The notes below the pieces were generated by a model. That model was not told the DNA's origin, ran no database searches, and worked only from the letters and a program-made list of their open reading frames with translations. The position numbers were made by a program, and so were the translations under genes. DNA of 31,320 bases, taken from the IMG/VR virus record IMGVR_UViG_3300036945_000056, positions 1 to 31,320 of that record; one strand, 5' to 3'. Source of the stretch: a virus. Positions within the stretch are counted from its first letter, which is position 1; each line of letters begins with the position of its first letter. Below, one piece after another: positions 1 to 31,320 of this stretch.

Positions 1-125
1 CTTGGCTAGTGCGTGTGTGCGCTAGTGGTAAAACAAAAAGCGTTGGTTACTTTAAAGACTTGGAATTAGCAGGCTTGGTGGCTGACGAAGCCCGTTCTAT
101 TTATCACGGCGTTTACGCCAAATAA
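1..125 (+). CDS. AP2-domain protein, C-terminal fragment (5' end outside window)
   Basis: Open from the left edge (reading frame begins at base 3) to TAA at 123-125. The visible 40 residues read as the end of an AP2 DNA-binding domain: a W-L-V-R-V strand, a short turn with G-K, then G-Y-F-K-D-L-E, an amphipathic A..A..EA helix and the closing Y-H-G-x-Y-A. In phages this domain usually sits at the C-terminus of HNH homing endonucleases or similar free-standing mobile genes, so the whole gene may be a selfish endonuclease. The nuclease part is not visible, so that is inference. It could also be an AP2-only DNA-binding protein. Confidence 0.6.
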   Translation, partial: WLVRVCASGKTKSVGYFKDLELAGLVADEARSIYHGVYAK

Positions 126-140
126 CCTAAAGGAAAAATC

Positions 141-440
141 ATGACAACATTCAACTGGACAATCAATCAACTCGATCGCAACACCTCTAACGGTTTCGTC
201 ACCACTGTGCATTACGATGTATCAGCAGTGGACGGCGATCATCTTGCATCTACCTACGGCACTATCGGTTTCACAGGCGACAACCCTACAACACCTTTTG
301 AATCTCTGACTGAAGCGCAAGTAATTGCATGGGTCAAAGACAAGCTAGGTGAGGCAACTGTAGAGGCTTCATTGGCTGCACAGATTGAAGCACAGCGTAA
401 TCCTGTTCAGGCTTCTGGCCTGCCTTGGGGCCAAGCATGA
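141..440 (+). CDS. Small phage protein, resembles DUF7936 family
   Basis: A 99-residue soluble protein starting at ATG 141 with a good AAAGGA ribosome site at about 129-134. The N-terminus (M-T-T-F-N-W-T-I-N-Q-L-D-R) and the beta-rich middle ending in an L-T-E-A-Q-V-I-A-W-V-K helix match my memory of DUF7936-type proteins, which lie next to tail-fibre or lysis genes in many podoviruses. No enzyme motif or membrane segment is seen. Its stop overlaps the next start as ATGA. Function unknown; a virion or tail accessory role would fit the position. Confidence 0.75.
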   Translation: MTTFNWTINQLDRNTSNGFVTTVHYDVSAVDGDHLASTYGTIGFTGDNPTTPFESLTEAQVIAWVKDKLGEATVEASLAAQIEAQRNPVQASGLPWGQA

Positions 441-595
441 ATCTGAATCTTGAGATTGCTGAAGTGAACTTCATCTTGCAAGTTCTTGGACAACTGCCAA
501 CAAGTTCTAACGTCTATCCTCTGCTGAAAAAGATTGAGGGACAAGCGCAAGAGCAAGCGCCGAAAGTGGAAGATGGACAACCAGCAGCTATTTAA
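437..595 (+). CDS. Small hypothetical phage protein (52 aa)
   Basis: ATG 437 overlaps the previous TGA (ATGA), and the frame runs 52 codons to TAA at 593-595. The protein begins M-N-L-N-L-E-I-A-E-V-N and has a single predicted helix-turn-helix-like layout: a beta or helix start, a hydrophobic F-I-L-Q-V-L-G-Q-L segment and a Q/E/A-rich tail. Short proteins of this form are common beside DUF7936-like genes in phages. The tail overlaps the start of the next gene by 23 bases. No function is known to me. Confidence 0.7.
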   Translation: MNLNLEIAEVNFILQVLGQLPTSSNVYPLLKKIEGQAQEQAPKVEDGQPAAI

Positions 596-794
596 CCTAG
601 TGGTCAGCGTTGCTGGCTTCTTAGCTGTCTACACTCTCAATGGCCTGACTCGAAAGATTCAGCGCCTTGAGGATGAGATGAAGACGCTGCCGCATGACTA
701 CGTGCAAAAGGATGACTACCGCGCTGATATGCGTGACGTTAAGGAATTGCTTAAGCAAATCTTTGACAAGCTGGACGCCAAGCAGGACAAGTAA
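573..794 (+). CDS. Small membrane-anchored coiled-coil protein
   Basis: A 73-residue protein if started at ATG 573. An upstream in-frame ATG at 534 would add a very basic 13-residue leader lying inside the previous gene. Residues about 5-24 are hydrophobic (one TM segment), followed by a charged coiled-coil region (K-I-Q-R-L-E-D-E-M-K) and a C-terminal helix rich in K/D. The shape, one N-terminal TM with a cytoplasmic or periplasmic coiled coil, is like many lysis-cassette accessory or holin-like proteins. Function is inferred from the neighbouring holin and endolysin only. Confidence 0.75.
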   Translation: MDNQQLFNLVVSVAGFLAVYTLNGLTRKIQRLEDEMKTLPHDYVQKDDYRADMRDVKELLKQIFDKLDAKQDK

Positions 795-796
795 AT

Positions 797-1522
797 GTGG
801 ATCCAATCAGCCTTTTGCTTATGGCTCAGAGTGCAGTCAGCGCTATTCGTACTGGTTGCCAAATGTTGTCAGAAGGGAAGGCTGATCTTGACAAGTTTAA
901 AAAGACTGTTGAGAAGGGTGTAGGAGACGCCAAGGCGATCTACACCGAAGTCACGGGGCTGTGGGGCTGGGTTCAGAATTTATTTAGTGGAGTCCAAAAG
1001 CAGAAGCAGGCTCCACAAGTCTTGTTGCAGAGTCCAGAGGCTCCACAACAAAACAAAACAAAACGCCAGCCAGAACCAGAACTGACGTATGAGGAGTTTC
1101 AAGCACAGTCGGTGCATGAGATTTGCGAGAACATGAAAGTTTACTTCGAGGCCATTCGCGCCTTAAAGCAGCATTGTCGAGAGCTAGAAACAGAGTCAGC
1201 CACAACGGATAAAGTGGCGTCTGCTGCGATTGATAGGATTGAGATTGAGTGGCAACTAAAGCAGTTGTCTACGCAAGTCAGAGAGGCAATGGTCTATACG
1301 CCAGAGCATTTAGGGCTTCAGGACTTGTATTCTCGGTTTAACCAGATGTACGAGCAGATTCTAGAAGAACAAGAGTTTGCCCGTGACGTCAAGGCCAAGA
1401 AAGACAGAGACAACGCATGGCAACACGAACACCGCAAGGAAATACTAAAGGCCAAAATGGTGTACGCAGTAGCAGTGACAATCGCCCTGTTGGAAATGAT
1501 TGGGTTGTATTTGACACTATGA
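797..1522 (+). CDS. Hypothetical helical protein with C-terminal TM segment
   Basis: A 241-residue protein probably starting at GTG 797 (M-D-P-I-S-L-L-L-M-A), with AGGA at 784-787 nine bases upstream. A later in-frame ATG at 821 is possible but loses the hydrophobic N-terminus. Residues 1-25 are weakly hydrophobic, 80-100 are Q/P/K-rich and probably a flexible linker, 100-215 are charged helices with coiled-coil character, and 220-239 form a clear TM segment at the end. This may be an inner-membrane protein of the lysis cassette; a spanin-like role is possible, but no Rz/Rz1 signature or lipobox was found. Confidence 0.75.
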   Translation: MDPISLLLMAQSAVSAIRTGCQMLSEGKADLDKFKKTVEKGVGDAKAIYTEVTGLWGWVQNLFSGVQKQKQAPQVLLQSPEAPQQNKTKRQPEPELTYEEFQAQSVHEICENMKVYFEAIRALKQHCRELETESATTDKVASAAIDRIEIEWQLKQLSTQVREAMVYTPEHLGLQDLYSRFNQMYEQILEEQEFARDVKAKKDRDNAWQHEHRKEILKAKMVYAVAVTIALLEMIGLYLTL

Positions 1523-1701
1523 GAGAATTTTGGCTTTGGGTAACAATTGTCACGCTAATCATCTTTTGCTTGATGGGTTTGTCGTTTCTAGTCGTATATC
1601 AAAGCAAACAGTTGAAAAAAACTGAGGCTATGATTGTTCGACTAGAGGAGAAAGAACGTAAGGTAAAAACTTTTACTTTAAAGGAAAAGGAAGATGAGTG
1701 A
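1519..1701 (+). CDS. Small TM protein with charged tail (60 aa)
   Basis: ATG 1519 overlaps the preceding TGA (ATGA), giving a 60-residue protein. A longer in-frame ORF starts at 1417 inside the previous gene, but its extra part is low-quality shadow sequence. Residues 5-28 are a strong TM segment (W-L-W-V-T-I-V-T-L-I-I-F), followed by a K/E-rich coiled coil. The topology (short N-out, long charged C-terminal tail) resembles a mini i-spanin or an anti-holin-like protein, but it is much shorter than known Rz proteins. Function unassigned. Confidence 0.7.
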   Translation: MREFWLWVTIVTLIIFCLMGLSFLVVYQSKQLKKTEAMIVRLEEKERKVKTFTLKEKEDE

Positions 1702-2149
1702 TCTGTTTAACCTACTCAAAGGCATCGCGCCGACACTGGCGACAGCCGTTGCCGGCCCGTTGGGTGGCGCTGCCGTTAGCGCTCTGGCTGCTAAGTTTGG
1801 CGTGTCTGACAGCGTTGAGGCCGTGGCTAAAGCTATCTCAGGCGACCCTGCCGCAGCGCAAAAGTTAGCTGAAATGGAGTTGGAGTATTACAAGATTGAG
1901 CAAGGCAACTTAACCGCCCGTTTACAAGCTGACATGGCAAGCGATTCTTGGTTATCTAAAAACATTCGCCCTGCCACTTTGATCTTTCTTTTGTTTGCTT
2001 ACAGTGGTTTTGCAGTGGCTTCAATCTTTGGCTTTGAGACTCGCGGCGCTTACGTTGAATTACTAGGTCAATGGGGTATGCTCGTTATGAGTTTTTACTT
2101 TGGTGGTCGGACAATGGAAAAAATTGCAGATAAGGTAGGCAAAAAATGA
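1694..2149 (+). CDS. Holin, 3-TM superfamily
   Basis: A 151-residue protein starting at ATG 1694 with GGAAAAGGAAG just upstream, overlapping the previous gene by 8 bases. The N-terminal Gly/Ala-rich region (G-P-L-G-G-A-A-V-S-A-L-A) is followed by a helix with the A-E-x-E-L-E-Y-Y pattern, then D-S-W-L-S-K-N-I-R-P and two hydrophobic segments (about 90-112 and 121-139) ending F-G-G-R-T-M-E-K. The N-I-R-P...F-G-G-R-T-x-E-K signature is typical of the GTA/phage 3-TM holin family (PF11351-like). It would form holes in the inner membrane, releasing the endolysin at 2444. Confident family call. Confidence 0.88.
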   Translation: MSDLFNLLKGIAPTLATAVAGPLGGAAVSALAAKFGVSDSVEAVAKAISGDPAAAQKLAEMELEYYKIEQGNLTARLQADMASDSWLSKNIRPATLIFLLFAYSGFAVASIFGFETRGAYVELLGQWGMLVMSFYFGGRTMEKIADKVGKK

Positions 2150-2457
2150 TGGAACTTTTAAAACTTTGGTTGATGAAACCCGTAGTGAAACCTACTGTGG
2201 AAGAAGTGGAAGTTTACGTTTGGGCTTTTGTTGTTAAGTCAATTACCATCATGGTGTTGGGAATCGCGTTTGGCGTTCTTTATGCCGTAGCGTTTGTGCC
2301 TGAAGAAGATGTACTTGCGCCAATTGACGCAGTGTTTCTTGAAATCCTGAAAGCAATTGCTTTTATGGGTGTTGGCACAATGGGTGGTATATCTGGCCGC
2401 AAAGCCAGCAACGCAATCGCTAAAGCAATCGTAGGGGAAGAAAATGAACCTAAGTGA
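2146..2457 (+). CDS. Two-TM membrane protein, possible second holin or antiholin
   Basis: A 103-residue protein whose start overlaps the holin stop by 4 bases (ATGATG at 2146-2151, either ATG possible). Residues about 25-52 and 62-85 are hydrophobic. The second ends in a Gly-rich G-V-G-T-M-G-G-I-S-G-R-K turn, and the tail is short and charged. Its placement directly between the holin and the endolysin suggests a role in lysis timing, as an antiholin or accessory holin, but no family was recognised. It overlaps the endolysin start by 14 bases. Confidence 0.75.
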   Translation: MMELLKLWLMKPVVKPTVEEVEVYVWAFVVKSITIMVLGIAFGVLYAVAFVPEEDVLAPIDAVFLEILKAIAFMGVGTMGGISGRKASNAIAKAIVGEENEPK

Positions 2458-2896
2458 GCATTTCACACTTGAAGAAGCTACATACAGCGAAACTGCTGTG
2501 CGTATGCACATTGACAATCAGCCAAGCACTTTGCAGCTTGAGAACATGAAACACGCAGCGGCTTGCCTTGAGCCTTTACGGGCTGTTACAGGCCCGTTGC
2601 GGATTAACTCATGGTTACGCCTACCTGAAGTTAACGTAGCCGTTGGTGGCTCCAAGGTGTCTAGTCACATGGATGGTTGGGCAATTGACTTGTCTAGCAC
2701 CAAGCTAACGCCAATTGAGTTGTGCCACAAGGTAGAGGAACTAGGCATCAAGTTTGACCAAATGATTCACGAATATGGAAGGTGGATGCACCTATCTTTT
2801 GCGCCTGAGATGCGTCAGCAGAAGCTGACGATCTTCAAGCCCGAAGGTAAATACAAGCCTGGTATTCTGACCGAAGCCGAATACCATTCAGCTTAA
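2444..2896 (+). CDS. Endolysin, peptidase M15 family
   Basis: A 150-residue protein starting at ATG 2444 with GGGGAAG just upstream inside the previous gene. The N-terminal L-S-E-H-F-T-L-E-E-A matches the start of the Peptidase_M15_3 fold. Zinc ligands of the S-x-H-x-x-G-x-A-x-D motif are His75 and Asp82 and the third is His116 in W-M-H-L-S; Glu110 is close to the catalytic position. It would cut the peptide stem of peptidoglycan. No signal peptide is present, so release depends on the holin. The length is normal for the family. The stop overlaps the converging gene's stop. Confidence 0.9.
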   Translation: MNLSEHFTLEEATYSETAVRMHIDNQPSTLQLENMKHAAACLEPLRAVTGPLRINSWLRLPEVNVAVGGSKVSSHMDGWAIDLSSTKLTPIELCHKVEELGIKFDQMIHEYGRWMHLSFAPEMRQQKLTIFKPEGKYKPGILTEAEYHSA

Positions 2897-3174
2897 ACAG
2901 CTTTCCACTCGCGCTCTTTACGCTTGGCGTTGGACATAACTGTTTTACCAGTTAGTTCAACCATGCCTAACTTTTGCATCTCTGGCAAGCGTCTAGAGAT
3001 TGCATTAGGGTTAAGCAATGTGAAATACGAGATGCCGTCTTTGCCAAGCGGGCCGTATTGCATCAATGCGTTGTGAATCAGTTTAAAGTGTTGACTAGCA
3101 AAAATTTCTGTTGAATCAGCAGCTTCATGACTGGTGATTGGGTCTGTCTTTTTTGCTCTGAAAAAATTAAACAT
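2893..3174 (-). CDS. Winged-helix-like phage protein (93 aa)
   Basis: Starts at 3174 with TAGGAAC about 6 bases upstream on the minus strand. The N-terminus has D-P-I-T-S-H-E-A-A-D, a signature I know from small phage proteins with a winged-helix fold. This is followed by helices, a short turn (F-T-L-L-N-P-N-A-I-S-R-R-L-P-E-M) that could be the recognition helix, then a wing (M-V-E-L-T-G-K-T). Basic C-terminus. It is the last gene of the leftward operon, so it may be a late-acting regulator or a DNA-binding accessory of recombination. Confidence 0.75.
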   Translation of the reverse strand: MFNFFRAKKTDPITSHEAADSTEIFASQHFKLIHNALMQYGPLGKDGISYFTLLNPNAISRRLPEMQKLGMVELTGKTVMSNAKRKEREWKAV

Positions 3175-3248
3175 ATCTGTTCCTATGCAAATGGGTGCTA
3201 ACTGCTACTTTTTTTAGGCAATATCGCCGACAGAAAGCACCCCGTTAA
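3175..3248. other. Intergenic gap in leftward operon
   Basis: 74 bases between the SSB-like gene and the winged-helix gene, the largest gap inside the leftward operon. On the minus strand it holds an A7 run and the ribosome site of the next gene. I looked for a terminator hairpin before the A/T run and found only GGCGATATTGCC, which cannot form a loop of three or more bases. No ORF seen. Confidence 0.4.
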
Positions 3249-3500
3249 TCAGAATGGCACGTCATCATCCGATGGGAAGCCATCGTTAGACTGTTTTGCT
3301 GGCGCTTTGCCGTCTTGTTTAGGCTCAAACAAATAAGCCCACCCTGACCAGCCACCTTCAACCAAAGGCGTCTGATCGAGTTTCAGCATTGGGCCTTTTT
3401 TAGTTTCGATAACGCTGCCGATACGTTGGTAACGAACCTTCTCTTGTCCGTCTTTTTGGTACGTTCCAGCGCGTACCGTTACTTCATAAATTGTTGCCAT
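3249..3500 (-). CDS. Small single-stranded DNA-binding-like protein
   Basis: An 83-residue protein. The first 65 residues form a beta-rich domain (Y-E-V-T-V-R-A-G-T-Y...R-Y-Q-R-I-G-S-V-I-E-T...M-L-K-L-D) that would fit a minimal OB-like fold. The tail is disordered and acidic and ends D-D-D-V-P-F, close to the D-D-D-I-P-F tip by which bacterial SSB recruits partners. Its place next to an Erf annealase and a YqaJ-like exonuclease supports a role in coating ssDNA during recombination. It is half the usual SSB length, so this may be a divergent family. RBS (GAAAG) at about 8 bases. Confidence 0.65.
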   Translation of the reverse strand: MATIYEVTVRAGTYQKDGQEKVRYQRIGSVIETKKGPMLKLDQTPLVEGGWSGWAYLFEPKQDGKAPAKQSNDGFPSDDDVPF

Positions 3501-3509
3501 GTGTTTCTT

Positions 3510-4139
3510 TCAAAATGAGTGTTCTTGTGAGATTTGCTTTACGATTTTGTCGTAGTACTTCTTTGCTTCATCAACCTTAAACTTGATCTTGTCTTCAAGT
3601 GCTTTGTCGCGAACGTACTTAACAATAGTGACTCTGAGTTCAGGGTTGATGTGTTCCACTTGGTGTAAAGCCTTGTCTTCAAAGCCTACTAAGTGATCTG
3701 GTGTGTTAACAAGGCAATAGGCGATATGGGCAAAGTCTAAGTCCCAAAGCCACATATACGCCCGTAGCTGCCATTCGTAAGTCTTGTCTTCACCCTGAGA
3801 GGAAAGGACAGGAAACGTAGCTAGCGACCAACTTGATTTAATGTCAATCACCTGGTCAGCCGTAACAATGTCAGCTTCACCAGTTATCCATTCGTTTGTC
3901 TTACGCTCTGTGTTCTTTTTGTAGTTGCAAAACATCACAGAGTTAAGCAACTCAATAGAACGGTCTTCAACTAGTAAACCTTTCTCGGTGTACTTGCTAG
4001 AGAATCGTTCGTCAAAGCCGTAAACAAACTCTTTGGCTTGTTTGGTAATAGCTGTCTTTGCCCCTACGGACAAGGTTTCATCCTTGCCTTTTGGGTCAGC
4101 CATCAAATCAGCTAGTGATGACGCTCTAATCTTAAGCAT
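3510..4139 (-). CDS. YqaJ/lambda-exonuclease-like nuclease
   Basis: A 209-residue PD-(D/E)XK nuclease. Visible active-site parts are G-E-A-D (87-90), the V-I-D-I-K-S motif with Asp99 and Lys101, and the helix Q-x-x-x-Y at Gln124 to Tyr128, the pattern of YqaJ-type viral recombinases. It would resect dsDNA 5' ends to give 3' overhangs for the Erf protein, whose gene it overlaps by 8 bases. Length is normal. The early R-x-S-x-L-x-D-L-M-A-D N-terminus is also usual for this phage group. Confidence 0.85.
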   Translation of the reverse strand: MLKIRASSLADLMADPKGKDETLSVGAKTAITKQAKEFVYGFDERFSSKYTEKGLLVEDRSIELLNSVMFCNYKKNTERKTNEWITGEADIVTADQVIDIKSSWSLATFPVLSSQGEDKTYEWQLRAYMWLWDLDFAHIAYCLVNTPDHLVGFEDKALHQVEHINPELRVTIVKYVRDKALEDKIKFKVDEAKKYYDKIVKQISQEHSF

Positions 4140-4713
4140 TGGCTAAAGCCTCCATAACTTGTTTATCTTGCGCTGCTGTCAGGGTAAACGTATCGCGCAG
4201 CTTCTCAGTGGTGTACTGGCCTGCCAAAATTTTGTCGATTGCACCCTGTAGGCGTTTAGCGTCTAGCGTTGGCTTTTGCTTAACAACTTCATGCGTTTGA
4301 CCGTCAGCATCGTTATCACCTTCAGTTGGGATTGCAAACGTCTGAAATGCCATGTACTTGTAAGCGGCTGACATGGCTTTGTTTGTACCTTTGTCGCCAG
4401 AATCCATTGCTTCGCCAAAAGTTCTAGCTGTGTGCTTAGAGCCATCTTCAGCGCTTACCAAATCAAACTCAGCTTCTACAGTGATGTAAAACAATGCACC
4501 GCCTGCTTTGCTGACACGCTCCTCACTAATCCTTGTAAGCATCCGTGGAATGATGCACAAGCCGTTTTTAGCCATGATTGAAGACAAGACGTTGTAGACA
4601 GCATCAATGCCGCGAAAGTTGTAGCCAGAGCCTTGGTTGTTGCGCGATGACTTGCTAATGCCGATTGCTGCTAGTTCAGTTTGAACAGCGTTGATTGCTT
4701 GATAAACTTTCAT
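4132..4713 (-). CDS. erf: Erf family single-strand annealing protein
   Basis: A 193-residue protein when started at 4713. A longer frame to 4749 exists, but its first 12 residues overlap the upstream gene. The family signature is very clear: Y-N-F-R-G-I-D-A-V-Y-N near residues 31-41 and G-E-A-M-D-S-G-D-K-G-T-N-K-A-M-S-A-A-Y-K-Y near 100-120, followed by F-A-I-P-T-E-G-D-N-D. Erf promotes annealing of complementary ssDNA, partnered here by the exonuclease and SSB-like genes downstream. In P22 it circularises the injected genome. Confidence 0.92.
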   Translation of the reverse strand: MKVYQAINAVQTELAAIGISKSSRNNQGSGYNFRGIDAVYNVLSSIMAKNGLCIIPRMLTRISEERVSKAGGALFYITVEAEFDLVSAEDGSKHTARTFGEAMDSGDKGTNKAMSAAYKYMAFQTFAIPTEGDNDADGQTHEVVKQKPTLDAKRLQGAIDKILAGQYTTEKLRDTFTLTAAQDKQVMEALANA

Positions 4714-4820
4714 AGACCCGCCCAAATTAAGATGAATACTGTGAAGCAAGCAATGACGTAAAGAACGTGGAGGACTTGTTCGTAAAGTTGTTTTTTGGGA
4801 GGTAGATCGTACAGGTTCAT
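4710..4820 (-). CDS. Tiny membrane protein (36 aa) leading the leftward operon
   Basis: ATG at 4820-4818 has an AGGAAA ribosome site about 6 bases upstream, which decides this start over a longer frame back to 4937. Residues 1-15 are polar (N-L-Y-D-L-P-P-K-K-Q); 16-35 are a TM helix (V-L-Y-V-I-A-C-F-T-V-F-I-L-I-W). The stop overlaps the erf ATG (ATGA), so erf translation may be coupled to it. No known family. It could be an early host-membrane effector, but that is only suggested by its operon-first position. Confidence 0.6.
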   Translation of the reverse strand: MNLYDLPPKKQLYEQVLHVLYVIACFTVFILIWAGL

Positions 4821-4864
4821 GATGTTTCCTAAGTTACCGTTTGCGTTGCGCTGCGGGATATGAG

Positions 4865-4872
4865 CAGTATAA
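4865..4872 (-). promoter_or_regulatory. Possible leftward promoter -10
   Basis: The minus strand reads TATACT at plus 4866-4871, a good -10. No convincing -35 stands 16-18 bases upstream (CATCAT or GCATCA), so it would be weak or activator-dependent. It lies about 45 bases ahead of the first leftward gene (ATG at 4820). Confidence 0.35.
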
Positions 4873-4920
4873 GCTAGATTTTGAAAGTATGATGCAGAAA
4901 GAAAAAATATTTTGTCTATG

Positions 4921-4937
4921 TTGTTTGATTGCAACAA
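4921..4937. promoter_or_regulatory. Candidate operator, inverted repeat
   Basis: TTGTT at 4921-4925 and AACAA at 4933-4937 form an imperfect dyad with a 7-base centre. It covers the -35 of the rightward promoter (TTGATT, 4925-4930), so a repressor bound here would block it. The adjacent HTH protein is the obvious candidate ligand. Confidence 0.4.
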
Positions 4938-4952
4938 TTTGCCTTATACAAT
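4925..4952 (+). promoter_or_regulatory. Rightward early promoter
   Basis: TTGATT at 4925-4930, a 16-base spacer, then TACAAT at 4947-4952. A start 7 bases after the -10 falls on the A of the HTH gene's ATG at 4960, so the transcript may be leaderless. The same TTGATT-N16 layout recurs at the late promoter at 11442. Confidence 0.5.
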
Positions 4953-4959
4953 GCAGGCT

Positions 4960-5121
4960 ATGACAAAAGAACAGCTTATCAAACTAGCAGGCTCACAGAC
5001 TGAGCTTGCCAAACTGCTTGGAATTAGCCAGCCAGCAGTTTCTGCATGGGTAGAAGTGCCACAAGCGCGAATCTGGCAATTGAAATTGTTAAAACCCAAG
5101 TGGTTCAAGGAGCAAAAATGA
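4960..5121 (+). CDS. Cro/YdaS-like helix-turn-helix repressor
   Basis: A 53-residue protein from ATG 4960 (an in-frame ATG at 4951 overlaps the -10). The helix-turn-helix is clear: S-Q-T-E-L-A-K-L-L-G-I-S-Q-P-A-V-S-A-W, with recognition helix Q-P-A-V-S-A-W, the layout of YdaS/Cro. It sits at the divergent control point between leftward recombination and rightward replication, the place of lambda cro, so it probably binds the dyad at 4921-4937. No second repressor (cI-like) is visible in the divergent region. Stop overlaps the next start (ATGA). Confidence 0.85.
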   Translation: MTKEQLIKLAGSQTELAKLLGISQPAVSAWVEVPQARIWQLKLLKPKWFKEQK

Positions 5122-5423
5122 GTTACGCAGAATTAGAAATGCGCGTTATCCAGTGGGGAGAGGCGCGTAATATCGTGCAGAACAGCACCCCTATGGCTCA
5201 ATGGAAAAAGACTCAAGAGGAAGTCTTAGAGTTGCGTGATGCCATCATTGCCAACAACCGAGATGAAATGAAGGATGCTTATGGAGACATTCTGGTGACT
5301 CTCATTATGGGTTGTGCAACCGCAGACATTGGCTTAACAGAGTGTCTAGAGTTGGCCTATGAGCAGATTAAGAATCGCAAGGGCTATCTCACCAAAGAAG
5401 GCATTTTTGTGAAACAAGTGTGA
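5118..5423 (+). CDS. MazG-like nucleotide pyrophosphohydrolase
   Basis: A 101-residue protein starting at ATG 5118. The helical MazG-like metal site is seen as E-E-V-L-E (Glu34, Glu35, Glu38) and D-A-Y-G-D (Asp53, Asp57), followed by a hydrophobic helix (I-L-V-T-L-I-M-G-C) and the family ending A-Y-E-Q-I-K-N-R-K-G. In classic MazG the last motif is E-x-x-D; here it is D-x-x-x-D, as in several phage versions. It would hydrolyse NTP/dNTP or ppGpp-like nucleotides to keep the host in growth. An upstream frame extension to 5046 is ignored. Confidence 0.8.
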   Translation: MSYAELEMRVIQWGEARNIVQNSTPMAQWKKTQEEVLELRDAIIANNRDEMKDAYGDILVTLIMGCATADIGLTECLELAYEQIKNRKGYLTKEGIFVKQV

Positions 5424-5536
5424 TATGATTTTTTGAGACAAGGCTAGGTGCGAAGTCATGAGCGCACCGAAAAGAGTTACCCGTTCTCCTGCCATTGTTT
5501 CTTTTCATCAAACGGGCTGCTAAAAACTGGAAAACA
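5421..5536 (+). promoter_or_regulatory. Promoter and structured leader ahead of ydaU
   Basis: An extended -10, TGATATGAT (5421-5429), overlaps the end of the MazG-like gene. The 100-base leader that follows holds two good stems: GGTGCG (5447-5452) with CGCACC (5463-5468), and CCCGTT (5480-5485) with AACGGG (5511-5516). Neither is followed by a T-run, so they are not simple terminators. No known riboswitch was recognised. See the finding on this leader. Confidence 0.45.
5458..5523 (+). CDS. Possible 21-codon leader peptide
   Basis: ATG 5458 with AGGTG at 5445-5449 in front (8-base spacing) opens a frame of 21 codons (M-S-A-P-K-R-V-T-R-S-P) ending TAA at 5521-5523, 13 bases before the ydaU ATG. 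It lies inside the two hairpins of the leader, so its translation would open or close them. No known leader peptide matches; it may be chance. Confidence 0.25.
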   Translation: MSAPKRVTRSPAIVSFHQTGC

Positions 5537-6295
5537 ATGCACTATTACCAATTCAACATTGGTGACTACAAAAGTCACACGGAACATCTTTCCGAGATGG
5601 AAGATTTGACTTATCGGCGTTTGCTTGATTGGTACTATCTTCACGAAACTCCCATACCACTAGAAATAAACGAGACTGCAAGACAGATTCGTATGCGTTC
5701 GCATAGCGAGTGCATTGCGTTGGTATTGCAAGAGTATTTCGAGCGCACAGAAATTGGCTGGATTCATCACAGGGCAGACAAAGAAATAGCAAAGACAGGC
5801 GAGAAGTCTGAAAAAGCTAGTGCTAGTGCCAAGGCTAGATGGAACAGGGCTAAAGATGCGAACGCATTGCAAACGCAATCCGAAAGCAATGCCACACAGA
5901 ACACAGAACACATAACACAAGACACAAAACACAAGAAGAACGCAACTGTCGTTGCTACGCCTGAAGGCGTTTCACAATATGTTTGGCAAGAGTTTGTTTT
6001 CCACAGAAAAGCCAAGAGAGCAAAAGTAACGGACTTGGTTGTTGAAGGCATCGCCAAAGAGGCAGAAAAGGCAGGATGGTCGCTAGAAGACGCATTGAAA
6101 GAAACAGTTGTTCGCGGATGGCAATCGTTTAAGGCTGATTGGGTTGCTGTAAAAGAATCCCCTGCTGACAAACGCCAAAACCACATGGCTCAGTTGACTC
6201 GCGGAATGTCAACGCCAAAGCCACAACCTTTCTGGTCGCAATCTACAACCGTTCTTGAGGAGATTCCAAATGTGGAACCAAAACGACTTCTGTGA
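5537..6295 (+). CDS. ydaU: DUF1376/YdaU replication protein, O-like
   Basis: A 252-residue protein starting at ATG 5537 (M-H-Y-Y-Q-F-N-I-G-D-Y). The family signature H-L-S-E-M-E-D-L-T-Y-R-R-L-L-D-W-Y-Y-L-H-E-T-P-I-P (residues about 17-41) marks the DUF1376/YdaU winged-helix domain, often the N-terminal part of phage replication initiators. Residues 85-135 are a low-complexity A/K/T/N/Q/H linker whose DNA holds six tandem 7-nt repeats (5894-5935). A second, helical domain (about 140-225) follows, with W-Q-E-F-V-F-H-R-K-A-K-R-A-K and G-W-x-S-F-K-A-D-W. It precedes a lambda P-like gene, so by order and layout it is the O-like origin-binding protein. Confidence 0.8.
   Translation: MHYYQFNIGDYKSHTEHLSEMEDLTYRRLLDWYYLHETPIPLEINETARQIRMRSHSECIALVLQEYFERTEIGWIHHRADKEIAKTGEKSEKASASAKARWNRAKDANALQTQSESNATQNTEHITQDTKHKKNATVVATPEGVSQYVWQEFVFHRKAKRAKVTDLVVEGIAKEAEKAGWSLEDALKETVVRGWQSFKADWVAVKESPADKRQNHMAQLTRGMSTPKPQPFWSQSTTVLEEIPNVEPKRLL
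5866..5935 (+). repeat. Candidate replication origin: inverted repeat plus six 7-nt iterons
   Basis: Six head-to-tail 7-mers of consensus ACACANR fill 5894-5935 (ACACAGA, ACACAGA, ACACATA, ACACAAG, ACACAAA, ACACAAG). Just before them lies the dyad ATTGC (5866-5870) with GCAAT (5875-5879). A 7-base unit is not a codon multiple, so the amino acids differ between units: the repeat is held at the DNA level. This is inside the O-like gene, as the lambda origin is. Confidence 0.5.
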
Positions 6296-6653
6296 TGCTG
6301 ATTCTGGCTTTGATTACATTTTTAGCACCATGAACGCAATCTACGGCGCAAGGTTTGAAACCAACTGGCAAAACGTAGACCCGCAGATCATTCGCCAGGT
6401 ATGGAAAGAACGCCTAGGCCGTTTCCTGACATACAAGCCAAGCCTTGACTATGCGTTAAGCCACCTTAAAGGTGAGTTTCCACCGAGCGCTATTACGTTT
6501 CGTGAGATGTGCAACGCAGGCCCAAACATTCCTGATAAACCTGTTGTTGCTATCACGCGACAAAAAACACAAGCTGAGATTGCAGAAGGTGAGCGCGTAA
6601 AGGCAGATGCACTTGCAAGACTTGCAGCGTTGCGGAAAAGCTACGAATCATGA
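6270..6653 (+). CDS. Lambda P-like helicase-loader family protein
   Basis: A 127-residue protein from ATG 6270 with GAGGAG about 8 bases upstream, overlapping the ydaU end. Core pattern: F-D-Y-I-F-S-T-M-N-A-I-Y-G-A-R-F, then I-R-Q-V-W-K-E-R-L-G-R-F and later F-P-P-S-A-I-T-F-R-E-M-C, matching the replication protein P (PF06992) layout seen in many Burkholderiales phages. Position right after an O-like gene is the lambda order. It would load the host DnaB helicase. The family call is by pattern memory and would need an HMM check. Confidence 0.7.
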   Translation: MWNQNDFCDADSGFDYIFSTMNAIYGARFETNWQNVDPQIIRQVWKERLGRFLTYKPSLDYALSHLKGEFPPSAITFREMCNAGPNIPDKPVVAITRQKTQAEIAEGERVKADALARLAALRKSYES

Positions 6654-6856
6654 ATTTATTGCAAGCAAGAGAAGTTCTTGATCAAGTTAAGGATAATCTG
6701 TCTTATAATCTAGACACAATCAACAAAGCACTTGAGCTAACAGGCGACCTAGATGGATTTCAACCAAGTATTCGAGCAACAAGTGGAGCATCTCACGAAG
6801 ATGGCTTTACAGAAAGGCTGGATTGCTTATGCCAAGCAAAGAGCGCAGGAACTTGA
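6650..6856 (+). CDS. Small hypothetical protein, long overlap with next gene
   Basis: ATG 6650 overlaps the preceding TGA (ATGA). 68 residues. The first 37 (M-N-L-L-Q-A-R-E-V-L-D-Q-V-K...I-N-K-A-L-E-L-T-G-D-L) look like a real phage protein; the rest is low-quality and overlaps the next gene for 104 bases in another frame. Either the true product ends early by a frameshift or the tail is a neutral extension. No function known. Confidence 0.6.
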   Translation: MNLLQAREVLDQVKDNLSYNLDTINKALELTGDLDGFQPSIRATSGASHEDGFTERLDCLCQAKSAGT

Positions 6857-6926
6857 GAACGACCCGACAGAGATTTTTAAGGGGTTGGTTGAGGCGGTAA
6901 GAGAACGAGTTAACGAACGTAAATGA
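6753..6926 (+). CDS. Small hypothetical protein (57 aa)
   Basis: ATG 6753 opens a 57-residue frame ending TGA 6924-6926, which overlaps the next ATG as ATGA. Composition is good: M-D-F-N-Q-V-F-E-Q-Q-V-E-H-L, then Q-K-G-W-I-A-Y-A-K-Q-R-A-Q-E-L-E. This W-x-x-Y-A pattern occurs in short helical phage proteins that follow replication genes. It lies mostly within the tail of the 6650 gene, in a different frame. Confidence 0.7.
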   Translation: MDFNQVFEQQVEHLTKMALQKGWIAYAKQRAQELENDPTEIFKGLVEAVRERVNERK

Positions 6927-7237
6927 AAGACTATATGAACGACTTGCAAACAAGAATTAACGCACTAAACAATCAGCGCGTCTATGTTGACGAATTTGAT
7001 GGTGGCGTTTGGATGAGTATGCACCATGAACATGGTTCATCGAATGTGGCTTTTGACAAAGACCAAGCCAAAGACCTGATTGCTGCTTTGATTCGCATTG
7101 TGGACATTGATCGCAAAGATGTTTTGGTTTTGGCTCGTGAAGCCTTGTCGCACACAGCTACAGACTTGCATCACGAAAACTTTGTGGCTGAAGAACAAGC
7201 ATTGGTAGCAATTGACTTTGCATTGGAGAAGATGTGA
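6923..7237 (+). CDS. Hypothetical protein (104 aa)
   Basis: Starts at ATG 6923, overlapping the previous stop (ATGA). The N-terminal part (residues 8-55) is a predicted beta/alpha unit with V-Y-V-D-E-F-D-G-G-V-W-M-S-M-H-H-E-H-G-S and a D-Q-A-K-D-L-I-A-A-L-I-R helix. The rest is helical. The His-Glu-His pattern could bind metal but no known site is recognised. Part of the early gene chain. Confidence 0.7.
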   Translation: MKDYMNDLQTRINALNNQRVYVDEFDGGVWMSMHHEHGSSNVAFDKDQAKDLIAALIRIVDIDRKDVLVLAREALSHTATDLHHENFVAEEQALVAIDFALEKM

Positions 7238-7437
7238 TGTTTAGAGAACTGATTACCCGACTGTCAAACACATTCCGATTGCCAAGCGCAGACCTAATGG
7301 CTGTGCGTGAACTTGAAGAAGCCAAACGCTCTTTGCTGCAAATGCAAACAGCGCAGGACTATGCAAAGCGTATGTGTGAGTATCACCAAGATCGCTGCAA
7401 AAGATTGACGGCGTACATCGCAAAGGAGCATGTATGA
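7237..7437 (+). CDS. Small helical protein (66 aa)
   Basis: Two starts are possible: GTG 7234 or ATG 7237. GGAGAAG at 7225-7231 best fits ATG 7237. The protein is a long helix (A-D-L-M-A-V-R-E-L-E-E-A-K-R-S-L-L-Q-M-Q-T-A-Q-D-Y-A) with a coiled-coil look, ending Y-H-Q-D-R-C-K-R-L-T-A-Y-I. Similar short proteins are common in this phage group. Function unknown. Confidence 0.75.
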   Translation: MFRELITRLSNTFRLPSADLMAVRELEEAKRSLLQMQTAQDYAKRMCEYHQDRCKRLTAYIAKEHV

Positions 7438-7505
7438 GCGAACTGGTTGAAGACGTGCTTTTCTTTGCACTGATCTGCTTTCTTTTAGTGGTGTATGTCA
7501 CATGA
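7434..7505 (+). CDS. 23-residue membrane peptide
   Basis: ATG 7434 overlaps the previous stop (ATGA). After M-S-E-L-V-E-D the remaining 16 residues are almost fully hydrophobic (V-L-F-F-A-L-I-C-F-L-L-V-V-Y-V-T), one TM helix. AAAGGAG at 7422-7428 is a good ribosome site. Its stop overlaps the next tiny TM gene. Too short for family assignment. Confidence 0.5.
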   Translation: MSELVEDVLFFALICFLLVVYVT

Positions 7506-7615
7506 CTGAAGACTTAAACCTACTTTTATTTTTGCTGGCAACGTGCGCCGCTGTGCTTGTCATTGTGGTGGTTGGAGTGGTGGCAGTGATTGCCGTAACA
7601 AAGGACGAGAAATGA
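7502..7615 (+). CDS. 37-residue membrane peptide
   Basis: ATG 7502 overlaps the previous stop and its own stop overlaps ATG 7612 (both ATGA). After M-T-E-D-L-N, residues 7-33 form a strong TM segment (L-L-F-L-L-A-T-C-A-A-V-L-V-I-V-V-V-G-V) and the end is K-D-E-K. It is the second of two successive single-TM peptides in the early operon. No homologue known to me. Confidence 0.55.
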   Translation: MTEDLNLLLFLLATCAAVLVIVVVGVVAVIAVTKDEK

Positions 7616-8577
7616 AAGAAGTATTGAAGCAGGCGCTTGATGTGTTGAACAAAGTTTATGACAACGTGTCTTTTTATGCGGATGTAAAGCAGTGCATCAA
7701 AGCCCTAGAAGAAGCACTAGCCAAGCAAGAGCAGGGTGATTTTGTAGCGCATTGTGATGACGGGTTAATAAGAACTTTAGGCGCTGCTTTGTTAAGCGCA
7801 CATGACCATCTTGAAATGCACCAACTGAAGCGCAGTCATTGCAACTCTGCCGCTTGCATCCGCGAAGGCCTCGCGGCATTTTCAGCCTACAAAAAACGTC
7901 AGGATTTCACCGCAGCACAGCAAGAGCAAGGCGGCGATGTTTGCGCTCGATGCGGTGGAATTGTGTTTGACCCTGTTATCAAGCAAGAGCAGAAACCTGA
8001 AGCGTGGGCGGTTTATTGGGGGCACAAGTTTGCTCAAAAGCACAGTGTTTATTTTTTGCAAGAAACAGCAAACATGGCCGCAAGCGAAATTAAAAGTTTT
8101 CAAACAGAGGTGCGACCTCTTTACAAATCCCCGCAGCCAGCACCTGTGCAGCAAGAGCAGGGTGAGCCTGTGGCGGGGCAGTGCCGATTCCCCAATGTTG
8201 CATGGTCGCAGTGTGATCCTGCGCACGTCCGCATGGTGCTGGACAACCCGCAGGAATGGAAAGGCTACGAGGTTCGCTACCTCTACACCACACCACAACC
8301 AAAGCAAGAGCAGGGTACGCCTGTGGCGTGGATGTTCCAGCATGAAGATACAGGTTTGACTGATTGCGTAGACGCGCAGCAAGTTGAATGGGGTTTTGAA
8401 AAGAACAACCCACGCTGGCAAAAGATTGGCCCTCTCTACACCACACCACAACAACGCACATGGGTTGGGCTGACGATTGGAGAGATACAAGACTTGATTC
8501 AGTTCAAAGAATACTCGCCTTATGTGCTGGCAGAAAACATTGAAGCCAAACTGAAAGAAAAAAATGACAAAAACTGA
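7612..8577 (+). CDS. Modular protein with repeated QEQG linkers
   Basis: A 321-residue protein from ATG 7612; the upstream extension to 7543 overlaps the previous gene in another frame. A helical N-terminal part (V-L-K-Q-A-L-D-V-L-N-K) is followed by at least three modules, each with a W or R start, 30-45 residues, ending P-L-Y-(K/T)-(S/T)-P-Q or Y-L-Y-T-T-P-Q and joined by a Q-E-Q-G linker. Five DNA copies of GCAAGAGCA start at 7725, 7920, 7983, 8151 and 8304. A C-A-R-C zinc-knuckle-like pair is seen in the middle. Mosaic proteins of this type are known in beta-proteobacterial phages, with no function assigned. Confidence 0.8.
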   Translation: MKEVLKQALDVLNKVYDNVSFYADVKQCIKALEEALAKQEQGDFVAHCDDGLIRTLGAALLSAHDHLEMHQLKRSHCNSAACIREGLAAFSAYKKRQDFTAAQQEQGGDVCARCGGIVFDPVIKQEQKPEAWAVYWGHKFAQKHSVYFLQETANMAASEIKSFQTEVRPLYKSPQPAPVQQEQGEPVAGQCRFPNVAWSQCDPAHVRMVLDNPQEWKGYEVRYLYTTPQPKQEQGTPVAWMFQHEDTGLTDCVDAQQVEWGFEKNNPRWQKIGPLYTTPQQRTWVGLTIGEIQDLIQFKEYSPYVLAENIEAKLKEKNDKN

Positions 8578-8758
8578 GATGACAACACTCTTACGCAGCG
8601 TAGGAGTAAACGAGAACACGATCACAGCGATGGAGAACGCTTACGAGATGGGCATGGAGTCTGGACGGGATTCGATTCGTGAGGAACTTGACCCATTGGT
8701 TGCACGCATGAATGTGCAGATCGTGTCATTGGAAAAACAATTGAGGGAGAGAACATGA
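8564..8758 (+). CDS. Hypothetical protein (64 aa)
   Basis: Starts at ATG 8564, overlapping the previous gene by 14 bases. Two helices: M-T-T-L-L-R-S-V-G-V-N-E-N-T-I-T-A-M-E-N-A-Y and a C-terminal coiled coil (M-N-V-Q-I-V-S-L-E-K-Q-L-R-E-R). Stop overlaps the next start (ATGA). No family recognised. Confidence 0.65.
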   Translation: MTKTEMTTLLRSVGVNENTITAMENAYEMGMESGRDSIREELDPLVARMNVQIVSLEKQLRERT

Positions 8759-8982
8759 CACAAGACGAAATCATTGAGATGGCTAGACAGGCTGGTTTTG
8801 AAATTGGTTCTGTGACCAATGCAATCTATGCGCCAACGTCATGCGAGTTTGAGCTTAAAGTTTTTGCCAAACTGGTAGCAGCTAAAGAGCGTGATAGAAT
8901 GTGCGAACAATGTAATTGGAGTAAACATGAAAACGCAACGTGCAATGAGACCAATCAGTCAAAGGTTTTGGGAAAAAGTTAA
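8755..8982 (+). CDS. MTQDEII-type small protein, 3' end probably altered by HNH insertion
   Basis: A 75-residue frame. The first 48 residues (M-T-Q-D-E-I-I-E-M-A-R-Q-A-G-F...F-A-K-L-V-A-A-K-E-R-D-R) match a small protein type very common in beta-proteobacterial phages, whose usual end is a short helix after A-K-E-R. Here it continues into C-E-Q-C-N-W-S-K-H-E-N-A-T-C, unlike the family, and overlaps the HNH gene start by 56 bases. The tail is probably not original: the HNH gene seems to have entered at about 8905-8925. Confidence 0.65.
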   Translation: MTQDEIIEMARQAGFEIGSVTNAIYAPTSCEFELKVFAKLVAAKERDRMCEQCNWSKHENATCNETNQSKVLGKS

Positions 8983-9379
8983 TAAAAAATCGCCGAATGG
9001 ATGTTGGGAGTGGACAAGTTCTATTCGTGGCAATAGATATGGCGCTTTCTTTACGCATCTAATTGATGAAGGGCGCAAATGTCATGGCGCTCATCGTTAT
9101 TCTTGGCAAATCATTAATGGGCAGATACCAAATGGATTATGGGTTTTACACAAGTGCGATAACCGTATTTGCGTTAATCCAGATCACCTTTTTCTTGGCG
9201 ATAGAACAGACAACATGAAAGATTGCGCTACTAAAAGACGAGTTTGCACTATAGGAAAATCAAATCTTACACATTGCAAAAGAGGTCATGAGTTCACGTT
9301 AGAAAACACATGGAGAACAAAGCAAGGATGGCGGCTTTGTAAGGCTTGTAATTTATTAAGAAAAAGAGGTGAAGCATGA
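8927..9379 (+). CDS. HNH homing endonuclease
   Basis: A 150-residue protein from ATG 8927, with GGAG 6 bases upstream; the longer frame from 8891 is not needed. Begins R-F-W-E-K-V-N-K-K-S-P-N-G-C-W-E-W, followed by A-H-R-Y-S-W, the core H-K-C-D-N-R-I-C-V-N-P-D-H-L-F-L-G (HNH_3 type) and a final zinc-ribbon-like C-K-R-G-H-E-F...C-K-A-C-N. These are typical of free-standing phage homing endonucleases that cut and copy themselves into relatives. Local base content is more A+T-rich than its neighbours, suggesting recent arrival. Confidence 0.9.
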   Translation: MKTQRAMRPISQRFWEKVNKKSPNGCWEWTSSIRGNRYGAFFTHLIDEGRKCHGAHRYSWQIINGQIPNGLWVLHKCDNRICVNPDHLFLGDRTDNMKDCATKRRVCTIGKSNLTHCKRGHEFTLENTWRTKQGWRLCKACNLLRKRGEA

Positions 9380-9771
9380 CCACCATAAACGCCTTTCATC
9401 CTGACTTTGTCAAAACCCACATGCCTCAGTTTCTGACTGCTGTTAAAACTCAAAACATGCAAGCAACAGTAGCGGCTAACCTTTCTAAAAGCGTCACAGA
9501 GATGCGTAAGACAAAGCCATCTCACGGACACATTACAGGAATGTCAACAAGAGAATCTGTTGTTTACCAAAGCGGCAGAGACATGGGGTTGTTTCCAAAG
9601 ACCCGTAAAGCAAAAGAAGGTTGGGGCGGTGCGCGTGACAAATCTTGCGCTATGACAATAGATGAAGTTCGTGCAGAACTAACAGCGGCACAAAAAGCCA
9701 AGTTAGCGCCTAGAGAGTTCCATATGTTTAGCAAAGCTGGCACAGCAAACACAACAAAAACAAAAAAATGA
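9376..9771 (+). CDS. Hypothetical protein (131 aa)
   Basis: ATG 9376 overlaps the HNH stop (ATGA); AGAGGTG lies inside the HNH end. Polar and basic throughout with a Q-M-Q-A-T-V-A-A-N-L helix and a K-T-R-K-A-K-E-G-W-G-G-A-R basic loop; the C-terminus is T/K-rich. Could bind nucleic acid by charge, but no motif proves it. Overlaps the following nuclease start by 4 bases. Confidence 0.7.
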   Translation: MTTINAFHPDFVKTHMPQFLTAVKTQNMQATVAANLSKSVTEMRKTKPSHGHITGMSTRESVVYQSGRDMGLFPKTRKAKEGWGGARDKSCAMTIDEVRAELTAAQKAKLAPREFHMFSKAGTANTTKTKK

Positions 9772-10031
9772 GATATGCCGCCCGTGTTGACCAAAACCAA
9801 GTGGAAATTGTCAAAGCGTTGCGTGATGCTGGCGCATACGTTTGGATAATTGGTCTGCCAGTTGACCTTTTGGTTGGCTACAACGGACAGACATACTTGG
9901 TAGAAATAAAAACCAACTCACGTAAGACTTTAACGAGGCTACAGCAGGCTTTTTTTGCAAAGTGGGCTGGTAATAGGTTAGAACGAATTGAAAGCCCTGA
10001 ACAGGCTTTAAGAATGATTGGGATGCTATGA
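9768..10031 (+). CDS. PD-(D/E)XK nuclease, VRR-NUC/resolvase-like
   Basis: An 87-residue protein with a compact nuclease core: R-x-D-x-N-Q-V-E-I-V-K-A-L-R-D-A-G-A, P-V-D-L-L-V-G-Y (Asp33) and L-V-E-I-K (Glu46, Lys48). This is the D...E-x-K active site. The first helix also holds the conserved Glu/Gln. Length fits small phage VRR-NUC-like enzymes, which cut branched or looped DNA. Lies in a block with NinB, suggesting a role in recombination or resolution of replication intermediates. Confidence 0.8.
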   Translation: MRYAARVDQNQVEIVKALRDAGAYVWIIGLPVDLLVGYNGQTYLVEIKTNSRKTLTRLQQAFFAKWAGNRLERIESPEQALRMIGML

Positions 10032-10252
10032 GCGCACTAAACGAACAAGTTGGCGGTAATCACTACAAAAAGCTGAAGATTCAGCCTGTTTACTACATCC
10101 ACTTAAACGAAATTCCATTCATTGAAGGTTGCATCATCAAATATGCGACCAGATGGAGGGACAAAGGTGGAATCAAGGACTTGGAAAAGATTAAGCATTT
10201 CGTAGATTTGCTGATTGAACTAGAGGCAAAGAATGAGATACGACCTGATTGA
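10028..10252 (+). CDS. DUF3310 protein
   Basis: A 74-residue protein with the DUF3310 signature: G-G-N-H-Y-K near the N-terminus, I-Q-P-V-Y-Y-I, F-I-E-G-C-I-I-K-Y-A-T-R-W-R-D-K-G-G and D-L-E-K-I-K-H-F-V-D-L-L-I. Members are often annotated as 'nucleotide kinase' by an old transfer, but the fold is small and helical and no kinase motif is visible. Start overlaps the previous stop (ATGA). Confidence 0.85.
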   Translation: MSALNEQVGGNHYKKLKIQPVYYIHLNEIPFIEGCIIKYATRWRDKGGIKDLEKIKHFVDLLIELEAKNEIRPD

Positions 10253-10649
10253 CCAGGCGCAAGCAACAGCCTTGATGCAAAGCCTTTGGCCCAAAGTCAA
10301 GGCGGCATTGTCAGCGGGTCGCAAGCTGACGTTAGAAGTTAAGGATGCAAGCAAAAGCCGTGAGCAAGAGGAAAAGTATCACGCAATCATCGGTGACATT
10401 GCAAAGCAAGCGCAACACATGGGAGCCAAGTGGGATGCTGAAGATTGGAAAAGGCTGTTAGTCCAAGATTTTTGCAAAGAAAAAGGATTGGCAATAGGCA
10501 AGGTGATACCTAATCTGTCTGGTGACGGCATTTGTCAGCTTGGTATGCAAACCCGTAAATTTACAAAAGAACAGGCCAGCGAGTTTGTAGAGTTCTTGCT
10601 GGCTTGGTGTGCAAACAATGGAATCACGTTAAATGAAAAAGAAAAGTAA
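10233..10649 (+). CDS. ninB: NinB recombination protein
   Basis: A 138-residue protein. GAGGCAAAG inside the DUF3310 end is its ribosome site. Family marks: L-T-L-E-V-K-D-A-S-K-S-R-E-Q-E-E-K-Y-H-A-I-I-G-D-I-A-K-Q, W-D-A-E-D-W-K-R-L-L-V-Q-D-F, and R-K-F-T-K-E-Q-A-S-E-F-V-E-F-L. NinB (Orf in lambda) acts as a mediator that helps load annealing proteins on SSB-covered DNA, so it is expected to work with the leftward Erf/SSB-like set. Confidence 0.9.
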   Translation: MRYDLIDQAQATALMQSLWPKVKAALSAGRKLTLEVKDASKSREQEEKYHAIIGDIAKQAQHMGAKWDAEDWKRLLVQDFCKEKGLAIGKVIPNLSGDGICQLGMQTRKFTKEQASEFVEFLLAWCANNGITLNEKEK

Positions 10650-11103
10650 GTACAAACCAAAAGGCGTTCGCGTGGATGCTCTTTCATGGGTTATCAGCGG
10701 ATTTAAGAAGGTGGCTAACGTTCCAGACGCAGGCACTAAGCTAATGCTCAAGAATCACGTTTCCTTTGACGAAATCCGTGAAGGTCGTGGCAACACTGCC
10801 CATGTGGATAACCTAATCACAATGGTCAACTGTGCCGAAGCCTTGGCCTTGCGCCATCTTGGGGATGATTGGCTAGAGGAAATTAGAGAAGCCCAAGACG
10901 CTATTTTCATGATGGCACAGCGCGGGATTAGCGGGAAGTCGTTTATCTTTACAGGCCAAGAACTTCAAGCGGTGCGAACTATCCTTGAGTTGCATGATGA
11001 GCAGCTACGCAATTGCCCTGTACGCACCTTAGAACTGGCACTGGATGACATAGCCAAGGAATTTAAGTCAAACAAGATGCGAAAGATTGAGGCTATTGCA
11101 TGA
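10633..11103 (+). CDS. Hypothetical protein (156 aa)
   Basis: Overlaps ninB by 17 bases. Basic N-terminus (K-K-K-S-K-Y-K-P-K) then helices: V-D-N-L-I-T-M-V-N-C-A-E-A-L-A and E-L-Q-A-V-R-T-I-L-E-L-H-D-E-Q-L. Proteins of this form often sit between ninB and an HNH-like gene in this phage group. No function assigned; the basic start suggests nucleic acid contact. Confidence 0.7.
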   Translation: MKKKSKYKPKGVRVDALSWVISGFKKVANVPDAGTKLMLKNHVSFDEIREGRGNTAHVDNLITMVNCAEALALRHLGDDWLEEIREAQDAIFMMAQRGISGKSFIFTGQELQAVRTILELHDEQLRNCPVRTLELALDDIAKEFKSNKMRKIEAIA

Positions 11104-11411
11104 TGATTCCTAAGTTCAACTACTACCGCAACAAAAAGCACTTGCAGAACGTGGCAAGCCTGCCATGCCAGATATGCTACGTTGAAGGCAGGACGCAGGC
11201 ATCACACTCAAACCAAGCGGTACATGGCAAAGGCAGGTCGCTTCGTGCATCTGACGAGTTTACGGCTGCTATATGTGTGGAACATCATTATGAGATAGAT
11301 CAAGGCTCTAATTTGACTAAGCAACAGCGCGTTGATATGTGGAATGAGGCGTACCAAAAGACAGTAAACAGGCTAAAAGAGCAGAATCTTTGGCCTAAAG
11401 AGTTAGAATAG
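11100..11411 (+). CDS. HNH-like nuclease with zinc ligands
   Basis: A 103-residue protein starting at ATGATG 11100. Pattern: P-C-Q-I-C (zinc pair), A-S-H-S-N...G-K-G-R-S, R-A-S-D-E-F-T-A-A-I-C-V-E-H-H-Y-E-I-D and a helical end. The C-x-x-C, central H and final C..H-H resemble NinG/Ref or DUF1364-like HNH nucleases often found at the end of nin-type regions. Last gene of the early operon, directly before the terminator. The exact family is not certain. Confidence 0.7.
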   Translation: MMIPKFNYYRNKKHLQNVASLPCQICYVEGRTQASHSNQAVHGKGRSLRASDEFTAAICVEHHYEIDQGSNLTKQQRVDMWNEAYQKTVNRLKEQNLWPKELE

Positions 11412-11412
11412 G

Positions 11413-11431
11413 GTGCAATTTGCAGTTGCAC
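11413..11431. promoter_or_regulatory. Inverted repeat before the terminator
   Basis: GTGCAA (11413-11418) and TTGCAC (11426-11431) form a perfect 6-bp dyad with a 7-base centre, just ahead of the terminator and late promoter. It may be an operator or activator site for late expression or simply an RNA stem. Confidence 0.35.
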
Positions 11432-11435
11432 TTTA

Positions 11436-11461
11436 GGGCGGTTGATTCTGCCCACTTTTTT
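11436..11461 (+). terminator. Rho-independent terminator of the early operon
   Basis: GGGCGG (11436-11441) pairs with CTGCCC (11448-11453), one G-T wobble, six-base loop TTGATT, then AC and six T (11456-11461). It lies 24 bases after the last early gene. Confidence 0.65.
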
Positions 11462-11469
11462 GGTAAAAT
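11442..11469 (+). promoter_or_regulatory. Late promoter overlapping the terminator
   Basis: TTGATT at 11442-11447 (the terminator loop), a 16-base spacer and TAAAAT at 11464-11469 preceded by TGG, an extended -10. Start predicted near 11476, 17 bases before ATG 11493, which has AAAGG nearby. See finding. Confidence 0.55.
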
Positions 11470-11492
11470 CCAAGAAATACTGAAAGGTTCCT

Positions 11493-11915
11493 ATGCCAGG
11501 CTTACTTGCCCCTGCCGCCGAGATCAAGATTGAGATTGAAGAAATCGAATCTGAAAAGCCTGTCATTGAAGGCTTGACAGCAGAATCAAACAAAAAAACC
11601 CGTGATACTCTGATCGAAACTCAGATGCTTGGCCCTGTTAAAACAGCCGAAGCTAATGGTGAGTTCTGGCGTGGTTTGTCTAATCTGTGGCGCACATCAC
11701 CAGATCAAGCCAAGCGCCGACTCTGTGCAAACTGCGAATACTTTGATGACGCACCAGAAACCATTGAAGCAATGGAAGTCGTGCCTGAAGACGAGTTTGA
11801 CAAAGATGGTGGTGGTCGTGGTTACTGCCATAAATACGAGCTAATTTGTCACAACCTTCGCGTGTGCAAGTCTTGGGAAAAAGCCCCTGTAATCATGGAA
11901 GAAGATGATGAATAA
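11493..11915 (+). CDS. Five-cysteine acidic protein, first late gene
   Basis: A 140-residue protein. The first 50 residues are acidic and probably disordered. Residues 58-70 contain F-W-R-G-L-S-N-L-W-R. The C-terminal half has C78-A-N-C81, then C112, C119 and C125 within G-Y-C-H-K-Y-E-L-I-C-H-N-L-R-V-C-K-S-W, a layout that could hold zinc or an iron-sulfur cluster. The ending is strongly acidic. Similar C-rich proteins are seen in marine and freshwater phages just before terminase genes. Role unknown; may be a late regulator. Confidence 0.75.
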   Translation: MPGLLAPAAEIKIEIEEIESEKPVIEGLTAESNKKTRDTLIETQMLGPVKTAEANGEFWRGLSNLWRTSPDQAKRRLCANCEYFDDAPETIEAMEVVPEDEFDKDGGGRGYCHKYELICHNLRVCKSWEKAPVIMEEDDE

Positions 11916-12084
11916 AGCCAAAAAGGTCGGAGCCGTAATGAAAGAGTACGGCGCTGGCAAACTTCATTCGGGCAAAGGCGGCAAGACAGTGACTAACCCA
12001 AAGCAGGCTATTGCAATTGCTTTGAGTGAGGCCAAGATGCCTATGCGTGGTCAGCGTACAGCTAAGAACAAAGCTAAAAAATAA
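11908..12084 (+). CDS. DUF6496-like small basic protein (58 aa)
   Basis: ATG 11908 overlaps the end of the previous gene, with a polypurine RBS-like stretch. The sequence shows the pattern V-M-K-E-Y-G-A-G-K-L-H-S-G-K-G-G-K-T-V and N-P-K-Q-A-I-A-I-A-L-S-E-A, the DUF6496 signature as I remember it. Very lysine-rich, so likely DNA-binding or packaged with the genome. Ends TAA at 12082-12084, 11 bases before the next start. Confidence 0.75.
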   Translation: MNKAKKVGAVMKEYGAGKLHSGKGGKTVTNPKQAIAIALSEAKMPMRGQRTAKNKAKK

Positions 12085-12095
12085 CAGGTGAAGTA

Positions 12096-13796
12096 ATGGC
12101 TGACTATCTTTCTCCTACGCCTTACGCAAACCCTCTAACAGGTTACTCAAACGACCTGATTCAGGGGTTGCTTGGCTACATGAAAGATAAGCAGCGCACT
12201 CAGCAGATGCAGGGCTTGGCTGGATTGCTTGAATCTACGGGTATTCCACAAACCGTAGAACGTGCAGCATACGCACAAAGCCCCAAAGCATTACTGGATG
12301 CGCTGACAAACGTGAATCGCGCCAACGTGCCATTACTGAAGTCTGAAACTGCTGATGCTTTGATGACAGTAGCGCCTATGGTTGGCCCTGCTGCAAGGAT
12401 GGCAGAGCGTGGCGCAATGGCTGCTGGTCGTGCTGGTGAGCGTTTGGCTGAGAGAGTTGTCCCGCAAGTTATGGAGCGTGGCGGCTTGCCAGCGCAGTTG
12501 CTTCAAGATTTGGGGCAAGGTTCTATTAGGCCAATGGATGTTTGGCATGGTTCTCCACATGGCCCATTTACTAAATTTGATCCGCTAAAAGCTGGTACTG
12601 GAGAAGGTAACGCTTCTTATGGTGAAGGCGCTTACTTGGCGCAGGCCCGTAATACTGGTGAAACGTATAAAGCAGCTTTAACAAATTCTGCTAGTGGTAA
12701 CTATTTGTATAAAGGTAAACCAATAGACCCTAATGATGAGGTAAAGCGTAGTGCTGCATATCATTTGATGGCAAATAATGGGGATAGAGAAGCTATCTAT
12801 TCACAATGGAAGCCTGAGTATTGGGAAGGAAAAAGTGGGAAACAATTTAAACGTGAAATTGAAAAGTTAGATTTTTCAAAACTTGAGCCTGCTGGCTATC
12901 TTTACAAAGTAGATTTGCCTGATGAATCAATTGCAAAGATGCTTGATTACGACAAGCCTTTAAGCAAACAAGCGCCAGAGGTGCAAAATGCTTTGGCTGA
13001 GTTGGGAATCTCAGTTGATAAAAAGAAGATGGGCGAATACGAAGATGCGCTACTTGACGCATTAACTAACCCTAACGCAACAGGACAGTTGCCAAAGCAG
13101 CCACTTGACCTAACTGGCGAACAAATCTTGAAAGAGCTTGAGCGCAATGCTTCTAGGTACTTTCCAAATGCAATGGAAGGCAAGGAACTTACAGCGGCAA
13201 TGATTAACCCAAGGGCGGGTGTAAGTGAATTGCTTGCTAAAAAGGGAGTTCCTGGCGTTAGATACTTAGATCAAATGAGCCGTGATGCTGGAGAAGGCAC
13301 ATCAAACTTTGTTGTGTTCCCAAAGTATCAAGACCTTTTAACAATCAAAGAGATTAACGACAAGCCTGTTGGTGGTCTACTAGGACAAGCAAAGTCTGCT
13401 TTTAATGTAACGAGAAAAGATGCTTCTGACATTTTTGGTGCTGGTGCTGAACGCCTGAAATATACAGACCCTAAAAGCGGTGGAACTATGGAAGTCTTGG
13501 CAAAACCAGACGGCACAGCCTCGGTTTTGAGTCTTGAAGTTCCTGAAACGTCTAGAGGAAAAGGCATTGGGCAAAGCCTGCAAGCGCAAGTAATGCAAGA
13601 CTTTCCTGAAATGATGGGCCAAGTATCGTCTAAGGCCGCTGCAAAGACTGCTTACAGGTTAGGTCGTAGACCACCATTTGAGCCAGATGCAACGCTAGAA
13701 GATGTTTACAAATTGATGGATGAGAATTCATCTGTAAACCTTGTCTCTCCTGAAATGCAGAAACGATTTGGACAAAGAACAAATCTGTTAGACTGA
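12096..13796 (+). CDS. PARP-like ADP-ribosyltransferase fused to GNAT-like domain (polyvalent protein)
   Basis: A 566-residue protein with AGGTG ahead of ATG 12096. Residues 1-140 are helical and A/G/M-rich. From 148 an ART domain is visible: V-W-H151-G-S-P-H-G aligns with the PARP L-W-H-G-S, and Y-G-E-G-A-Y180-L-A with PARP G-K-G-I-Y-F-A. The third catalytic strand is G-E-G-T-S-N404-F-V-V-F, with Asn where PARPs have Glu. After 450 a GNAT-like motif A is seen: L-E-V-P-E-T-S-R487-G-K-G-I-G-Q-S-L. Such ART-PolyVal plus GNAT combinations are typical of phage polyvalent proteins that are packaged or made early to modify host proteins. It lies just upstream of the terminase genes. Confidence 0.75.
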   Translation: MADYLSPTPYANPLTGYSNDLIQGLLGYMKDKQRTQQMQGLAGLLESTGIPQTVERAAYAQSPKALLDALTNVNRANVPLLKSETADALMTVAPMVGPAARMAERGAMAAGRAGERLAERVVPQVMERGGLPAQLLQDLGQGSIRPMDVWHGSPHGPFTKFDPLKAGTGEGNASYGEGAYLAQARNTGETYKAALTNSASGNYLYKGKPIDPNDEVKRSAAYHLMANNGDREAIYSQWKPEYWEGKSGKQFKREIEKLDFSKLEPAGYLYKVDLPDESIAKMLDYDKPLSKQAPEVQNALAELGISVDKKKMGEYEDALLDALTNPNATGQLPKQPLDLTGEQILKELERNASRYFPNAMEGKELTAAMINPRAGVSELLAKKGVPGVRYLDQMSRDAGEGTSNFVVFPKYQDLLTIKEINDKPVGGLLGQAKSAFNVTRKDASDIFGAGAERLKYTDPKSGGTMEVLAKPDGTASVLSLEVPETSRGKGIGQSLQAQVMQDFPEMMGQVSSKAAAKTAYRLGRRPPFEPDATLEDVYKLMDENSSVNLVSPEMQKRFGQRTNLLD

Positions 13797-13842
13797 AGTT
13801 AGATTAACTAGACCAACAAGCCGTAAGGAATTGGTAAACAAA

Positions 13843-14160
13843 ATGAATAAATTAGAAAAGGGAAATTCTCAAAACCTCACTAATCGAGGTAGAGGAAGAC
13901 CAAAGGGCGCAATCAATAAAACAACGATTGAGTTCCGAGAGACTATTCAAAAGCTATTAGATAAGAACACAGATAACGTATCTATCTGGTTAGAAGACAT
14001 TGCCAATGGTGACCCTTTGACAGATCGCAAACCAGACCCTTACAAGGCTTTGGATATGCTTTCTAAGTTGGCTGAATACGCAGCGCCTAAGTTGGCCCGA
14101 ACCGAACACGTTGGTAACAACGATGGCCCAATTGAGATGAAGGTTACATGGGCGAAATAG
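13843..14160 (+). CDS. terS: Putative small terminase subunit
   Basis: Probably starts at ATG 13843 (105 residues); a TTG at 13831 in frame is an alternative, as AAGGA stands 14 bases from the ATG. N-terminal basic R-G-R-G-R-P-K-G-A-I-N-K-T-T is the hook-like motif common in phage small terminases. This is followed by helices (I-E-F-R-E-T-I-Q-K-L-L-D and A-L-D-M-L-S-K-L-A-E-Y-A-A-P-K-L-A-R). It overlaps the large subunit start by 13 bases. Position supports the call more than sequence does. Confidence 0.65.
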   Translation: MNKLEKGNSQNLTNRGRGRPKGAINKTTIEFRETIQKLLDKNTDNVSIWLEDIANGDPLTDRKPDPYKALDMLSKLAEYAAPKLARTEHVGNNDGPIEMKVTWAK

Positions 14161-15404
14161 TTATCCCCTACGCGCCAAGGGAACAACAGCTTCAAATTCA
14201 CGAACTGATTGACGAAAAGAGATTTACAGTCGTTGTTGCACATCGAAGGATGGGAAAGACTGTATCAGCCATCAATCACCTGATTAAAGCTGCAATCCTG
14301 AATGGCAAGGAAAACCCGCGTTACGCTTACATTGCTCCTACATACGGACAAGCAAAGCGGGTAGCGTGGGACTACCTTGTTAAGTACGCCATGCCGATGG
14401 GTGGCACTCAAAACATATCTGAGTTGCGGGTTGACTTCTGGGGTCGTAGGATTCAGCTTTACGGCTCAGACAACCCTGAGAGCCTTCGTGGGCAATACTT
14501 TGATGGTGTGATACTTGATGAAATCGGCGACCAAAACCCAAAAATATGGACAGATATTGTCCGCCCCGCACTCTCAGACCGCCTTGGCTGGTGCTTATTT
14601 ATTGGCACTCCAAAAGGCCATAACCACTTTAAAGACCTCAGAGACAGAGCCGAAGCCGAGGCCGATTGGGGTTTGCTTGAGTTCAAAGCCAGCCAAACAA
14701 AAGTAATCGCAGAAAGTGAACTAGAAGCCGCCAAGTCTGAGATGGGTGAAGACAAGTATCTCCAAGAGTTTGAGTGTTCGTTTAACGCTGCTGTGGAGGG
14801 TTCTTACTACGGTCAGATTCTTAACGACTTAGAGACAAAGAATCACATTCAAGAGATTCCAAGAGATGACCTTTGCCGAACAATCACGGCTTGGGACTTG
14901 GGGATGGGAGACAGTACCGCTATTTGGGTGGCTCAGATCGCAGGCACAGAGATTCGTCTGGTTGACTATTACGAGAACAACGGCGTAGGTTTGGACAAGT
15001 ATGTGACTTGGCTTAAAGAGAACAAGTGGGACACAGCAGAGCAAATTCTGCCGCATGACGTACAGGTTAGAGAGCTAGGTTCTGGCAAAAGCCGCCTTAA
15101 AGTCTTACAGGAAGCTGGTCTAAACGTCAGGGTAGCCCCAAGGATGAGCGTTGATGATGGGATTCAGGCGGTTAGACGTCTGCTGCCTAGATGCTGGTTC
15201 AACGTGCCAAACGTAAAGGTAGGCTTGGATTGTCTAAGAAACTACCGCCGAGACTATGACGACAAGCGCAAAGTATTCTTTGATCGACCCCTACATGATT
15301 GGTCAAGCCATGCCAGTGACGCTTTTAGGTACTTGGCTATCGGCATGGATGAAGGTTCAACGTGGTCAAAATCTATTAACAAAGCACCGAAGTGGGTAAT
15401 CTGA
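14148..15404 (+). CDS. terL: Terminase large subunit
   Basis: A 418-residue protein. ATPase: Walker A A-H-R-R-M-G-K37-T38, Walker B V-I-L-D124-E125 and coupling motif F-I-G-T-P-K-G (151-157). Nuclease (RNase H-like): T-A-W-D250-L-G-M-G-D, L-P-H-D304 and H-A-S-D391-A-F-R-Y. All expected acidic residues are present, so it should be active. It translocates DNA into the procapsid and cuts the concatemer. Slightly shorter than T4/P22 types. Stop TGATG overlaps the next start. Confidence 0.95.
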   Translation: MGEIVIPYAPREQQLQIHELIDEKRFTVVVAHRRMGKTVSAINHLIKAAILNGKENPRYAYIAPTYGQAKRVAWDYLVKYAMPMGGTQNISELRVDFWGRRIQLYGSDNPESLRGQYFDGVILDEIGDQNPKIWTDIVRPALSDRLGWCLFIGTPKGHNHFKDLRDRAEAEADWGLLEFKASQTKVIAESELEAAKSEMGEDKYLQEFECSFNAAVEGSYYGQILNDLETKNHIQEIPRDDLCRTITAWDLGMGDSTAIWVAQIAGTEIRLVDYYENNGVGLDKYVTWLKENKWDTAEQILPHDVQVRELGSGKSRLKVLQEAGLNVRVAPRMSVDDGIQAVRRLLPRCWFNVPNVKVGLDCLRNYRRDYDDKRKVFFDRPLHDWSSHASDAFRYLAIGMDEGSTWSKSINKAPKWVI

Positions 15405-15589
15405 TGTACATGATGAAACAAGGCGACATTGCAGGCAGTCGCAAAATCCAAGCCTTAGAAGCACGAATTGAGGCGCTTGAAAATATGGTAAAAGCTATAC
15501 AATCGGAGCAACGCCCCAAATTAGGCAGGCCAGCAAAGGTAAAAGATGAGCCAACAAAAACTGAAAGCGATTCTGGACTCGGAGATTGA
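15404..15589 (+). CDS. Small coiled-coil protein (61 aa)
   Basis: ATG 15404 directly overlaps the TerL stop (TGATG). Residues 12-35 form a coiled coil (S-R-K-I-Q-A-L-E-A-R-I-E-A-L-E-N-M-V-K), followed by a basic and then acidic tail, K-L-G-R-P-A-K-V-K. The last 44 bases overlap the portal start. It may bridge terminase and portal, but no family is known to me. Confidence 0.65.
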   Translation: MYMMKQGDIAGSRKIQALEARIEALENMVKAIQSEQRPKLGRPAKVKDEPTKTESDSGLGD

Positions 15590-17630
15590 TAACTCAATCG
15601 GATTCTTAGAGACAGAAACAACCCAACAGCGAACAGACGCACTATCTTTCTATTTGCGTCAGCCTTTGGGTAACGAAGTAGAAGGTAAGTCAGCAATCGT
15701 CACTGGCGAAGTGGCAGAGGCTGTAGATGGTTGTTTGCCTTCACTGGTTCGCATCTTTTCATCGTCTGATGAGGTGGTCAGGTTTGACCCCCGTGGCCCA
15801 CAAGACGAAGCTGGCGCTAAACAAGCAACCGAGTACTGCAATTGGGTGTTCATGCGTGATAACGCTGGCATCATTGTTATGCACGACTGGTTTAAAGACG
15901 CTTTGCTTCAGAAGGTTGGCGTAGTTAAAGCGTATTGGGAAGACAAAGAAGACGTCACGAAAGAAAAGTACCGTGACTTGTCTGATGATGAACTGGCAAT
16001 GCTGCTGTCTGATGAAACAATGGAAGTTGTTGAACAGGACGTAGTAGAGAACGAAATGCTAGACCCTGCTGGTAATCCCGTCTTAGACCAGATGGGTAAG
16101 CCTGTGATGTATTCGTCTAATAGCGTCACAGTGCAAAAGAAAAAGAAGTCTGGTCGTGTGGTGATTGAGAACGTGCCACCAGAGGAATTTCTAATCTCTA
16201 AGCGAGCCAAGAAAAGCCCGTCTGACGCGCCTTTCGTTGCACATCGCCGTCTTATCACCCGAAGCGACTTGATCGCAATGGGCTTTGATAAAGACGTTGT
16301 GGAAGGCTTGCAGGCTTCTAACGCTCTTACTTACTCGCCTGAGTACTTGGCCCGAGTAGCGCCTGGCGAAAACCCAGATGACGGCATCTCTATTGATGAG
16401 TCAATGGAAACCATCGAGGTCTTTGAGTGCTACGTTACTGCTGATATTGACGGTGATGGCATCGCTGAGTTGCGTCAAGTCTTCTACGCTGCTAACGAGA
16501 TTTTGAGTGATGAAGAAACGGATTACATCCCTTTCCACTCACTGTGCCCAATTCCAACACCACACAAGTTCTTTGGTGAGTCGCTGGCAGATCGCACAAT
16601 GGACTTGCAGTTAATCAAGACCACAATCACACGTCAGATTCTTGATAACTTGTATTTGACAAACAACGCCCGTGTGACTGCTGTTGACGGTCAAGTGAAC
16701 TTAGATGACTTGCTGACGGCTACTGCTGGTGGTGTGATTCGTATTAAGTCTCAAGGCGCTGTGCAACAGTTGGCAGTTCAACCTGTGGCGGCGCAGGCTT
16801 TCCCTATGCTTCAGTACTTGGACAGCATCCAACAAAAGCGCACAGGTGTTACAGATGCAAGCCAAGGTCTTGACCCGTCTATCTTGCAGAACGTCACAGC
16901 AGCCGCTGTTGCTTCTATGCAACAAAGCGCAGCAGGCAAGATTGAGATGATTGCACGAATCTTTGCTGAGACAGGCGTTAAGTCACTGTTCAAAGGCATC
17001 TTGCATCTTCTCTGTAAGTACCAAGACAAAGCCCGTATCGTTCGGATGCGTGGTCAGTATGTGTCGTTTGACCCCCGTGAGTGGTCAAACCAGTACGACA
17101 CGGACATTAACGTAGGTTTGGGTGCTGGCAACCGCCAAGAGCAAATGGCGATGTTGTCTATGGTTCTGTCTAAACAAGAGCAAGTCTTGCAGACAATGGG
17201 GCCAACTAACCCGCTGGTGTCTTATGGACAGTACCGCAACACCTTGGGCCGCATGGTTGAAGCTGCTGGCTTTAAGGATTCTGCTGAGTTCTACAAGGCG
17301 ATTAGCCCAGAGCAAGACCAGATGATGAGCCAGCCACAACCGCAACAAGAGCCACCAATGCCGCCTGAGATTCAAGCGTACATGGCTAAGACGCAGGCTG
17401 ACATTCAGGCGCAACAGATGAAGGCACAAGCTGACATTCAGTTGGCCCAACAGAAAGCCGCTGCTGAGTTGCAGTTAATGCGTGAAAAGAACGCTGCCCA
17501 ACTTCAGTTGGAACGTGAAAAAGCCGCTGCTCAGATGCAGTTGAAGGAAGAAGAATTTATGGCTGAAGCACGAATGAAGGCGATGAAGGTTGGTGCTGGC
17601 ATTACGTCTAACATTGAAATACCAGGGTAA
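15546..17630 (+). CDS. Portal protein, P22-like
   Basis: A 694-residue protein. N-terminal features: F-L-E-T-E-T-T-Q-Q-R-T-D-A-L, S-A-I-V-T-G-E-V-A-E-A-V-D-G-C-L-P-S-L-V, characteristic of the P22-type portal family. The middle holds an insertion with K-K-K-K-S-G-R and a domain Y-V-T-A-D-I-D-G-D-G-I-A-E-L-R. The end is a long helix with six exact 11-residue units (616-681), which should form the barrel above the ring. The dodecamer is the DNA entry and exit point and the terminase dock. Preceded by a good coupling to the 61-aa gene. Confidence 0.9.
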   Translation: MSQQKLKAILDSEIDNSIGFLETETTQQRTDALSFYLRQPLGNEVEGKSAIVTGEVAEAVDGCLPSLVRIFSSSDEVVRFDPRGPQDEAGAKQATEYCNWVFMRDNAGIIVMHDWFKDALLQKVGVVKAYWEDKEDVTKEKYRDLSDDELAMLLSDETMEVVEQDVVENEMLDPAGNPVLDQMGKPVMYSSNSVTVQKKKKSGRVVIENVPPEEFLISKRAKKSPSDAPFVAHRRLITRSDLIAMGFDKDVVEGLQASNALTYSPEYLARVAPGENPDDGISIDESMETIEVFECYVTADIDGDGIAELRQVFYAANEILSDEETDYIPFHSLCPIPTPHKFFGESLADRTMDLQLIKTTITRQILDNLYLTNNARVTAVDGQVNLDDLLTATAGGVIRIKSQGAVQQLAVQPVAAQAFPMLQYLDSIQQKRTGVTDASQGLDPSILQNVTAAAVASMQQSAAGKIEMIARIFAETGVKSLFKGILHLLCKYQDKARIVRMRGQYVSFDPREWSNQYDTDINVGLGAGNRQEQMAMLSMVLSKQEQVLQTMGPTNPLVSYGQYRNTLGRMVEAAGFKDSAEFYKAISPEQDQMMSQPQPQQEPPMPPEIQAYMAKTQADIQAQQMKAQADIQLAQQKAAAELQLMREKNAAQLQLEREKAAAQMQLKEEEFMAEARMKAMKVGAGITSNIEIPG
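17391..17588 (+). repeat. Six hendecad repeats at the portal C-terminus
   Basis: Codons 616-681 of the portal gene split into six units of exactly 11 residues, each with A/Q at the start and L/I-Q in the middle and K/E at the end (for example T-Q-A-D-I-Q-A-Q-Q-M-K, A-A-A-E-L-Q-L-M-R-E-K, N-A-A-Q-L-Q-L-E-R-E-K). Hendecads favour a right-handed or straight coiled coil. Confidence 0.65.
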
Positions 17631-17635
17631 AAATC

Positions 17636-19348
17636 ATGGCTACAACTTATGTAGATGAACTCAAGGCGTTAAGTCCAGAGGCTTACGCCAAGATTGCAGA
17701 ATTAGCAAAGTTCACAGCTAATGAAAACTATGGTGGAAAAGTCCAAGACTACCAAGCGCAGATTTTTACGCCTTTGAGCGCAGACATTATTAATAGCAAC
17801 AAGACTATAGACGTAACAAAAGGCATCCCTAAAGATGCTGTGCCAACGTATGTAACCGTACAAGTTGGCGCTGGTTCAGAAGGTGAAGTAATTACTGAAG
17901 ATAGGCCATCTGGTTTTAGTAAGAGCATTGGCGTTGTTAATGGCGTTCCTGTCACAGCTTCTTATGATATGGCTGGAAATCTTACAGGGTTTGTAGGCGA
18001 TCAAAAAGTAAGATCATTTATTGATGGAAGAAATAGCGTAGCTGGCAATTGGGATGCTTCAGGCAGTCCAGCGCCTAAACAATACTCGTCAAGTGGTGGT
18101 GGTTTCCTTGGTGGGTTTGTTAACGACATCATGTCTGACCCTATTCTTGGTACTGCTGCAAACATTGCTGCTGGTTATTTTGGTGGGCCACTTGGCACGG
18201 CTGCTTTAGGTGTAGCACAAGGCAAATCGCCAGAGGAAATTGCTAAATCTGCTGCATTGTCTTATGTTGCTGGTGAGGCATTTAAGGGTTTAAGCGCTGA
18301 CCCTAACGCTGTTGGTGGAGTAACTGGCCCTGACAATATTGATGTTGGTGGCGGTTTTAATCCTGCTGCTGGCGCAACCGCTGCTGAGTTGGAGGCTGCA
18401 AGAGCCGCATTAAATAATGTTGTTTCTACGCCTATCCCAGATGCAAACATTGTTGCCACAGAATTGCCTGCCTTGTCAGATTCAGCGGTTGACCAAGTAA
18501 TCTCAAACTTGGCAAACGAACAGCAAACGTACAATTTCTATCAAGACACGCCTTATCAGGCAATGGGGCCATTTCCAGACAATGCGATTGCTAACGCTGC
18601 TGACAACATTGACGTAGGCGGCGGGTTTAATCCAGCAACGGGAACGGGTGATGCGGCTACAGCAGCAGCGGCGGCGGCTAATCCTCCTGTTCTTAGTGTT
18701 GATGCAGTCATTAACAATATTGCTAATGCCGCAGATAACATTGATGTTGGTGGTGGTTACAACCCTGCAACTGGAACAGGTGATGTTGCTACAGCCAATG
18801 CTGCTGCTGGAAATCCACCAGTTTTGTCTAATGTTGATACCGTGATTAGCAACATTACAGGCAATGCAGATCGTGCGGCTTTAAACAGCAACGCAGGCTA
18901 TGGCGACACACTGACAAGCGCACAGATCACGGCGTTTGATGCTGCTGTTGCAAGCGGTATGAGCGTTGCTGATGCTTTGAACTATGCAAGAGCGGGATTG
19001 TTGGTAAATGCGATCACAGGCGACCCTTTGGGGTTAGCTGGTGACACTGGAGGCGGTGGTGGTGGTGGCGGTACAACTGGCTTTGCACAAGTGCCAATTC
19101 CTGCTGAATGGAGGTCGCCAACCTACGCTGCACCTTCTGCCCCAATTGATCTAAATTCGTTTTTTACGGACATGAATTTATTGGGCGGTACGCAGTGGCA
19201 AGGTCTTGTCGGTCAAAAGCCAAACGTATCATTCAATGATATATTTGCCGCAGGAAAGCAACAGACGCCAATGGGTACGCCTGTAAACATTAACCAGATT
19301 GTGAGTGCAATTCTTGGACAAGACACAGCAAGCCAAAAATCTACTTAA
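17636..19348 (+). CDS. Gly/Ala-rich structural protein with NIDVGGG repeats
   Basis: A 570-residue protein directly after the portal. Residues 1-150 look folded (Y-V-D-E-L-K-A-L-S-P-E-A-Y-A-K-I). 155-210 are Gly-rich and hydrophobic (G-F-L-G-G-F-V-N-D, A-A-G-Y-F-G-G-P-L-G), perhaps membrane-active. Three copies of N-I-D-V-G-G-G-(F/Y)-N-P-A begin at residues 234, 324 and 368; the last two lead units of about 44 residues. A run of eight Gly near 475 precedes a C-terminal domain. DNA of the repeats differs by many synonymous changes, so the repeat is old. Probably a virion or ejection protein. Confidence 0.75.
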   Translation: MATTYVDELKALSPEAYAKIAELAKFTANENYGGKVQDYQAQIFTPLSADIINSNKTIDVTKGIPKDAVPTYVTVQVGAGSEGEVITEDRPSGFSKSIGVVNGVPVTASYDMAGNLTGFVGDQKVRSFIDGRNSVAGNWDASGSPAPKQYSSSGGGFLGGFVNDIMSDPILGTAANIAAGYFGGPLGTAALGVAQGKSPEEIAKSAALSYVAGEAFKGLSADPNAVGGVTGPDNIDVGGGFNPAAGATAAELEAARAALNNVVSTPIPDANIVATELPALSDSAVDQVISNLANEQQTYNFYQDTPYQAMGPFPDNAIANAADNIDVGGGFNPATGTGDAATAAAAAANPPVLSVDAVINNIANAADNIDVGGGYNPATGTGDVATANAAAGNPPVLSNVDTVISNITGNADRAALNSNAGYGDTLTSAQITAFDAAVASGMSVADALNYARAGLLVNAITGDPLGLAGDTGGGGGGGGTTGFAQVPIPAEWRSPTYAAPSAPIDLNSFFTDMNLLGGTQWQGLVGQKPNVSFNDIFAAGKQQTPMGTPVNINQIVSAILGQDTASQKST

Positions 19349-19544
19349 CGACCCGTTCTTTATTGGCGAAATTGAAGCCTTAAAGAACGCAGAGTTAGCC
19401 GCAATTGTGAACTCTCAGGCGCATCAAGTGGAAGAACGAGAGTTTGCATATAATCGAATCAACGCATTACAATCTGTTATAACGCACTTTGAATCAATTG
19501 CCGCTACAAGCGAGATTGTTAAAAAGCGCTGGAAAATCCTCTAA
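19305..19544 (+). CDS. Small helical protein (79 aa)
   Basis: Starts at GTG 19305 (or TTG 19314), overlapping the previous gene by 44 bases. Pattern L-L-N-D-P-F-F-I-G-E-I-E-A-L-K...E-E-R-E-F-A-Y-N-R-I-N-A-L-Q-S-V-I-T-H-F is common in small phage proteins between portal and scaffold genes. All helical. Function unknown; may assist head assembly. Confidence 0.7.
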   Translation: MQFLDKTQQAKNLLNDPFFIGEIEALKNAELAAIVNSQAHQVEEREFAYNRINALQSVITHFESIAATSEIVKKRWKIL

Positions 19545-19588
19545 CGAGGCGGTGGCCTACCGTTTAGGCTGACAATTTGGGTAAGTAA
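19545..19588 (+). promoter_or_regulatory. Scaffold-gene leader with two exclusive hairpins
   Basis: CGGT (19550-19553) with ACCG (19559-19562), and GCCTA (19555-19559) with TAGGC (19565-19569), can form but share bases. No promoter or T-run was found. The ribosome site (GGGTAAG) is 5 bases before ATG 19589. Confidence 0.3.
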
Positions 19589-20536
19589 ATGAGCGAAAAC
19601 ACGACTCCGCAAGGAAGTGGAACGCTGACGGTGGACACAGCCGCTTCAGCATTTTTGGGCATGATGGAAGCAGCGGAAGCCTCCGATAACGGACAAGCTG
19701 AAACTGAAGAAACTGAACAAGAATACGAAGCGACAGATGAGCCAGAGTTGGTAGATTCTGAAGAAGTTCAAGAACGGCCTAAACGAACTTTCCGCATTAA
19801 AGCTGCTGGTGAAGATCGTGAAGTAACTGAGCAAGAACTTATTGAGGGCTACCAATTAGGCGCAGATTACACCAAGAAAACCCAGAAGCTATCTGATGAA
19901 CGCAAGTCGGTGGAAGCTGAACGCGCGAAGATTCAGGAAGCAGCAAAATTAAGAGACCAGTACGCCCAACGCTTGCAGATGATGGAACAATTCCTGAATC
20001 AGCAAAACAAGGGTGAAAATCTTGAGGCTCTAAAGGAGTTAGACCCTATCGGCTATGCCGTAAAGGTCGCTGAAATGTCTCAGCGAGAGAAGCAATTAGC
20101 AGTTTTGCAACAAGAACAGCAACGCATTGCCCAACAGCAACAAGCGGAGCAATCTGAGCGCCTGCAAAGCCATCTCGCAGAAGAAAGTCAGAAACTGTCT
20201 TCAGTTATCCCAGGTTACGCAAACCCGAAAGAGGGCGACACAATCCGCAAGGATATTCGTGAGTACGCTAAATCAATCGGCTGGAGTGACCAAGAGTTAG
20301 CAGGGTTGTACGATTCTCGCGCTGTTTTGAGTCTGTATCATGGTATGAAGTACGCGAAACTTCAGAGTAATAAGCCTTCAATCACTAAGAAAGTGGAAGC
20401 GGCTCCGAAGATGCTAAAAGCGGGTACGTCAATGCCACGAAATTCAGAAGCGGAACAGAATCAAAAACTTCGTGCGAAGTTGCAGCAAACGGGTAAAGTC
20501 CGTGACGCAGCTTTGCTCTTTGAAAAATTTCTCTAA
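19589..20536 (+). CDS. Scaffolding protein
   Basis: A 315-residue acidic, helix-rich protein directly before the capsid gene. It has a disordered Glu-rich N-terminus (E-E-T-E-Q-E-Y-E), an early folded piece (F-R-I-K-A-A-G-E-D-R-E-V-T...Y-Q-L-G-A-D-Y-T-K-K-T-Q-K), a long coiled coil (95-205, rich in Q/E/K) and a C-terminal helix that may bind capsid (residues 290-315). The order scaffold-capsid and composition are classic; no protease domain is visible, so scaffold release may be protease-free. Confidence 0.85.
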   Translation: MSENTTPQGSGTLTVDTAASAFLGMMEAAEASDNGQAETEETEQEYEATDEPELVDSEEVQERPKRTFRIKAAGEDREVTEQELIEGYQLGADYTKKTQKLSDERKSVEAERAKIQEAAKLRDQYAQRLQMMEQFLNQQNKGENLEALKELDPIGYAVKVAEMSQREKQLAVLQQEQQRIAQQQQAEQSERLQSHLAEESQKLSSVIPGYANPKEGDTIRKDIREYAKSIGWSDQELAGLYDSRAVLSLYHGMKYAKLQSNKPSITKKVEAAPKMLKAGTSMPRNSEAEQNQKLRAKLQQTGKVRDAALLFEKFL

Positions 20537-20545
20537 GGATTAATC

Positions 20546-21496
20546 ATGGCTACCTATCAAACCTACCAGTCTATCGGCAACCGCGAAGACCTCTCGGACG
20601 TTATCTATTCGATCAGCCCAACTGACACACCAGTAATGTCAACTTTGGCCCGTGGCAAAGCTACTGCTGTTTACCACGAGTGGCAAACCGACAGCTTGGC
20701 TGCTGCAACTACTGCTAACGCAGCGGTTGAAGGTGCTGACGCTTCTGACGCCACTATGTCGCCTACCGTTCGTTTGGGCAACTACACACAGATCGTTCAA
20801 AAGACCATCAAAATCTCTGGCACTTTGGATTCTGTGGACAAAGCTGGTCGCAAGTCTGAAAAGGCTTACCAGTTGTCGAAGGCTTCTAGCGAACTGAAGC
20901 GCGACATTGAAACCATCTTGACTGCCAACCAAGGCCGTTCTGCTGGCAACGCTTCTACTGCTCGCACTATGGGTGGTTTGCTGTCTTGGATTAAAACCAA
21001 CACAAGCAAGTCTTCTGGTACTACTGCTGGTGTTGACCCAACTACCATCGGCGAATCGACTCGTACTGACGGCACACAACGTGCTTTCACTGAGACAATT
21101 CTGAAGGACGTTATCCAGAAGGTTTACACATCTGGCGGCAATCCTAAAGTCTTGTTGGTTGGCCCTTTCCAGAAGCAAGCTGTTTCGGCTTTCGCTGGTA
21201 TCGCTGCACAGCGTTACATGGCTCCTTCTGATGGCCCAACAACCATCATTGGCGCTGCTGACGTCTACATGAGCGACTTCGGTACAGTGAGCGTGGTTCC
21301 TTCGCGTTTCATGCGTACCCGTGACGCTTTGGTGCTTGACCCTGAATACGCAGCAGTTGCCTACTTGCGCCCATTTGCCACAAACGAATTGGCAAAAGCT
21401 GGTGACGCCGAGAAGACTCAGATTCTTGCTGAGTTGACCTTGGAAATGCGTAACGAAGCCGCTCACGGCATCGCAGCGGATTTGACTAACTCCTAA
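20546..21496 (+). CDS. Major capsid protein, DUF5309/SU10 type
   Basis: A 316-residue HK97-fold capsid. N-terminus T-Y-Q-S-I-G-N-R-E-D-L-S-D-V-I-Y-S-I-S-P-T-D-T-P is the DUF5309 mark, followed by Q-I-V-Q-K-T-I-K-I-S-G-T and later V-L-L-V-G-P-F-Q-K-Q-A-V-S-A-F and R-D-A-L-V-L-D-P-E-Y-A-A-V-A-Y-L. AAGGA stands 8 bases before the ATG. Codons are shifted to C-ending forms (ATC, AAC, ACC) compared with neighbours, as expected for the most abundant product. Followed by a strong terminator. Confidence 0.93.
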   Translation: MATYQTYQSIGNREDLSDVIYSISPTDTPVMSTLARGKATAVYHEWQTDSLAAATTANAAVEGADASDATMSPTVRLGNYTQIVQKTIKISGTLDSVDKAGRKSEKAYQLSKASSELKRDIETILTANQGRSAGNASTARTMGGLLSWIKTNTSKSSGTTAGVDPTTIGESTRTDGTQRAFTETILKDVIQKVYTSGGNPKVLLVGPFQKQAVSAFAGIAAQRYMAPSDGPTTIIGAADVYMSDFGTVSVVPSRFMRTRDALVLDPEYAAVAYLRPFATNELAKAGDAEKTQILAELTLEMRNEAAHGIAADLTNS

Positions 21497-21503
21497 TCAA
21501 AAT

Positions 21504-21529
21504 GGGGGGCTAATCACCCCCCTTTTTTT
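21504..21529 (+). terminator. Rho-independent terminator after the capsid gene
   Basis: GGGGGG (21504-21509) pairs with CCCCCC (21517-21522), loop CTAATCA, then seven T (21523-21529). It ends exactly one base before the next ATG (21530). Confidence 0.9.
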
Positions 21530-21838
21530 ATGCGCCAAATATCATCTAGCAACGGTAAAAACACAAACTTTCATGATCTTGATGGGAAGTTTCTCATTGA
21601 GACTAGCCAAGACATTTCTGGAATTATTGAGAGCAACAAGGCTCAATTCAATGCCATTGATGAAAAGGCTAAGTGGGGTGAGTGGACAAAGGTAGCAAGT
21701 ATTCCTAACGTGGTTGTTGACGAACTCAACAAGCAGGGAATCATGCGAGGCTTTGCAGTCTTAGATGAAAAAAGGTTTCGATCATTCTTGAATAACCCTG
21801 ATAATCGGTTCTTTAGAACTCGACCAGGCCAAGTATGA
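21530..21838 (+). CDS. Small head-tail region protein (102 aa)
   Basis: The only useful start is ATG 21530, directly behind the terminator T-run and without a Shine-Dalgarno site. Ends with a well-formed domain: V-V-V-D-E-L-N-K-Q-G-I-M-R-G-F-A-V-L-D-E-K-R-F-R-S-F-L-N-N-P-D-N-R-F-F-R-T-R-P-G, a pattern common in phage proteins near the capsid gene. Function unknown. Overlaps the glycosyltransferase start (ATGA). Confidence 0.75.
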   Translation: MRQISSSNGKNTNFHDLDGKFLIETSQDISGIIESNKAQFNAIDEKAKWGEWTKVASIPNVVVDELNKQGIMRGFAVLDEKRFRSFLNNPDNRFFRTRPGQV

Positions 21839-22455
21839 AGGTAGCGATTTGCGTTCCATGCCGTGACACAGTAATGACGGGGTTTGCCTTTGACTTGGCA
21901 AAACTCTGTGCTTATGAAGGTGTCACGAGATGTGCCAAAGGCGGCTCGTTGATGATTTATCAAGTGCCAGGCACTTTGATCTTCAATCAGCGTGAACGTC
22001 TGGCAGAAGAAGCCTTAAAGGATGGTGCTGACGCTATCCTGTGGGTTGATTCTGATATGCGATTCCCCAAGGACGCGCTAGAGATTTTGCTTTCGCGTGA
22101 ACTGCCTATTGTTGGCGTAAACGCAACGACTCGCCGATTCCCTGTTAAGCCTACAGCGTTAGACATTGACCCTGAGACAAACGATTTGGTCAAGGTCAAC
22201 AGCAAAGGAAAGACTGGACTTGAGCAAGTCATGGGTGTTGGCTTTGGGATGGTTCTTATTAGAAAAGAAGTTTTCCTAGCCGCACAAAAGCCTTGGTTCT
22301 GGTTTGAACAAACCGACAAAGGTGGGATAATTGGTGAAGATATTTACTTCTGTGCAAAGGCGTCTGACGCTGGTTATCAAACTGTGATTGACCACGATCT
22401 TTCAATGCACATTAGGCATATCGGCACTTACGAATATGGATGGAATGACGCATGA
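21835..22455 (+). CDS. GT-A-type glycosyltransferase
   Basis: A 206-residue protein. The Rossmann-like start V-A-I-C-V-P-C-R, the metal/nucleotide D-x-D in L-W-V-D72-S-D74-M-R-F-P, then V-G-V-N-A and the catalytic-type G-E168-D169-I-Y-F-C region, with later His residues (192, 195), fit a minimal GT-2-like fold. It would transfer a sugar from a nucleotide sugar to DNA, a virion protein or host surface glycan. Placed between capsid and adaptor genes, a virion target is plausible but not shown. Confidence 0.8.
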   Translation: MKVAICVPCRDTVMTGFAFDLAKLCAYEGVTRCAKGGSLMIYQVPGTLIFNQRERLAEEALKDGADAILWVDSDMRFPKDALEILLSRELPIVGVNATTRRFPVKPTALDIDPETNDLVKVNSKGKTGLEQVMGVGFGMVLIRKEVFLAAQKPWFWFEQTDKGGIIGEDIYFCAKASDAGYQTVIDHDLSMHIRHIGTYEYGWNDA

Positions 22456-23072
22456 GTTTGGCTACTTATTCAGATTTAAAAACAGCGGTTGCCAACTATT
22501 TGGCCCGTACTGATCTAACGACTCAAATCCCTGATTTCATTCGTTTTGCAGAATTGCGTTTGCGCCGAGAGTTGCGTATTCGTCAGATGCTCAAGTCAGT
22601 GACAACAACCACAACAGGCGGCGACCCTACTGTGGAGTTGCCTAGTGACTTTCTTGAGGCGCGTGACTTCTATGTATCGACTAATCCGATTCAGCCGCTG
22701 ACGTTTGCCAGCCCTGCAATTTTTAGTCGCAACACTTACACAACACAAAGCGGCAAGCCTTTGAACTACACAATCTTGGCGAGTGAGTTCAAGTTGTCGC
22801 CAGTGCCTGATTCAACTTATACGCTTGAACTGTTGTACTTTGCTTCACCGACTTTTTTAGGTGATGACAATTCCAGTAACGTATTTATGGCTAACGCTCC
22901 TGATGCTTTGCTCTATGCAGCATTGGTAGAAGCAGAGCCTTACCTGATGAACGATGCGCGAATCAATACATGGGGTTCTTTGTATGACCGCGCTATCAAC
23001 ACCCTGATTAAATCTGATGAATCATCTCAGTATTCAGGTGTTCCACTTTCAATGTCTTACGCTGTGAGGTAA
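22452..23072 (+). CDS. Head-tail adaptor protein, SU10 adaptor-like
   Basis: A 206-residue protein: S-L-A-T-Y-S-D-L-K-T-A-V-A-N-Y-L-A-R-T-D, D-F-I-R-F-A-E-L-R-L-R-R-E-L-R-I-R, then V-E-L-P-S-D-F-L-E-A-R-D. This helix bundle plus beta insert (Y-T-L-E-L-L-Y-F-A) matches the adaptor family paired with DUF5309 capsids. It would bind below the portal. Start overlaps the glycosyltransferase stop (ATGA). Confidence 0.85.
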   Translation: MSLATYSDLKTAVANYLARTDLTTQIPDFIRFAELRLRRELRIRQMLKSVTTTTTGGDPTVELPSDFLEARDFYVSTNPIQPLTFASPAIFSRNTYTTQSGKPLNYTILASEFKLSPVPDSTYTLELLYFASPTFLGDDNSSNVFMANAPDALLYAALVEAEPYLMNDARINTWGSLYDRAINTLIKSDESSQYSGVPLSMSYAVR

Positions 23073-23074
23073 CT

Positions 23075-23461
23075 ATGGCTGAAATGAGTAACTATCTTGA
23101 AAACGCGCTTGTAAACGCCACGTTGCGAAACACGGCATACACAAGCCCTTCTGCTGTTTATTTGGCGCTTTACACAAGTGACCCAACTGATGCAGATTCT
23201 GGTACTGAGTGTTCTGGCACTTCTTACGCTCGTCAATCAATCACGTTTGGCGCACCTTCTAACGGTGTGAGTACAAACTCTGCTGTGATTGAATTCCCTC
23301 AAGCTGGTGGCTCATGGGGAACGATTACCCACGTTGGTATTCGTGATGCGTCTACCTCTGGCAATCTGTTGTATCACACAGCTTTAGATGCGTCTAAGAC
23401 TATTGCAACAGGTGACGTTTTCCGTGTGGCTATTGGTTCACTGAGCGTAACCTTGGCGTGA
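23075..23461 (+). CDS. Gp80-like small virion protein
   Basis: A 128-residue beta-rich protein: Y-L-A-L-Y-T-S-D-P-T-D-A-D-S-G-T-E, G-T-S-Y-A-R-Q-S-I-T-F, W-G-T-I-T-H-V-G-I-R-D-A-S-T-S-G-N-L-L-Y-H-T-A-L. This L-Y-T-x-x-P...G-x-E-x-S-G-x-x-Y-x-R pattern is well known in phage tail or fibre-tip proteins. GAGG is 5 bases before the ATG. Ends one base before the next gene region. Confidence 0.8.
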   Translation: MAEMSNYLENALVNATLRNTAYTSPSAVYLALYTSDPTDADSGTECSGTSYARQSITFGAPSNGVSTNSAVIEFPQAGGSWGTITHVGIRDASTSGNLLYHTALDASKTIATGDVFRVAIGSLSVTLA

Positions 23462-23462
23462 T

Positions 23463-24293
23463 ATGGCTGACTTACTCCCATTGTGGACAATTGACAGCCT
23501 TGACAATTTAAAGGCTAGTCTTGACGATTTAACGCTGTCTCTTGACAGTTCGTTATACACAACGTCAGTCACACTTTGGGATGCTTACGGCTCTGTTAAC
23601 GCAGCAGCTTCTGTATCGTCAGGCTCTAGCGTTGTCTTTAACGCTTCTGCTTCTGTAAATTGCACAGCTTCATCGTCTGCTAGTGCTGTTCGCGTTGCTA
23701 TCGGAACAGCCTCAGTCACAACGACAACAAGCGTTTCATGCGATGCAGTAAGGGTAGCGCTAGGAAATGCTCAAATAACGGCTTCTGGCACTGTTACGGC
23801 TGATGCACAGCGTCTTGCAATTGCTTCTGGTTCTATCAATTGCTCTGCGACAGTAACGGCATTAGGCGGAATACTTGCAAGCGGCGAGGCAAGCGTAACG
23901 ACAAGCGCAACATTCACGGCGGATTCTGTAAGGGTTCGCACTGCTGACGCTGCCGTGGTAACGGAGACAACGGTTAGCGCTTTGGGCGGCTTAGATGCTA
24001 GTGCAAGTGCTAGTGTCTTAGGGACTGCAACAGTTAGTTCTGGTGCGTCTGTGGTGTTTGATGGTGCAGGCACTGTAAATTGCACAGCCGTTATCGTTTG
24101 TGATGGTCGCAGGAGTGGCGATAATTGGGGCAATGTGACTGGCTCTGACAACACATGGACAGATGTATCAGTTGGCGACAACACTTGGACAACAAACAGT
24201 GCAAGTTCAAACACTTGGGAAGATGTATCGGTTGGCTCTAATAGCTGGACTGATGTGTCGGTAAACGAAAATACTTGGCTGAGACAGGGTTAA
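23463..24293 (+). CDS. Repeat protein, putative beta-solenoid fibre
   Basis: A 276-residue protein. Residues 1-39 hold the module L-D-N-L-K-A-S-L-D-D-L-T-L-S-L-D-S-S-L-Y. Residues 40-219 are nine successive units of exactly 20 residues, each with small residues (A/S/T/V) and a strand-turn-strand look. Residues 220-276 form about five 10-residue units of consensus (D/S)-N-T-W-x-D-V-S-V-G. This periodicity fits a beta-solenoid or beta-prism fibre; the Trp-rich end may be the tip. No family known to me. Confidence 0.75.
   Translation: MADLLPLWTIDSLDNLKASLDDLTLSLDSSLYTTSVTLWDAYGSVNAAASVSSGSSVVFNASASVNCTASSSASAVRVAIGTASVTTTTSVSCDAVRVALGNAQITASGTVTADAQRLAIASGSINCSATVTALGGILASGEASVTTSATFTADSVRVRTADAAVVTETTVSALGGLDASASASVLGTATVSSGASVVFDGAGTVNCTAVIVCDGRRSGDNWGNVTGSDNTWTDVSVGDNTWTTNSASSNTWEDVSVGSNSWTDVSVNENTWLRQG
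23580..24119 (+). repeat. Nine 60-nt units encoding 20-residue repeats
   Basis: Codons 40-219 divide into nine 20-residue units without a single gap (for example I-G-T-A-S-V-T-T-T-T, L-G-N-A-Q-I-T-A-S-G, I-A-S-G-S-I-N-C-S-A as the starts of three units). Units share pattern rather than strict sequence, so they are old duplications or convergence on the fold. Confidence 0.7.
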
Positions 24294-24295
24294 AA

Positions 24296-25948
24296 ATGGC
24301 AACACAAAGAATTGCATTGGATGAATGGTTGCCAGATCAGCCTGGTCTTGTTGGCGGCATCACAACCGCCACAAACTGTTACCCAACCTCTACAGGCTAC
24401 GCGCCTTTCCCGTCTGAAGCTGACTTTTCAGCCGCTGCTGCTGAAAACCTGACGTCATTGGTTTATCTTAAAGATCAATCAGGCACTTCTAAGCTGTTTG
24501 CTGCTGGCGCACGAAAGATTTATTCCATTGATTCAGTTGGTGTTCTGACTGATGTTTGGTATACGACTGCCACATACGCTCAGACAGGCACTACAACCTT
24601 AACTGTGACGTCAGTAGATCACAACTGGAAAACAGGCGATTCTGCTTACTTGAACTTTACAAGCGGAACAGCAGCAGATGGTCAATATACGTTGACTAAA
24701 CTGACTGATGACACATTTTCAATCACTACAACGTCTGCCACAACGTCAGGTAATGTAAGAGTGTCGTCTACTGAGTTGGGTTACAACACCCTGACAGGCA
24801 ACATTTTCAGGTTCACCAAGTTTGGCAATCGGATTATTGGAACGAACTTCACTGAGCGTTTGCAGTCCTATGTAGCGGATGCTAGTAACTCTTTTAAGAA
24901 CTTATCTGAAGACGCGCCAGTAGCAAAGTTCATCACTGTTGTGCGTGACTTTGTTGTTTGCGCCCACATTGATGCAGCAGGGTCTACAAAGCCTTATCGA
25001 GTGCAGTGGTCAGGCTTTAATGATGAGACAACGTGGACAACAAGCCAAACGACACAATCAGACTTTCAAGACATTGCTGATGGTGGACACATAACAGGCA
25101 TCCGAGGCGGTGAGTTTGGGCTTATCTTGATGGACAAAGCCATTCACCGAATGACTTACATCGGTACGCCTTTGATCTTTCAGTTTGACAACATAAGCAG
25201 GGGCAAAGGATGTATTGCTTCAGGCTCTATCTGCCAATACGAAGGACTAACCTTTTTCCTTTCTGACGATGGTTTCTATGTGTGTGATGGTCAACAAGTG
25301 ATTCCAATTGGCGCAGAGAAAGTAGATCGTTTCTTTTTCTCTGATGCTGACTTAGACCTGACAACCATGTCATCGGCGGCAGACCCTGTTCGCAAGTTGG
25401 TAATCTGGAACTACAAAGACAAGTTTGCTAACCGCAAGATGATGGTCTACAACGTGGTTACAAAGAAATGGTCGTACATGACTGCCACTTCTGATTACAT
25501 CTCTGACGCCTCTACAGCTTCTGTGACGTTGGAGCAGTTGGATTCAATCAGTTCATCTCTTGATAGTCTGACTGTTGCGTTAGATTCTGCTTTGTACGCC
25601 GGCGGAAAGTTCTTTTTAGGCGGCACTGACGGAGACAAAGTAATCACGTTTAACGGTGCGTCTAAGTCTGCTGTTATTGAAACAGGCGACATTGGCACAG
25701 GCTCTATGTCATTGGTTACATTGGCAAGACCGCAGATTGATAATGGCTCTGCTACTGTAGCTATTGCATCACGCAGTTTGTTAAACCAAGGCGTTGTCTT
25801 TGGTAGCGATAACACTGCTGACACGGATAACCGAGTGTCTTTGAGAGGCTCTGGTCGTCAGCATCGACTGCGAATCAAACCTATTGGTGACAATTGGAGC
25901 ATGGCGGTTGCTGTGGATGTTGACATTACACCAATGGGGACTCGTTAA
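24296..25948 (+). CDS. Tail hub protein, P22 gp10-like candidate
   Basis: A 550-residue protein from ATG 24296, two bases after the previous stop; a 7-residue in-frame extension is not needed. L-D-E-W-L-P-D-Q-P-G-L, then repeated beta blades (R-F-T-K-F-G-N-R-I-I-G-T-N-F, V-V-R-D-F-V-V-C-A, E-F-G-L-I-L-M-D-K-A-I-H-R) fit the beta-propeller tail proteins such as P22 gp10. Residues about 415-440 carry the S-L-D-S-L-T-V-A-L-D-S-A-L-Y module shared with the upstream gene. A DNA-closing tail role is inferred from position. Confidence 0.75.
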   Translation: MATQRIALDEWLPDQPGLVGGITTATNCYPTSTGYAPFPSEADFSAAAAENLTSLVYLKDQSGTSKLFAAGARKIYSIDSVGVLTDVWYTTATYAQTGTTTLTVTSVDHNWKTGDSAYLNFTSGTAADGQYTLTKLTDDTFSITTTSATTSGNVRVSSTELGYNTLTGNIFRFTKFGNRIIGTNFTERLQSYVADASNSFKNLSEDAPVAKFITVVRDFVVCAHIDAAGSTKPYRVQWSGFNDETTWTTSQTTQSDFQDIADGGHITGIRGGEFGLILMDKAIHRMTYIGTPLIFQFDNISRGKGCIASGSICQYEGLTFFLSDDGFYVCDGQQVIPIGAEKVDRFFFSDADLDLTTMSSAADPVRKLVIWNYKDKFANRKMMVYNVVTKKWSYMTATSDYISDASTASVTLEQLDSISSSLDSLTVALDSALYAGGKFFLGGTDGDKVITFNGASKSAVIETGDIGTGSMSLVTLARPQIDNGSATVAIASRSLLNQGVVFGSDNTADTDNRVSLRGSGRQHRLRIKPIGDNWSMAVAVDVDITPMGTR

Positions 25949-26256
25949 TGTTTCGCATACTCCCACCTTTTGGCGGCACTGCTAGACAAATCTCAGAAGT
26001 CGTTAACTTGATGATGTTGGGTAAAACCAACAATACGGGTACAGTCACATTACGTCAATCTGAAACATCAACAGTCATAACTGATATAAAAATCGGTTCT
26101 AACAGTGTGATTTTGTTTATGCCGACAACTGCTGATGCAGCAGATGAAATGTCACATGGACATTTTTATGTGTCTTCAAGAGGCAAAGGTACAGCAACAA
26201 TCACACATGGTAATCACAACACAACAATGACATTTGCATACGTTGTTGTTGGTTAA
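25948..26256 (+). CDS. Small beta-rich virion protein (102 aa)
   Basis: ATG 25948 overlaps the previous stop (TAATG). F-R-I-L-P-P-F-G-G-T-A-R-Q-I-S-E-V-V-N, G-K-T-N-N-T-G-T-V-T-L, F-Y-V-S-S-R-G-K-G-T-A-T-I-T-H: beta-sandwich-like. Small proteins like this follow gp10-type genes in podoviruses; perhaps decorate the tail. Its end precedes a promoter-like site. Confidence 0.7.
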   Translation: MFRILPPFGGTARQISEVVNLMMLGKTNNTGTVTLRQSETSTVITDIKIGSNSVILFMPTTADAADEMSHGHFYVSSRGKGTATITHGNHNTTMTFAYVVVG

Positions 26257-26259
26257 ATG

Positions 26260-26299
26260 TATAATCGGCTTCGTGGATGACCCGCTACGGAGTCCTTTT
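26260..26299 (+). promoter_or_regulatory. Consensus -10 followed by a hairpin
   Basis: A perfect TATAAT at 26260-26265, but no good -35 at 16-18 bases (TTGCAT lies 20 bases away). Then GG-CTTCGT (26267-26274) pairs with ACGGAG-T-CC (26287-26295) with one bulge and one G-T, followed by four T. May be a promoter with an attenuator or a processed RNA stem. Confidence 0.4.
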
Positions 26300-26316
26300 A
26301 AAGAAAGGCACTTGCT

Positions 26317-27177
26317 ATGGTAGATACCGTCACAACCACGAACACAACGCAGATTGACCCCACGATTCAGCCATATTTGAAATATGGTCTTGAGGAAGCG
26401 CAACGCTTGTATCAAGGTGGTGGGCCTCAGTACTACACAGGTCAAAACTACGTTGGCCCTTCTCAGGACACGCAAACAGGCTTGCAGGCTTTGCGTACTC
26501 GCGCTGCTGCGGGTAGTCCACTAACAGGCGCTGCACAAAATAACTTGTACGGAACAATCCAAGGTGATTATCTTGGTGGCAATCCGTTCTTTTCAGGTGC
26601 TTTTCAGCCTGCTGCTGAAGCTGCAACGAGTGCGTTTAACTCAGCGATTGGGAACATAACCTCTCAGGCTTCAAAGGCTGGTCGTTATGGCTCTGGCGCT
26701 ATGACAAACCTTCAAGACCAAGCGGCAAACACCTTGGCTAAAAGTCTAACGGGTACGGCTGGACAATTGGCATACCAGAATTACGCTGATGAGCGTTCAC
26801 GTCAACAACAAGCAACCTTTGGTGCGCCAGCAATGGCAGAGGCAGACTACGCTGACATTAACAGAATGTTGGCGGCTGGTCAGTTTGGTGAAGGCTACCA
26901 GAACACAGCGCTGCAAGCTGATATGGATAGATTTAACTTTGGGCAAAATCAGCCGCAAAATCAGTTGAATAACTATCTGACTCAGGCTTACGGGTTTCCT
27001 GCTGGTCGTACTTCAACCTCTGAGCAACCATACTTTACAAACCGCACTGCTAACGCTTTGGGTACTGGATTGTTAGGCGTTCAACTGTTAGGAGGCTTTG
27101 ACCGTATGGGGACTGGTGGCAGTGGCGGCATTAGCCAAGGCTACGATTGGTTGAAAAATACCTTCTTTGGAGGTTAA
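26317..27177 (+). CDS. Putative internal virion/ejection protein (286 aa)
   Basis: ATG 26317 with AAAGG upstream. Begins with a T-rich stretch, I-D-P-T-I-Q-P-Y-L-K-Y-G-L-E-E-A, then Q-N-Y-V-G-P-S-Q-D-T-Q-T-G-L-Q-A-L, an A/G/N-rich middle and G-R-Y-G-S-G-A-M. The Ala/Gly/Gln-rich helical composition resembles ejection or internal head proteins of podoviruses. C-terminal Gly-rich segment G-L-L-G-V-Q-L-L-G-G-F could touch membrane. Confidence 0.7.
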   Translation: MVDTVTTTNTTQIDPTIQPYLKYGLEEAQRLYQGGGPQYYTGQNYVGPSQDTQTGLQALRTRAAAGSPLTGAAQNNLYGTIQGDYLGGNPFFSGAFQPAAEAATSAFNSAIGNITSQASKAGRYGSGAMTNLQDQAANTLAKSLTGTAGQLAYQNYADERSRQQQATFGAPAMAEADYADINRMLAAGQFGEGYQNTALQADMDRFNFGQNQPQNQLNNYLTQAYGFPAGRTSTSEQPYFTNRTANALGTGLLGVQLLGGFDRMGTGGSGGISQGYDWLKNTFFGG

Positions 27178-27179
27178 TG

Positions 27180-28529
27180 ATGGCTTTACTAGATTCTTTC
27201 TTTGGTGAAACGCCTGAGTATCTTGGTGGTTTGCTTGGTCAAGACGAACTGAAACGCTTGCAAGGTCGTGCAGCAGATCAAGGCCAAATGTCATTGGCTA
27301 CTGCTTTGCTTCGTGCTGGTGCGCCAACTCGGACGCCTGGCGGTGGTGCTTTGGCTATCGCTGAAGGCTTGCAGATGGGGCAACAGGCTTACAAACAAGC
27401 GTTGAACCAAGGTCTACAAGAAAAGATGCAAGGCTTGCAAGTGCAAGAACAACTGCGAAAATTGCAAGAAGGCCAAATGATGCGCCAACTTGCAGGGCAA
27501 CTAATTAACCCTGCTGTTGCTGCTGGTGAACAAAACTGGTCAGGAGCGCCAGAGCAGATTGGAAACTATTTCCAAACTGGCGCAATCCCAACAACAACGC
27601 AAGCCATGCCTGCATCTTTAAATCAAGATGTCGCAAGACGCATTGCACAAATGTCAGCAGACCCATTGGCGGCGTATGCAAACATTGCTAAGTTGGCCCC
27701 TGATTTGCGTAAGGCTGGTTTTATTGGTGGTCAACAACAAGACAATCCGTTTGATATTTTTGTTGCTGATGCAACCATCCCTGCACCACTTCGTGCGGCT
27801 GCTACTCAGTATCAAAAGAGTTATGCAAGTGGTCAGCTTGACCCTGAAAAGGCTGATGAGCGTGTACGTCAATTGGCTCAAAGTGTCCAATCTGCACAAG
27901 ATAGGGCTACTACTGAGAGCCGAATGAATCAGCAGTTTGAGCAAACACAAGCTGGATTGGCTGAAGCTCGCCGAGCAGCAGCAGAAGCTAGAAGCCAAAG
28001 TGCAGGAATTCAAAGAATGTTGGCTGAAGAAAAGATCAGTGCTGCACAAGAAAAGCGTGACACGGCGGCAACAGGTAAATCAGAGGCGAAAACTCAATTG
28101 ACTGACATTGTTGGTTCATTAAAAAAGAACTATGAAACCTTGAAAGAACAAGGCGGCATTGTTAGTACGACTGAATCAGGATTTGGCAACTTAGGCGCTA
28201 GATTGAGTTCTTCTGGTCTGGGTCAAGCTATTGGTGGGGCTGTTGGCGCTAAGACGCAAGAGGAACGTCAAAAGATTGAGCAGACTCGACCTTTGTTGTT
28301 GAACTTGATTAAAAACGCAACAGGCATGAGCGCACAGCAGATGAACTCTAATGCTGAAATGCAACTTTATTTGAACGCTGCGACAAACCCACAACTAAGC
28401 TATGAAGCCAACTTGGAGGCTTTAAAGAACTTAGACAAACTTTATGGCTTGGGTAATGTAGCTAAAGACATTGAAAAAGAACTCAAGAATCCTGCAAGAC
28501 CTTCTGGCCCTTCTAAGAGTGGATGGTAA
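27180..28529 (+). CDS. Putative ejection protein (449 aa)
   Basis: ATG 27180 with GGAGG 6 bases upstream decides against the earlier ATG 27177 and 27147. Q/A-rich helices: Q-M-S-L-A-T-A-L-L-R-A-G-A-P-T, long coiled coil at about 225-320 (A-E-A-R-R-A-A-A-E-A-R-S) and a G-rich patch with L-G-Q-A-I-G-G-A-V-G-A. Fits P22 gp16/gp20-like ejection proteins in composition, not by sequence. Confidence 0.7.
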   Translation: MALLDSFFGETPEYLGGLLGQDELKRLQGRAADQGQMSLATALLRAGAPTRTPGGGALAIAEGLQMGQQAYKQALNQGLQEKMQGLQVQEQLRKLQEGQMMRQLAGQLINPAVAAGEQNWSGAPEQIGNYFQTGAIPTTTQAMPASLNQDVARRIAQMSADPLAAYANIAKLAPDLRKAGFIGGQQQDNPFDIFVADATIPAPLRAAATQYQKSYASGQLDPEKADERVRQLAQSVQSAQDRATTESRMNQQFEQTQAGLAEARRAAAEARSQSAGIQRMLAEEKISAAQEKRDTAATGKSEAKTQLTDIVGSLKKNYETLKEQGGIVSTTESGFGNLGARLSSSGLGQAIGGAVGAKTQEERQKIEQTRPLLLNLIKNATGMSAQQMNSNAEMQLYLNAATNPQLSYEANLEALKNLDKLYGLGNVAKDIEKELKNPARPSGPSKSGW

Positions 28530-28531
28530 AC

Positions 28532-30130
28532 ATGGCTGACATTACAGTTTCATTTACTGATGGCACTTCTCATGTCTATGAGAACGCACCAGATTCGTTA
28601 AGTCGTGATGACGTTTTAAAGCGCGTCATGGCTGACTTTCCTAATAAACAGCCAGAGAATTTAGCGCGAGAATCTTATAAAGATATGGGCGCTTTGGATG
28701 TGGCAACAAAGGCTGTAAAGAATTTGCCATCATCTGCATCAAAGATGGTTGGCGACATTATTTCTGTCATTTCTAGCCCATTGCAGACAGGCAAAGCAAT
28801 TCTTGACGTTGGTGCTGGAACACTTCAAAACATCTTGCCAGAGTCAATAGTTAGGGCTATTGGAGAAGACAAGCCATCACGCCAGGCAGCTAGTCAAGTC
28901 GCGCAAATGTACGTTGACAAGTACGGTTCTGTTGAAGGCGCTAAGAGAGCCATTGCAACTGACCCTGCTAGTGTGATGGCAGATATTTCTACAGTCTTAA
29001 CTGGTGGCTCAATGGCTGCTGTAAAGGCTCCACAAGTTGCTGGTTCGCTATCGAAAGCAGCGATCATGGTAGACCCTTTGTCATTGGCTGCTAAGGGTGC
29101 TGTTGCTGGCGCAAGAGGTGCTGGCAATGTTGCTGAGAAAGTGCTTGGCGTAACGACTGGCGTGGGTTCTGAGCCAATTGCTCAAGCCTTTAAAGCTGGT
29201 GTAGAAGGCGGTCAGCGCGGCAAGCAATTCACAGAAAATATGCGCGGCACTGCTGACATGATGGAAGTGCTTGACATTGCAAAGCAGAATCTAAATCAAA
29301 TTCGTTTAGATCGCAGCAATACATACAAAGCAAACATGGCAAACATCAAGGGCGATAAGACTGTCCTTGATTTCACTGGCATTGATAAAGCATTAAAAGA
29401 TGCTGATTCAGTTGTTTCTTTTAAAGGCCAAGTTACAAATGCAGAAGGCGCAGCAAAACTTGAGCAAGCCAAGACAATTGTTGATTCTTGGAAAAGTCTA
29501 GACCCTGCTGAATTTCATACACCAGAAGGCATTGACCAGTTAAAGCAAACAATTGGTCAAATCCTTGAGGAAACAAAGCCAAGGACTAAAGCAGATACAG
29601 TCATCAAAGGTGTTTATAGTTCGATCAAGAATGAGATCACTAAACAAGCGCCAACTTACGCAAAGACAATGAAGTCTTATTCTGAATCAACTGATTTGAT
29701 TCGTGAGATTGAGCGTGCATTATCTCTTGGCGACAAGGCTTCTGCTGATACTGCGATGCGTAAATTGCAGTCATTGACACGCAACAATGTAAACACAAAC
29801 TATGGTCAACGCCTAAAACTTGCACAAGAGTTAGAAGCGCAAGGTGGTCAGCAGATGATGCCTGCATTGTCTGGTCAGGCTTTGGCAGATTGGACTCCTA
29901 GAGGTATTCAACGAGCGACAGCGCCTATTGGTGGTGTTGGGTTGTTCTCGGTTGGAGGAATCCCTGCTGTTGTTGGTGGTGCTGCTGTTTCTTCGCCTAG
30001 AGTTGTTGGCGAGGCTGCTTATGGTGCTGGTCGTGCAACACGAGGATTGCTTGATGTTGGCAATCGTATGCCAGAACTAGACTATCCAACAATGTTTAAC
30101 ATGCTATACCAAGCAGAACAAATGAAGTAA
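28532..30130 (+). CDS. Putative internal virion protein (532 aa)
   Basis: Probably ATG 28532; ATG 28523 in frame adds three residues and overlaps the previous stop. The N-terminal D-I-T-V-S-F-T-D-G-T-S-H-V-Y-E-N-A-P-D-S-L-S-R-D-D-V pattern is a small motif common at the start of phage internal virion proteins. Ala-rich helices, then A-K-G-A-V-A-G-A-R-G-A-G and a C-terminal Gly/Val-rich region (G-G-I-P-A-V-V-G-G-A-A-V-S) that may insert in a membrane during ejection. Confidence 0.7.
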   Translation: MADITVSFTDGTSHVYENAPDSLSRDDVLKRVMADFPNKQPENLARESYKDMGALDVATKAVKNLPSSASKMVGDIISVISSPLQTGKAILDVGAGTLQNILPESIVRAIGEDKPSRQAASQVAQMYVDKYGSVEGAKRAIATDPASVMADISTVLTGGSMAAVKAPQVAGSLSKAAIMVDPLSLAAKGAVAGARGAGNVAEKVLGVTTGVGSEPIAQAFKAGVEGGQRGKQFTENMRGTADMMEVLDIAKQNLNQIRLDRSNTYKANMANIKGDKTVLDFTGIDKALKDADSVVSFKGQVTNAEGAAKLEQAKTIVDSWKSLDPAEFHTPEGIDQLKQTIGQILEETKPRTKADTVIKGVYSSIKNEITKQAPTYAKTMKSYSESTDLIREIERALSLGDKASADTAMRKLQSLTRNNVNTNYGQRLKLAQELEAQGGQQMMPALSGQALADWTPRGIQRATAPIGGVGLFSVGGIPAVVGGAAVSSPRVVGEAAYGAGRATRGLLDVGNRMPELDYPTMFNMLYQAEQMK

Positions 30131-30143
30131 TAAAGGAAACAAA

Positions 30144-31320
30144 ATGCCAAAAACAAAAATCAGCGAGTACAGCGCAACAGCTAACTCAAACACAGACGTA
30201 GGCGGTATTAATATTGATGAAGGCTGTGCTCCTTCAGGCATTAACGATGCTATCCGTACCATGATGGCTCAGTTGAAGAACTTTCAGACTGGCACAGGTA
30301 GCGATTCGTTTAATGGCCCTGTAGGGTCTACGACTGCAAGCACAGGCGCTTTCACTACCCTAACCACATCAAGCACAGTAACGCATAACGGCGGCACAGC
30401 AAACGGCGTAGCCTACCTTAACGGCTCTAAGGTGCTGACTACTGGTAGTGCGCTGACGTTTGATGGGAGCTTGTTAAAGACTTCAGGTGCACTTTCGGTG
30501 CAAGGTGTTGCATTTCCATCGTCAGGCTCTGGCGCTGAATTGTTCTGGGACGGAAGCGAATCCGTACTACAAAGTTATAACCGTACATCTTCAGCTTATG
30601 TCCCGCTTTGGCTGGAGGGAAGTTACACACGTTTTGGCATCAACGGCTCCGAACAAATGTGCCTAACCAGCACAGGTCTGGGTATTGGGTCGAGTTCGCC
30701 CGGCTCTAAACTTAGTATTGTTTTAGACGCATCTAGTGGAACCGATTTAGAAAACCTTGAAAATAGCAACTCTGGCACAAACACAACAAAGTTTGCTGGC
30801 ATTAAGTTTCGTGGTCGTGACACAGTTAATAGCGGTAAAGATAGTGCATATATTCGTGCTTATCCAGCAGACCAAGATTATGTTGGGTCAACTTTGACAT
30901 TTTGGACTCGTGGCTCAGATTCAATATCAAGCAAGATGTCCCTCGACTCCGCAGGCAACCTAGGCTTGGGAGTTACTCCTAGTGCTTGGAGTGGGTTGAC
31001 AGCTCTTGAATTTGGCGGTGTTGGCTCAAGTTTGTCTAGCGCATCTAACAACAATGTGTTTTTGTCTGCTAATGCTTGGTACAACGGCTCAGGGTGGCGC
31101 TATGGCATCACCGCTGCTGCCTCTCAATATCAATCGTTTAACGGCTCACACCGTTGGTTCACCGCCCCCTCAGGCACAGCAGGTAACACCATAACTTTCA
31201 CTCAGGCTCTTACTCTGTCTGCGGTTGGTAACTTGTTGCTTGGCGGTACATCCGAACCAACAAGTGCAGCAAAAGCCATTGTGATCTACAACGGTACAGC
31301 GCCAACGGGCAACGTAGCAG
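30144..31320 (+). CDS. Tail fibre protein, N-terminal part (3' end outside window)
   Basis: ATG 30144 with AAGGA about 6 bases upstream; open to the right edge. Starts P-K-T-K-I-S-E-Y-S-A-T-A-N-S-N-T-D-V, an attachment-type beginning, then S-G-I-N-D-A-I-R-T-M-M-A-Q-L-K-N-F. The shaft holds repeats of type L-G-I-G-S-S-S-P-G-S-K-L-S-I and N-L-G-L-G-V-T-P-S-A-W-S, with F-T-A-P-S-G-T-A-G-N near the end, as in many phage fibres. The distal receptor-binding part lies beyond the window. Confidence 0.85.
   Translation, partial: MPKTKISEYSATANSNTDVGGINIDEGCAPSGINDAIRTMMAQLKNFQTGTGSDSFNGPVGSTTASTGAFTTLTTSSTVTHNGGTANGVAYLNGSKVLTTGSALTFDGSLLKTSGALSVQGVAFPSSGSGAELFWDGSESVLQSYNRTSSAYVPLWLEGSYTRFGINGSEQMCLTSTGLGIGSSSPGSKLSIVLDASSGTDLENLENSNSGTNTTKFAGIKFRGRDTVNSGKDSAYIRAYPADQDYVGSTLTFWTRGSDSISSKMSLDSAGNLGLGVTPSAWSGLTALEFGGVGSSLSSASNNNVFLSANAWYNGSGWRYGITAAASQYQSFNGSHRWFTAPSGTAGNTITFTQALTLSAVGNLLLGGTSEPTSAAKAIVIYNGTAPTGNVA

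What the first reader, a model, noticed from the sequence alone, without database searches (positions are those of the whole stretch)
5866..5935. Six tandem 7-nt repeats inside the O-like gene: candidate origin iterons
ACACANR is repeated six times without a gap at 5894-5935. Seven is not a multiple of three, so the protein reads differently in each unit and the constraint is on DNA. Lambda's origin is a set of iterons inside gene O; this gene is at the same place, before a P-like gene. A dyad ATTGC/GCAAT precedes it.
Basis: partly seen in the sequence, partly recalled or inferred. Interest (0 to 1): 0.7.

Follow-up and report, generated by a model that had tools for sequence, protein, structure and literature searches.

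The report
Phage replication origin inside its initiator gene
The six 7-letter DNA repeats are one part of a three-part replication origin hidden inside a phage gene (DUF1376/YdaU, officially of unknown function); the same three-part layout recurs in most members of this gene family and resembles the origin of phage lambda, which suggests that the family are replication initiators and makes that directly testable.

Summary
ACACANR occurs six times without a gap at 5894-5935, beyond chance. Synonymous-site constraint is 0.77 in the 7-mers and 0.92 in the stretch before them, against 0.07 in the C-terminal domain.

The 7-mers are one of three adjacent elements, in fixed order: (1) 11-bp iterons at 5857-5892, with a second cluster at 5693-5718; (2) the strand-asymmetric 7-mer array; (3) inverted repeats at 5942-5970.

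The layout recurs across DUF1376 genes. The array has a 6-7-nt period, usually with core ACCA, in all reading frames. The 11-mer sequence tracks the protein's DNA-binding class. The hairpins prefer C(TNNC)G loops. All three elements replicated in 76 held-out genes. Lambda's origin has the same order and a C(TGGC)G hairpin.

Best reading: a lambda-like origin inside a DUF1376 initiator gene. The initiator docks on the 11-mers, and the 7-mers are the strand-specific opening or loading tract. Element identity and conservation are shown; origin function and mechanism are inferred. No DUF1376 origin was found in the literature searched. New variant of a known kind.

The parts
5537..6295 (+). DUF1376/YdaU gene (252 aa), candidate replication initiator: N-terminal winged-helix-like domain (aa 1-104), disordered linker (about aa 105-140), C-terminal helical domain (aa 147-225)
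   Evidence: PF07120 E 1.9e-20; phrog_6451 primosomal protein E 6e-40 and phrog_678 O-like over aa 86-236 E 5e-19; model pLDDT above 80 in the domains, about 48-67 in the linker
5693..5718 (+). Upstream iteron cluster inside the coding sequence of the DNA-binding domain: ATGCGTTCGCATAGCGAGTGCATTGC
   Evidence: Same dyad ATGCGNNCGCAT as at 5856-5867, the only two exact copies in the window; lag 11 and 22 among the top scores of the whole window; synonymous constraint 0.64 against 0.22 nearby; class-matched motifs at the same place in some other classes
5857..5892 (+). Three 11-bp iterons: TGCGAACGCAT (5857-5867), TGCAAACGCAA (5868-5878), TCCGAAAGCAA (5879-5889), then TGC
   Evidence: TRF period 11; synonymous constraint 0.92, highest in the gene; motif follows the DNA-binding class in 98/101 genes of this class
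5894..5935 (+). Six tandem 7-mers ACACANR: strand-asymmetric array (25 A, 12 C, 4 G, 1 T)
   Evidence: present in the gene family with core ACCA/ACACA/ACCCA at 6-7 nt spacing
5942..5955 (.). Inverted repeat 1: GCAAC-TGTC-GTTGC, loop C(TGTC)G, i.e. C(GACA)G on the bottom strand
   Evidence: TNNC loops 36/58 just after arrays against 3/87 elsewhere, held out 9/21 against 0/49; folds on both strands as ssDNA
5957..5970 (.). Inverted repeat 2: ACGCC-TGAA-GGCGT
6270..6653 (+). Downstream gene, weakly P-like (helicase-loader position)
   Evidence: phrog_109 P-like helicase loader E 7.7e-4; the same place holds an annotated replication protein P, helicase loader, DnaC-like or DnaB gene in relatives

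Best explanation
The locus is a lambda-like replication origin embedded in the gene of its own initiator, a DUF1376/YdaU protein. The initiator docks on 11-bp duplex iterons (5857-5892, with a second cluster at 5693-5718 that could be brought in by looping). The adjacent 7-mers are the opening tract: a directional, strand-specific series of sites on the A/C-rich strand onto which the initiator (or initiator plus helicase loader) extends when the duplex opens, so that one strand is held and the other is free for helicase loading. The inverted repeat directly downstream marks the far edge of the bubble, probably as a single-strand hairpin on the G/T-rich strand used in loading or priming. Shown: the three elements, their order, their DNA-level constraint, the link between 11-mer sequence and DNA-binding class, and generality across the family. 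Inferred: that this is the origin, that DUF1376 is the initiator, and the role of each element.
For: DNA-level constraint: 7-mer position and not codon position sets conservation; synonymous excess 11-mers 0.92, 7-mers 0.77, upstream cluster 0.64, C-terminal domain 0.07, MWU p 9e-14 for the 5856-5935 stretch. Generality: lag peaks at 7/14/21 and 11/22 in 92 nonredundant DUF1376 genes; ACCA spaced 7 (137 times) or 6 (39) in all frames, reverse complement not; held-out set, array in 61/76 genes against a mean of 0.8 after codon shuffling. Initiator-iteron match: domain tail class against 11-mer class near-diagonal, held out 36/37 and 25/28, unsupervised 6-mer test p 0.0005 and 61/67 recovered with null controls. 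Mosaics: L056/L057/L072/L077/L080 share 88-92% of the N-domain but have unrelated C-domains and keep the array; L067 and L073 have a C-domain 78-79% identical to the window's but another N-domain class and different repeats. Third element. Context: helicase loader, helicase or P gene next door. Lambda: iterons, then ACACAAAAGACAC.., then a 28-nt inverted repeat with C(TGGC)G loop, same order and polarity.
Against: No experiment here or in the papers found shows that a DUF1376 protein binds DNA or starts replication. GC skew is inconclusive. The array is not an especially unstable duplex (z about 0.8), so it is not a classical AT-rich unwinding element. The solved-structure comparison finds only generic winged-helix matches (best Z 7.1). 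The iteron motif classes and the loop rule were formulated on the first set, though they held on new genes; members of one family are not fully independent.
Confidence: 0.78

Rival explanations
1. The 7-mers themselves are the duplex iterons bound by the initiator, and the 11-mers are operator or accessory sites.
For: Tandem, conserved, in the initiator gene.
Against: The 7-mer core (ACCA/ACACA) stays about the same across DNA-binding classes whereas the 11-mers change with the class, so the 11-mers look like the class-specific docking sites. A 7-bp step does not match the helical repeat, and some genes use 6 or mix 6 and 7. In lambda the matching place is the AT-rich tract, not the iterons.
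Confidence: 0.15
2. The repeats encode a conserved protein linker (peptide repeats such as TNNHKP or NATQNTEHITQDTKHK); DNA regularity is a by-product.
For: The array lies in the disordered interdomain linker; 3 x 7 nt gives a 7-aa pseudo-repeat.
Against: Conservation ignores codon position; synonymous sites are frozen; the same DNA core is read in three frames, giving TNNQEP, SPDTKHQ, NQNQNQ or PTPTPT; a synonymous null does not reproduce it.
Confidence: 0.04
3. The block is another cis-acting DNA element inside the gene: an operator for autoregulation, a packaging or recombination site, or a terminator or mRNA structure.
For: C-terminal domains are swapped just after the array, as at a recombination joint; the hairpin on the minus strand scores as terminator-like.
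Against: Terminator-like and promoter-like counts equal chance; the order of elements is that of lambda's known origin; the coupling of iterons to the initiator's own domain and the adjacent helicase-loader genes fit replication best. Recombination may be a consequence of conserved sequence here.
Confidence: 0.1
4. The array is recent replication slippage (a microsatellite) without function.
For: Short-period tandem repeats do arise this way (general knowledge).
Against: Units differ at the two free positions within each array, yet the core is kept across distant genes; constraint extends to the 11-mers and the hairpin.
Confidence: 0.01

Closest known systems
Phage lambda origin in gene O (and P22-like relatives)
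   Same: Origin inside the initiator gene, between DNA-binding and C-terminal domains and before the helicase-loader gene; order iterons, strand-asymmetric A-rich tract (begins ACACAAAAGACAC; ACA every 7-8 nt in several O-type genes), then an inverted repeat with C(TNNC)G loop in lambda, L346 and L347.
   Different: Initiator N-domain is DUF1376, not Phage_rep_O; iterons are 11-bp repeats rather than the four 18-bp iterons annotated in lambda; the tract is a regular 7-mer array and not strongly AT-rich or unstable; a second iteron cluster lies inside the DNA-binding domain's own codons.
Bacterial oriC basal unwinding system (DnaA-boxes plus DnaA-trios; PMC6669920)
   Same: Duplex docking sites followed directly by a short-period, strand-specific repeat that would be read on one strand.
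   Different: Period 6-7 nt instead of 3; no DnaA or AAA+ initiator; DnaA-box matches in the window only at chance level.
Iteron plasmids (RK2/TrfA, F/RepE, pSC101)
   Same: Tandem initiator sites beside an opening region; winged-helix initiators (general knowledge; opening factors in PMC5043065).
   Different: Repeats there lie outside the rep gene and are longer; the Rep proteins belong to other families (general knowledge).

Membership tests
Lambda-type origin (architecture) | Origin located within the initiator gene, upstream of a helicase loader or helicase gene | tested here: met
   for the window (P-like only weakly); for relatives. Position only: that it acts as an origin is inferred.
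Lambda-type origin (architecture) | Multiple initiator-class-specific iterons | tested here: met
   11-mers matched to DNA-binding class. Binding itself not tested.
Lambda-type origin (architecture) | Adjacent AT-rich, easily melted tract | tested here: not met
   A strand-asymmetric tract is at the right place, but it is not unusually unstable (60% AT in the surrounding 50 nt, z 0.8).
Lambda-type origin (architecture) | Inverted repeat on the far side of the tract | tested here: met
   Window 5942-5970; lambda GTCAGAGAATTC-TGGC-GAATCCTCTGAC.
Lambda O protein family (PF04492 / TIGR01610) | Phage_rep_O N-terminal domain | tested here: not met
   Window protein has no match to PF04492 or TIGR01610; lambda O does.
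Lambda O protein family (PF04492 / TIGR01610) | O-like C-terminal region | tested here: met
   phrog_678 'replication initiation O-like' matches aa 86-236, E 4.6e-19.
DUF1376 (PF07120) | Profile match over the domain above the curated cut-off | tested here: met
   73.5 bits against a cut-off of 30.1, residues 2-85.
Functional replication origin | Autonomous replication, initiator binding and strand opening | not testable with these tools
   Needs wet-lab work.
Functional replication origin | Cumulative GC-skew minimum at the site | tested here: inconclusive
   confounded by transcription and by the array's own composition.
DnaA-box/DnaA-trio oriC | DnaA boxes beside 3-nt trios | tested here: not met
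   TTWTNCACA matches at chance level (4 against 5.1 expected); repeat period is 7.

The most novel reading that the evidence does not exclude
The 6-7-nt A/C-rich array is a general, sequence-specific strand-opening code of phage origins, a counterpart of DnaA-trios. Across the DUF1376 family, and in divergent form in lambda and P22-type O origins (ACA every 7-8 nt after the iterons), a non-AAA+ initiator docked on duplex iterons extends along one strand in 7-nt steps, while the opposite strand carries a stable DNA hairpin (cGNNAg loop) that marks the helicase-loading or priming side.
Probability: 0.42. Interest if true: 0.82.

Novelty: new variant of a known kind. Interest (0 to 1): 0.64.

Why it matters
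DUF1376/YdaU is widespread in phages, prophages and phage-plasmids and is listed as of unknown function; full-text searches of the open-access library found no report tying it to an origin. The result proposes a function for the family and predicts the origin to within about 100 bp in each member with an array; E. coli K-12 Rac ydaU has related but irregular repeats. It offers a readable version of the little-understood AT-rich tract and inverted repeat of the lambda origin. It also gives a natural catalogue of initiator tails and matching iterons for recognition-code and swap experiments.

Tried and rejected
GC skew as an origin test: confounded. Duplex instability at the array: not unusual. 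DnaA boxes: at chance level. Promoters and terminators in the region: at chance level. PDB sequence search with the family profile: nothing relevant. Foldseek against PDB: no significant match, with DnaD top at E 0.64; VIA second look: generic winged helices up to Z 7.1. Lambda O-type scan of viral contigs returned only lambda itself, 95-99% relatives and a 66-68% identical group, too narrow for a periodicity test, so the claim about O-type tracts rests on lambda plus six others. Megablast of the window against phages found only matches in the capsid/scaffold gene region at 70-76%. Rfam on the origin region: nothing on the array itself. The tetraloop-stability classification (cGNNAg, gCNNGc) is from memory; the titles returned by a literature search did not offer a source for it and none was opened.

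Full report
WHAT WAS CHECKED. The window is the whole of a 31,320-base IMG/VR virus record, which may be a fragment. At 5894-5935 the sequence ACACANR occurs six times without a gap. It is beyond chance by three nulls: order-1 Markov simulation of the window (30/35 against a maximum of 25 in 200 runs), pattern count (8 against 1.8 expected) and synonymous recoding of the same peptide (p 3.5e-4). The array lies in the linker of a DUF1376/YdaU protein (PF07120, E 1.9e-20); the model shows a confident N-domain (aa 1-104), a disordered linker and a confident C-domain (aa 147-225). The C-terminal part also matches the PHROG family 'replication initiation O-like'.

In 54 distinct arrays from the window and its relatives that share the anchor GCAATGCY, conservation is 0.98/0.96/0.88/0.95/0.99 at 7-mer positions 1-5 and 0.65/0.61 at positions 6-7, while the three codon positions are equal (0.85/0.87/0.86). 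Amino acids at the affected codons vary freely (E/L/R/I/V, I/K/N/T). Over 66 relatives the excess of synonymous identity is 0.92 for the 11-mer stretch, 0.77 for the 7-mers, 0.64 for an upstream stretch at 5690-5720, about 0.22 for the rest of the N-terminal region and 0.07 for the C-terminal domain. The constraint is on DNA.

THREE ELEMENTS, NOT ONE. A second copy of the same motif, ATGCGTTCGCATAGCGAGTGCATTGC, lies at 5693-5718 inside the codons of the DNA-binding domain; ATGCGNNCGCAT occurs exactly only at these two places in the window. Directly after the array are two inverted repeats, GCAAC-TGTC-GTTGC (5942-5955) and ACGCC-TGAA-GGCGT (5957-5970). Folded as single strands, the array is unpaired and bracketed by the hairpins on both strands.

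GENERALITY. 80 viral relatives, 21 phage and plasmid genes, E. coli K-12 ydaU and 80 genes from bacterial genomes were read. In 92 nonredundant members the linker shows lag peaks at 7, 14, 21 and at 11, 22, with a minority at 6; lag-7 identity is 0.62 against 0.46 for synonymous nulls and 0.39 for the N-terminal region. The motif ACCA is spaced by 7 nt 137 times and by 6 nt 39 times, in all three frames, and the reverse complement is not so spaced. The encoded peptides differ completely (TNNQEPITNNHKP, SPDTKHQSPVTN, NQNQNQNQ, PTPTPTPT), so the shared feature is the DNA. K-12 ydaU itself has only irregular repeats.

INITIATOR AND ITERONS GO TOGETHER. The sequence at the end of the DNA-binding domain falls into classes (ARW, GKASA, GGRPKK, HREER), and each goes with its own 11-mer: GCGAACGCA (98/101), GTTCAAC/GTTGAAC (22/25), AACCCAG (27/31), ACGCCTGNNACG (7/8). 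A test without motif lists, restricted to pairs with under 45% N-domain identity, gives 6-mer sharing of 0.113 within and 0.018 between classes (p 0.0005; 61 of 67 classes recovered), and nothing for control regions. Natural mosaics agree. L056, L057, L072, L077 and L080 share 88-92% of the N-domain with the window, keep the repeats and have unrelated C-domains. L067 and L073 have C-domains 78-79% identical to the window's, but N-domains of the other class and, with them, GTTCAAC repeats and an AACANRA array of the same 7-nt period. Class-matched copies of the 11-mers also occur inside the DNA-binding domain's codons in examples of the other classes, such as L086 and L084.

THIRD ELEMENT. Hairpin density peaks in the 0-45 nt after the array; the only other rise is over the dyad-bearing iterons. 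Of 95 distinct hairpins after arrays, 58 have 4-nt loops (87 of 470 elsewhere), and 36 of the 58 loops are TNNC (3 of 87 elsewhere; Fisher p 2e-15), mostly closed by C-G; another 7 are CAAG. Read on the other strand, C(TNNC)G is C(GNNA)G, which from memory is one of the most stable DNA tetraloop classes; I did not find a source in the library.

HELD-OUT REPLICATION. 160 further viral loci were fetched with alignments of other classes; 76 were nonredundant and distant from the first set. Best lag 7, 14 or 21 in 63 of 76; arrays of three or more units in 61 of 76 (codon shuffles: mean 0.8, maximum 4); class match 36/37 (GGRP) and 25/28 (GKAS); TNNC loops 9/21 near against 0/49 far (p 4.5e-6). 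Several of the remaining genes that I read have diverged cores (AACA, ATCA) or partial arrays rather than none; not all were inspected.

WHAT IT WORKS LIKE. Lambda's annotated origin has four iterons in gene O, then ACACAAAAGACACTATTACAAAAG.., then a 28-nt inverted repeat with loop C(TGGC)G. Order and polarity are the same as here. Several lambda O-type relatives show ACA every 7-8 nt in that tract (exactly 7, 7, 7 in a P22-like phage), and two of six further genes show C(TGGC)G or C(TGAC)G hairpins. In lambdoid phages the AT-rich tract is needed for opening, and O binds AT-rich single strands (PMC7466680). In oriC, DnaA-boxes load a filament on adjacent single-strand trios (PMC6669920). The most economical model is: docking on 11-mers; strand-specific engagement of the 7-mers; helicase loading on the freed strand, with the hairpin at its far edge. 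Because the 7-mer core stays about the same when the docking class changes, the 7-mer is probably read by the invariant part of the domain or by a shared partner, and the tail reads the 11-mers. These last points are inference.

LIMITS. No DNA binding or replication data exist for this family in the papers found (open-access only). GC skew is uninformative. The protein is not a member of the lambda O N-domain family, so this is 'works like lambda ori', not 'is a lambda O'. Motif lists were written after seeing the first set; the held-out set and the unsupervised test guard against this only in part.

Noticed in passing
window 5437-5515; L010 2911-2978, L061 2905-2981, L002 2911-2978: An int-alpA RNA (RF02996) lies directly upstream of the DUF1376 gene: below threshold in the window (27.2 bits), above the gathering score in three relatives (37.7-40.8 bits). 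The recurring position next to the initiator gene suggests a link to replication control.
   Followed up: partly
L097 (Limnohabitans phage DC33) 823-1554: The window-type C-terminal domain is joined to a different, non-DUF1376 N-domain, with a 6-nt GAGACA array in the linker: the same layout in another initiator type. The record is filed as Inoviridae although it is 39 kb long.
   Followed up: no
L104 3620-4477 (E. coli K-12 Rac ydaU): K-12 ydaU carries GTTCAAAC-type repeats followed by AAAGATACAGATAAAGAT and a C/G-rich inverted repeat in its linker; a candidate for the Rac prophage origin (oriJ).
   Followed up: partly
L219 (record G009) 2849-3543: Two neighbouring DUF1376 domains in one contig: a duplication or a split gene.
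   Followed up: no
L102 (NZ_CP124656.1): A P. aeruginosa 'plasmid' with Cro/CI-like and CII-like regulators and a YdaU gene beside a primase/helicase: looks like a phage-plasmid.
   Followed up: no
window 17454-17545: A 33-nt tandem repeat (2.8 copies, 11-aa period), the highest-scoring tandem repeat of the window; possibly a coiled-coil repeat in a structural protein.
   Followed up: no

What the first reader, a model, noticed from the sequence alone, without database searches (positions are those of the whole stretch)
12096..13796. PARP-like transferase with an Asn in place of the catalytic Glu, fused to a GNAT-like domain
His151 (V-W-H-G-S), Tyr180 (G-E-G-A-Y) and the third strand S-N404-F-V-V-F line up with the PARP H-Y-E triad, but the Glu is Asn. 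After about 450 residues a GNAT R-G-K-G-I-G loop follows. Two protein-modifying folds in one late gene next to terminase suggest a packaged effector that modifies host or virion targets. ART-PolyVal proteins are known (established), the combination and the H-Y-N form here are my reading.
Basis: partly seen in the sequence, partly recalled or inferred. Interest (0 to 1): 0.75.

Follow-up and report, generated by a model that had tools for sequence, protein, structure and literature searches.

The report
Phage cargo protein with swappable enzymes
The gene encodes a small "polyvalent" phage protein, probably carried in the virus particle, in which an ADP-ribose-attaching enzyme and an acetyltransferase-like part sit in a slot beside the DNA-packaging genes; in close relatives the same slot holds quite different enzymes, so the locus looks like an exchangeable arsenal against the host.

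Summary
In detail: ORF 12096-13796 (566 aa) has His151, Tyr180 and Asn404 as stated, then a GNAT-type R-G-K-G-I-G loop. HMMs, a structure model (pLDDT 87.6) and fold comparison support an ART of the ART-PolyVal/PARP/diphtheria type; the GNAT call is weaker (pLDDT 67) but consistent. Two points of the interpretation change. First, Asn is no lost Glu: His, Tyr and Asn are invariant in all 64 viral relatives aligned, and Asn is present in all 26 bacterial-contig relatives that reach that strand, so H-Y-N marks a large clade. Second, ART plus GNAT was already described for polyvalent proteins (Iyer 2017). New here is the architecture. An N-terminal region with no database match is joined, in one slot mostly beside terminase, to at least nine kinds of effector (ART, two GNATs, PBECR5 nuclease, LPD23 metallopeptidase, others), and 56% of the distinct proteins end in an LL(D/E/G) tail against 2.4% of background ORFs. 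Relatives with 92% identical TerL carry ART only, GNAT only or PBECR5. Best reading: a polyvalent effector built like a polymorphic toxin, probably packaged and injected. Packaging and activity are inferred, not shown. New variant of a known kind.

The parts
12096..13796 (+). polyvalent effector gene, 566 aa
   Evidence: open frame; relatives in viral contigs
12096..12530 (+). recurring N-terminal region, aa 1-145, proposed delivery part
   Evidence: same region joined to many different enzymes; no Pfam or PHROG match
12404..12500 (+). hinge, the best conserved stretch of the N-terminal region (AMAAGRAGERLAERVVPQVMERGG); left edge of the exchanged block
   Evidence: alignment A1; blastn blocks in L005-L013 and others
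12531..13370 (+). ART domain, aa 146-425; His151 at 12546-12548, Tyr180 at 12633-12635, Asn404 at 13305-13307
   Evidence: invariant columns; PF18760 hits in relatives; model and fold comparison
12665..12889 (+). variable insert inside the ART between the Tyr strand and YLYKVDLP
   Evidence: gap in DNA matches to L001 and L004; alignment A3
13371..13385 (+). GGLLG joint, aa 426-430, where ART-only relatives end in LLD or LLE
13401..13769 (+). GNAT-like domain, aa 436-558; loop RGKGIG at 13554-13571
   Evidence: Acetyltransf_CG in 13 of 16 relatives; moderate model with GNAT matches
13782..13793 (+). C-terminal NLLD tail; right edge of the exchanged block lies at 13780-13855
   Evidence: LL tails 38/68 against 19/808; codons differ; blastn blocks
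11493..11915 (+). conserved upstream neighbour, 140 aa, unknown function
   Evidence: upstream in 43 of the 54 loci with terminase downstream
13831..14160 (+). probable small terminase gene
   Evidence: position before TerL; phrog_15261 of unknown function
14148..15404 (+). large terminase gene
   Evidence: Terminase_6N weak hit; 62% to the TerL of phage Venkman

Best explanation
The gene is a compact polyvalent effector of a podovirus-like phage. Its recurring N-terminal region (aa 1-145) and short C-terminal LL tail are the delivery parts, and the block between them is exchanged cargo. The protein is made with the head and packaging genes, loaded into the virion and injected with the DNA. 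In the new host the H-Y-N ART transfers ADP-ribose from NAD+ to a host macromolecule and the GNAT-like domain acts as a second modifier, so as to take over the host or blunt its defence. SHOWN here: the domain make-up, invariant H/Y/N, conserved genomic slot, cargo exchange between close relatives, and the recurrent tail. INFERRED: packaging, injection, catalysis and target.
For: ART: PF18760 hits in 46 of 64 relatives, model pLDDT 87.6, top structural matches an ejectosome chain of cyanophage A4, diphtheria toxin and tankyrase. Active site: H/Y/N invariant in 64, Asn in 26 of 26 bacterial-contig relatives. GNAT. Slot: 54 of 97 loci with terminase downstream and 14 with TerL directly upstream. 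Exchange. Tail. Accessory: not seen beside terminase in cultured relatives. Same kinds of domain (ART, GNAT, PBECR, LPD23, MPTase) as polyvalent proteins.
Against: No virion proteomics was available for this phage or a near relative. No acidic residue at the Glu position. The central Gly of the GNAT loop is Lys/Arg in some relatives, so that domain may not bind acetyl-CoA in all. The common N-terminal region resembles no virion protein tested. In 23 of 97 loci no terminase was seen next to the gene.
Confidence: 0.6

Rival explanations
1. It is a late enzyme that stays in the infected cell (takeover, superinfection exclusion or toxin-like role) and is never packaged.
For: No packaging signal is proven; neighbours upstream include non-virion genes.
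Against: Different enzymes share the same N-terminal region and tail, which suggests common delivery; polyvalent effectors are argued to be packaged.
Confidence: 0.2
2. The ART is not a transferase: with Asn in place of Glu it is a pseudo-enzyme or only binds or hydrolyses NAD+ or ADP-ribose compounds.
For: The acid that catalyses in PARPs and diphtheria toxin is missing in every relative.
Against: His, Tyr and Asn are all strictly kept across phyla, which suggests a working site; from general knowledge some mono-ARTs such as PARP10 work without the Glu.
Confidence: 0.25
3. It is a structural or assembly protein of the head or ejection apparatus, and the enzyme folds are incidental.
For: Its position among head genes, and the best structural match lies in an ejectosome protein.
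Against: No such gene was seen beside terminase in cultured relatives; cargo differs between phages with nearly identical heads.
Confidence: 0.12
4. The LL tail is only a recombination joint left by cassette exchange, with no function as a tag.
For: In the nearest relatives the tail and the following intergenic DNA are conserved and lie at the exchange boundary.
Against: In farther relatives the peptide is kept with different codons and different downstream DNA.
Confidence: 0.35

Closest known systems
Polyvalent proteins of phages (Iyer et al. 2017, PMC5512222), including the ART+GNAT type with BAR32501.1
   Same: ART next to GNAT in one polypeptide, head-gene neighbourhood, PBECR, LPD23 and metallopeptidase domains as alternatives
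   Different: Compact single slot with a recurring N-terminal region and C-terminal tail; the paper says polyvalent proteins do not follow the fixed-N-terminus, variable-toxin plan; its ART is given as H-Y-D, here H-Y-N
ART-PolyVal, PF18760
   Same: Relatives match, strongest over the His and Tyr half
   Different: The window protein itself gives no hit; long insert, Asn instead of the Glu seen in the compact Tunturi_5 domain
MuF polymorphic toxins of temperate phages (PMC5576092)
   Same: Fixed N-terminal region, exchanged C-terminal effectors, gene close to terminase or portal
   Different: Another N-terminal region; no MuF domain found; no immunity gene apparent between this gene and terS
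T4 Alt
   Same: Proposed role: packaged ADP-ribosyltransferase injected with DNA
   Different: Alt is R-S-E, not H-Y-N
Cyanophage A4 ejectosome protein (PDB 9K3A chain B, taken to be A4L_27)
   Same: ART-like fold with YHGT and GTYF motifs inside a virion ejection protein
   Different: No sequence similarity found by profile; third residue looks like Thr; 1717-aa protein

Membership tests
Polyvalent proteins | Two or more effector domains of the described set in one phage or plasmid polypeptide | tested here: met
   ART plus GNAT-like domain
Polyvalent proteins | Gene in a portal-terminase head/packaging neighbourhood | tested here: met
   window gene order; 68 of 97 loci next to terminase
Polyvalent proteins | Delivered into the host with the DNA | not testable with these tools
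   needs virion proteomics or an injection assay
ART-PolyVal (PF18760) | Profile score over the curated cut-off for the window protein | tested here: not met
   no hit for the window protein; L003 30.9 and phiGT1_5 30.0 bits against a cut-off of 31.2
ART superfamily, H-Y-[E/D/Q] clade | His on strand 1 and Tyr on strand 2 | tested here: met
ART superfamily, H-Y-[E/D/Q] clade | Glu, Asp or Gln at the third catalytic position | tested here: not met
   Asn in 64 of 64; Asp392 (62 of 64) is another candidate
ART superfamily | Fold | tested here: met
   VIA-align Z 10.2 to 7 with ART chains; Foldseek alone was not significant
GNAT superfamily | Acetyl-CoA loop R/Q-x-x-G-x-G/A after strand 4 | tested here: met
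   R487-G492 between strand 61-67 and helix 77-88 of the model; not kept in all relatives
GNAT superfamily | Fold | tested here: inconclusive
   model pLDDT 67; mostly GNAT matches but best Z 7.8 and no E<=0.001
MuF polymorphic toxins | MuF domain at the N-terminus | tested here: not met
   no MuF hit in Pfam or PHROGs

The most novel reading that the evidence does not exclude
A single-slot polymorphic effector system of short-tailed phages: an undescribed N-terminal module and a C-terminal LLD-type tag sort interchangeable host-modifying enzymes into the virion, one of them a distinct H-Y-N class of ADP-ribosyltransferase that works without the catalytic acid.
Probability: 0.33. Interest if true: 0.75.

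Novelty: new variant of a known kind. Interest (0 to 1): 0.52.

Why it matters
If right, one small locus with fixed ends and exchangeable cargo lets one read from sequence which enzymes podophages send ahead of their genome, and gives a portable test of what sorts proteins into a phage head. It also raises a clear enzymology question: how a widespread ART clade works with an invariant Asn where PARPs have Glu.

Tried and rejected
Direct Pfam and PHROG search of the protein gave almost nothing, so relatives were used. Foldseek against PDB gave no significant ART match; VIA-align re-ranking did. A profile of the ART clade matched no solved ART strongly (best PARP12, E 0.15) and not the cyanophage A4 protein. 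Profile comparison of the N-terminal region with four other proteins of the head/ejection region of this phage found nothing. My first count of terminase neighbours (75 of 110) mis-scored TerL genes lying upstream and counted some contigs twice; one search is the corrected count. The first background for the LL tail (1/262) used few gene families; one search uses 808 ORFs. MuF membership was rejected. The view that Asn is a lesion of this one protein was rejected. I found no paper describing an H-Y-N ART or this slot, but the library lacks most subscription journals and preprints.

Full report
1. What is there. The window is a whole IMG/VR record of 31,320 bases from a phage with an SU10-type portal (E 1.6e-217). 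Its TerL is closest, in the phage collection, to an uncultured Manatee Spring phage (63%) and, among cultured phages, to Methylophilales phage Venkman (62%) and Pelagibacter phages (about 46%). ORF 12096-13796 encodes 566 aa.

2. The ART. The single sequence has no Pfam ART hit, but its relatives do: L003 5.6e-7, phiGT1_5 1e-6, and 46 of 64 aligned domains at E<=0.01, best 1.9e-8. In the 64-sequence alignment ten columns are invariant, among them H151, Y180 and N404. Twenty-six relatives on bacterial contigs from many phyla, most of them in long proteins of 1,000-2,800 aa, also have Asn there (ends read by eye). The AlphaFold2 model (pLDDT 87.6, pTM 0.82) puts His on strand 6-12, Tyr on strand 38-41 and Asn at the start of strand 262-266 (model residue + 141 = protein residue). 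VIA-align ranks a cyanophage A4 ejectosome chain (Z 10.2, 164 residues, rmsd 5.6), diphtheria toxin (8.4, 132, 4.2) and tankyrase (8.0, 127, 3.7) highest. The ends of the diphtheria-toxin alignment (3..281 on 14..166) are consistent with His151 on His21 and Asn404 on Glu148 if the alignment is ungapped near the ends; this is inference, since no coordinates were available. Foldseek alone gave no significant hit. In the jumbo phage Tunturi_5 one protein holds a compact ART-PolyVal domain with Glu at this place (QEVIAFES), GNAT hits, a NUDIX domain and an H-Y-N ART. So H-Y-N and H-Y-E forms coexist, and Asn marks a clade. Iyer et al. give H-Y-D for polyvalent ARTs; conserved Asp392 (62/64) may be that D.

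3. The GNAT. Acetyltransf_CG hits 13 of 16 relatives, best 5e-4. The model is only moderate (pLDDT 67) but shows four strands, the loop and the following helix, and most of the structural matches are GNATs. The best conserved part is not the loop but the stretch QVMQDFP..GQVSSKAAAKTAYRLGRRP; in L113, L106, L105 and L116 the central Gly of the loop is Lys or Arg. I hold the fold likely and acetyltransferase activity open.

4. The locus is modular. Proteins sharing the N-terminal 145 aa carry quite different continuations: ART, this GNAT, another GNAT (L009), PBECR5 nuclease (L007, 7e-23), LPD23 with metallopeptidase signatures (L016, L062), a MATCAP-like domain (L060, weak), PcfJ (L099), a ParB C-terminal-like domain (L084), a compact ART-PolyVal (L053), and several with no database match, the commonest among them. 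Of 97 distinct loci, 54 have terminase within 1 kb downstream (43 of them with a homologue of the 11493-11915 gene upstream), 14 have TerL directly upstream, 6 end at the contig edge and 23 show neither. Against the window, L005 (portal 97% over the aligned part, TerL 92%) has GNAT only, L013 (97%, 92%) ART only and L007 (TerL 92%) PBECR5. Among pairs with portal identity 90-95%, 20 of 63 share an effector, at median 52% identity. DNA comparison shows matching left and right flanks with breaks at the hinge (12404-12500) and at the tail (13780-13855), and in L001 and L004 a further gap inside the ART at about 12665-12889. The GNAT block of L005 is 95% identical in DNA while its TerL-portal flank is 88%, which points to recent transfer. 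Genes annotated beside terminase in cultured relatives do not include such a gene, and neither Venkman nor HTVC106P has a PF18760 match, so it is accessory.

5. The tail. Of 68 distinct family C-termini, 38 have LL within the last four residues (LLD, LLE, LLGQ, LLGR, LLK), against 19 of 808 background ORFs (p about 1e-33, related sequences not corrected for). In the nearest relatives the tail is also conserved DNA, but farther away the peptide persists with other codons. The same motif stands at joints between modules: here GGLLG at residues 426-430, where ART-only relatives end in LLD or LLE. A second phage group has another shared tail (DPFGNTI..[ST]R). Either these are sorting or docking tags, or they are joints of recombination; both may be true.

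6. How it most likely works. By analogy with T4 Alt and with the argument for polyvalent proteins (PMC5512222, PMC9503650), the protein is loaded during head assembly and injected. The ART then modifies a host target, probably by mono-ADP-ribosylation with help from the substrate, given the missing acid; the GNAT acts second. Delivery by the common ends is inference. The strongest indirect support is that unrelated enzymes share those ends and that an ART-like fold sits in a solved phage ejectosome. Not shown: packaging, activity, target.

7. Known or new. ART+GNAT polyvalent proteins are known (2017). New, as far as I could search, are the H-Y-N signature of the clade and the single-slot plan with common N-terminus and tail, a plan that Iyer et al. 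say polyvalent proteins in general do not follow. MuF toxins follow such a plan but with another N-terminal domain and in temperate phages. I file this as a new variant of a known kind.

Noticed in passing
window 13855-14128: The probable small-terminase gene is itself exchanged: DNA matches to L005, L007 and L013 stop at 13855 and resume at 14128.
   Followed up: partly
L014:220-1704, L079:2376-3953 and a cluster of 29 loci: The commonest partner of the N-terminal region outside the ART group is a domain of about 330 aa with no significant Pfam or PHROG match: a candidate new effector family.
   Followed up: partly
L009:3638-4009 and 3930-5396: The N-terminal region is split over two overlapping frames, so this copy is frameshifted or misassembled.
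   Followed up: no
window 11911-12084: A 58-aa lysine-rich ORF (KEYGAGKLHSGKGG...TNPKQAIAIALSEA) directly upstream of the gene, recalled as DUF6496-like but not tested.
   Followed up: no
window 11493-11915: Conserved upstream neighbour with several cysteines (CANCEYF...GYCHKYELICHNLRVCKSW), no Pfam or PHROG assignment found; possibly metal-binding.
   Followed up: no
L106, L113, L066-L074: A second phage group has TerL directly upstream of the gene and a different shared C-terminal tail, DPFGNTI..[ST]R.
   Followed up: partly
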